DNA from: Moraxellaceae bacterium
GTDB taxonomy: Bacteria > Pseudomonadota > Gammaproteobacteria > Pseudomonadales > Moraxellaceae
NCBI GenBank assembly: GCA_004173455.1
Contig: SECL01000003.1
Location: 1-64,000, forward strand
Direction: 5' to 3'
Length of the DNA stretch: 64,000 nt
The position numbers were made by a program, and so were the translations under genes. The stretch's first letter is position 1. Every line of letters starts with the position of its first letter. Positions 1 to 64,000 of the stretch are shown piece by piece. Below the pieces are notes generated by a model. It saw only the letters and a program-made list of their open reading frames with translations, made no database searches and was not told the DNA's origin.

Positions 1-234
1 ATTCAAAATATTACCAGCAATCAACTCAACCTTACAGCAACTTAATCTTAACTACTTGTTTTTCAACAGATTGTTGTCAAGCTCATCGTCGCTGTGGGGT
101 GCATTCTACAGCATTCCTCCACCCCGTCAATACTTATTTTAGATCACAACCATTGACCGGGCGTTTTATGAACGACCTAGGTTTTTTGCTCTAGGCTTAA
201 CTATTGATTTATGGAAATTTAATGATTTTTAAGC

Positions 235-864
235 CTAAAAATTATTTTTTTGCGCTTTAAGCTTGGGAATAAGTCGTATTAGAAGTAATACAACTAAAAT
301 AAGCGCATAAGGCCATGTATCCATTAATCCAACTTTTTTGAGCCATGTCATGTGAACGACCGCAAGAATGCCGATGAGATAAACCAGCTTGTGTAGTTTG
401 ATCCAATTTCTTTTAAGGCGACGTTGCCATTCCTTGGTAGATGTAATAACTAATGGTAGATATAAAATGAGAGCGATGGCACCGACAATAATATAAGGGC
501 GATGGATAATCTCCTGATAAATGCGCGAAAAATCCAGTTGCAAGAAGAAGCCGATATAAACCAAAAAATGCACTAAAGCATAGAAGAAAGCAAATAGCCC
601 AGCCATTCTACGCCAATGTATCCAGCCGGTTAAGCCGGTTAAAATTCGAAGAGGGGTGATTGCCAGCGCAAATAAAATGCTGCGAATAGCCCACTCCCCG
701 CTATGATCAACTAATGCTTTGGTAGGGTCTGCACCCAATGACTGGGGAGCTAAAACCGTTTGGTAAACCATCCATAAAAACGGTAGCAGCAAGATGCCAA
801 ACATCAGCGGCTTGAATTTTTGAATGAGGGTATTGAGCGTTTTCTTATCCATTGTTTTCAACAC
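235..864 (-). CDS. msrQ: Protein-methionine-sulfoxide reductase heme-binding subunit MsrQ (YedZ-like)
   Basis: Multi-TM ferric-reductase-like protein (PLRILTGLTGWIHWRRMAGLFAFFYALVHFLVY); directly downstream of msrP on the same strand. Confidence 0.93.
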   Translation of the reverse strand: MLKTMDKKTLNTLIQKFKPLMFGILLLPFLWMVYQTVLAPQSLGADPTKALVDHSGEWAIRSILFALAITPLRILTGLTGWIHWRRMAGLFAFFYALVHFLVYIGFFLQLDFSRIYQEIIHRPYIIVGAIALILYLPLVITSTKEWQRRLKRNWIKLHKLVYLIGILAVVHMTWLKKVGLMDTWPYALILVVLLLIRLIPKLKAQKNNF

Positions 865-906
865 TCTTCATTTTTCATTGAGGTATTTCCTTAGCGTCTC
901 TCATTA

Positions 907-1926
907 TTAATAAAAGCGCTTTAAGTCCATTCCTTTGTAAAGTGCCGCGACTTCGGCACCATAGCCATTAAAGGGCAAGGTTTTTTTCCAGTTTGGATTG
1001 AATAGGCTATTGGGCAGTTGTCGTTCGCGTGCCTGACTCCAGCGCGGATGGTCGACATTGGGATTGACGTTGGCATAAAAGCCGTATTCCTGTGGTGCCA
1101 GCCCTAGCCAAGTGGTAACTGGGGCTTTATCGGTAAAGGTAATGCCTACAATAGATTTGATAGACTTAAAACCATACTTCCATGGCACAATCAGGCGAAA
1201 TGGTGCCCCATTCTGGTCAGGCAAACTGCGGCCATATAATCCGACGGCCATAAAAGCCAACGGGTGCAATGCTTCATCCAGTCTTAATGCTTCGATATAA
1301 GGCCAGTCGAGGTCATTACTGTTTTGGTTGGGCAGTTGTTTGGGATCAAGCAAAGTAGTGAATTGAATAAAACGTGCGTTACTTTTGGGCTGGAATCGTT
1401 TGATGAGCTGAGCCAGTGGAAAACCCAGCCATGGCACCACCATCGACCATGCTTCTACACAGCGAAACCTATAAATACGATCTTCAAGGGTGTAAGGCGC
1501 CAGAATATCCTCAAGGTTAAATGTACCCGGTTTATTACATAAGCCATCGACTTTAATCCGCCATGGATCAACCTTGATAGTGCCGGCATTGGCCGACGGA
1601 TCGGATTTTCCAGTGCCGAATTCATAAAAATTATTGTAGGTAGTGACAGAATCATAAGGCGTGATGATATTTTGGGTGGGGTTGGTAGTGGCAATTTTTC
1701 TGGCGGTGATTTTTTTACGCAAATACAGCGCCGCATCACTTCGCTCTTTTATGGGTTGGTAAGTGCCTGCGGCATGGGCAGCCTCTAATGGATAAAGGCT
1801 GGCTACTGATCCTGCGGCAGCAAGGCTCATTAATTGGCGACGGTTAAGATAAGAAGTTTCGGCGGTAATCTCGCTAGAAGCTGGCTCAGATTTTTGTTTT
1901 TGTTGAATTAGCATGAAGCGTCTCAT
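907..1926 (-). CDS. msrP: Protein-methionine-sulfoxide reductase catalytic subunit MsrP (YedY-like molybdoenzyme)
   Basis: Tat-like N-terminus (NRRQLMSLAAAGSVASLYP), molybdopterin-binding motif YRFRCVEAWSMVVPWLGFPL. Confidence 0.95.
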   Translation of the reverse strand: MRRFMLIQQKQKSEPASSEITAETSYLNRRQLMSLAAAGSVASLYPLEAAHAAGTYQPIKERSDAALYLRKKITARKIATTNPTQNIITPYDSVTTYNNFYEFGTGKSDPSANAGTIKVDPWRIKVDGLCNKPGTFNLEDILAPYTLEDRIYRFRCVEAWSMVVPWLGFPLAQLIKRFQPKSNARFIQFTTLLDPKQLPNQNSNDLDWPYIEALRLDEALHPLAFMAVGLYGRSLPDQNGAPFRLIVPWKYGFKSIKSIVGITFTDKAPVTTWLGLAPQEYGFYANVNPNVDHPRWSQARERQLPNSLFNPNWKKTLPFNGYGAEVAALYKGMDLKRFY

Positions 1927-2019
1927 CTGTTATGGCCAGTTTTCCTACACTAGTACGAGCCAAGCCACAACAGAAGCAGAAGTTTGTAAGAAAAAAGTTA
2001 TTGTTTTCCTTTTGATGCT

Positions 2020-2841
2020 TTATCGGGCGGTGCGATGGGTAACAGTAGTCACAATACCAGACACTGCATAAATGAGCGCCACCGTTAAAATACCAATAGG
2101 AATATTGTAAGTCACAGCAGCTAAAACAAGTACAACCGGCAACATCACGGCAAAAGGCACGCGCTTGCGATCCAATTGTTTAAAACTAAAATATTTCACA
2201 TTACTGACCATCAGCAGACCTGCAATCACCACAACAGCCGCATAGACAACCTGCCAGAACAAATCTGAAATATTAAACAGGCTGGCGTTATCAATCCCCA
2301 CCCATACCGCCGTAATGACCAAGATCGCTGCTAGCGGACTGGCAAGACCAATAAAATAGCGTTTATCAACCGTACCAATTTGTACATTAAAACGAGCCAG
2401 TCGGAAGGCAGCACATGCTGTATAGATAAAGGAACAAGCCAGACCAATGCGACCTAATGGCTCTAGCGCCCAGCTATACATGAGCATGGCAGGTGCAACA
2501 CCAAAGGACAGCATGTCGGAGAGTGAATCGTATTGCTCGCCAAAAGCACTTTGGGCACCGGTCCAGCGCGCCACCCGACCATCCAGACCGTCTAGCAAAG
2601 CAGCCAGAAAAATGGCCAGAATTGCGTGGGTAAATTCATTGTTACTGCTGGCGATAATGGAATAAAACCCAGACAATAATGCTGCTGTAGTAATCAGATT
2701 GGGCCATAAATAAATACCCCGACTCCTAATTTTATGGCCTTCTTGGGTTTGTTCTTCTTCAACAATTTCAAAAGTTAATCCATCGTGGTCTTCATCCAGT
2801 GGCTTTTGTGAATGAGGTTCCAGATTTGAAGGCTGTGACAT
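2020..2841 (-). CDS. pssA: CDP-diacylglycerol--serine O-phosphatidyltransferase
   Basis: CDP-alcohol phosphatidyltransferase motif DGLDGRVARWTGAQSAFGEQYDSLSDMLSFG. Confidence 0.93.
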   Translation of the reverse strand: MSQPSNLEPHSQKPLDEDHDGLTFEIVEEEQTQEGHKIRSRGIYLWPNLITTAALLSGFYSIIASSNNEFTHAILAIFLAALLDGLDGRVARWTGAQSAFGEQYDSLSDMLSFGVAPAMLMYSWALEPLGRIGLACSFIYTACAAFRLARFNVQIGTVDKRYFIGLASPLAAILVITAVWVGIDNASLFNISDLFWQVVYAAVVVIAGLLMVSNVKYFSFKQLDRKRVPFAVMLPVVLVLAAVTYNIPIGILTVALIYAVSGIVTTVTHRTAR

Positions 2842-2976
2842 GGATTAGCTCCCGGATCTTTTTATGGATGCGTTATTAAAAATTGTGATTTTAGCGGACG
2901 ATGATGTTGCTTTCATTAGCTTTTGGCAACAATAAATGTATAAAGCTGCCCTACACAACTGTAAGGCAAGCCAGAT

Positions 2977-3834
2977 TTATTCGGCAGCTAGCCAGCGTAC
3001 GGCAGCATGTCCACCATTTTCAGTCATGCGCAAATGCGGAAACAGCCATTGTAAAATAGCCTCTGCCTGATCAGCAAATTGCCAAGGCGGATTGATAATG
3101 AGTAATCCACAGCCATTGAGACCCACAGGAGTATCATCCGGCCACACACACAACTCACAGATTAGTTGCTTTTTAATGCCGGTTTTGAGCATTTTTTTCT
3201 CAAACCGTTCAATCATGCTGCGATCCTTGATGGGATACCACAACACAAACATGCCGGTAGACCATTTTTTATAAGCATTGGTCAGCAACTCCACCAATTG
3301 GGGGAAATCCTTGCGCTCGAGTTCATACGGTGGATCAATCATCACCATACCGCGCTTTTCTTTAGGTGGAATCACCGCCAGCAAGCCTTCATAGGCATCA
3401 CGCTGATGAATCCCAAAACGCGGATCACGGATATTATGCTTGAGGTCAAAAAATACATCCGGCTGCGTTTCAAATACCGTACCCGCATCTTGTGGCCGGA
3501 TATGCTGGCTACCTAGCCACGGCGATCCCGGATACCAGCCCTTGCTTTGCTGGCTGCGCAACTTGTCAACGTCTTTCAGATAGGTTTGAACTGCCTGTGG
3601 TGCCTGTTGAATCACCGAGCGATCCAGTTGCACCAGACGATGAATACCTTCGAGATACTCGCCTGACTTTTGCGCAGGCGCGCGCGACAGGTCATATAAG
3701 CCTGCACCACCGTGCGTATCAATATAATGATAAGGCTTGTCCTTACTATTTAAGCGATTTAACAGCTCAATGAGCAAAACATGCTTCATGACGTCGGCAA
3801 AGTTGCCAGCATGAAAATGATGTCGATAATTCAT
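2977..3834 (-). CDS. rlmJ: 23S rRNA (adenine(2030)-N(6))-methyltransferase RlmJ
   Basis: MNYRHHFHAGNFADVMKHVLL start and MVMIDPPYE motif. Confidence 0.95.
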   Translation of the reverse strand: MNYRHHFHAGNFADVMKHVLLIELLNRLNSKDKPYHYIDTHGGAGLYDLSRAPAQKSGEYLEGIHRLVQLDRSVIQQAPQAVQTYLKDVDKLRSQQSKGWYPGSPWLGSQHIRPQDAGTVFETQPDVFFDLKHNIRDPRFGIHQRDAYEGLLAVIPPKEKRGMVMIDPPYELERKDFPQLVELLTNAYKKWSTGMFVLWYPIKDRSMIERFEKKMLKTGIKKQLICELCVWPDDTPVGLNGCGLLIINPPWQFADQAEAILQWLFPHLRMTENGGHAAVRWLAAE

Positions 3835-4025
3835 GATTGTAATTTAAACGCCTTGCTTATCAGATTTGGCATAATGGTAGCATGAAGTGACTTTCGAAAT
3901 GGTTGCAATTGCATGTGGTCTCAGGTTGCATTGCTATTTAGTATTGCCTACATCTAGATTCGCGCTTTCGTTTTACGCAACAATCACTTAAACCTTTTAT
4001 TTTAATTTGATGGGTTATACGCGAT

Positions 4026-4658
4026 ATGAATGACTTTGAGCCAGCCAAACAGTGGCTAAGTGAAGCCAATCTTGAACTGCTATTACAGCAGGGATTTTTT
4101 GTGGTTGATGATGCCTGCCCTGCCAAGTTGTTTGAGGCGCTGCTACAGGAATCAACACAGCTGCAAGGCGAATTTCAGCAGGCCAAAATTGCACAGGGTG
4201 GCTTAAATCAGGCGATTCGTGGTGATATCACCCGCTGGCTGCGCACTGACGATCATGCAGGCAGCTTATATTTGACTTTACTTGAAAAACTGGGGCATCA
4301 CCTCAATCAACAGCTATATTCGGGCATTCGTCGGGTTGAAGCGCACTATGCCAGCTATGCAGCCGGAGACTTTTACAAGCTGCACCGTGATAATCCCCTG
4401 AACAATCAGCCAGTGACGCAACCCACGCTGCAACATTCACGAGTTATTTCTACAGTTTTTTACCTTAATCCAGTATGGCAAGCTACATGGCATGGTGAAT
4501 TGCACCTACAGGATCAGCAGCAGCATTGGCATAAGATTTTACCGTTACCCAATCGACTGGTGATTTTCCAAAGTGATTTACTGCATGAAGTGTGTCCAGC
4601 ACGCCATGAGCGCCGTTCGATTGCAGGCTGGTTACGCCGCGATGAACATATTTTTTAA
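4026..4658 (+). CDS. 2OG-Fe(II) oxygenase superfamily protein
   Basis: YKLHRDNPLNN (HxD) with distal LLHEVCPARHERRSIAGWLRR; prolyl-4-hydroxylase-like fold signature. Confidence 0.8.
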   Translation: MNDFEPAKQWLSEANLELLLQQGFFVVDDACPAKLFEALLQESTQLQGEFQQAKIAQGGLNQAIRGDITRWLRTDDHAGSLYLTLLEKLGHHLNQQLYSGIRRVEAHYASYAAGDFYKLHRDNPLNNQPVTQPTLQHSRVISTVFYLNPVWQATWHGELHLQDQQQHWHKILPLPNRLVIFQSDLLHEVCPARHERRSIAGWLRRDEHIF

Positions 4659-4802
4659 ATCTTTTATTGGTACAACTGCTGCTTGAATAGCTACTGCTTA
4701 CAGCAATTTGTGCGTTTTCACTGTTTATTGCGTTGTCGACCAATTTTTGGCAAAACGTTTAATTGATGTCCCATTGTTTTTATTCATTGAAACAGGTAAG
4801 CC

Positions 4803-5396
4803 ATGACTAATATTTCTCAGCAAATTGATCTTTCTGAAAATGATCCCTCTCAAAATAATTCACTTCAAAATCCGATCCATCAAAATAGTGCTGATCTGGT
4901 AAAAAAAATTGGCGAAACTGATCAGCAGTTTTTAACCAACCCCACGCCAGAACTGGCTAAAATCCGCGCTAATTTGCGCGTCCAACTTGTAAAACATAGC
5001 CATCAACGGCAGGAACAAATTTATTTTTTGACGGAAGCTGCGGCGTTACTGGAAATTGCGCTCATGGAAATCAGCAGCCTAGAACAGCATTTGGCCTTGA
5101 GTGCCGCTTTGGGTGAAACTTATTTAGAGTTTTATCATGTGACTCAGGAAACGCGTTACCTGATTATTAGCAAACAAGTCATTAAACCCTTGTCGCATCA
5201 TGCCAGTACAGAAATTTTGCTGGCACTGGCACGCTTGAGCGCTGCTGAAAATCATCCCTCACTCGTCAAACACTGGATGACTCGCCTGATGCAAATTCCG
5301 AATATAGACCTTATGGACATCAGGCAAGCAGCGGAACTGGATTCATATCGCGATGAAGACTGGTTTAAAGCGTTGCTTAGAACGCATCTTCATTAA
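4803..5396 (+). CDS. Hypothetical protein (helical, TPR-like)
   Basis: Intact 197-aa ORF starting ATG after the upstream oxygenase gene; no recognised family. Confidence 0.65.
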   Translation: MTNISQQIDLSENDPSQNNSLQNPIHQNSADLVKKIGETDQQFLTNPTPELAKIRANLRVQLVKHSHQRQEQIYFLTEAAALLEIALMEISSLEQHLALSAALGETYLEFYHVTQETRYLIISKQVIKPLSHHASTEILLALARLSAAENHPSLVKHWMTRLMQIPNIDLMDIRQAAELDSYRDEDWFKALLRTHLH

Positions 5397-5433
5397 TCAG
5401 TAGCACCTTTTAAATGCTACAAAGATACTAAAA

Positions 5434-5682
5434 TTATATCTTTGGCATGGAGTCACAGTGTAGCTCGGTATTGAGCTGGTCGATAATGGGTGCCCACTCA
5501 TCATCGCCGTGCCACTTTTCTTTTAGCAGTTGCGACTGACCTGACGTCCAGAACGGTGCATCACCCAATTTGACGTTTTCAGGCAATTGATGCGTATGGA
5601 TGAAGGTTTGAATGGCGTCCTCAGAGGAGTCTAAACCCAGTTGTTCAAATAAAGTTTCTATGCTCGGGGTTCCGACAATCAT
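5434..5682 (-). CDS. DUF2789-family protein
   Basis: 82 aa; TLFEQLGLDSSEDAIQTFIHTHQLPENVKLGDAPFWTSGQSQLLKE. Confidence 0.8.
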   Translation of the reverse strand: MIVGTPSIETLFEQLGLDSSEDAIQTFIHTHQLPENVKLGDAPFWTSGQSQLLKEKWHGDDEWAPIIDQLNTELHCDSMPKI

Positions 5683-5800
5683 GATTAGCTCCTAATTTAT
5701 TCAATATGATAGTAAAATTTATAAACCAGCCAGCTAAAATCACAAGCAACAAAACGTAGCGTATTGTGCGTTTTTTATTTTTTAATAGGGATTTCCACTA

Positions 5801-5837
5801 AAAAAGCCCTCATCACATCGCTGTAATCAGGGCTTTT
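5801..5837 (-). terminator. Rho-independent terminator 3' of mdh
   Basis: AAAAAGCCCT...AGGGCTTTT hairpin, with the minus-strand U-run after mdh. Confidence 0.75.
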
Positions 5838-5857
5838 GTAGTGCTATTACTAGTCTG

Positions 5858-6844
5858 TTATTTTAACAGGTCAGCAACCGCTGTACGCTCACCTTCTAGC
5901 TCGGCTAGGGTTGCGTCCATTTTTTCACGACTGAACTCATCAATCGGTAAGCCTTCTACACGCGTGTATTCGCCGTTTTCACAGGTTACTGGTACACCGT
6001 ACATTACGTCTTTTGGAATACCATAAGAACCGTCGGAAGGAATACCCATGGTGACCCATTTGCCATTGGTGCCAAGCGCCCAGTCACGCATGTGATCAAT
6101 GGCAGCATTGGCAGCAGACGCAGCAGAAGACAAGCCACGTGCTTCAATAATCGCCGCACCGCGTTTACCAACTGTTGGCAGGAATACGTTGGCATTCCAG
6201 TCCTGATCGTTGATCATGTCTTTGACGCTTTCGCCATTGATGGTGGCAAAACGGTAATCTGCATACATGGTTGGCGAGTGGTTGCCCCACACGGTCATTT
6301 TTTCAATGTCAGCCACTGCTTTGCCAGTTTTGGCAGCCAGCTGGCTTAATGCGCGGTTGTGATCCAAACGCAACATGGCAGTGAAGTTCTTGGCTGGCAG
6401 GTCTGGTGCAGATTTCATGGCAATGTATGCATTGGTATTGGCTGGGTTACCCACCACCAGTACTTTAACATCACGGCTGGCCACGTCATTTAAGGCTTTG
6501 CCCTGTGCGATGAAGATTTCACCATTGACTGCCAGCAACTCAGCACGCTCCATGCCCGGACCACGCGGACGTGAACCCACGAGCAGCGCGTAATCAGCAT
6601 CTTTAAAGGCTATTTTTGGATCATCTGTTCCTACCATGCCAGCCAGTAAAGGAAATGCACAGTCTTCCAGTTCCATCATCACGCCTTTAAGCGCTTGTTG
6701 AGCCTTTTCCATTGGAATTTCAAGCATTTGAAGAATAACTGGTTGATCCTTGCCCAGCATTTCCCCGCTGGCAATCCGGAACAACAAACTATAACCAATT
6801 TGACCAGCAGCGCCAGTTACGGCAACACGAACAGGTTGCTTCAT
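5858..6844 (-). CDS. mdh: Malate dehydrogenase (start moved to [20 protein letters not shown])
   Basis: [52 protein letters not shown] motifs. Confidence 0.96.
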
Positions 6845-7057
6845 GTAGTTTCTCCAATTAGGGGACAAGGAATGTCGGGGAGATCAAGCAGCAGCGATGG
6901 TTTATGAATATCGACAGCACTTCATCTCGGCGCCAAGATTGTACTTGATTAACGCGATGGGTGCGAGTATAGGGGCAGGCAAATCTGCAAAAGTCGAAGA
7001 TTTTTTGATGAAAATAGCAGAAAAATGCGCGCTGCAATGTCAGAGCAATCTTCTGCT

Positions 7058-7717
7058 TTACGGCGTACCTTGTACGATAAAGGTGGCTGGACAGTTGGAA
7101 CGAATGGTTGCCGGGCAAGACACATACTGACCCTGATTGTTATAGCACACTTTCATTTCGGTCAGGACAGGCGCGTTAAAGCGTACGGTCTGTACACAGC
7201 GTAACTGAATACCGTCTGCGGGCAGCGTGTTGTTGAGCATTTGCAGCTGACGAATCAGACTACTGCGCTGCATGCTAATTTCTTTGGATGCATTAAACTC
7301 GGGCGGCACCCGCAAACGACCTGCATAGTTGGCAATGGTTCTAAAATAGGTGCTTGGACTCATACCAGTGCAACCACCATTGCGCTGCCAGTCTTCCTGT
7401 CGCAGGCGTTCATCTGGCATAACGCGTTCAACGACTCGAGCCTGCAAAGGATTAAGCGCGGCTGGTGTACGACTGGCGCAATCATTGGGATCAGTGACAG
7501 GTACTTCTGGTTTGAGCGATGCAATAGTGAGTGAAAAACCTTCCTGACACTGGCGCAACTGACGTTTGCTGGGATCTAATGCACATATCGCAGGCGACAT
7601 GTGAATAATCAGCGTAAAACGCTGCGGACGTACGTTCTCTGCACCGATCACCTGTTGGGCAAGCGATAATAAGCAAAAAGCAGATACTGTACTCAGCATT
7701 GTATGCCGTAACTTCAT
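7058..7717 (-). CDS. Secreted ribonuclease T2-like protein with degenerate catalytic motifs
   Basis: Signal peptide; T2-like layout FTLIIHMSPAICAL...LTIASLKPE (normally IHGLWPE)...LRQEDWQRNGGCTGMSPSTYF (normally HEWxKHGTC...YF). Confidence 0.65.
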   Translation of the reverse strand: MKLRHTMLSTVSAFCLLSLAQQVIGAENVRPQRFTLIIHMSPAICALDPSKRQLRQCQEGFSLTIASLKPEVPVTDPNDCASRTPAALNPLQARVVERVMPDERLRQEDWQRNGGCTGMSPSTYFRTIANYAGRLRVPPEFNASKEISMQRSSLIRQLQMLNNTLPADGIQLRCVQTVRFNAPVLTEMKVCYNNQGQYVSCPATIRSNCPATFIVQGTP

Positions 7718-7933
7718 TTGGTTAGATCACCCGCCGACAAAAGCATAAAAAGTATGAACGCATAAATTTCGGATCGCTATGTTAAACCAGCTTTCATATT
7801 TTGAAAGCATGATCGTGTTGAACAAACGTGAACATGAATTTTTTGAGCATGGCCTGCATTCGCAATGCGCTGATAAAGGCTGTTACTGTTGCTTGTCTTC
7901 TTCGTCATGCTATTCCTCCCGTTAACCGTATGT

Positions 7934-9970
7934 TCAATATTGAACAGGTATTTTTCCCATACGCTGTGCAATGGTCTGGTTGTTTCTGCCAAAGATCAAC
8001 CCGTAATAGGTTGCATTGGTCATTACATTCTTGACGTAATCACGGGTTTCCAGCAGTGGAATACTTTCCGTGTACTGATCACCCTCTAGGGGTTGGTCCA
8101 TGGGTTGCCAGCGTTTCGCTCGGTTCGGCCCGGCATTGTAGCCCGCTGTAGCCAGCACTGGCTGATTGCTAAGCTCCCCATGAATATGACTCAGGTAAAA
8201 CGTGCCATAACGGATATTGGTCTGCATGTTGGACAACGCGGCACTGCTGTAACTTTCTCCCAGTTGCCGTGCTACCCATTTTGCAGTATCTGGCATAATC
8301 TGCATCAGACCCCCTGCGCCAACATGCGAACGGGCAGCCAGTACAAAACGGCTTTCCTGCCGGATCAGGCCATAGACCCATGCCGGATCAATACCTACAT
8401 TGCTGCTGTGCTGAATCACCTGATCCCGAAAAGGAGTCAAAAATTGCAGCTCATAATTGTGCAGCTTGGTGGTTCGCTCCGCTGCATAAATAGCCCGGTC
8501 ATACCAGCCCATGCTATTGGCACGACTAGCTGCTGCTAAAATCATGCCATCATCGTGCTTGAGATACGCTTGACGTACAGCCCAGTTCCATTCACGGTTG
8601 CTATAACTGGCTGAGGCATTGATGTTATACAGTGCAAAAGCCCGCTGGAAATGCACGTCGCCATCCAGACGCTGAAAGTCCTGCGTGCTCGGATTGTAGG
8701 ATGTGCCCAATTTTGTCAATGATTGACCCACACGATCCCGCGACAGCAAACCATAATAATCTTCCTCTAGCGCCAGATTGGTATAAAACGCTTTGGCTGC
8801 GATTTTGCCTTGCTCCTGCGTTGCAGCATCACCACTACGCTGCTCGCTGGCACGCGCAAACCAGTATTGCCACAGGCGCTCTTGCTGTAATGGCAGGCTC
8901 ATGCTATCGACTGCACGTAGTAGCGCATCCCATTGGCCAAAGCGAACCGCCTGTCTGCCGTAGCTTTCGGCTTCTTCATCACTGAAAGGATAACCATAAC
9001 TTTGGTCAAACCAGCTCACCGACTGGGCATTAAAGCCATTTTGCATCACGGAATTGGCGGCTTTGTACGCCACAATTCGATAGGCATAGCGTAAAACATC
9101 CTGTGGCAAGCGGGCACGGTATTGGCCAATCTGACCTGCGGCCATGTCTACCGAGCTATCGGCCAGCCGCGCAATCGCAAACAGGAACTTAGCCTGATCA
9201 GCACTACTGGCCAGCGGCGCACTCTGCAAATAATTAAAAGGATTGCTGGCAATGAAATTGAGCTCGGCAAAATCCAGTGCAATCCCCAGACCCTGCCCGA
9301 CCTGTACTGCATTGCCCAACTCCCCAGCACGCAACATGGTCCATAACCGTTGCTGGCGATCCTGCGCACTTTTTAGCGGGCTATTGACCATGAGCCGCGC
9401 AAGTCCTGAACAGGACTCCGGTTGTTTGTTGGTCTTGAGCCACACCCGATTAAACTCTGAAAATACCAGTGGATCACCGGCCATGGCCTGCACCTGCCCA
9501 ATTGCGCAGCTTTCCGCTTCGTCAGCATTGGTGACATATGCCACCAAAGGCCGCGCGCTGGCAAAATCACCAGCCTGCACCTTGGCTTCAATGTAGTCAG
9601 CAGCCAGCTTTTCTGCCATGGCCGAATTGGGATAACGTGTGACAAACGCTAAAATAGTCTGCGGGCTTTGGGTCACCAGATCGCTGTTGAGCTTCCAGTA
9701 TTGTGGATAATAGCCCAGCACACTGTCCTGCATAGAAAATTGATAATTGTCCAGCATCGTCATGTTGTCATTATTGGCCGCACTCAACGCCGCATTAAAA
9801 TCACTATCGGCTGCTTGAGCGTGCTGTACTACCATACTGCCTGCAAGACTCACGGCAAACATACCGATTTTTACCATCGCTGTGGTTTTGCGCAGGGCTT
9901 TAGCTATTGATTTTGTTTTCACGGTAGACACATAAACCTCTGGAAATTCACAATTTATCAATTCTGCCAT
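7934..9970 (-). CDS. slt: Soluble lytic murein transglycosylase (Slt70-like)
   Basis: C-terminal GLIRQESRFVLAARSHVGAGGLMQIMPDTAKWVARQLG...LATAGYNAGPNRAKRW; alpha-helical superhelix N-terminus. Confidence 0.93.
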   Translation of the reverse strand: MAELINCEFPEVYVSTVKTKSIAKALRKTTAMVKIGMFAVSLAGSMVVQHAQAADSDFNAALSAANNDNMTMLDNYQFSMQDSVLGYYPQYWKLNSDLVTQSPQTILAFVTRYPNSAMAEKLAADYIEAKVQAGDFASARPLVAYVTNADEAESCAIGQVQAMAGDPLVFSEFNRVWLKTNKQPESCSGLARLMVNSPLKSAQDRQQRLWTMLRAGELGNAVQVGQGLGIALDFAELNFIASNPFNYLQSAPLASSADQAKFLFAIARLADSSVDMAAGQIGQYRARLPQDVLRYAYRIVAYKAANSVMQNGFNAQSVSWFDQSYGYPFSDEEAESYGRQAVRFGQWDALLRAVDSMSLPLQQERLWQYWFARASEQRSGDAATQEQGKIAAKAFYTNLALEEDYYGLLSRDRVGQSLTKLGTSYNPSTQDFQRLDGDVHFQRAFALYNINASASYSNREWNWAVRQAYLKHDDGMILAAASRANSMGWYDRAIYAAERTTKLHNYELQFLTPFRDQVIQHSSNVGIDPAWVYGLIRQESRFVLAARSHVGAGGLMQIMPDTAKWVARQLGESYSSAALSNMQTNIRYGTFYLSHIHGELSNQPVLATAGYNAGPNRAKRWQPMDQPLEGDQYTESIPLLETRDYVKNVMTNATYYGLIFGRNNQTIAQRMGKIPVQY

Positions 9971-10264
9971 AACATAAACCTTAATTGATGTGCTTTTGCA
10001 TGTAATGGCGCAAAGCGAATTTTAGAAGCCCCGTCATTTTGAAAACAGTGGGCTTATGTAATATTCCGCCTATCCCACCTGCTGCTATTCATATTTGATT
10101 GGTTGACGGCACAGCATTGCACTTTTTGTAAACACTGAATTTCTGTCTGGCAAACCCATGTTATTTGACTGGCAAAATGCTAGAATTGCGCGTTTTATAG
10201 CTTGATACGCCTGTCCAGTCCTGAAACCCGGCAGGGAATAACTGACTGTACTTTTGGAGCATTC

Positions 10265-11731
10265 ATGACCGTTCAGACCTTTGTCCCTTCAATATCCCGT
10301 CCTACAGAAATTGCCAGCAGTCAGCCTGATTTGGCCAGCACTGAGACGCCTGTCAAACGGCTTTATATTGAAACACAAGGCTGTCAAATGAATGAATATG
10401 ACAGCAGCCGTATGGCCGACCTGCTGGGTGATTCGCATGGTTACGTGCTGACCAGCAATCCCGCCGACGCGGATGTGCTGCTGATGAACACCTGTTCCAT
10501 TCGTGAAAAGGCACAGGAAAAAGTATTTAGTGAACTGGGACGCTGGCGCAAGTTCAAGGAAGCCAATCCCAATGTGATCATTGGTGTGGGTGGCTGCGTG
10601 GCGTCTCAGGAAGGCGAAGTCATCCAGAAACGTGCGGCTTATGTGGACATGGTGTTTGGTCCACAAACCCTGCATCGGCTGCCCCAATTGCTGGATCAGC
10701 ATCAGGACAATAAAACGGCTCCCAAAAGCCAGAAAATTAGTCTGATTGACATTTCTTTTCCGGACATTGAAAAGTTTGATTTTTTGCCTGAGCCTAAAGT
10801 AGACGGTTACAAGGCTTTTGTGTCTATTATGGAAGGCTGTTCCAAATACTGCTCATTTTGCGTCGTACCCTACACCCGTGGCGAAGAAGTATCGCGCCCG
10901 CTGGATGATGTCCTCGCTGAAATTGTCAGCCTGACTGAACAGGGCGTGCGTGAAGTCACCCTGCTGGGACAAAATGTCAATGGCTACCGTGGTGACACCT
11001 TTGATGGTGATATTTGCAACTTCGCCCAGTTGCTGCGTCTGGTCAGTGAAATTCCGGGCATTGGCCGTATTCGCTATACCACCAGTCATCCGCTAGAGTT
11101 TTCTGACGAATTAATTGCTGCTTATGCTGATTTACCACAACTGGTATCGCATTTGCACTTGCCGGTACAAAGTGGCTCGAATGCCGTACTGGCCGCTATG
11201 AAACGCAATCATACCATTGATGTGTATATTGATAAGATTGCCCGCTTGCGTGCAGTGCGTCCTGACATGCATTTGTCCAGTGACTTTATCATTGGCTTTC
11301 CGGGTGAAAGCGATGCAGAGTTTGCCGAAACGCTACAGTTTATCAAGGATCTGGATTTCGACCATTCCTACAGTTTTATTTACTCCAAGCGTCCGGGCAC
11401 GCCAGCCTCTGAACTCCCCGATGATACGCCAGAGAATGCGAAAAAATTACGCCTGTCACAGGTTAAGGATGTGATCAAGCGCTCCAGTATTGATAAAACC
11501 AATGCCATGCTGGGTCAAACGGTGCGCGTACTGATTGAAAAGCCGTCAGATCGCCACCATGATATGCTGATCGGCAGTGCTGATAATACCCGTCTGGTTC
11601 AGTTTGTGGGTGACAGCAGTTGGGTTGGCCGCTTTGCCCAGATTCAAGTAACCCGAATTAAAAGCATGAATTTGGTGGAAGGCGAGTTATTAAGTCTTGA
11701 AGAAATGAATCTTGAAGATTCCTTAAACTAA
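10265..11731 (+). CDS. miaB: tRNA-2-methylthio-N6-dimethylallyladenosine synthase
   Basis: [41 protein letters not shown] radical-SAM motif, TRAM tail; ATG at 10265 preferred over the track start. Confidence 0.96.
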
Positions 11732-11845
11732 AAGCCTAATTATTTCAACTGCTTAACCCCTAAAAATGCTGAATGACTGAACCACTTGACCTTTGAAAGC
11801 AGGCTATCGTAAGCTCAAGTGGCTTACTTCATTTAAAAAGGAATT

Positions 11846-13009
11846 ATGTTGACAGCATCTATTCGTCGTACTGTTGAAGTTGAAGGCGTTACGCTGGAAC
11901 GCTTAAAATCCATGCTGGGTGCCTACAATGCGCACCTCAAGCTGATTGAACAACGTCTTGATGTGAAAATTGCCCAGCGCGGTGATTTGTTTATTGTTGA
12001 TGGCGAACTTGAAGCCGTGGAACGTGCCGAAGTCTTGCTGCAACGTCTTTACGAAGAATCTGCGGAAAACCGTACCATTAGCCCCGACCAGTTGCACCTG
12101 CTCATTCAGGGCAGCCAGACTGAGCGTGAAATTGCACCCGATGAAGAAGCCTCTTTTCAGGTATACCTGCAAACCCGCAAAGGCAAAATTCATCCGCGCG
12201 GTGCCAACCAGCATCGTTATGTACAGCGTATTTTGCAAAGCGATATTTCTTTTGGTATTGGCCCGGCAGGAACTGGCAAAACCTATCTGGCGGTTGCTGC
12301 GGCTGTCGACATGCTGGAACGCAACGAAATCCAGCGCATTTTGCTAGTACGTCCTGCGGTGGAAGCGGGTGAAAAACTGGGTTTCCTGCCCGGTGACCTG
12401 ACCCAGAAAATTGATCCCTACCTGCGTCCGCTGTATGACGCACTGTATGAAATGCTGGGCTTTGAAAAAGTGGCCAAGCTGATTGAGCGTCAGGTGATTG
12501 AAGTGGCACCGCTGGCCTATATGCGCGGGCGCACCTTGAACCACTCGTTTGTGATTCTGGATGAAGCGCAGAATACCACGCCAGAACAAATGAAAATGTT
12601 CCTGACCCGGCTGGGCTTTGGGTCGCGCGCGGTCATTACCGGTGATATTACCCAGGTGGATTTACCACGTGGTCAGCAATCCGGCCTTGCGCATGCCTTG
12701 CGCGTTCTGGAACCAATTACTGAAATTCACATTACCCGTTTTCATTCACGCGATGTGGTGCGTCATCAGCTGGTGCAAAAAATTGTTGAGGCCTATGAAG
12801 GCTTTGATGATCAACAGCATAAACTGAACGTGGAAGCAAAACGTGCCAGACAGGCGCGCGTACAGGAAGCCATTTTGTCCAATGATCTAGCCGCTGATGC
12901 TCAGCATGACGCTCCTGAGCATATCAGTACTGGCGATACGGTTAACGATGTGGCCGCTCCGGTAGACCACAGTATCAATCAGCCTGTTATTGATCAGCAG
13001 CTCAAATGA
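11846..13009 (+). CDS. PhoH family ATPase
   Basis: [57 protein letters not shown]. Confidence 0.95.
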
Positions 13010-13494
13010 ACCCGCGCCTCATCAAACTCAGCCTGCAAAATGCCTACCGCTCGCCTGACCTCTTGGTCAAGCGGGCAGCAGTCATCAAATATGTAGCGCA
13101 TGCCCTGACCGCAATTGGTTTTGAACAAGCCTGTGACATCAGCGTTCGCCTGGTGGATGCGACAGAAAGCCAATCGCTTAACCTGCATTACCGTCAAAAA
13201 GACAAGCCCACCAATGTGCTGTCGTTTCCCAGCGAACTACCCGAAGAAATCCTGCCCATGCTGGCGCAAAGTCCGCTGGGTGATCTGGTGATTTGTATTC
13301 CGGTGGTAGTGGCAGAAGCACTTGAGCAGCACAAAACCTCTGAAGCACACTTTGCCCACATGGTGGTTCATGGTACCTTACACCTGATGGGTTATGACCA
13401 TGAACTGGGTGCAACAGAAGCCACAGAAATGGAAGCCATTGAAATTAAGGTATTACAACAACTGGGCTTTGCCAATCCTTATGAAATTGATTAA
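13006..13494 (+). CDS. ybeY: rRNA maturation RNase YbeY
   Basis: [16 protein letters not shown] zinc motif; overlaps phoH by 4 nt. Confidence 0.95.
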
Positions 13495-13525
13495 ATAGAC
13501 CGATCTGTCTATTTAATCAATTTCA
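13482..13525. repeat. 19-bp perfect inverted repeat with 6-nt loop spanning the ybeY stop codon
   Basis: TGAAATTGATTAAATAGAC-cgatct-GTCTATTTAATCAATTTCA, read base by base. Confidence 0.9.
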
Positions 13526-13560
13526 GTTCAAATTTTATTTAAAATGTTTTTACTTATTGT

Positions 13561-14490
13561 TTACTGGCCGATTTGCAGTTCATCCATATTTTCTGAAAAA
13601 CGCCACGTTCTAATAATGCGCAGCTCAGTATAGGCTTTCATTTTTTTGTCGAATGGACCAAACGGTGCCGCCTGACGTACCGAGTCCTTGGCTGCTTCGT
13701 CCAGGATTGGATAACCCGAACCCTGCAACAGGCGAATGGCACGAATATGTCCATTGGGCATTAAAATGACCATCAGTTGCACCTCACCATGCAAATGCTG
13801 GGCACGTGCTTGATTGGGATAGTGCTTGTTGCCCAGTTGCTCGACTTTCTGGGTAAATTTGGTCATATACAATGCCGTATCATCAGCACGCGCCGACACA
13901 CTATCCACGGTATGCACATTACTCTTATGGGTATATTCCTGCTTGCGCTTGGCATATTGCGCTTCCAGTGAGGCAATCATGGCCATTTGTGCCAAGTCAG
14001 GACTATTGGAAACCTGCGTTTTGGCTTCCTGCTCGCGCTCAAGGTTGCGTGCCTGCTTTTGCCAGCTTAATGTGGTCACCAGTACCTGTTCAGATGCAGT
14101 GCGTGCCTCACTTTGCTTTTCAGTTTGCATTGCCAATTGTTCAGCCACTTCTTGCTGGTCTATCGCAGCAGCCTGCTGATCTGGACTGGTCATGCGGTGA
14201 ATATTGCGCAGCACGCCTGCTCCTTGCTGATCAGCCTGTGCAATAAAATCGGCATCTTCTACTTTATTAGGACTCAAATGCACTGCAATGGCTATATCCT
14301 GCATGGCAGCTTTGGGCGGATTAGGGCTTATAAATGTGGTGGCGAGTAATATCGCATGAAACAGACAGGCCACAATGACTGCCCCTTGTAACAACCGATC
14401 CTGAGCAAAACTGACCGGATCGGCATGGCGCGCTAGAAGCTGTTTTGTCATAAGCCTAAAAATCCTGTTTTCTTCCCTGTTCGGGCGCAT
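13561..14490 (-). CDS. TonB-family energy transducer C-terminal domain protein
   Basis: Single N-terminal TM; C-terminal HYPNQARAQHLHGEVQLMVILMPNGHIRAIRLLQGSGYPILDEAAKDSVRQAAPFGPF. Confidence 0.85.
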   Translation of the reverse strand: MRPNREENRIFRLMTKQLLARHADPVSFAQDRLLQGAVIVACLFHAILLATTFISPNPPKAAMQDIAIAVHLSPNKVEDADFIAQADQQGAGVLRNIHRMTSPDQQAAAIDQQEVAEQLAMQTEKQSEARTASEQVLVTTLSWQKQARNLEREQEAKTQVSNSPDLAQMAMIASLEAQYAKRKQEYTHKSNVHTVDSVSARADDTALYMTKFTQKVEQLGNKHYPNQARAQHLHGEVQLMVILMPNGHIRAIRLLQGSGYPILDEAAKDSVRQAAPFGPFDKKMKAYTELRIIRTWRFSENMDELQIGQ

Positions 14491-14720
14491 TCATCTGCGT
14501 GATAGCCGCATAACGGGTTAAACCTGCATCATTAAAATTACGCAAATAAAACCCAGCGTACCTATTCCAGTTTCATTTTTATAAATATCGCATGTAAAAT
14601 AAAGCCCTAACTGTGATAATTTGGACACATTCGATATTTTATAGCTGTACGCAGTAAGCCGGCATTGTAGACAAACCATACGGTGCAATCAATGTGCTCA
14701 AGCCAATGAGAAAATAGGAT

Positions 14721-15425
14721 ATGCAACGCGTTTTTAGGAAAATTGCACAAAACATTCGGGGCTTTTACCATAAGGCAGAAGATCTGATTGAGGAAGAACG
14801 CGAATTACCGTTATCGCAGAACCTGCTGAATGCGACCATTCAAAAATATGTGACAGATAATGTAGAGGCGCTTAAAGACTTACACGCTGATATTTATGAT
14901 GACTGGTGCCGCCTGTACGCCACTTTGGATTATAAAGGCATTTATACCACGCTCTCGGTAGACTTGCGGCTGGTACAAATGCAGCTGGATAAGGACATTC
15001 AACAACTGGTGTTTGAGCAGATTAGTGAAACACAGGTTATTAGCGCTAGTTTTAGCAGTACCTTTAGAAAAATTGCCTTTAATATTGCCCTGTATGTATT
15101 TCAGCGCATTTTGCACAAAGACCCACTGGGTTTGATTCTGGAAAAGCTGGATGTCATTGAAATCAAACATGACTTATTGTATCTAGGTCTAAATAAATAT
15201 CTGGAAAAATCTGACAAGGTCATTCGCACCCTCAACAAAATTCATGTCAATCATGCGGTTTTGCGTGAAGGCCAGTTCGTTCTCAAAGCCAACCTGAATC
15301 TGCCCGGCATTTTTCGGCGTGATCCAGAACGCGACACCCTGATTCTAGATATTGAGGGGGATGACGACGATGGCTTACGCACTATTGATTCAGCCATTGA
15401 TCCACAGGCCAGTGATTTTAAATAA
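14721..15425 (+). CDS. Hypothetical protein
   Basis: Intact 234-aa ORF, no recognised family. Confidence 0.65.
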   Translation: MQRVFRKIAQNIRGFYHKAEDLIEEERELPLSQNLLNATIQKYVTDNVEALKDLHADIYDDWCRLYATLDYKGIYTTLSVDLRLVQMQLDKDIQQLVFEQISETQVISASFSSTFRKIAFNIALYVFQRILHKDPLGLILEKLDVIEIKHDLLYLGLNKYLEKSDKVIRTLNKIHVNHAVLREGQFVLKANLNLPGIFRRDPERDTLILDIEGDDDDGLRTIDSAIDPQASDFK

Positions 15426-15536
15426 ACTTAACGCTTACTTAATGCGATTAGGGCAATCCGTTTGCCCGTTTTGCCTTGTGGTTTGATAATTCACCCTCAT
15501 CTATGCTTAGACTGACAATATGCAAACTCAGCGGTA

Positions 15537-16292
15537 GTGTTTTACATTGCCCCTGACCTGATGAGCGAGGTGCCGATAATAATGACTGTTTTTAACCGAA
15601 TACTGACTAAACTTTCTTCTTCAGCCTTTTTGGCAGTAGCACTGGTTTCGGCCACGCTAAGTAGTGCTTATGCAATAGCTCCCTTCAACGCCAGTTATAC
15701 GTTTAATCTGGATAACAAGGCATCGGGTACAGCAGTGCGTAAGTTATCCCGTCAAGGCAACCAGTGGGTTTATAATTTTGATGCCCGTATTCCGGTGATT
15801 GCCACTGCCAGTGAAAAAAGTGTGTTTGGCCTCAACAATAATCAAATCGTGTCGCAGCATTACCAGCGCCAGTATAAAATTTTGGTGCATAACCAGAAAA
15901 CCAGTCTGGATTTTAATAGTGGCAGCAAAAGTATTCAGGTTAAACGTGACCAGAAAACCAGTCAATTGGCTTGGCAAGCTGGCGTGCTGGATGACTTAAA
16001 TGTAGAAATTCAGTTGCGCGAAGACCTGAAAAAAGGTGGTTTAAAATCCTTCTATCTAATCGCTGACCAAAAAGACGTCACGCCGCGCCAATTTGTCAAT
16101 GAAGGTACAACAAAAGTGACTACCCCCAGCGGAACTTATGAGGCAGTAAAAGTTCGCATCAATCATCAGAAAAAAGATAAAAGTACTACTTTTTGGTTAG
16201 CACCCAGTCTGGATTATCTGCCGGTTAAAGTTATGCACAACGATGATGGCAGTATTTATACGCTCAACCTGACCAGTTATAAGGCGTCATAA
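15537..16292 (+). CDS. DUF3108-domain periplasmic protein
   Basis: Signal peptide; FNASYTFNLDNKASGTAVRKLSRQGNQWVYNF...WLAPSLDYLPVKVMHNDDGSIYTLNL; true start probably at an internal ATG (MTVFNRILTKLSS). Confidence 0.8.
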   Translation: MFYIAPDLMSEVPIIMTVFNRILTKLSSSAFLAVALVSATLSSAYAIAPFNASYTFNLDNKASGTAVRKLSRQGNQWVYNFDARIPVIATASEKSVFGLNNNQIVSQHYQRQYKILVHNQKTSLDFNSGSKSIQVKRDQKTSQLAWQAGVLDDLNVEIQLREDLKKGGLKSFYLIADQKDVTPRQFVNEGTTKVTTPSGTYEAVKVRINHQKKDKSTTFWLAPSLDYLPVKVMHNDDGSIYTLNLTSYKAS

Positions 16293-16326
16293 CTGCTGCT
16301 AAAATTTTATTCAGTTTAAAAAATAG

Positions 16327-16364
16327 ATCCCCGCCAATGCATTAGATCATTGACGGGGATTTTT
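16327..16364. terminator. Bidirectional intrinsic terminator between the DUF3108 gene and wrbA
   Basis: ATCCCCGCCAATG...CATTGACGGGGAT followed by TTTT. Confidence 0.75.
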
Positions 16365-16417
16365 CATTTTATATCATGCCATCATGGTGTTGCGCTGATA
16401 TTAACCTTAGCAAAAGT

Positions 16418-17062
<645 letters not shown>

Positions 17063-17165
17063 TTAAAAGCCGACACTTGTGCCAAAAAAGATACACAGAA
17101 TCAGCAGTTAACAATGTTAAGATTTTTCCAGTTCTATTAAATCATAACCTGTAATCTAGGTTGAG

Positions 17166-18422
17166 TTGGGGAAATCCATGCTAAAACTGCTGGAAAAATT
17201 ACCGTTTTATCAAAAACAATGGTTTCAGTTTATCCTGTTTGTCATCGAACGTTTTGAAGCCGATAAATGCCGCCAGCAGGCAGGCTCACTCACTTATACC
17301 ACCCTGTTTGCAGTGGTTCCCATGCTAACAGTCTTTCTGGTAATTATTTCATCAATCAAGGCGCTTGCCCCTGCACGCGAACAACTCCAGCATTTTATTT
17401 ATAGCAACCTGTTACCGCGCACGGGTGTGGCGGTGGAACAGTATCTGAATAAATTTACCGAAACTTCCAGTAACCTGACTGTTATCGGGATTCTGATTTT
17501 ATTTGTGACCGCTATTCTGATGCTTAGCTCTATTGAGGCGGCGTTTAATCATATCTGGCGCGTCACCAAATCGCGTGGCGGCATGATGGGCTTTATGCGC
17601 TACTGGACCATTATTTCGCTAGGACCCATCCTGCTGGGTAGTGCTTTTGCCGTGTCCTCAACGCTGGCATCCATGAAATTCCTGAGCAACAACATTGCCG
17701 GCTATGAACTAAATGGCGAATTCTGGCTCTGGCTCATTTCTTTTTCACTCACATGGCTTGGCTTTAGCCTGCTGTACTGGACTATTCCCAACCGCCGTGT
17801 GCCGCTGCCATCAGCCTTTATTGCCGGTTTATTTAGCGCCCTGCTGTTTGAAGTATTGCGCCAGTCATTTGGCCTGATCATGAGTAACTTTACCAGCTAC
17901 GAGCTGGTGTATGGTGCCTTTGCGGCTTTCCCGATTTTTCTGTTATGGGTGTTTTTGTCGTGGAATGTGATTTTACTGGGCGTAGAAGTGAGCTATGCGA
18001 TTACGGCGTTTACTACCCGTACCGATATAAACCGTCATCCGGTACTGATTTTACTCGACATCATGGAGCTGTTTTATCATCATCAAAAGCTGGGGCTGGC
18101 GGTTAGTGATCAAGATGCGCTCTCCATTTTGGGTCGTGGTGAATTTGAAAATGAAACCTCTTATCTTGAAACACTGGAAGACAATAATCTGATCAAACGC
18201 ACTGAAGAAGGCCATTACATGCTGTGCCGTGACCTCAATTCTATTGATTTTTGGACGTTTTACCGCACCCTGAATTATCCCCTGCCCAAACGTGAAGATC
18301 TGGGGCGTGTGCATAATGATGATCGCTGGCTCAAAATTATTGGCCCATTGTTTGTGCAATCGGATGATTATCTGGCCGCTAAATTGTCTATTCCCATGGC
18401 GCGAATTTTTGATGCCGAATAA
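17166..18422 (+). CDS. YihY/BrkB-family inner-membrane protein
   Basis: QQAGSLTYTTLFAVVPMLTVFLVII, SYELVYGAFAAFPIFLLWVFLSWNVILLGVEVSYA; cytoplasmic winged-helix-like tail. Confidence 0.92.
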   Translation: MGKSMLKLLEKLPFYQKQWFQFILFVIERFEADKCRQQAGSLTYTTLFAVVPMLTVFLVIISSIKALAPAREQLQHFIYSNLLPRTGVAVEQYLNKFTETSSNLTVIGILILFVTAILMLSSIEAAFNHIWRVTKSRGGMMGFMRYWTIISLGPILLGSAFAVSSTLASMKFLSNNIAGYELNGEFWLWLISFSLTWLGFSLLYWTIPNRRVPLPSAFIAGLFSALLFEVLRQSFGLIMSNFTSYELVYGAFAAFPIFLLWVFLSWNVILLGVEVSYAITAFTTRTDINRHPVLILLDIMELFYHHQKLGLAVSDQDALSILGRGEFENETSYLETLEDNNLIKRTEEGHYMLCRDLNSIDFWTFYRTLNYPLPKREDLGRVHNDDRWLKIIGPLFVQSDDYLAAKLSIPMARIFDAE

Positions 18423-18455
18423 TGGTACAGAATAATTTTTGGTACTACATAACGT

Positions 18456-18968
18456 TTATTGGTCAGAAAAATTTTTGTCTAATTCATTAAGGGAAATCAA
18501 AGTCAGGCGTTGTTGTAAAAATAGCAGCGCCTGTTGAAACATCGGATGCCAGTAATCATTTGCTTGCCCAGATTCTATTAAACGATCCATTAAGCAAAAG
18601 GTGGACTGTTGGCTCATGTCACTATCCAGTGAATGCCAGAAAAACTCAAAGCAATGGCCGCCATCATCCTGTGTATAAAACTGCCATTGGTCAGGTAACA
18701 TGCTAGTTGCAGCACAGCAGTAAAAGTGCCAGCTTTGGCCAGTTGCCTCAATTATTTGAGTACCCAGATGACTAATCACCCTTGCCTCAATACCCGCCTC
18801 CTCCCGTAATTCGCGCAAGGCCGCATGCGCAGGTAGTTCATCAGGCTCTATTGTTCCTTTTACCAGTTGCAGTCCAGCAAGCGGATGTCTAAAGGCCAGA
18901 ATTTCAAGGTGCTGTCCCTTGGCATTATGATGCTGGCGTAATACCAAGGGACAAGCTTTATTGATCAA
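18456..18968 (-). CDS. NUDIX hydrolase
   Basis: Nudix box PLAGLQLVKGTIEPDELPAHAALRELREEAGIEA. Confidence 0.85.
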   Translation of the reverse strand: MINKACPLVLRQHHNAKGQHLEILAFRHPLAGLQLVKGTIEPDELPAHAALRELREEAGIEARVISHLGTQIIEATGQSWHFYCCAATSMLPDQWQFYTQDDGGHCFEFFWHSLDSDMSQQSTFCLMDRLIESGQANDYWHPMFQQALLFLQQRLTLISLNELDKNFSDQ

Positions 18969-19105
18969 GATGATGCATCTTATTTTTTAGGTCAAGACTA
19001 AAGTATCTCACATTGCGGGATGTTTTTTGTATAATGCTGCGCTGCACGCATAAGCCAGCCCAATAGTAATATTGGCCAGCAAAAAACTCTCTGCGAGATC
19101 ATGAT

Positions 19106-20644
19106 ATGACCTTCCCTGCTCCACAGACTGTCATCAAACAGGATGACCTGATTACTTCTATCAAAGACGCGCTTCAGTTTATTTCCTACTATCATCCGCT
19201 GGATTTTATTCAGGCCATGAACCGTGCTTATCAGGCCGAGGCCAATCCGGCAGCCAAAGATGCCATTGCCCAGATCCTGATCAATTCCCGCATGTGTGCC
19301 GAAGGTCACCGGCCAATTTGTCAGGATACCGGCATTGTCAACGTGTTTATGGAAGTGGGTCTGGATGTACGATTTGACCTGAGTATGAGTCTGGACGATG
19401 CCATCAATGAGGGCGTGCGTCAGGGCTATCTGGAAAACACCAACGTCTTGCGGGCTTCTATTTTGCGCGATCCTGCTTTTGGCCGCCAGAATACTAGGGA
19501 CAATACCCCTGCGGTGATTCATTACAAACTGGTACCGGGCAATCAGGTTCACGTGACGGTTGCAGCCAAGGGTGGCGGTTCTGAAAACAAATCCAAACTG
19601 GCCATGCTCAATCCGTCCGATTCCATTGTGGACTGGGTATTAAAAACCGTACCAACCATGGGTGCAGGCTGGTGCCCACCGGGTATGCTGGGTATTGGGA
19701 TTGGCGGTACCGCTGAAAAAGCAGTGTTGCTGGCCAAGGAAGCCCTGATGGAAGACATCGACATGCACGAGTTGCTGATTCGTGGGCCGCAAAACAAGTT
19801 GGAAGAACTGCGTATTGAGCTATATGAAAAAGTCAATGCGTTGGGTATTGGCGCGCAGGGTCTGGGCGGTCTATCAACGGTACTAGATATCAAGATCAAG
19901 GATTATCCATGTCATGCGGCTGGCAAACCGGTTGCCATGATTCCTAACTGTGCCGCCACGCGCCATGCACACTTCCATCTGGATGGTTCAGGAGTGGCGC
20001 ATTTGCCGACACCAAAACTGGAAGACTGGCCGCAAGTGACATGGTCAACCTCCAAAGCCAAACGTGTCAATCTGGATACGCTGACGCGTGATGAAATGAA
20101 TGCATGGCAACCGGGCGACACCCTGCTGCTGTCCGGTACCATGTACACGGGGCGTGATGCCGCACATAAGCGCATGGTGGACATGATTAACAATGGCGAG
20201 CCATTACCGGTTGACCTGCAAGGCAAGTTTATTTATTACGTGGGACCGGTGGATCCGGTACGTGATGAAGTGGTTGGCCCTGCTGGCCCCACAACAGCGA
20301 CCCGTATGGACAAATTTACCGATCAGGTACTGGAACACACTGGCTTGTTTGGCATGATTGGAAAAGCCGAGCGTGGCCCTGCTGCGGTAGACGCCATCAA
20401 AAAGCATGGAGCATCTTACTTAATGGCGGTGGGTGGTGCGGCCTATCTGGTATCCAAGGCGGTGCGTGAAGCAGAAATCGTTGCCTTTGCTGACCTCGGT
20501 ATGGAAGCCATCTATAAGTTTGTGGTCGAAGATATGCCGGTTTCTGTGGCTGTGGATGTCAATGGCACGTCGGTACATGCCACAGCACCAAAAATCTGGC
20601 AGGCTAAAATTGGTAAAATTCCAGTCACGGATGCGGCAGGTTAA
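19106..20644 (+). CDS. fumA: Class I (Fe-S) fumarate hydratase
   Basis: RPICQDTGIVNVFMEVG, AAKGGGSENKSKLAMLNPSDSIVDWV, GPTTATRMDKFTDQVLEHTGLFGMIGKAERG. Confidence 0.93.
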   Translation: MTFPAPQTVIKQDDLITSIKDALQFISYYHPLDFIQAMNRAYQAEANPAAKDAIAQILINSRMCAEGHRPICQDTGIVNVFMEVGLDVRFDLSMSLDDAINEGVRQGYLENTNVLRASILRDPAFGRQNTRDNTPAVIHYKLVPGNQVHVTVAAKGGGSENKSKLAMLNPSDSIVDWVLKTVPTMGAGWCPPGMLGIGIGGTAEKAVLLAKEALMEDIDMHELLIRGPQNKLEELRIELYEKVNALGIGAQGLGGLSTVLDIKIKDYPCHAAGKPVAMIPNCAATRHAHFHLDGSGVAHLPTPKLEDWPQVTWSTSKAKRVNLDTLTRDEMNAWQPGDTLLLSGTMYTGRDAAHKRMVDMINNGEPLPVDLQGKFIYYVGPVDPVRDEVVGPAGPTTATRMDKFTDQVLEHTGLFGMIGKAERGPAAVDAIKKHGASYLMAVGGAAYLVSKAVREAEIVAFADLGMEAIYKFVVEDMPVSVAVDVNGTSVHATAPKIWQAKIGKIPVTDAAG

Positions 20645-20677
20645 TTTACGCCTGTCTTTGATTTCGCTACACTCAAG

Positions 20678-20708
20678 GCACTCATGCAGTTAAGCATGAG
20701 TGCTTTTT
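20678..20708 (+). terminator. Intrinsic terminator after the fumarase gene
   Basis: GCACTCATGC-loop-GCATGAGTGC then TTTTT; perfect 10-bp stem. Confidence 0.9.
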
Positions 20709-20778
20709 TATTGCCAAACAAAACCAGCCAGAAATTAACTCGTCAATTAAACAGGATACTAGACAGGAAAACATAACA

Positions 20779-21330
20779 ATGTTTAAAAAAATACTGTGTG
20801 CACTACTACTGGCTTTAGGCTCAACTGGAGCTATAGCCGCACCTGCCCAAGTTGAAACAGTTGAGAAACTGCTGGTGGTGGTACAAGCTGACCAGACAAT
20901 CAATCAGGTGATGACCGAGCTTACACCCCAGCTTCAGTTACAAGCCAATCAAATTGTGCAACATATCTTAGAGCAGGAAACGCTGAACCATGAGCAGCAA
21001 GCTGTTGCTGACAAGCTGGCAGTGCAAATGCTGAAAACGGCAGAGGACAGCATGAACTGGAATAAGCTAAAACCTAGAATGGTTAATATGTATACTTCCA
21101 TTTTTAGTGAGGAAGAAATTCAGGCTCAACTAGATTTTTACAGCTCATCGGTAGGCCAATCCATTATGCAAAAAATGCCACAGGTGATTCGCCAAAGTAT
21201 GGAGATTACTATGGTTGACTTACAAGAGAATATGCAAAATTTTATGGGTAAAGATATGGAAGCCTTAATTGCTGAATTAATGCAGTTACAGCAGGGTACA
21301 GCTGAAAAATCCGTTGCTCCAGCATCCTAA
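20779..21330 (+). CDS. DUF2059-domain secreted protein
   Basis: Signal peptide; IFSEEEIQAQLDFYSSSVGQSIMQKMPQV. Confidence 0.85.
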   Translation: MFKKILCALLLALGSTGAIAAPAQVETVEKLLVVVQADQTINQVMTELTPQLQLQANQIVQHILEQETLNHEQQAVADKLAVQMLKTAEDSMNWNKLKPRMVNMYTSIFSEEEIQAQLDFYSSSVGQSIMQKMPQVIRQSMEITMVDLQENMQNFMGKDMEALIAELMQLQQGTAEKSVAPAS

Positions 21331-21348
21331 AATTATCAATAATGACTT

Positions 21349-21383
21349 AAAAAAGCCGATTCTTAACAGATTCGGCTTTTTTG
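21349..21383. terminator. Bidirectional intrinsic terminator
   Basis: AAAAAAGCCGATTC...GATTCGGCTTTTTT. Confidence 0.85.
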
Positions 21384-21409
21384 TTTATGTACACACGCTC
21401 TTTTAACGC

Positions 21410-22237
21410 TTACCAAGTTAATGGATTCCATAACTTAAAGGGTTTGTCGACGTGAAGCTGTTTCTTCTCTTCGAGTTGCTTGCGGTTAACCTTGTCCGGT
21501 GCTTGACCATTAAATGCCGCCAGCTCCGGCTGGTCGATTGTGTCACGCTTCACAAAGCTATAACCCGGTGTTCTTAGGGTAGTACTACTAATTTCACGCA
21601 AGGCCTGCTCGGTTGGCATCTGGATCAGTGGACCAGCCTGAAGCAACCCATCGGTATTATTGGGCTTACCACGGAATTTTTGCTCTTCATAGCGGAGGAA
21701 ATAGCTTTTTCCCGCATCGACAGAAAAATCAACCGCCGTGCCTTTTTGGAAATGAATCACGCCTACTGGCCGACTAATGTTCAGGCGATACTTCCCTGCC
21801 GGCAATTCAATCCAGTAATAATGATTGTCCAGCAAACTGGGAATACGCTGGTCATTTAAAAAGAAATTGGGTGCCACAATTTCTTGATGATTCCACGTGC
21901 TGTGCGTGCGATACAAATACACGATCGCCGAATTGGACGTAGTTGGCATCACCTGCTTGAAAGGTGCGCCTTCATTCTGGTTCACCCAACCGCCCACCGA
22001 AAAAGGATCAAGCCGAAACCGGTTTTTATGCAAATCAGTATGGGCATAATCAATGGTTTTTAAGGTAGACGGATTGGCAATTGCTTCTTCGTTTGGCTGC
22101 TGTTTGTACTTAATTAAACCAAACAAATCAAATCGGTGAGCCTGCGTCGCTTCAGATTTGGGCGCAGTGACACATCCTGTCAATGTAACAGACAACAGTG
22201 TAATGACTGGTAAATAATGCATCGTTAAATAACGCAT
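21410..22237 (-). CDS. DUF2846-like lipoprotein
   Basis: Lipobox LSVTLTGC; SAIVYLYRTHSTWNHQEIVAPNFFLNDQRIPSLLDNHYYWIELPAGKYRL. Confidence 0.75.
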   Translation of the reverse strand: MRYLTMHYLPVITLLSVTLTGCVTAPKSEATQAHRFDLFGLIKYKQQPNEEAIANPSTLKTIDYAHTDLHKNRFRLDPFSVGGWVNQNEGAPFKQVMPTTSNSAIVYLYRTHSTWNHQEIVAPNFFLNDQRIPSLLDNHYYWIELPAGKYRLNISRPVGVIHFQKGTAVDFSVDAGKSYFLRYEEQKFRGKPNNTDGLLQAGPLIQMPTEQALREISSTTLRTPGYSFVKRDTIDQPELAAFNGQAPDKVNRKQLEEKKQLHVDKPFKLWNPLTW

Positions 22238-22430
22238 GGCTTCCCTCAGGCGTTTTATCTTGTTGTTTACTCACTGCGTCAATGCAGCGGGGTGTTTCTT
22301 TACTCTAGCATCCTAACACTAGCCTTGGCAAAATAACATAACACATTGCCAAAAATGAATTATTGCATGCGTTTATACGACGAATAAACGCACCCACATT
22401 ATTTATGTATCCAGATTTTTTAGATCAATA

Positions 22431-22461
22431 AAAAAAGCTGGCACATTAGGCCAGCTTTTTT
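22431..22461 (-). terminator. Intrinsic terminator 3' of the OmpA-family gene
   Basis: AAAAAAGCTGGCACATTAGGCCAGCTTTTTT. Confidence 0.85.
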
Positions 22462-22489
22462 AGCTTTTGCTCAGAAAACAACGTGAAGC

Positions 22490-23185
22490 TTATTGACGTG
22501 CGTAAATACTTAGTTCAACACGACGGTTTTGTTGTTTGCCTTCAGCAGTTGCATTAGAAGCAACAGGCTGAGCAGAACCGTAACCTTGTGCGTTAATACG
22601 ATTGCTAGATACGCCTTTGCTGACTAGATAGCTGGCAACTGCATTGGCACGATTTTGTGACAATGGCAGGTTGATAGAATCACTACCGGTGCTGTCAGTA
22701 TGACCACTTACCACAATTGCAGTTTTGGTGTCTTCTGCCAGAGTGGACGCAACTTTGTCCAAGGTATTATAAAAACTTGGGCTAATGCTTGCAGAATTAG
22801 TAGGGAAAGTGATATTACCCGGCATGACCAACGCAATCGAACCATCAGGATTACGTGATACATCAACACCAGTACCCGCCATTTGTTGACGTAACTTCTT
22901 CTCTTTTTGGTCAAGGAAGTAACCACCAGCAGCACCCACAACAGCGCCAATCGCAGCAGCACGACCTGCCTTATCTGAATCGCCATTTGACTTGGCAACA
23001 CCGGCACCTAATAAGGCGCCTAAACCAGCTCCAATCGCCGTTTTATTGTAATCGCGTTGGCCAGTGGTTGGATCAGTAGTACAACCCGCCAATGACATGC
23101 TACCCACCAAAGCTGTAATAACAAGTGCACGCATGGATTTTCTCCTTAGTAATTTATTGAACTTGCTGGAAAACATTCTGATCAT
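22490..23185 (-). CDS. OmpA-family lipoprotein with glycine-zipper domain (YiaD-like)
   Basis: Lipobox MSLAGC; glycine zipper; SGHTDSTGSDSINLPLSQNRANAVASYLVSKGV...QQNRRVEL. Confidence 0.92.
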   Translation of the reverse strand: MIRMFSSKFNKLLRRKSMRALVITALVGSMSLAGCTTDPTTGQRDYNKTAIGAGLGALLGAGVAKSNGDSDKAGRAAAIGAVVGAAGGYFLDQKEKKLRQQMAGTGVDVSRNPDGSIALVMPGNITFPTNSASISPSFYNTLDKVASTLAEDTKTAIVVSGHTDSTGSDSINLPLSQNRANAVASYLVSKGVSSNRINAQGYGSAQPVASNATAEGKQQNRRVELSIYARQ

Positions 23186-23439
23186 GAATATAAGCTGGTG
23201 CTATGCTCTTTTTGTTAACAAATAATTTTTCTGTTACATTTGGGTTGAGCATTTGCATAATTTATAGTCAATTCGACCAGTTTTGTCTGTTTTTATGTCC
23301 TTTCTACTATTTGTTTAGAAACAGCAGATCACAAATTATAGCGGATAGATGTTTTGGAACAAAATGCAATTTGCACTTAGCCCTATTCTTTTTTACCATT
23401 CAACCGTTAAATTACACTGCTAGTGAGCAAGGTCATCCT

Positions 23440-24411
23440 ATGACAGTATTAGATAAATTTATCAAGAACAAGAAAGTGGCTGAAAAGCTGCGTGGCTTAA
23501 CCATTAGCACTGCCATTACCTCAAGCACGTTTCTGCATGGCCCTCCAGTACTGATGCTGGGACTGCTCAAAACCGTAATTCCTTCTTCCAAGATTGATGA
23601 AATGGCAATTGGTCTGACCAATAGCTGGCTTGGCGTGAATAACTGGCTGATTGATCATATGCTGCCTGATATTGAATGGCAGATTACTTTGCCCACCGAA
23701 TTAAGCATGGATGGGCGTTATCTGCTGATGTGTAATCACCAGAGCTGGGTGGATACCACGATCATGCAGTATGTGGGTTTAACCCGGATGCCGCTCACAC
23801 GGTTTTTTACCAAGTGGGAACTGATCTTTATTCCATTTTTGGGATTGGCGTTCAAGATTCTGGGTTTTCCCATGATGAAGCGGCATAGCAAGCAAGCAAT
23901 TGCCAAGAATCCAGCCTTAAAATTACAGGATCTGGAAGAGGCCAAACGCGCCTGTGCCAATTTGCAAAGTCAGCCCTATACCCTGCTTAACTATCTGGAA
24001 GGCACGCGATTTACTGCTAAAAAACAGCAGGAACAACACTCGCCTTACCAGCATTTGCTCAAGCCCAAAACGGGTGGTATGGCTCTGGCCTTACAGATTC
24101 TGGGCAAGGAAATTGATGTCCTGATGGACATGACTATTGTGTATCCCGATGGCATTCCTACCTATGGGGATTTTTGGACAGGTCGTGTGCGGCGAATTGG
24201 GATAGATATCCGTCAGGTTGAGTTACCGGATTGGGTGCTGGATGGTGATTACGAAGAAGACATGGCCTATCGGGTACGCTTTCAGGATTGGGTGACTCAG
24301 TTATGGCAAGATAAGGATCAGCGTATTGCGCAAATGTTGCAACACTTTGCCGGAAGCGCACAAAGCCTGAATCCCGATGTACCCAGCCTTTCTCATCAAT
24401 CCTCAACGTGA
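23440..24411 (+). CDS. 1-acyl-sn-glycerol-3-phosphate acyltransferase-like protein (YihG-like)
   Basis: CNHQSWVDTTIMQYV (Hx4D), NYLEGTRFTAKK; ATG at 23440 preferred over the extended track start. Confidence 0.88.
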   Translation: MTVLDKFIKNKKVAEKLRGLTISTAITSSTFLHGPPVLMLGLLKTVIPSSKIDEMAIGLTNSWLGVNNWLIDHMLPDIEWQITLPTELSMDGRYLLMCNHQSWVDTTIMQYVGLTRMPLTRFFTKWELIFIPFLGLAFKILGFPMMKRHSKQAIAKNPALKLQDLEEAKRACANLQSQPYTLLNYLEGTRFTAKKQQEQHSPYQHLLKPKTGGMALALQILGKEIDVLMDMTIVYPDGIPTYGDFWTGRVRRIGIDIRQVELPDWVLDGDYEEDMAYRVRFQDWVTQLWQDKDQRIAQMLQHFAGSAQSLNPDVPSLSHQSST

Positions 24412-25517
24412 TGGGTGCAATGAACTCAACAGCGCAAACGAACGACGCCAGTTTTAATACCTCCAAACAGTTACCGGGAGAAGATTTGCCGGATCACAAA
24501 CCGCCTACGCGGGCTTGGCGTGCCTTTTTAATTTACGACATCCTGATGATGATGCTCATTGTAGTGAATTTGCTCACTATTGGCATCGATCATCTCATGT
24601 TTACCAATATTGCGCTGTCAGCAGCTCAGTTTATTAATCAGGCTAGCTGGGTTTATGATTACCGTAAGCAGTGGCATCCGCTCATTCAAACGCTGGATGA
24701 ATGGGTGACTATTTATCTAGTGAGTGAATTGATGGTGCGCTGGCTAGTGGCTATTGTGTTTAAGCATCATCACCGCTGGTTTTTCTTTCCGTTTATTCAT
24801 TGGTATGAATTTCTGGCAGTGATTCCCACGTTCCGCGCCTTACGTCTGTTACGTGCCACGGTCATTGGTTATCGTCTCTATCAACTCGGTTATAAAGTTC
24901 TGCCGGATAGCTGGCTCAAGACAGGTCGATTTTATTATCAGGTGGTGATGGAAGAGCTGTCTGACCGTATCGTGCTTACCATTCTAGATGGCGTAGAGCG
25001 TGAACTAAAAACAGGGGCTACCCATCATCATTTATTGCATCAATTGGTCAATAGCCATCGGGTTCAGATTGAACAAGCTGTAGGTGAAGTGCTGCAACAT
25101 AATCTAGCCACTGCACTACAGGCGCAGCAGCAACAAATTGCGCTAGGTGTTGGCCAGATTGTCAGTAAAGCCATTAGTAATACCCCCGAACTACACCGGC
25201 TGTTGCGGCTGATTCCAGTGGTCGGCTCATTGATGGAACAACAACTACAAAGTATTGGGCAGCGTTTGGGAGAAAATATTACAACGGGACTGATTGAACC
25301 TTTTGCACAACCTGCCACCTTGAATCAGCCAGTCAATGCCGCCTTGAATACCAGTGCAGGTTATGTGGGCCAGCTTCAGATTGATACCCCTGCCCTTGAA
25401 AAGCTGGTGGAATCACTGGTTTTTGAAAGTCTTGATGTGATTCGCCAGCAGGTCAAAGTCCAGCAATGGAAACTGGATCAGACAGCACAGCAAGAATTAA
25501 AACGTACCTCTGTGTAG
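24408..25517 (+). CDS. Membrane protein with ion-channel voltage-sensor-like N-terminal segment
   Basis: TM helices followed by HWYEFLAVIPTFRALRLLRATVIGYRL (S4-like Arg periodicity); 4-nt overlap with the acyltransferase gene. Confidence 0.7.
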   Translation: MMGAMNSTAQTNDASFNTSKQLPGEDLPDHKPPTRAWRAFLIYDILMMMLIVVNLLTIGIDHLMFTNIALSAAQFINQASWVYDYRKQWHPLIQTLDEWVTIYLVSELMVRWLVAIVFKHHHRWFFFPFIHWYEFLAVIPTFRALRLLRATVIGYRLYQLGYKVLPDSWLKTGRFYYQVVMEELSDRIVLTILDGVERELKTGATHHHLLHQLVNSHRVQIEQAVGEVLQHNLATALQAQQQQIALGVGQIVSKAISNTPELHRLLRLIPVVGSLMEQQLQSIGQRLGENITTGLIEPFAQPATLNQPVNAALNTSAGYVGQLQIDTPALEKLVESLVFESLDVIRQQVKVQQWKLDQTAQQELKRTSV

Positions 25518-25688
25518 TGACGGGCTAAACAGAGGGCGGATTTTTTGGTTTTTACAATAAATGTTGGTGAAAACTTCCTGAATATGGCTAGTTTAAAAGG
25601 CCAATTTGGACTACGATTCAAATCAATTTGATGGTAGTGAATGTGCTAAAAACCTGTGCTCAGGCCATATAGCCTCTAAGGACAAAAT

Positions 25689-26408
25689 ATGAGCGATATT
25701 CGCATTAATGGCCGGATGGTCAATTTTTCGCGTTTAATTTTTCAAACCAGTGATCATGACAAAATAAAAAAAGGGCTGGAAAAGCATCTGGGAACTCGGG
25801 GCGAATATAACGGCACACTGGTGATTTTAGACAGTACGGTTGAAAATAGCCTGATTGCTCTCATCCAGTTGCTGGTGGATTTTGGCCTGCAACCCATGGC
25901 CGTGATTGACGGTATACTGGGCGATGAAGCACGTATTATCCAGTTTCCGGTACTCAACCGTGATCAGCCCATGCAGCGTATTAAGCCAACCGAAGATATT
26001 CCGGGTGCTATAGCCGCCATTGAACCTGTGGCCGCACCCGTTGCAGCAGCAACCAGCACCGCACGGCCAGCAGCACGCAATATCATTCATAAAGAAGTAT
26101 TGCGTACCGGCCAAAGCCTGAATGAAGATGACGGTGACATTATTTTAATTGCAGACATGAACAGTGGTTCAGAAGTTATTGCATCAGGCAGTATTCATGT
26201 TTACGGGACAGCACGAGGCCGCGTTATTGCTGGCGCCAGTGGTCAGCAACAGTCCCGAATTTTTTGCCAGCGTCTAGAAGCAGAGCTGGTTTCCATTGCA
26301 GGAACCTACTGTGTGGCAGATGATATTCCCGCTGACAGGATTGGCAAATCAGTGCATATTTGCCTGAATTCCGATCAGGAACTTGAATTCCATTTGCTAG
26401 CCCATTAA
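25689..26408 (+). CDS. minC: Septum site-determining protein MinC
   Basis: Upstream of minD/minE; C-terminal [36 protein letters not shown]. Confidence 0.95.
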
Positions 26409-26486
26409 GGTATGCATAAATTACATACAGATCAATAGATATTGCGGGTATTTAGCCCGCTGTAATTTCACACAGGAGTTTATTCG

Positions 26487-27299
26487 GTGGCCAAAATTGT
26501 TGTCGTAACATCAGGCAAAGGTGGCGTTGGCAAAACCACGACCAGTGCATCTTTTGCAACAGGACTGGCTCAGCGCGGTCATAAGACAGTCGTTATTGAC
26601 TTTGACGTTGGCCTGCGCAACCTTGATCTGATTATGGGCTGTGAACGCCGTGTGGTCTATGATCTGGTTAATGTCATTAATAATGAAGCACGCTTGCAAC
26701 AGGCTCTGATCAAGGATCGTGACATTGACAACCTGTATATCCTACCCGCCTCACAGACCCGCGACAAAGATGCGCTAAGTGACGAAGGCATAGGCCGGGT
26801 AATGGATGAGCTGGCACAGGAATTTGATTACATTATTTGTGATTCGCCTGCAGGGATTGAGCGTGGCGCGATTTTGGCCATGTATTATGCGGATGAAGCC
26901 CTGATTGTCACCAATCCGGAAATCTCATCAGTGCGCGATTCTGACCGTATTATTGGTATGCTGGACAGCAAAACCAGAAAGGTTGAGCAAAATGAAGGAC
27001 GTATCCGCAAACATCTGGTGATCACCCGCTTTGATCCAAACCGTGCCCAGCGTGAAGAAATGCTGAGCATTGAAGATATTGCTGATGATATTTTAAAAAT
27101 TCCAACCTTAGGTGTTATTCCAGAATGCCCTTCGGTATTGAATGCGTCTAACCAGGGCGTTCCCGTTATTCGTGAACAGATGTCCAAGGCCAGTGAAGCC
27201 TATGATGATCTTGTTGCACGTTTTCTGGGAGAAGAGCGTCCTTACCGTCATATTCAACCACAAAAACAAGGTTGGTTAGCTCGACTATTTGGAGGATAA
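26487..27299 (+). CDS. minD: Septum site-determining ATPase MinD (GTG start)
   Basis: [58 protein letters not shown]. Confidence 0.97.
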
Positions 27300-27300
27300 C

Positions 27301-27573
27301 ATGGCTGGTTTCTGGAGTACTTTATTTAAGAATGATGAAAAGCCGACCAGTGCCAAGGCAGCGAAGGATCGCTTAAAAGTGATTGTGGCCAGTGAAAACC
27401 GGTTAGGTCGTCGCTTGAGTCAGGACAAGATTGAGCGCATGAAAATTGAGATTATGGAAGTGGTTAACCGTTATGTCCGCGGTGTAGATGAACAGGACGT
27501 GCAAATGAGTGTGCGCAGTGAGGCGGACATTGAAATGCTGGAAATGAACATTAACCTGCCTGAAGAACGCTAG
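27301..27573 (+). CDS. minE: Cell division topological specificity factor MinE
   Basis: [25 protein letters not shown] at 27301 preferred over the upstream TTG in the track. Confidence 0.95.
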
Positions 27574-27599
27574 ACGAGTATCCAGCGTTCAATCATAAA

Positions 27600-27830
27600 G
27601 CCTGAGTGGCGGCGTTGACGGAAAAAGTGATGAGGGTTTTCATTTTTTCTCATTTTACCGCACTACTCAACTCAGGCAAAATATGAGACTGGATAAGCAA
27701 AGTACCACTTTGCCCAGTCGCAAGGCAAGAAGTTATACTTCGCGTGGGTGGGGCAAGAAAAGCACTGCTTTTCCCCGCCGCAAGACGAGAAACGATGTTT
27801 TGAATGATTGAATAAGCAAGCGCATTGCTG
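27600..27830. repeat. Structured repeat region: outer 8-bp inverted repeat then five short hairpins in ~30/60-bp periodicity
   Basis: GCCTGAGT/ACTCAGGC; AAAGTaccACTTT, GAAGTtatACTTC, AAAAGCactGCTTTT, AAACgatGTTT, AGCAAgcgcaTTGCT. Confidence 0.8.
27683..27811 (+). CDS. Possible 42-aa small ORF encoded by the repeat region (may be non-coding)
   Basis: MRLDKQSTTLPSRKARSYTSRGWGKKSTAFPRRKTRNDVLND with internal ~20-codon repeat; no clear SD checked. Confidence 0.2.
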   Translation: MRLDKQSTTLPSRKARSYTSRGWGKKSTAFPRRKTRNDVLND

Positions 27831-27937
27831 TGCAAAAAGGAAGTGTTTTTTAGCCGCTAGCGGTTTTTGTTCTTTCCCTTTTGCCCTGTTCTAATTTAAA
27901 ACATTTTTGTTTTTGATTGACTCCATAGGAGAGCCGC

Positions 27938-28225
27938 ATGGCCGTTTCACAACCTGCAACATTTAATGAAGAATGGCCTGATTCTCGCGTGTTTGCTTAC
28001 CTCACTCATCAGCCGCCTTATGGCACAGATGCCGATTATTCGGTGCTTTATACGGCCTTTAAACACATGCGCCCTTACGATTTTGAACGCCTGCTAACCC
28101 AATTTGTGGCCGATGGTCGTAATATCAATGCCTGCAACCCTCAAGGCCAAACCATTGCTCAGGTGATTAACCAGTATCCCAAACAAGCGCAACCTTTTTT
28201 GGATGTATTGGCCAAATTTGCCTAA
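27938..28225 (+). CDS. PA4642-family protein
   Basis: SVLYTAFKHMRPYDFERLLTQFVADGRNINACNPQGQTIAQVI. Confidence 0.85.
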   Translation: MAVSQPATFNEEWPDSRVFAYLTHQPPYGTDADYSVLYTAFKHMRPYDFERLLTQFVADGRNINACNPQGQTIAQVINQYPKQAQPFLDVLAKFA

Positions 28226-28269
28226 TAGCTTAATTGGGGCTTTTTCCCCATGTATTTGCTATTCCGTAT

Positions 28270-28302
28270 AAAAAAGCGATGCCAGTGGGCATCGCTTTTT
28301 TT
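28270..28302. terminator. Bidirectional intrinsic terminator
   Basis: AAAAAAGCGATGCC-agtg-GGCATCGCTTTTTTT. Confidence 0.9.
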
Positions 28303-28353
28303 ATGCCTTTTAAGGGCTAAACTGTTAACCCTGCTCAGCACTAAAATACAATA

Positions 28354-29064
28354 TCAATAAAACAGCTTTACCCCAAAACCCAGCTGGACACCTTGCATTT
28401 TACCAACTGGAAATTTGGAGTCTGCGGCAAATCCGCCTTTGCCATTACACACCGTGTAACCGGTATCTGAAGATACCGTGCCATCAGCACAACGAATGCG
28501 CTCATCCGCCACATCCAGATATAACTTATAGCCGGCATTGGCAAAAAAGCTTAAGTTAGTATTGGGAACCAGATAGCTGGCTTCCACAGAAACCGGGAAA
28601 ACCACAAATGAAGCATCCGTGTCGTTATTGATGGTGCTTGCACGCACATCAATATCAGCAATGCCAATACCAATACCGGCAACACCACGTACGACGATAT
28701 TATTCTTGTCATACATTAATAGGCCACCTGTACCAGTGACCTCAAAATAGTTGACGTCAGTTTTGCCATTGGGCGTATCGCCACTACCGGTCGAAAACTG
28801 GGCATGTACAGCGGGCGCCAACAAACTATCAAACTCACCCAACTGTAAAGTGCCAGCCACCCCAGCCAAATCAAAATTTAATCCATCGTAATCTTTCACT
28901 TCAGGATTGGAATACAGTAATTCACCACCCAAACCCAGTGCAAAGCTTTGCGTACTCATCAGCGACGCCACTGCAACGACTATCCATTTAAGTGTTGTAA
29001 TTTTACGCATCGTATCCATCTCCACGGTAAATCCATATTCTTGTTTGTGCTGGGACTGTAGCAC
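28354..29064 (-). CDS. YfaZ-family outer membrane protein
   Basis: Signal peptide; LGLGGELLYSNPEVKDYDGLNFDLAGVAGTLQLG...GVQLGFGVKLFY. Confidence 0.8.
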   Translation of the reverse strand: MLQSQHKQEYGFTVEMDTMRKITTLKWIVVAVASLMSTQSFALGLGGELLYSNPEVKDYDGLNFDLAGVAGTLQLGEFDSLLAPAVHAQFSTGSGDTPNGKTDVNYFEVTGTGGLLMYDKNNIVVRGVAGIGIGIADIDVRASTINNDTDASFVVFPVSVEASYLVPNTNLSFFANAGYKLYLDVADERIRCADGTVSSDTGYTVCNGKGGFAADSKFPVGKMQGVQLGFGVKLFY

Positions 29065-29134
29065 TTTTTATACGTATAAAAAAAGCATTCTGACAAAAAA
29101 AGCCTTGGTATATCCCCTACCCAAACTGCGGTCA

Positions 29135-29174
29135 TAAAAAAAGCGATACCACCTAGGTAGTATCGCTTTTTTTA
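29135..29174 (-). terminator. Intrinsic terminator 3' of infC
   Basis: AAAAAAAGCGATAC...GTATCGCTTTTTTT. Confidence 0.85.
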
Positions 29175-29199
29175 TTTGAGAAAAAATAGCTAAAGCAGC

Positions 29200-29751
29200 T
29201 TATTTTTTCTTTTTAGGGCCAATGAGCATACCCATTTGACGACCTTCCATCTTGGGATGCTGTTCAACCACGCCAAATTCGGCCACATCGCCTTCAATTT
29301 TTTGCAATTGCTTCAGACCCAGTTCCTGATGCGCCATTTCACGACCACGGAAACGCAGGGTAACTTTAACCTTATCCCCATCTTCCAGAAAACGAATGAT
29401 CGCACGTAGCTTAATCTGGTAATCGCCCACATCCGTACCCGGACGTAGTTTGATTTCTTTAACCTGAACCTGATGCTGTTTTTTCTTGGCATCTTTCTGC
29501 TTTTGTTTCAGGTCAAACAAATGCTTATTGTAATCCATAATCTTACACACTGGCGGCTCGGCGTTGGCCACGATCTCGACCAAGTCAAGTTCAACGGCTT
29601 CAGCAGCACGCAGTGCTTCAGTTAATGGCACAATCCCTTTTTGCTCGCCTGCTTCATCAACCAGTCGTACTTCTTTGGCACGGATTTCATCATTGATGGC
29701 AGGACGGTTGCTCTTGGCAACCTGTTGTGGGTTACGGTCAGGCTGTTTAAT
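29200..29751 (-). CDS. infC: Translation initiation factor IF-3, probable ATT start
   Basis: Reading frame continues upstream of the track start: (ATT)[51 protein letters not shown]...; GGAG 8 nt before ATT, inside the thrS 3' end. Confidence 0.93.
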
Positions 29752-29756
29752 CGCTA

Positions 29757-31679
29757 TTACTCCAAAATATACCGGCCACGTTCGGCAACGGCGGATTGAA
29801 CCAGTTCAATGAAAGCTTCAATGGACATGGTTCCCAAATTTTTCCCAGTACGTGTACGCACGTTGACTGTGCCTTCCTCGACTTCACGGTCACCCATGAC
29901 CAGCAAGTAAGGAATACGTTCAAGGGTACGTTCACGAATCTTAAATCCGATTTTCTCGTTTCTCAAGTCATTGATGACGCGTAAACCACGTTGATTTAAC
30001 AGTTGAGTAACATTTTTGCACGCATCGCTTTGTGCATCGGTAATATTCATCACGCATGCCTGAACAGGCGCCAGCCACGGCGGCATATAACCGGCGTAGT
30101 GTTCAATAAGTATACCAATAAAACGCTCGAAACTGCCAAGTATTGCACGGTGTAACATAATCGGATGATCGCGATGATTGTCTTCAGTGACAAAATTGGC
30201 ATCCAGACGCTCCGGCATGTTGGGATCACACTGGATTGTACCGCATTGCCACACCCGTCCCAGACAGTCTTTTAAGCTAAATTCAATTTTTGGCCCATAA
30301 AATGCGCCTTCACCGGGCTGTAAATCCCACGGCAGACCGGCGGCATCCAGTGCATCAGCCAGTGCTTTTTCGGCAGTGTCCCACATCTCTTCACTGCCGA
30401 CCCGTTTTTCAGGGCGGGTAGACAGTTTCATTTGGACTTCTTCAAAACCAAAATCTTTGTAGACATCCAGCGTCAGTTTGATAAATGCAGCCACTTCATC
30501 TGCAATTTGTGCCGCAGTACAGAAAATATGCGCATCATCCTGCGTAAAACCGCGCACCCGCATAATACCATGCAGTGAACCTGACGGCTCATTACGGTGA
30601 CAGGAACCAAACTCAGCCAAGCGCAATGGCAGGTCACGATAGGATTTTAAGCCCTGATTAAACACCTGCACATGGCAGGGACAGTTCATTGGCTTCACCG
30701 CATAAGTACGGCTTTCGGAATTGGTAATGAACATGTTGTCGGCATAGTTGGCCGCATGTCCAGACTTTTCCCACAACACCAAGTCCACAACCTGTGGTGT
30801 ACGGATTTCCTGATAGCCATTGTCATGCTGAATCTTACGCATGTACTGCTCTAGCACTTGATAAATGGTCCAGCCATTGGGATGCCAAAACACCATGCCG
30901 GGCGCTTCTTCCTGCAAGTGGAATAAATCCAGTGCCTTGCCAATTTTGCGATGATCACGCTTTTCGGCTTCTTCAATGCGCTGCACATAGGCCGCTAGCT
31001 GTTTTTTGTCAGCCCAAGCTGTGCCGTAAATCCGCTGCAATTGCTCGTTTTTGGCATCGCCGCGCCAGTATGCGCCAGAAAGTTTGGTCAGTTTAAAGGA
31101 TTTTAAAAACCGGGTATTGGGCACGTGCGGACCACGGCACATATCCACGTATTCCTGATGATGATATAGCCCCATAGCTTGTTCATCCGGCATATCATCA
31201 ACCAGACGAAGCTTATAGCTTTCACCGCGTTCAGTAAAAGTTTTAATCACTTCTTCACGCGGCGTCATTTTCTTAATAACGTCATATTCCTCATTAATGA
31301 GGTCTTTCATGCGGTTTTCAATGGCCGCCATGTCATCTAAAGTAAAAGGACGTGGACTAAAAATGTCGTAATAAAAGCCTTCTTCAATCACAGGCCCAAT
31401 CACCATTTGCACGTCAGGAAACAATTGCTTGACCGCATGGCCAATCAGGTGCGCGCAGGAATGGCGAATAATTTCCACGCCTTCGTCGTCTTTGGGCGTG
31501 ATAATTTGTAAGCTGGCATCATCATTGATCAGATCGGACGCGTCACGCAATTGGCCGTTAACTTTTCCGGCAATGGTGTTTTTGGCAAGGCCGGGGCCAA
31601 TGCTCAAGGCGACATCCATGACTGATACAGGATGGTCAAATTGTTTCTGGTCGCCATTGGGCAGGGTAATTACAGGCAT
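29757..31679 (-). CDS. thrS: Threonine--tRNA ligase
   Basis: TGS domain, [57 protein letters not shown]. Confidence 0.97.
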
Positions 31680-31695
31680 AATGTATCCTTAAGGA

Positions 31696-31724
31696 GTGAT
31701 GCCCGCTACTATCGGGCATATCAC
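31696..31724 (-). promoter_or_regulatory. Candidate thrS translational operator: anticodon-arm-like hairpin in the 5' UTR
   Basis: mRNA GUGAU-AU-GCCCG-AUAGUAG-CGGGC-AUCAC ending 5 nt before SD AAGGA; 5-bp stem with 7-nt loop. Confidence 0.5.
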
Positions 31725-31948
31725 CGCGAGATGATAAAGGTAATGGCAAACAAAACAGCGTCCATGGAGCCTAAATTGTCGATTCAATAATGACCGGACA
31801 AGCTGAATAGGCGTCTAAAGCTGGCTTTGCCATAAAAAACGCCCACTTTAACAACTATTGACTGCAATGGCTAGCTAACCGAGGTTCTACAAGGAAAAAC
31901 AATGGCTTTGTGCCTTGTATGCGGCTAAAAAAGATCATGAACACATCC

Positions 31949-32596
31949 CTACTGACTACCTTTAGGCGCACTACAAACAGCTTTGCCCAGCATGCGTTGA
32001 TAAAATACCAGATCCAGCCAGCGCTCAAACTTGTAAGCAGCCTGATAAATAGTGCCAGTGTGCTGAAAATCAAATTGCTGGTGCAGTGCAATACTGGCTA
32101 GATTACTGCTATCAATCCCAGCGACCATGCTATGAAATTGCTGATGGCAGGCTTCATCAATGATGGCCTGTAGCAGGATTTTGCCGAGTCCCTTGCCCTG
32201 CTGGTCTGGCCGCACATAAATAGAATGCTCTATGGTGTGCGCAAAGGCTGCCTGTGGTCGAAACGAGCCATAGGAAGCAAAGCCTAGCAACTGATTGTGA
32301 TCATCTACCAGTCCCAGCACCGGAAAACCCGCCTTGGCTTTAAAGTCAAACCACAGCCTGATGTCATGCAGCGTGCGTGGCTCGTACTCATATAAAGATA
32401 GCGTGTGTAAAATAGCATGGTTAAAAATAGCTAGAATTTGTGTGCCATGCCGCTCAAACTGGCAGTAGATTAACTGTATAGGCAGATTCGCAGACCTGTT
32501 TTTAGAACTATTTGTAGAATCGAGCATTGCAGGTGTGGGCTGACTACGGTTGCCATTGATAGTGCTTGAGATTAACCCGTTCACCCATAAACACAA
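31949..32596 (-). CDS. GNAT-family N-acetyltransferase (PAT/Bar-like)
   Basis: SIYVRPDQQGKGLGKILLQAIIDEACHQQFHSMVAGIDSSNLASIALHQQFDFQHTGTI; true start probably downstream of the track start. Confidence 0.88.
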   Translation of the reverse strand: MCLWVNGLISSTINGNRSQPTPAMLDSTNSSKNRSANLPIQLIYCQFERHGTQILAIFNHAILHTLSLYEYEPRTLHDIRLWFDFKAKAGFPVLGLVDDHNQLLGFASYGSFRPQAAFAHTIEHSIYVRPDQQGKGLGKILLQAIIDEACHQQFHSMVAGIDSSNLASIALHQQFDFQHTGTIYQAAYKFERWLDLVFYQRMLGKAVCSAPKGSQ

Positions 32597-32882
32597 CCCC
32601 TTCCTGCTCCAGTTTTATTTTCTGTATATTGTTTGCCTGTTCATCCAGTGTTTGCAGGCTAAGTTGACCTTGTGCATTAATCACCCGGTGCCACGGCAAA
32701 TCACTGGCTGCATCTAGTCGGTTTAAGGCATAACCCACCAAGCGGGCATGGCGCGGAAAGCCAGCCAGTGCAGCAATTTGTCCATAAGTCGCTACCTTTC
32801 CATAGGGAATTAAGGCAACCACTTGAAAAATATCCTGATGAATACTGAGTTGCATCGTTATTTTACTGCTGGCTTTTGCCAA
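32544..32882 (-). CDS. Alkyltransferase-like protein (ATL, MGMT family without active-site Cys)
   Basis: PYGKVATYGQIAALAGFPRHARLVGYAL...LPWHRVINAQGQLSL (W replaces C of PCHR). Confidence 0.88.
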   Translation of the reverse strand: MAKASSKITMQLSIHQDIFQVVALIPYGKVATYGQIAALAGFPRHARLVGYALNRLDAASDLPWHRVINAQGQLSLQTLDEQANNIQKIKLEQEGVVFMGERVNLKHYQWQP

Positions 32883-33098
32883 TATTTCTGAACTGCCATC
32901 ATTACCACACCAGTAATCCCCAATGCGAAACAGAGTAGATGCAACTGCTCAATGGTCATCATATCCAGCCACGGATTACCACGCAGCAATGGCTCAATAT
33001 CCATGAGTACCTGTGAACCCGCAAAAATCATCAGGCTAAATTGTCTTTGCCCGATAGCTTTAGCCGCCCGCCCCTAAATGAATGGGAGTAAAAGGCAT
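32858..33098 (-). pseudogene. Frameshifted remnant of a small membrane protein (metal-dependent hydrolase-like N-terminus)
   Basis: MPFTPIHLG then frameshift at GGGG, continuing RAAKAIGQRQFSLMIFAGSQVLMDIEPLLRGNPWLDMMTIEQLHLLCFALGITGVVMMAVQKYWQKPAVK*. Confidence 0.5.
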
Positions 33099-33143
33099 TT
33101 TAGGTCATTACTCTATTTTTAGTACTATAATTAATTGATTTGA

Positions 33144-33461
33144 TTAATACGGTGCGTCAAGCTGAATCAGGGTTGCCATGACTTTTTTGTTATGCGCATA
33201 TTTTTTACGAAATGCTTTTTCTTCCTGATCTATGCTGCCGCAGCGTAATTTTGCCATTTCGCGGTTAAGTTCAGCATCGCGTTCGGAACGATCCCCATTG
33301 AACTCACCAGCAAAATGATCACACAGCTCATAGCGTTTAAGAAATTGCTGATCTTCTTTCGGCAGCGCATTTTTGCTGGCTGCAAGTGCCGGCGTGGTGA
33401 ATGCTGGAATAACCATCATGCTTAATACCAAGCTGACAGACCATAAAATTTTTGCAGGCAT
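33144..33461 (-). CDS. Hypothetical secreted protein
   Basis: Signal peptide (LVLSMMVIPAFTTPALAA); 105 aa. Confidence 0.65.
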   Translation of the reverse strand: MPAKILWSVSLVLSMMVIPAFTTPALAASKNALPKEDQQFLKRYELCDHFAGEFNGDRSERDAELNREMAKLRCGSIDQEEKAFRKKYAHNKKVMATLIQLDAPY

Positions 33462-33566
33462 AGTTTTAATTCACATTGTTGTAATAACTGATTTATTCAC
33501 CAGTACACTGCTGCCAATGCGCTGGTGCTCATAATAGACTTCTTTTATAAGTACGCTCAATTTGCC

Positions 33567-33604
33567 TTCGACAGGCTTAGGCATTTTTGGTTGAGCATGT
33601 CGAA
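33567..33604. repeat. REP-like imperfect inverted repeat
   Basis: TTCGACAGGCT...AGCATGTCGAA in a non-coding gap upstream of the secreted-protein gene. Confidence 0.5.
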
Positions 33605-33649
33605 ACCATACTTTTGAAAGAAATGTAATATATTCTTTAATGCAATGCG

Positions 33650-34843
33650 TTAAAAGGAATCACCCGGCACACGCACCCAGCCTTCCATTAAAATACGGGC
33701 GCTACGGCTCATAATGGCCTTGGTGACGGTCCATTCGCCGTTGACCAGTTTGGCCTCGGCGCCCACACGCAAGGTGCCGGACGGATGGCCAAAGCGGACT
33801 GCTTGTCGTTCACCGCCACCTGCCGCCAGATTGACCAGCGTTCCGGGAATTGCTGCGGCTGTACCAATCGCCACCGCCGCTGTGCCCATCATGGCATGGT
33901 GCAGTTTGCCCATCGACAACGCACGCACCAGCAGGTCAATGTCATCGGCTTTGATGGTCTTGCCACTAGACGCCACATAATCCTTTGGCTTGGCCACAAA
34001 GGCAACTTTTGGGGTATGTTGACGCGTGGCTGCCTCGGCTGGGTCTTTAATTAAGCCCATACGTAGCGCGCCAGCAATCCGAATGGCTTCAAATTTTGCC
34101 AGTGCCGCAGGGTTTGAATTAATCGCTTCACGCAGCTCTGTACCGCTATAGCCAATATCTTCAGCATTGACAAACACAGTTGGAATACCGGCACTAATCA
34201 TGGTGGCTTTTAGCGTGCCCAAGCCCTCAACCTCTAGCTCATCCACCAGATTACCGGTCGGAAACATGGAACTGTCGCCATCATCCGATGGATTCATAAA
34301 TTCCAGTACAATTTCTGCCGCTGGAAACGTTACGCCATCCAGCTCAAAATCACCAGTTTCCTGTACTTGGCCATTGGTCACAGGAACCCGCGCAATAATG
34401 GTTTTGCCAATGTTGGCCTGCCAGACTCGCACTTCGCACACGCCATCTTGTGGAATCCGGCTAGGATCAACCAAGCCTGCATGCAGGGCAAATGCACCCG
34501 CGCCCGTGGATAAATTACCGCAATTGCCGCTCCAGTCCACAAAAGCCTTATCAATGGATACCTGACCATATAAATAATCGACATCATGATCGGGCTGGCT
34601 ACTTTTAGAGATAATGACACACTTGCTGGTACTGGAGGTTGCCCCGCCCATGCCATCAATATGCGCGCCATACGCATCAGGACTGCCAATCACACGCATA
34701 AATAGTTTGTCCCGCGCAATTCCGGGTACTTGCGCTGCTTCTGGTAGGTCAGTCAGGCGAAAAAACACGCCTTTACTGGTACCACCACGCATATAGGTAG
34801 CTGGGATTTTAACTTGTGGCGCATTGCTTGAGGCGGCAGTCAT
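33650..34843 (-). CDS. prpF: 2-methylaconitate cis-trans isomerase PrpF
   Basis: ATYMRGGTSKGVFFRLTDLP, DGMGGATSSTSKCVIISKS, DWSGNCGNLSTGAGAFAL. Confidence 0.94.
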   Translation of the reverse strand: MTAASSNAPQVKIPATYMRGGTSKGVFFRLTDLPEAAQVPGIARDKLFMRVIGSPDAYGAHIDGMGGATSSTSKCVIISKSSQPDHDVDYLYGQVSIDKAFVDWSGNCGNLSTGAGAFALHAGLVDPSRIPQDGVCEVRVWQANIGKTIIARVPVTNGQVQETGDFELDGVTFPAAEIVLEFMNPSDDGDSSMFPTGNLVDELEVEGLGTLKATMISAGIPTVFVNAEDIGYSGTELREAINSNPAALAKFEAIRIAGALRMGLIKDPAEAATRQHTPKVAFVAKPKDYVASSGKTIKADDIDLLVRALSMGKLHHAMMGTAAVAIGTAAAIPGTLVNLAAGGGERQAVRFGHPSGTLRVGAEAKLVNGEWTVTKAIMSRSARILMEGWVRVPGDSF

Positions 34844-34960
34844 TTTGGTTCCAGTGCATTGTTAAAATTTGGCACTATTATAACGGCATTAAATCAGGGG
34901 TTATAGGCATTTTCTCCCATGTGGCGCGGTTGAAGTGCCAGTAATTTTACCCAGTCAGCT

Positions 34961-36121
34961 TTATTTTTTAACCGTGGCCACCTGTGTCGGCAGTTCCCAT
35001 GCGCCGCCCAGTTCGATCAAACGACACATGCCCGTAGTCGCTTCATTGGTGTGGATAAACTGCTGGCCATTCCATGTCCACGCTTCATGTGACCAACAAT
35101 CACCCAAACCGCGGCCTTTTTGATCACTAATGATCACGCCATCGGCATAATCAGATGCACTGGCAGTCACCAGTTTTGGCTGATAGGGCTTTTGGGCATT
35201 GATCACCCAATAGCCATAGCCTTCATTGTAGGCACCACGCCAGCATAAGCCACTGGCCAGTAACTGATGGGTGTTGAGCGGCTCAACTGTCAACTCAAAT
35301 GTGGCATATTCATCGCCTTCGGTCAGCACGGGGCACTCATCGGCACTATAACTTTCTTTGGATGCTTGAAGTCTTTGTTGCAGGGCTTGCTGTTGCTTGA
35401 CCAGTTGTTGTTGAAGCTGCTGTATATCGACTGCTTTTATGGCGTGCTGTAGGACTGGATTCGCTTGCAGTTTGCGATCAGGTTTTACCCATTTCACCAC
35501 TGGTCTTGCTAAAGCGGGCAACACGTTGCGCTCACTTTTCTTGCCTTGTCGTAATAATGCTCCTGTGGTGCCTATCCGCCCCTGCACGTCATCCATTTTG
35601 AGCAATACAGCGGCTGCACCCTGCCTCGATAAATTCCATGTGTCCTGTCCCGATTGAAACTCAATCACTGTGTGACCTGCTAGCGCGGCAATCAAGGCTT
35701 GAATTTGTGATGCAGACAACGTCCCTGATAATCCGCTATCTAATGTTACCTTGCCATAGGAAGTGTTATTGATTGACAGTTGCACAGATTGGGGCATTGG
35801 CTGGCCTTCTACATACTCAGTATTGCCCAGCATGACTTCGCCGCTCACCGGCTGGCCAGCCCCAGCTTGACGGGTGAATAACACCGACACTGGAAAACCA
35901 TCACTATTTCCTTCATCAGGCTGATAGCCTGCCGCGCGACAGGTGCGGGTGTTATCGCAAACCACTTCCCAGTCCTGATGATAAAAATGCAGGCCTTTGC
36001 CAGTGTCTTTATCTGTTGCGGCATAGCCTATACACGGCAGCATGATGAAAGCCCACACTGTACTTTTGAGTGCTTTTTGTTGAAGTGCTCTTAATTGACA
36101 TATTCTTTTTTTAAATGGCAT
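34961..36121 (-). CDS. DUF1176-domain protein
   Basis: DWEVVCDNTRTCRAAGYQPDEGNSDGFPVSVLFTRQAG; DCWSHEAWTWNGQQF. Confidence 0.8.
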   Translation of the reverse strand: MPFKKRICQLRALQQKALKSTVWAFIMLPCIGYAATDKDTGKGLHFYHQDWEVVCDNTRTCRAAGYQPDEGNSDGFPVSVLFTRQAGAGQPVSGEVMLGNTEYVEGQPMPQSVQLSINNTSYGKVTLDSGLSGTLSASQIQALIAALAGHTVIEFQSGQDTWNLSRQGAAAVLLKMDDVQGRIGTTGALLRQGKKSERNVLPALARPVVKWVKPDRKLQANPVLQHAIKAVDIQQLQQQLVKQQQALQQRLQASKESYSADECPVLTEGDEYATFELTVEPLNTHQLLASGLCWRGAYNEGYGYWVINAQKPYQPKLVTASASDYADGVIISDQKGRGLGDCWSHEAWTWNGQQFIHTNEATTGMCRLIELGGAWELPTQVATVKK

Positions 36122-36286
36122 GGGGTACTCACTGATTGTTTGTGGGTTTTATGCCATTAGCATACAAGCAATACGCCAATACGTTGGTCTTTTTGTGTGC
36201 AGCAGTTTTATGTATAGCAGCTTCGTGATCAGCGATTTTGCATTGATTGCCTTACTAAACCTGTTCCCTGTATTTCTGTTTAGACT

Positions 36287-37264
36287 TTATTGACCACCTA
36301 CCACCTCATCATCAGGCACAACTTGTAACCGCTCCCAAGTTTGGATGAGCTGTTTTTTTGGCACGCCCCAGCGATAACCACCCAATGCGCCACTTTCCCG
36401 AATGACCCGATGACAGGGAATCAGCCACGCCACCGGATTGGCACCAATCGCATTGGCCACCGCCCGGGATGCTGTGGGACAACCCAGCGTATTGGCCAGC
36501 TCGGAATAGCTAACCAGACTGCCTGACGGGATTTTTAGCAAGGCACGCCACACAGCCACCTGAAAATTAGTACCGCTCACCTGCACAGAAAACAGCTTGC
36601 CGCGGTTTGATTCGGATATTTCATGGGTTGGTCGGTCAGCGGCGGGTAGATCATAATGTGGCGGATTAGCCTGCGCTGCCTCAAACATCCGAGCAACCAC
36701 GGGTGCTGTTAACGCTTGATCCTGCTGCAAAATGCTCAGTGGCCATGCTTGTTGTAAGGCCGCCAGCTCCTGTTCCAGTGAACTAAAATCCACAAAGCTG
36801 GCTCGACAAATACCCCGCGTAGTCATGGCCACAAATAACGGCCCAAACGGCGTAGCATGCACGCCATAATCGATCTGAATATCCTTGCCCTGTTGCTTAA
36901 ACTCACCCGGTGTCACCGCTTCAAGCTGCACAAAATGATCATGCAAACGCGAACTGCCACTCAAGCCAATCTCCAGCGATACCGCCTGCAAAGACCGTGA
37001 TTGCTGCAACAATTGCTTGCCGTGCTCCAAGGTCAACACTTGCAAAAATCGCTTGGGCGTGGTGCCCGCCCACTGACAAAACAAGCGCTGAAAATGAAAT
37101 GGACTCAAATGCACCTGCGCTGCCATCTGTGCCAGACTGGGCTGCTCCCCCACATGTGCCACCAAATAGGCAATCGCTTTTTCAATCCGTTGATAATCAA
37201 TGCTTGTATTAACAATACTTGTGTCACCAACCTGTTCATGGTCAATACTGACATCGTCTGACAT
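36287..37264 (-). CDS. AraC-domain / methylated-DNA--protein-cysteine methyltransferase (Ada-like, lacks N-terminal Zn-Cys domain)
   Basis: HTH AraC region followed by AVANAIGANPVAWLIPCHRVIRESGALGGYRWG. Confidence 0.92.
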   Translation of the reverse strand: MSDDVSIDHEQVGDTSIVNTSIDYQRIEKAIAYLVAHVGEQPSLAQMAAQVHLSPFHFQRLFCQWAGTTPKRFLQVLTLEHGKQLLQQSRSLQAVSLEIGLSGSSRLHDHFVQLEAVTPGEFKQQGKDIQIDYGVHATPFGPLFVAMTTRGICRASFVDFSSLEQELAALQQAWPLSILQQDQALTAPVVARMFEAAQANPPHYDLPAADRPTHEISESNRGKLFSVQVSGTNFQVAVWRALLKIPSGSLVSYSELANTLGCPTASRAVANAIGANPVAWLIPCHRVIRESGALGGYRWGVPKKQLIQTWERLQVVPDDEVVGGQ

Positions 37265-37546
37265 GGAAAAATCGCCTTAATCAATATGGATTGCATGACC
37301 AGATCATAGCCCCAATTACTGCTATGGCCGACCCGAATCTTGCGGACTTTTAGCACCTTGCTCAACCTGCTGCTGGCGGTCAATATAACGCTTGTATATC
37401 AATGTGCTACGCAAACCGTATTGGTGACTATAGAATGTTACCGCAGATAGGAGTTTATGCAGTGAATTGCAGCAATTGGATATGGTGCAGAATTTTGCAC
37501 GTACACTGGGGTTTTCTTATTAGCCATTTGCCAAAGGAAACCCACA

Positions 37547-38101
37547 ATGTCAAGTTCCGACAAACGCATTTCAGATGATATTGAACAATCATTAAACCAA
37601 CAGATGATGAATGAAGCTTTTCAGGCACAGGCTTATCTGGCACTAGCGTCTTGGGCTGAAGTGAACAATTTTGCCGGTCTGGCGGACTTTTTTTATAAGC
37701 ATTCTGAAGAAGAACGCAACCACATGTTCAAATTTTTAGAATACATTAATGCACGTGGTGGTGAAGCACGCATCACTGGTATTCCTGCGCCGCTGGATAA
37801 TCCGGCCAACGTGGAAGAATGTATTGAACGCACGTGGCAACATGAGCTGGACAATTCCAAAAAAATCTACGCACTGGTTGATCAGGCCATGGCTGAAAAA
37901 GACTGGGCAACCTTTAACTTTATGCAGTGGTTTGTCAAAGAACAAATTGAAGAAGAAGCCTTGATTGATGGCTTACGCGATAAATATGCCTTGGCTTCCA
38001 AAGAGAAAAATAGCAATGCCAACCTGTATTCATTTGACCGCGATCTGGTCGGTGCTTCTCAAGAAGGCGATATTCCGCGTGATGCTTCACTAGAAGGCTA
38101 A
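37547..38101 (+). CDS. ftnA: Ferritin
   Basis: LNQQMMNEAFQAQAYLALASWAEVNNFAGLADFFYKHSEEERNHMFKFLEYINARGGEA. Confidence 0.93.
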   Translation: MSSSDKRISDDIEQSLNQQMMNEAFQAQAYLALASWAEVNNFAGLADFFYKHSEEERNHMFKFLEYINARGGEARITGIPAPLDNPANVEECIERTWQHELDNSKKIYALVDQAMAEKDWATFNFMQWFVKEQIEEEALIDGLRDKYALASKEKNSNANLYSFDRDLVGASQEGDIPRDASLEG

Positions 38102-38141
38102 TTCACAGCACTTTAAAATGTGACTAGGCAGCTCAGCTTGG

Positions 38142-38171
38142 GGGATATGGATTGTCACATATCCCTTTTTT
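38142..38171 (+). terminator. Intrinsic terminator after the ferritin gene
   Basis: GGGATATG-gattgt-CACATATCCC-TTTTTT; 8-bp stem. Confidence 0.85.
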
Positions 38172-38179
38172 AAGGCTAT

Positions 38180-39046
38180 TTAAAACTTTTCATACGGCAA
38201 CAAATAACGCCATTCACCCATGGCCAGCTTGGACAGTGACAAACGTCCAATGCGCAACCGCTTTAATTGTAGCACCTGCAACCCCACCGCACTGCACATG
38301 GTTTCAATTTGATCAAGCTGGACATTTTTTAGGGCAATGCGTAGATGCTCCTCATTTTGCCAGCTCACTTTGGCCGCCGGCAGTAGTTTTCCCTGCGCAT
38401 AAAAACCCTGATTTAAGCGCTTTAAATCATCGTCTGATAATGTGCCTGCAACCTTGACAATAAATTCCTGCTCTACCCGACTGGCATCATCAATTAGCTT
38501 GCGCGCCACGGACTTGTCCTGTGTATACACCACCAAACCACTGGCGGCACTTTCCAGCGGCAGGGTGGGAATCAGTTTTTGGAAATGTGAGCGCAAGGGT
38601 CGAATAGTGGAACGGTCATCCTTGGCTTGTGTCTCCATAGTAATGAGCTGCAAGGCATCGTGCTGGATCAAATCCAGTTGTTCAGGACTCAAGCGCACAT
38701 GCATACTTTTATGATTCAAACCGCGTGCTACCAAGTCCTGCGTTAGCCCAAAATCATAACCTGTCGGCTTGTTGAGCAAGATAGTGACAGGCAGCAGCGG
38801 CTTTAAGTTGGCCGACTCATGCACACTAACCTGCTGGCTGCTGATCATATAATTCGGCTGTTCCACCACCACCCCATCCACCATGACCCAACCTCCGGCA
38901 ATATAATGCTCGGCATCGCGGCGTGAACAGCCACGTAATTGACTCACAGCTTTGGCAAGGCGTACAGGTTCAGTTTTTGGCGCAGTCATATCATTACGTT
39001 CAGTGACATCATGTGGTGCATTATAGCCGCAAAACCACTGGGTCAT
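38180..39046 (-). CDS. S4-domain pseudouridine synthase-like protein (RluF-like) with substituted catalytic Asp
   Basis: S4 region LRGCSRRDAEHYIAGGWVMVDGVVV; TILLNKPTGY; LPLESAASGLVVYTQD at the position of GRLDxxTxGLLLLTxD. Confidence 0.8.
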   Translation of the reverse strand: MTQWFCGYNAPHDVTERNDMTAPKTEPVRLAKAVSQLRGCSRRDAEHYIAGGWVMVDGVVVEQPNYMISSQQVSVHESANLKPLLPVTILLNKPTGYDFGLTQDLVARGLNHKSMHVRLSPEQLDLIQHDALQLITMETQAKDDRSTIRPLRSHFQKLIPTLPLESAASGLVVYTQDKSVARKLIDDASRVEQEFIVKVAGTLSDDDLKRLNQGFYAQGKLLPAAKVSWQNEEHLRIALKNVQLDQIETMCSAVGLQVLQLKRLRIGRLSLSKLAMGEWRYLLPYEKF

Positions 39047-39065
39047 GTGGCAATTGGTAGGACGA

Positions 39066-39746
39066 TTAAAACGGCACTGTGGATTGAAGCGTCAAATGAT
39101 GACCTTGTAAAGGATGCTTAAAGGCCAGATCGCTGGCATGCAAGGCCAAACGGTTTAGCGGACTGCTGCTAGGCGATGGGTGATATAACTTATCACCGGT
39201 GATGGGATGGCCAATATGCGCCAAATGCACGCGAAGTTGGTGTGAACGTCCGGTAATCGGCGCTAATAAAATCCGGCTGATGTCTTGTTCGGCATTATAA
39301 TCAAGCTGCTGATATAGCGTTTTGGCTGGTTTTCCTATTTCAAAATCCACTTTTTGCTTAGGGCGATTGGGCCAATCTGCAATGAGCGGTACATCAATGC
39401 TACCCTCTCCGCTTAATTCACCCTGCACCAATGCCACATAATTTTTCTGCACACTTCTAGCCTGAAACAGTTTACTCATGGCCACTTCAGCATCACGGTG
39501 CTTGGCAAACAGTAAAATGCCTGAGGTTGCCATATCCAGCCGATGCGTGACTTTGGCCATAGAATAACTTTCCAAAATCCGCAAATAAGCACTGTCTTGA
39601 TGTTCTGGTAAGCGCCCGGGTACAGACAGTAAGCCAGCAGGTTTATCAATGACAATCAGGTCGTCATCTTCATAAAGAATAGATAGTGGCTCTTGTGGTG
39701 GCGTATAAATGAAATGGTCGTTTAGAGGCACGAAAGCAGCTAACAA
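39066..39746 (-). CDS. RluA-family pseudouridine synthase
   Basis: VIDKPAGLLSVPGR, THRLDMATSGILLFAK, GRSHQLRVHLAHIGHPITGDKLY. Confidence 0.92.
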   Translation of the reverse strand: MLAAFVPLNDHFIYTPPQEPLSILYEDDDLIVIDKPAGLLSVPGRLPEHQDSAYLRILESYSMAKVTHRLDMATSGILLFAKHRDAEVAMSKLFQARSVQKNYVALVQGELSGEGSIDVPLIADWPNRPKQKVDFEIGKPAKTLYQQLDYNAEQDISRILLAPITGRSHQLRVHLAHIGHPITGDKLYHPSPSSSPLNRLALHASDLAFKHPLQGHHLTLQSTVPF

Positions 39747-39943
39747 TAAGATTTGAATAAGCCGTAGTATACAGGGCTACTTTGAAGGGATAATAATAAA
39801 TTGCCTTTAATTATTAAACACATTATAGGCTGCTGATCACAGTACACTCAGTATAAAGCATCTATCGCACCGCATTAAGAATACCGTGCGATAGACTTTA
39901 AAAACCTGCTTATGATTAGCCGCTGTGATGCTAAAACAATGGG

Positions 39944-40333
39944 TTAAGGGCGATAAATGGCGCAGAGTTTGTGTCCATCTGGATCACGCACGTATGACAA
40001 GTGCAGCTCACCCAACGTGGTTTGGCGTAAACCAGGCGCAGCTTCAATAGTCGTGCCGCCATTGGCAACCGCCACATCATGAAATTCCTTCACTTGTTCA
40101 GGTGAATTGCATTTGAAACCTACGGTTGAACCATTGGCAACCGTTACCGCTTCATCGTTAATTGGTTCAGTTACGCTAAAGGTATTGCCATCATGGCTGT
40201 AAAATAAACGCGTATGACCCGAGTTTGATACGTTTACAAATGGCTCACCTGCACCTAAAACACCAAGCACTTTGTTATAAAAGGCTTTTGAGCGTTCGAT
40301 ATCGTTTGAACCGACCATGATGTGATTAAACAT
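39944..40333 (-). CDS. VOC-family (glyoxalase/bleomycin-resistance fold) protein
   Basis: FNHIMVGSNDIERSKAFYNKVLGVLG...YVRDPDGHKLCAIYRP. Confidence 0.9.
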   Translation of the reverse strand: MFNHIMVGSNDIERSKAFYNKVLGVLGAGEPFVNVSNSGHTRLFYSHDGNTFSVTEPINDEAVTVANGSTVGFKCNSPEQVKEFHDVAVANGGTTIEAAPGLRQTTLGELHLSYVRDPDGHKLCAIYRP

Positions 40334-40474
40334 GCTTCACTCTCCTTAACCCCCGACACCATGTCGAGTGTGATTGCGTGTCAACAATACTAGGATTTAT
40401 GTGGCAGGTATAGGCTTGTCATGCTGAGTTTTTATTAGCGTGAAATTATTAAATCCGTTTGATGGCATGAATTA

Positions 40475-41038
40475 TTAAGCTTTGAGGTTTTTTCTACGTT
40501 TAAACCAGCGCAGCGCCAATAGCGCCATCAGCACCACCACAATGACTACCAACACAGGCACAATCAGCGCCAACACTGACAATAACAATGCCCCCATCCA
40601 CTCGCCTGTAGACACCACAGGATTGCCAATACCGCCCGTGGTTGCAGTGGATAACGCACGCAATGCCACCGTACCCATTTGTACCGTACCCGCTGTGCCG
40701 CCACCCACAATAATGGCCGCCGCCCAACTGGCAAACTGCGACATTTCGCCACTACTCACTGCCATGGTGGCCAGCGTGCCTGCAACCATTGCCGCAGGCG
40801 TTGATACGGTGTCTAAAATATTATCCACCCACGGAATATAATACGCAGCGATTTCACACAGTGTTGCCACGGCCAAGCCAAAACATACCGCTGGCATAGC
40901 TACCCACTCAAAACCTTGCATGGGTTCAAACCATCCTGCAAGGGATGCCACGCTCATGACCAATAACGGCACAAACACACGGAAACCACAGGCGGTACTC
41001 AGTCCAATGCCGATACATAGGCTTAGTATTGTTTCCAT
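40475..41038 (-). CDS. DUF4126-domain membrane protein
   Basis: LCIGIGLSTACGFRVFVPLLVMSVASLAG, STATTGGIGNPVVSTGEWMGALLLSVLALIVPVL. Confidence 0.85.
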   Translation of the reverse strand: METILSLCIGIGLSTACGFRVFVPLLVMSVASLAGWFEPMQGFEWVAMPAVCFGLAVATLCEIAAYYIPWVDNILDTVSTPAAMVAGTLATMAVSSGEMSQFASWAAAIIVGGGTAGTVQMGTVALRALSTATTGGIGNPVVSTGEWMGALLLSVLALIVPVLVVIVVVLMALLALRWFKRRKNLKA

Positions 41039-41106
41039 GAGTGGCTCCGTGTGGATGGTTGGGAGGTTAAGTTTTTATTTTATGTATTTTTCATCTAATG
41101 GGCTAC

Positions 41107-50758: not shown

Positions 50759-51484
50759 TTAGCCTTCGGTTTGAAGATGCGAATCAATCAGCTCAGCCGG
50801 CCAGCGAATACAATCCGTCAGCGCAGTCACATTATTGTCCGCCTGATAGGGAATTACCCCCAGACAAGGCGCACTGATTTTTTTGTTTAAGGTGTCAATC
50901 TGCTCAGCCATAAAAGGTTCATTCTCACGCAAACAATTGGCCACCCAGCCCGCCAGTGGCAAACCATCACGCATAATCAGCTCAGCGGTCAGTAACGCAT
51001 GATTGAGGCAACCCAGCCGGATGCCCACCACCAGAATCACCGGCAGGCGCAATTGCTTGGCCACATCGGAAATACATTCCTGCATATTGATGGGCACACG
51101 CCAGCCGCCTGCTCCTTCCACCAGAATATGACTAGCACGGGTGGATAACCCTGCGCGGATATGCCCAACTACTCGTCCGGCCTGTAAACGCTCACCCACC
51201 TGCGCTGCGGCAATATGCGGTGATGTGGCTGCGGGCAATTTGATCGGGGCTACCAGCTCCTCCACCAGATTGACACTGGCATACTGCTGCAAACACTGGG
51301 CATCGTCACTGATTAAATCACCGGCGGCATCAACACGACATCCGGCTGAAATGGGCTTGATGGCAAAGCAGGCATGGCCCTGACTACTGGCACGTGCCAA
51401 CAACAAACTCGTGACAAAAGTCTTGCCGACATCGGTATCAGTACCTGTCACAAAATAGGCTTGGCGTGCAATGGCTGTATTCAT
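50759..51484 (-). CDS. bioD: Dethiobiotin synthase
   Basis: YFVTGTDTDVGKTFVTSLLL, VEGAGGWRVPIN. Confidence 0.94.
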   Translation of the reverse strand: MNTAIARQAYFVTGTDTDVGKTFVTSLLLARASSQGHACFAIKPISAGCRVDAAGDLISDDAQCLQQYASVNLVEELVAPIKLPAATSPHIAAAQVGERLQAGRVVGHIRAGLSTRASHILVEGAGGWRVPINMQECISDVAKQLRLPVILVVGIRLGCLNHALLTAELIMRDGLPLAGWVANCLRENEPFMAEQIDTLNKKISAPCLGVIPYQADNNVTALTDCIRWPAELIDSHLQTEG

Positions 51485-51613
51485 AAAACTGGCCTGAATC
51501 CAATAAACAAAAGGCTGGGAAAATTAAACAAAACGAATGAAACAAACGAAGCACGGCATTGTTGCAGCAAGCAGCAAACCAGCATTAAAACCCCAATAAA
51601 AAAAGCGAAGGCA

Positions 51614-52378
51614 TTAATAGGTGTTGAGGAAAGCCAATGGATGACCCGACGCGGGTTTTTGCAGATGTAAAAACAATACCTCAAATGACATATCAATCGG
51701 TGATGGATCTTGCAACCACTGCTTTCGGCGCGACAAATCCGCGCTGGACATTGTTGTTGCTGACTGGGGCTCACCAGTCTGGTTTCCCCCCATTTGCCGG
51801 ATTGCAGCGATCAAGGCCTTTAGGTTGGCAAAATCCTGACTAAAGCGCCGGGTTTCATGTTTCACCACAAAAGTACCAGCCTGTTCCATCCATGCCTGTG
51901 CTGGCTCAAACGGAAACAATGGAAAACCGGGGTAGCGCAAAGCCACTTCAGATAATGAACCAGCCACCGGAACGGCTAGCCATACTTGTCCGCCCGGCTG
52001 CACAACGCGCAGGATTTCCGGCACAATAGCTGAACCTAGCCAGTGCAAGGCAAAATTACTCACTGCACCATCCAGCATGTCATCAGCCAGCGGCAACTGG
52101 CCAATATCAGCCAGAATAGTCTGAATCCGGTCATCACCGTCCAGTGCCTTAAGCATATTAGGCGCCATATCAATCGCCCATACCCGTGCGCCCTGTGCCG
52201 CCAGTGTTTTGGCCAGTATTCCCGTACCGCATCCGGCATCCAGCCATACGCTATCCGCTGATACCTGACCCATCCAGTCCAGCAAATAACGGGCCGATTG
52301 CTGTTGCAAGCCACTGGCCTGATCATACTGGGCTGCGGCTGCATTAAATTTTTGCCAAACTGCTGAGTCCATAACCAT
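51614..52378 (-). CDS. bioC: Malonyl-[ACP] O-methyltransferase BioC
   Basis: FNAAAAQYDQASGLQQQSARYLLDWM, WLDAGCGTGILAKTLAAQGARVWAIDMAPNML; shorter start (52378) avoids overlap with rsmJ. Confidence 0.9.
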   Translation of the reverse strand: MVMDSAVWQKFNAAAAQYDQASGLQQQSARYLLDWMGQVSADSVWLDAGCGTGILAKTLAAQGARVWAIDMAPNMLKALDGDDRIQTILADIGQLPLADDMLDGAVSNFALHWLGSAIVPEILRVVQPGGQVWLAVPVAGSLSEVALRYPGFPLFPFEPAQAWMEQAGTFVVKHETRRFSQDFANLKALIAAIRQMGGNQTGEPQSATTMSSADLSRRKQWLQDPSPIDMSFEVLFLHLQKPASGHPLAFLNTY

Positions 52379-52388
52379 CTCGATCTGA

Positions 52389-53243
52389 TTATTCGGGCAA
52401 TAAGCCTGTGTTTTCTGCTGGTGTCCGCATGCCCATTGACTGAAAATACCCATCAAAACGGCAGGCATCCCCAAGCCACTGATGCTGCGGCTTACTGTCA
52501 GTGAGTGTCGGAGCATGCCGTGGCCGCTTGACAATCACCCGGCCAGCCCGCTGTTGTGCCAGCGGAAGCAAATACTCTCCCAAATCCATTGCCCCATGTT
52601 CAGGTAATAATTGGTGCAGAACCTGCATTTCTTTTTTCACTAACGCTTGTTTTTTCTGATCCTTGTGTCCGCCCTTAGGAAACATCGGATCCAGATAGAT
52701 CACATCCACTCGCTCGCCCTGCTGCTGTAACTGGTTTAAATACACACGCGCATCCGCATGAACCAGTTGAATACGCTGCATCACCGGCATCAGCTCCGGA
52801 TACTGTATCGCACGCTGAAACGAATCCTGCAATAGCGAAAACAGTACAGGATGCCGCTCAATTAAGGTCACTTTAGCCCCCAGCCACGCCAGTAACAGAC
52901 CATCATGACCCAGCCCAGCGGTGGCATCAATAAGGATTGGTTGCTGCTCAGTCTGGCAGGCACGTGCCAGTAGTTCATTTTTATGTGAGGCACGTTTTAG
53001 CCGGGCAAGCTGTCCAATCCAGTCAGGCTGCATTTTCATACCAGCAGCAGCCAGATGCAATCCATGCTCATCCAGTACTAGTGCCAGCTCAGGATGTTGC
53101 CTTAAAAACTTGGGATTAATGGTTTCAACAATTTGCAGTTTGCTATCAATGCCCTGTTGCAACAATTGCTGCTGACAGGCCTGCGCATTCGTCTCTTGCG
53201 TCTGCGCGACCCACAGCGTCAACTGCATTACCACTGCACCCAA
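52389..53243 (-). CDS. rsmJ: 16S rRNA (guanine(1516)-N(2))-methyltransferase
   Basis: IDATAGLGHDGLLLAWLGAKVTLIERHPVLFSLLQD, VIYLDPMFPKGGHKDQKKQALVKKEMQVL. Confidence 0.93.
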   Translation of the reverse strand: MGAVVMQLTLWVAQTQETNAQACQQQLLQQGIDSKLQIVETINPKFLRQHPELALVLDEHGLHLAAAGMKMQPDWIGQLARLKRASHKNELLARACQTEQQPILIDATAGLGHDGLLLAWLGAKVTLIERHPVLFSLLQDSFQRAIQYPELMPVMQRIQLVHADARVYLNQLQQQGERVDVIYLDPMFPKGGHKDQKKQALVKKEMQVLHQLLPEHGAMDLGEYLLPLAQQRAGRVIVKRPRHAPTLTDSKPQHQWLGDACRFDGYFQSMGMRTPAENTGLLPE

Positions 53244-54055
53244 CCTGTCCAGGCGGTCAGTAAAATGATCAGGCCAAACACGATGCGGTAATAAGCAAAC
53301 ACACTAAAGTCATGCTTGGATACGTAACGGATCAAGGCACGAATCACGATCAGCGCCGAAATAAACGCCACTAGCATGCCAATACCTAGCACCAGCATGT
53401 CGTTGCTGTGCAGTTCATGCCGCGACTTGTACAAATCCAGCAGGCCAGCCCCCATCAGTACCGGAATACCCAGAAAAAATGAAAACTCAGCAGCGGCTTT
53501 ACGGGAGACACCCATCAGCAAGCCACCAATAATGGTAGAACCTGAGCGCGATGTACCCGGAATCAGCGCCAGACACTGAATCAAGCCAATCAGTATGGCT
53601 TGCTTAAAGCTGATTTGCTCAACTTCTTGTGCCACAATACGATGGGGACGTTTTTCAGCCCACAAAATAACAATACCACCAACAATCAACGCAATGGCAA
53701 CCGTGATAGCATTGAACAAATAAGCCTTAATTTGATCACCAAGACTTAAGCCAATAATCACAATGGGAATCGACGCCACAATCAGGTTAATGCTTAAACG
53801 CTGGCCTTCTGGCTGGCCTTTTAACGCTCCGGTGAGTGCGCCCCAGAGCTTGCCCCAGTACTCATAAATGACCGCAACAATGGCACCAATCTGTACGGCC
53901 ACAGCAAACAGTTCACGTTTTTCCAGCGTCCAGAAATCCAGCAACTGGGCGGTTAAAATTAAATGTCCAGTACTGGAAATGGGTAAAAATTCAGTAATCC
54001 CCTCAACCAGTCCCATAATTGCTGCCTGAATCAGCAACCAGATATCCATACGCAC
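53228..54055 (-). CDS. uppP: Undecaprenyl-diphosphate phosphatase
   Basis: GLVEGITEFLPISSTGHLIL, LIPGTSRSGSTIIGGLLMGVSRKAAAEFSFFLGIPV. Confidence 0.97.
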   Translation of the reverse strand: MRMDIWLLIQAAIMGLVEGITEFLPISSTGHLILTAQLLDFWTLEKRELFAVAVQIGAIVAVIYEYWGKLWGALTGALKGQPEGQRLSINLIVASIPIVIIGLSLGDQIKAYLFNAITVAIALIVGGIVILWAEKRPHRIVAQEVEQISFKQAILIGLIQCLALIPGTSRSGSTIIGGLLMGVSRKAAAEFSFFLGIPVLMGAGLLDLYKSRHELHSNDMLVLGIGMLVAFISALIVIRALIRYVSKHDFSVFAYYRIVFGLIILLTAWTGWVQW

Positions 54056-54118
54056 TCCAAATATTATAAAAGCTAGCAGTTAGCAATGAGAAATTACAGG
54101 ATCAGTATTAAAAAAAGC

Positions 54119-54814
54119 TTAACGTTTTGAGGCGCCCTGCTCGGCGATTTTTTTCCATGCATTGTCACGCAGGTAAACGGGCAAAGCCTGATCTGCACTG
54201 ATAGCCTGACCGGCTTGAAAGGCAGCATGACCCAGACGCGCAATATCTTCACTGCTGGCATGTAGCTGCTGACAGCTTGCTTGCGCACTGGTTTGCGTAA
54301 TCAGCGCACTGCCATTGCCCACCAGCGTATAGTGCTCAGCGTCAACAGGCAGCCTAACCCGATCATAAGCGGCCAGTTGCTCAATGCCAGACTCATTGGC
54401 CAATGGCTGCATCAAACCGTGGGCATCCAGCTGGTAAGCAGCGGCATAAACTTCATTCATACGTGCATCCAGCACTGCCACGACCTGCGTGAGCTGATGT
54501 TGTCGATAAGCCGCCTGCGCCACGGCCTGCAAGGTTGATACCGGCACGACGGGCAAATCATGCGCCCATGCCAGTGCCTGTGCCACGGCGGCATTAATGC
54601 GCACGCCACTAAACGAACCCGGCCCACGACTAAACGCAATCGCTTGCAGGGACGCCACATTCAAACCCTGCTCAGCCAGTACGGCATCAATCATCGGCAA
54701 AATCAGACGAGTTTGCTCACGGCTGCGGTTATCCTCACGATGAGCCACCACAGCTTGCCCATCAAACAACGCCACAGAACACCACTCATTTGCTGTTTCC
54801 AGTGCTAAAAGCAT
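54119..54814 (-). CDS. tsaB: tRNA threonylcarbamoyladenosine biosynthesis protein TsaB
   Basis: LLALETANEWCSVAL, FSRGPGSFSGVRINAAVAQALAWA, VLDARMNEVYAA. Confidence 0.93.
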   Translation of the reverse strand: MLLALETANEWCSVALFDGQAVVAHREDNRSREQTRLILPMIDAVLAEQGLNVASLQAIAFSRGPGSFSGVRINAAVAQALAWAHDLPVVPVSTLQAVAQAAYRQHQLTQVVAVLDARMNEVYAAAYQLDAHGLMQPLANESGIEQLAAYDRVRLPVDAEHYTLVGNGSALITQTSAQASCQQLHASSEDIARLGHAAFQAGQAISADQALPVYLRDNAWKKIAEQGASKR

Positions 54815-55063
54815 GCCGTATCCCCAAGCTCAGCCATTGCGGCTATCTGGTTTGCGCAAAGCTGACCAAATGTCAGCCAGCGCATTATTAAAGGGGGCTA
54901 TATTAACAAAAACCATTGGTCATGGATGCCATAAGTTGTTTTTGTTTGAATACCACAAGCGCCTGCAAAAAACCGTCTTACGTTTACAGCAATTCACTTT
55001 ATTGATCGGAAAACTACAGTAAATTAGCAGCATAGGATTACAAAAACAGATCAAGGTGAAATT

Positions 55064-55486
55064 ATGCGTTCCTTATCCCGTACTCGGGCATTTCAGGCGC
55101 TACGTGAGCGTGAGCGCGCAAGGCTATCTAGAAAACCAGAAAAAGTACCCACTAAAGGCTGGGTAAACCGTTTACAGTTTGCCTTTTATTCCGGTGTAAT
55201 GGGATTGTTGCTGGGGGGAATTTTTGACTTTTTAACTTCACTCATCCGCACTTTTACCCAGCCGAATGGTGATGGTCAGTTTATCTGGTTTCTGGCCTAT
55301 ATTTTTGCCGGATTAGGCGCACTGCTTGGCTTTTGTTTTGGCGCACGTGCCGGAGAGCTGTATGCGCAAATTTTTGCCGCCGATGACCATGGTTCAAGCA
55401 GTGCCACCAGTGAACTGATTCGCCTGATTGCCAAAACCCTGCTGGTGGCTGCGTTGATCTGGTGTGTATTGCTGATTTTTACCTAA
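55064..55486 (+). CDS. Hypothetical membrane protein
   Basis: Intact 140-aa ORF with several hydrophobic segments. Confidence 0.65.
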   Translation: MRSLSRTRAFQALRERERARLSRKPEKVPTKGWVNRLQFAFYSGVMGLLLGGIFDFLTSLIRTFTQPNGDGQFIWFLAYIFAGLGALLGFCFGARAGELYAQIFAADDHGSSSATSELIRLIAKTLLVAALIWCVLLIFT

Positions 55487-55512
55487 ACTCAGGCAGTACA
55501 GATCAGGATTTT

Positions 55513-56001
55513 TTATTCGTCTTCTGGAAAAGTGGTTTCCCATTCATCCTGTTTGGCACGCACGCCGGTCAATCGGTCAATCTTGCGCTGTAATTGTTCC
55601 CTCAGTAACTCAGTGTGCTGGCCAACCCGCTGCAATTGCTGCTGCACGGTAAAGGGCTGATGCTTTTGCGCCAAGCTACTGGCCGTCGCGGGCATATACA
55701 ACGATGCAGCGCCAAGACCCGTTAAGCGTTTTTCGGTGCTGCCAAACCACGGACTTTGTGCGCACAAACTGGTACACAGTTGCGGCATGACTTTTGATTG
55801 CAACTGTTCCAGCAATTCTTTGGCTTGTGACCGACTCAAATTAGTAAATGGCTGCTTTTGCGCCAGCTCTACCTGTTTTTCAAGCAACTCTACAACCTGT
55901 TGCAGCGATTGATGATCACGGATAGTTTGCGCCATCTCACTGACCAGTGCTGCAATCAGTTTGCGTTTTTCCCCTGCTTTTATCTGACTCGCCATACACA
56001 C
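55513..56001 (-). CDS. Hypothetical helical protein
   Basis: 162 aa, coiled-coil-like Q/L-rich; no secure family. Confidence 0.6.
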   Translation of the reverse strand: MCMASQIKAGEKRKLIAALVSEMAQTIRDHQSLQQVVELLEKQVELAQKQPFTNLSRSQAKELLEQLQSKVMPQLCTSLCAQSPWFGSTEKRLTGLGAASLYMPATASSLAQKHQPFTVQQQLQRVGQHTELLREQLQRKIDRLTGVRAKQDEWETTFPEDE

Positions 56002-56112
56002 CTCAATCTGTCAAACACAGCACCACGATCATCAAAAAATACCATTACATCCATGCACCCGATAAACACCCACATCTAGTCTATATCTAGCCAGCGCTAT
56101 AGAGCCTAAATT

Positions 56113-56646
56113 TTACAGTTGATGCGCTCGCAAACCGTGTTTAAATTTCTGGCAATGGCTTGCGTAATGCAGGGCGCTCATGCGGTTCATTTGTTCCACT
56201 GTCTCATCTGCCTGTTTGACCACCTTGCCGGGCGATCCCATCACAATCGAATTATCTGGAATCACCTTGCCTTCAGGGATAAGGGCATTGGCACCAATAA
56301 TACAGTTTTTGCCAATGACCGCATGATTAAGGATCACCGCATTAATACCAATCAAAGTATTGTCCCCAATGGTACAGCCATGCAACATCGCCTGATGACC
56401 AATCGTTACATACTCGCCAATGGTCAGCGCAATCCCAGCATCTGTATGCAACACTGCATTTTCCTGCACATTGGTGTAGTTACCGAGGATAATCGGACTG
56501 TTATCAGCACGGATCACAGCACCAAACCATACACTCACCTGCTGACCCAGCTGTACCTGACCAATCACCGTCGCATTATCAGCCACCCAACCATCCCAAG
56601 GACTGACTAGTGTGCTAGGACAATGTTCATCCAAACAATAAAGCAT
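56113..56646 (-). CDS. Gamma-carbonic anhydrase-family hexapeptide-repeat protein
   Basis: Left-handed beta-helix repeats: VWFGAVIRADNSPIILGNYTNVQENAVLHTDAG...IGHQAMLHGCTIGDNTLIGINAVIL. Confidence 0.93.
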   Translation of the reverse strand: MLYCLDEHCPSTLVSPWDGWVADNATVIGQVQLGQQVSVWFGAVIRADNSPIILGNYTNVQENAVLHTDAGIALTIGEYVTIGHQAMLHGCTIGDNTLIGINAVILNHAVIGKNCIIGANALIPEGKVIPDNSIVMGSPGKVVKQADETVEQMNRMSALHYASHCQKFKHGLRAHQL

Positions 56647-56749
56647 AAATGACTTCCTGTTGACTAACGCCTATTGAATAAAGCCCACGACCCTATTGTT
56701 TAAGCTACTGATGATTGAAGTAGCCAACTGTTGAAGCAATTGACTACCG

Positions 56750-57376
56750 TTACAGCAGATCCTGCGGCTGATTCATCAGCAAAGGCCACGCCATAGAATG
56801 CTTAAGGCCACGCTTAAATAAAGACACTAAAATACGCGCCGTCAGCCCCCAAATGATTTCATTATCTAGCTGAAAACTGGGCATATAGTACTGTTGCTGG
56901 TTGAGCTGAATTGGATATGGTAGTGGTTGTGCCTTAATCATCTGCATCAATTCCACATAAAAAATACGTTCTATTTCTTCAGGTTGCGGTATCAAGACAG
57001 GATTTGGTGGAATTAGACCAATAATGGGTTTGACCCACATGCCACTTTTAGAACGTTGGCTGGGCAACTCTCCCAGCAACTCCACCTGAAACGGATTTAA
57101 ACCGGTTTCCTCAAAAGCTTCACGCAAGGCCACGACAATATTACTGGTATCGCCATCCTCACGGCGTCCCCCGGGAAAAGAAACCTCACCGGCATGATGC
57201 CGCATGTGCGAGGCACGACGGGTTAATAGTACTTTAGGCTGTGGCTCATTGGTAATGGCCAGCAGCACCGCTGCATCCGCACGACGTGGTGACGGTGCAA
57301 AGCCAATGCCCTGTCTTAACTGATCAATCAGTGAATCAGCTTTTATTTTCGGAATTATCGTATTTTGCTGCATCAT
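56750..57376 (-). CDS. CoA pyrophosphatase-like NUDIX hydrolase
   Basis: LLTRRASHMRHHAGEVSFPGGRREDGDTSNIVVALREAFEETGL. Confidence 0.9.
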   Translation of the reverse strand: MMQQNTIIPKIKADSLIDQLRQGIGFAPSPRRADAAVLLAITNEPQPKVLLTRRASHMRHHAGEVSFPGGRREDGDTSNIVVALREAFEETGLNPFQVELLGELPSQRSKSGMWVKPIIGLIPPNPVLIPQPEEIERIFYVELMQMIKAQPLPYPIQLNQQQYYMPSFQLDNEIIWGLTARILVSLFKRGLKHSMAWPLLMNQPQDLL

Positions 57377-57471
57377 CGTAGCTTACCGCGTTAAACTGGC
57401 GATAACCAGATGCCATCAGCAAAGTTTTCAGTTATGCTCAACCATTCATAAACACTTTACTGCGGCCTTTT

Positions 57472-58002
57472 ATGTCTTTTTGCCTAAAATGTGGCCAGCA
57501 AGGCCAGCTTCTTATTCCCGAAGGCGACCAACGCGAGCGTCTGGTTTGTTCCAGTTGCAATCATATTCATTATGAAAACCCTAAGGTCATTTGCGGTGCG
57601 CTTGCCATACATCAGGATAAAGTGCTGCTGTGCAGACGTGCTATTGAGCCGCGCTATGGCTTATGGACACTACCAGCAGGTTTTATGGAACTGCATGAAA
57701 CCATGGAAGAAGGGGCTGCGCGTGAAACGTGGGAAGAAGCAGAAGGGGTTGTCAATATTGAACAACTCTATTGCATGTACAATATCCCACGCATTGGTCA
57801 AATTTACGTGCTGTTCAAGGGCAGCTTGCAAGATGGACAATATGGTGTCGGCAGTGAAAGCCTAGAATGTGGCCTGTTCAGTGAAAATGAAATTCCATGG
57901 CAGGAACTGGCTTTTCCCAGTATCGAACGCACCTTGAAGCACTATTTCCATGATCGGCAGCAAGGCCAATTTGCGTTCCACTTGGAAACCATTGGTCGTT
58001 AA
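57472..58002 (+). CDS. NUDIX hydrolase with N-terminal zinc ribbon
   Basis: FCLKCGQ...CSSCNHIHYENPKVICGAL; PAGFMELHETMEEGAARETWEEAEG. Confidence 0.9.
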   Translation: MSFCLKCGQQGQLLIPEGDQRERLVCSSCNHIHYENPKVICGALAIHQDKVLLCRRAIEPRYGLWTLPAGFMELHETMEEGAARETWEEAEGVVNIEQLYCMYNIPRIGQIYVLFKGSLQDGQYGVGSESLECGLFSENEIPWQELAFPSIERTLKHYFHDRQQGQFAFHLETIGR

Positions 58003-58057
58003 ATCCGTTTGAACGCTATTCAACACTTTAAAAGTATAAAGCATAAAAACTATTTAT

Positions 58058-58093
58058 AAAAAAAGGGCGAAATTTAAAATTCGCCCTTTTTTT
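58058..58093. terminator. Bidirectional intrinsic terminator between the NUDIX gene and the filF-like gene
   Basis: AAAAAAAGGGCGAAATTTAAAATTCGCCCTTTTTTT. Confidence 0.9.
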
Positions 58094-58112
58094 ATCACTT
58101 TTTATCCATGCC

Positions 58113-60134
58113 TTAATTTTTTTCGCGCACCGTATAACACTGTGATGTATTGATCTGAAAATCACCATAGTCCTGATTGGCAGCACGTTTTTCTGCTGGG
58201 GTAATCGGATCTATATCTTTAATCGGGTCTTTCGCTTGTTCATTGGCCGCGTTGTAGGCCACCCGCAAGCTGGTAAAGCTATTGTAAGTGTTAGCCCAGA
58301 TTGCAGAGTTGGTATCACTATCACCTAACTCGGCACTGGTCGCATTAATTGACCCACGTTGCCCGGCATTAACATTACGGATACCTGCCAGATTAATTTT
58401 CACACGGTCACCGATGCCAATCAGCGTACCATCCAATGCACCAAACTCGGCACCGGAAATAACAATGCTTGGACTAATATAATAATCATTAGTATTAGTG
58501 CTTGGAAAAGCTGCCCGAATGGTTCCAATAAGCTTTTGTTTAACCTCAACCGAGTTACCATTTGCATCTTTCTGGGGCTGATTACATATCGCAGTAGAGT
58601 TAGTATAGTTGCTTGCATTATTGCCATCAGTCACAATATCACCATTGGCCAGAATCGCTATCGGTAACGTTTCCCGCTTGGCACAGCTGTCACAATCTTT
58701 GGTATAGTCATCACGATAGTTAATGGTTAATGTGGCATACAGTGGGAATTGATAGGTTTCACCTTTTGCCACCAGTTTCTCAACACGCCAGACAGCCGGA
58801 TCCAGATAGGTATTGACAGCACCACGCTTGAACACACTGGCCGTACCGCTAAAGCTCGTCACCCCAATGGTACTTTTTTGCTCCCATGTACCCAGCTCAC
58901 TGGTATCTTTGATAGCTTCACCGTTATACAGATTATAAACATCTGCAGAACCCAAAACAGCCAGATCACGGATCAGTCGACCGTTAGCAAAATGGAAAAT
59001 ATCACCTGCATACGTGGTGGCATTGGTGCCTTCGGTATAAGCTTTGGGCTGCACTGTAAAATTAAAATTGCTAAAGCGGTTGGTATACGGATCAAATACC
59101 TTGGAGCCATTATCCAAACGCATTTTTGAATATTTATTTTTTAAATAAACGGTGTATTTCGCAAGGCTATCAGAGGCTTTGTCTACCCACTCCAAACCAT
59201 AGCCTGTACTGTCACCTGTACGGCTGGTCAACGCAAACATGGCAACACTGGCTGTATTGTCAATCCCATTTGAACCAGTACCAGATACGCCCAGTTTTAA
59301 ATCCACCCCTGTACTTTGAAACAGGCCGGAATCCAGTGACGGTGACGCATAGAAAATACCGGAATTTTTGGCCAGAATGACTTTTTCAAGCCGGCGTTTG
59401 GCTTCAGCTTCAGAAATAAGACTAATTTTTTTGTCATCAAGCCATGGCTGTATTTTACTCAAAAATGTTTTGTCCTGAAAATCCTTAGCAGTCACATTTT
59501 CGGTTAGTTTTTCAATCCCTGCTTTTAGTTCAGGATCAATATAAACTCGGTTAACTGGCGCCTCATCAATATAAGGTTCATTTTTACCCAGATACGGTAG
59601 TGCTGGATCAGACAGGTTGGAACGTGCAATAGATTGTAGCAAGCGGCTAATATTAATTGCCATTGTTGCACCACTGCTGCTGTCTAAACTAGCAATACCG
59701 GTGCCGGTTACGCTTTCAGCCAGATCTTTAGGAGTAATCCGAATTAAAGAAGTATCCTGCACTTCTGATGAAATCGTATTTCGAACCGGTTTGACAGCAA
59801 TCGAACCCAGATCAATCCGGCGTGTGCCGTCAGCAGCTTTTAAATAAAATGTGACGTTGGAGTTGGCAGGACAGCGCGCAACCCCAGTGTTGCTGGTCAA
59901 GCCCCGGTATTTTCCACATTCATAATTCAGGTTAACCACAGGGGTGTCATCAAATACCAGATCAACACAGGTTGTATCAGAACTGGCGCACTCAATAGCA
60001 GTACTGGTACCACCATCACCACCAGCGGCAGGATTTTCATTAATCGTATTACTTCCGCCACCACATGCACTTAACAGTACACAAAGACTGGTTAACGCAA
60101 AGGGAAGTTTTGAAACCTGATAAAATTTTCGCAT
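58113..60134 (-). CDS. FilF-like surface lipoprotein
   Basis: Lipobox LCVLLSACGGGS; last gene of a four-gene same-strand cluster that resembles Acinetobacter filCDEF. Confidence 0.6.
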   Translation of the reverse strand: MRKFYQVSKLPFALTSLCVLLSACGGGSNTINENPAAGGDGGTSTAIECASSDTTCVDLVFDDTPVVNLNYECGKYRGLTSNTGVARCPANSNVTFYLKAADGTRRIDLGSIAVKPVRNTISSEVQDTSLIRITPKDLAESVTGTGIASLDSSSGATMAINISRLLQSIARSNLSDPALPYLGKNEPYIDEAPVNRVYIDPELKAGIEKLTENVTAKDFQDKTFLSKIQPWLDDKKISLISEAEAKRRLEKVILAKNSGIFYASPSLDSGLFQSTGVDLKLGVSGTGSNGIDNTASVAMFALTSRTGDSTGYGLEWVDKASDSLAKYTVYLKNKYSKMRLDNGSKVFDPYTNRFSNFNFTVQPKAYTEGTNATTYAGDIFHFANGRLIRDLAVLGSADVYNLYNGEAIKDTSELGTWEQKSTIGVTSFSGTASVFKRGAVNTYLDPAVWRVEKLVAKGETYQFPLYATLTINYRDDYTKDCDSCAKRETLPIAILANGDIVTDGNNASNYTNSTAICNQPQKDANGNSVEVKQKLIGTIRAAFPSTNTNDYYISPSIVISGAEFGALDGTLIGIGDRVKINLAGIRNVNAGQRGSINATSAELGDSDTNSAIWANTYNSFTSLRVAYNAANEQAKDPIKDIDPITPAEKRAANQDYGDFQINTSQCYTVREKN

Positions 60135-60162
60135 TACAGTATGTCCAATTAAATAAATATGG

Positions 60163-64000: not shown

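Follow-up and report, generated by a model that had tools for sequence, protein, structure and literature searches.

The leader of thrS in the window (the whole 64,000-nucleotide stretch of Moraxellaceae DNA analysed here) carries an element that is very probably a translational operator homologous to domain II of the E. coli thrS operator, a role in which it would be bound by threonyl-tRNA synthetase (ThrRS) and mediate repression. The E. coli thrS operator is a textbook example of tRNA mimicry. Our comparative analysis carries this case beyond E. coli, where it has been studied, and reveals a regulatory RNA that is widely shared and clearly covarying. E. coli ThrRS binds hairpins in the leader and prevents 30S binding (PMC11088916, PMC3858243), and domain 2 of the operator mimics an anticodon arm (PMC9976931).

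Architecture of the thrS leader element

The thrS gene (29757..31679, minus strand, as are all features in the window given below) is an open reading frame for a ThrRS of 640 amino acids, at once the regulated gene and the presumed repressor. It is flanked by infC downstream and an acetyltransferase gene upstream. The whole element spans 54 nt (31682..31735) and matches R1, a covariance model built from Moraxellaceae sequences only, with 73 bits (E = 6e-19). On the minus strand, GUGAU (31724-31720) and AU (31719-31718) are followed by GCCCG (31717-31713), the loop AUAGUAG (31712-31706), CGGGC (31705-31701), AUCAC (31700-31696), UCCUU (31695-31691), AAGGA (31690-31686), UACAUU (31685-31680) and the AUG at 31679, which is letter for letter the hairpin that a first-pass annotation of this DNA had reported.

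The geometry proposed there holds for the 7-nt loop, its register and the assignment of U33, A34, G35, U36 and A37; in tRNA numbering the loop (31706..31712) reads A32 U33 A34 G35 U36 A37 G38. The stem had been described as exactly 5 bp, a length that the alignments do not bear out. Instead, the covarying stem, termed P1, comprises seven continuous pairs with no bulged AU, formed by AUGCCCG, the anticodon-stem mimic (31713..31719), and CGGGCAU (31699..31705). The P1 3' strand is followed by CACUCCUUAAGGAUACAUU and the AUG. Immediately 3' of the arm is a CACU signature (31695..31698), whose CAC lies in an internal loop facing U31720 and whose U31695 pairs with A31721.

Below the arm lie two further helices. 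P2 pairs GGUGA, in which U31723 is bulged (31721..31725), with UCCU (31692..31695). P0 pairs AUCU (31729..31732) with GGAU (31685..31688), and the latter strand includes the GGA of the Shine-Dalgarno (SD) sequence AAGGA (31686..31690), with the AUG 6 nt further on. The folding energy of the 141-nt window leader is ordinary (z = 0.09), such that energy-based folding alone is uninformative and the case rests on comparative evidence.

Covariation supports three helices

A gap-free alignment of 41 distinct Moraxellaceae sequences (A1) supports P1, P2 and P0, each with covariation above that of shuffles and slides; sliding the partner strand by 1-3 columns abolishes the signal. For P1, 96% of cells in A1 are paired and two-sided changes occur at six of the seven pairs within the family and at all seven at the class level. 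The check for covariation across Moraxellaceae that had been suggested thus came out in favor of the hairpin, with the stem covarying and GU at positions 35-36 kept.

P2 was proposed independently by RNAalifold. It begins with A-2/U+4 and N-3/N+5, both canonical in every one of the 41 sequences, with N-3/N+5 occurring as GC, UG, CG or UA, and continues with a bulged U and GG/CY. A lower stem of GUGAU/AUCAC, as drawn in the first-pass annotation, was dropped in favor of these pairs: its GUG/CAC pairing is not kept, and N-3/C+1 is canonical in just 63% of sequences.

In P0, UA/GC and CG/GC exchanges leave all 41 sequences paired, and the next pair also changes to G-C and U-A. When placed on the ThrRS tree, P0 is AUCU/GGAU in Acinetobacter, the window's genus and some basal genera, GUCU/GGAC in Psychrobacter, and NGGU/GCC in Moraxella and a neighbouring genus, while a leader outside the tree (L035) has UUCU/GGAA, the 3' side changing each time to match. 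By our reading, this distribution suggests at least three separate compensatory replacements. The SD GGA is the P0 3' strand in Acinetobacter and the window's genus, and the SD is located further downstream of P0 in Psychrobacter, Moraxella and the distant relatives L089-L091. P0 is therefore foremost a structural helix, in which the SD came to be included in some lineages.

A folding model of the window sequence populates P0 to ∼12% when the RNA is free and to ∼0.9 when P1 and P2 are imposed, and leaves P2 unpopulated in the free RNA; for Acinetobacter, P0 rises from ∼70% to 97% on imposing P1 and P2. The low P0 and missing P2 in the isolated window sequence arise because a competing 6-bp hairpin, AUCAUC-UCGC-GGUGAU (31720-31735), wins over them. 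The four genomes of the window's genus share this hairpin letter for letter; Acinetobacter leaders do not form it.

Two other pairings near the start codon were considered and rejected. The palindrome UCCUUAAGGA, suggested earlier as a possible aid to occlusion of the SD, does exist, but comparison does not support it as the occluding structure: no more than 3 bp can form, enclosing a UUAA loop, and outside Acinetobacter and the window's genus the sequence is not conserved. The comparison instead backs P0 (AUCU/GGAU) over the SD. One fold paired the P1 3' strand with the start-codon region, which by inspection is inconsistent in Moraxella or Psychrobacter.

Further pairing potential is seen upstream of the element. 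In the window (31740-31860, alignment A3), eight complementary bases about 75 nt apart, AUGGCAAA...UUUGCCAU, are conserved in the genus around a variable intervening sequence. Some 10 nt upstream of P0, Acinetobacter leaders (L006-L031) carry another short hairpin, GAGG-NNNN-CCUC, whose strands show apparent compensatory changes and whose loop lacks GU.

The anticodon-like arm is widespread in Gammaproteobacteria

We fetched thrS loci through ThrRS, and hence blind to the hairpin, from genomes of the same GTDB family, yielding 99 leaders (genus names in this set come from named records with the same leader sequences and from our own reading). An arm was counted when at least 6 of 7 pairs enclosed a 7-nt loop and were followed by CACU; GU was not required. 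Such an arm is present in 81 of the 99 leaders. Loop positions 35-36 are GU in all 81, and none of the 99 yielded an arm with different bases there. In thrS-anchored samples it is also present in 44 of 56 other Gammaproteobacteria and in 69 of 80 named species, including Pseudomonas, Stutzerimonas, Halomonas, Marinomonas, Rheinheimera and Lelliottia; none was seen in the Comamonas, Variovorax, Lysobacter or Luteimonas leaders of the 80-species sample. Shuffled 160-nt leaders yield such an arm by chance in 0.85% of cases when the loop is unrestricted and in 0.01% when it must have GU, compared with 125 of 155 real leaders, although related sequences are not independent and the shuffles take no account of kinship.

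The invariance of CACU in these counts is partly by construction, CACU being the scan anchor, and the signature is also present in E. coli and in covariance-model matches obtained with no such anchor. G35-U36 occurs in all 125 and all 69 elements, where GU was no anchor, although it was one in the scans that supplied the sequences for the alignments. In contrast to these fixed positions, position 34 is occupied by all four bases among the family leaders. A free position 34 with fixed G35-U36 matches the N-G-U common to the threonine anticodons GGU, UGU and CGU. The tRNA-Thr(GGU) of the same genome has the anticodon arm CUCCC-UUGGUAA-GGGAG, and operator loops of relatives read UUGGUAU or UUGGUAG. 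As far as seen, no threonine tRNA of this genome has the A34 of the window loop in its anticodon.

The four genomes of the window's genus do not differ in the sequence surrounding the arm. Within it, the closing pair changes from G-C to U-A and the loop differs at positions 32, 34 and 38, and the element and its GU are retained despite these changes. Conservation in close relatives, on which the initial proposal depended, is thus observed. Mimicry of the tRNA-Thr anticodon arm, its central idea, is likewise supported by the invariant G35-U36 and the covarying stem, and the pattern fits autoregulation by ThrRS of the E. coli type.

The element was not found in 18 of the 99 family leaders, which belong to several deep-branching genera, one genus that is sister to all others (L080, L083-L085, L087) and some Psychrobacter. 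Four Psychrobacter leaders (L040, L042, L045, L074) lack an element that sister species have, and these appear to be losses. In several Gammaproteobacteria (L159, L173, L175, L177, L129), thrS appears to be directly preceded by a tRNA gene with the T-arm GGUUCGAGUCC, at ∼30-110 nt upstream. The thrS of a record titled Prochlorococcus AG-409-O23 (L291) is Gammaproteobacteria-like, and this record probably is a mislabelled or mixed single-cell assembly.

Homology to domain II of the E. coli operator

Judged by sequence and covariation, the window hairpin and E. coli domain II are homologues. The E. coli leader reads UUUGUA-U-GUGAUCU-UUCGUGU-GGGUCAC-CAC-UGCAAAUAAGGAUAUAAAAUG, and its GUGAUCU-UUCGUGU-GGGUCAC portion corresponds to the hairpin known as domain II. 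R1 matches this leader at exactly the known site, GUGAUCU-UUCGUGU-GGGUCAC-CACUGC, with 22.9 bits (E = 1.3e-4). We take structure entry 1kog to represent this domain, the essential ThrRS-binding hairpin.

Outside the family, R1 finds 14 loci at E ≤ 0.001, all of them just upstream of thrS, and no site other than that of thrS reaches significance in the window's genome (next best E = 1.4). Class-level genome scans with R1 gave few matches because this model carries lower helices specific to Moraxellaceae, and a second model, R2, and thrS-anchored retrieval were used instead. R2 finds one site each in 69 of 349 genomes of the phylum, all inside the class, and this proportion is a lower bound, since the stricter filters of large scans lose weak matches. 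Each of the 30 R2 loci examined is followed by thrS at a distance of 10-26 nt, and none of the matches examined belongs to another gene.

No Rfam family matched the window at the gathering threshold, or either leader at lax thresholds. We found no description of the element outside E. coli in the open literature, and earlier notice of it in other enterobacteria is likely.

A probable single-armed operator in Moraxellaceae

A scan for a second anticodon-like arm with strict geometry missed E. coli domain IV, and a looser scan was therefore run, which recovers this domain as UUUAGC-AUUUGUUG-GCUAGA, 85 nt upstream. At this setting, a loose arm occurs in 16 of 81 Moraxellaceae leaders versus 11.4 expected from shuffles (for L089-L091, among the 81, the main element itself lies inside the scanned stretch), and none was found in the window. 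This lack of enrichment indicates that the Moraxellaceae operator is generally single-armed. The description of the operator as minimal is therefore apt, because the second arm was not found with a scan that detects E. coli domain IV.

Second arms are seen elsewhere. Most Pseudomonas leaders (L228-L264, L130-L132) have a second 7-bp/7-nt hairpin with GU at 35-36, for example UCCUGCC-ACUGUGA-GGCAGGC, located 77-93 nt upstream of thrS, which is the likely counterpart of domain IV. Another second arm, AUGGCUU-CUUGUAU-AGGCCAU, comparable and likewise with GU, occurs in Rheinheimera and relatives (L301-L303).

Proposed mechanism and alternative explanations

The window ThrRS is 64% identical to E. 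coli ThrRS (1qf6). Residues N502, N575, R583, E600 and R609, which we take to be the anticodon-contact residues, are all identical in the two enzymes. Around residues 333-335, beside a catalytic-site cysteine, the window enzyme reads NCPCH and the E. coli enzyme NCPGH.

By homology with E. coli, we infer a cycle in which free ThrRS, when it exceeds its tRNA, would bind the 7-bp arm through loop G35-U36 as if it were the tRNA-Thr anticodon arm. Bound ThrRS would then keep the 30S subunit from loading at the SD and AUG, which follow within a few nucleotides, and rising levels of uncharged tRNA-Thr would compete for the enzyme, such that thrS translation resumes. ThrRS binding with steric exclusion of the ribosome is the most likely mechanism. 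In Moraxellaceae the single arm would stand on the short helix P2 and the outer helix P0. Because the P0 3' strand is the SD in the window's genus and in Acinetobacter, ThrRS binding would there also favor closing of P0 over the SD, and the folding model suggests that this closure could add SD sequestration to repression. With a single arm, unlike in E. coli, the operator might repress less strongly or in a somewhat different manner.

If the conserved hairpin did not bind ThrRS but instead helped to initiate translation or to stabilize the mRNA, acting for instance as a spacer between a standby site and the SD, this would account for its precise placement between the SD and a segment further upstream. 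Such a role also has a precedent in E. coli thrS, where the hairpin interrupts a bipartite ribosome site (PMC3858243). Nonetheless, an invariant G35-U36 beside a free N34, in an arm that is free in sequence but paired, is the pattern of threonine anticodon-arm mimicry, and the element is found before thrS only; we consider a pure spacer improbable. Covariation in P0, and its inclusion of the SD in Acinetobacter and the window's genus, could alternatively mean that SD sequestration in P0 or an alternative fold suffices for regulation, driven for example by temperature or ribosomes, with the arm a passive scaffold. This is very improbable, given that Psychrobacter, Moraxella and L089-L091 keep P0 though their real SD is further downstream, and that the helix has just 4-5 bp including a U-G pair.

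An independent, lineage-specific origin of a minimal ThrRS operator, close to the earlier suggestion that this lineage has its own version, would fit the single arm and lower helices unlike those of E. coli. However, the arm, the Y/CAC internal loop, A-2/U+4 and the position before the SD are common to E. coli, Pseudomonas, Halomonas, Marinomonas and others, and a model trained on Moraxellaceae only finds E. coli domain II. Separate invention is therefore extremely unlikely, and the suggestion gives way to a homologue of domain II that is widespread in Gammaproteobacteria. That the leader belongs to a synthetase gene might also bring to mind a T-box or a transcription attenuator, an idea with almost no chance of being correct: Rfam gives no match even at E up to 5, the leader has no terminator-like site, and its loop presents an anticodon-like GU, not a threonine codon. 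A consensus promoter scan of the leader gave no match.

The domain II homologue acting as a ThrRS-bound translational operator thus remains our preferred reading. A more ambitious reading, which we put forward tentatively and regard as doubtful when all of its parts are taken together, is that these elements form a class-wide RNA family with a constant ThrRS arm and a lower part rebuilt in each lineage. There would be two arms in E. coli, Pseudomonas and Rheinheimera-like genomes and one in Moraxellaceae, where ThrRS on P1/P2 might close P0 and so sequester the SD directly, instead of by the bipartite steric exclusion of E. coli. In the window's genus, the alternative hairpin holding the 5' strands of P0 and P2 might further create a two-state switch.

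The covariance model can annotate the element in Acinetobacter, Moraxella, Psychrobacter, Pseudomonas and Halomonas. Its natural variants, single-armed or with the SD within a helix, help to distinguish the requirements of ThrRS from those of the ribosome. Autoregulation of thrS is predicted for Acinetobacter and Pseudomonas, and this bears on work with ThrRS inhibitors.

Comparison with known tRNA mimics

The window element and E. coli domain II have in common the gene, a 7-bp arm, a 7-nt loop with U33-G35-U36, a single pyrimidine opposite CAC, A-U and N-N pairs below the arm, CACUG, and a position just before the SD. They differ in the lower helix, which in E. coli is an unbulged 6-bp UUUGUA/UGCAAA and in Moraxellaceae is GG-(U)-NA/UNCY with the covarying P0. 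The spacing to the SD is shorter here, and the loop anticodon is AGU rather than the CGU of E. coli. Domain IV provides E. coli with a second anticodon-like arm, whereas none was found in most Moraxellaceae. The SD of E. coli thrS is reported to be unpaired (PMC3858243). However, simple folding of the E. coli segment pairs its U-run with AAGGAU, and thus the contrast in P0 is not certain.

With the anticodon arm of tRNA-Thr, the operator arm has in common the stem-loop geometry, U33, G35, U36 and A37; it is two pairs longer below the 5-bp stem, and the window loop has A34. The elements in yeast AspRS mRNA and of the yeast ThrRS-RPC10 pair likewise involve a synthetase that binds an anticodon-arm mimic in an mRNA, but they are eukaryotic, and their sequences and targets are unrelated to the thrS element (PMC9976931, PMC9956033).
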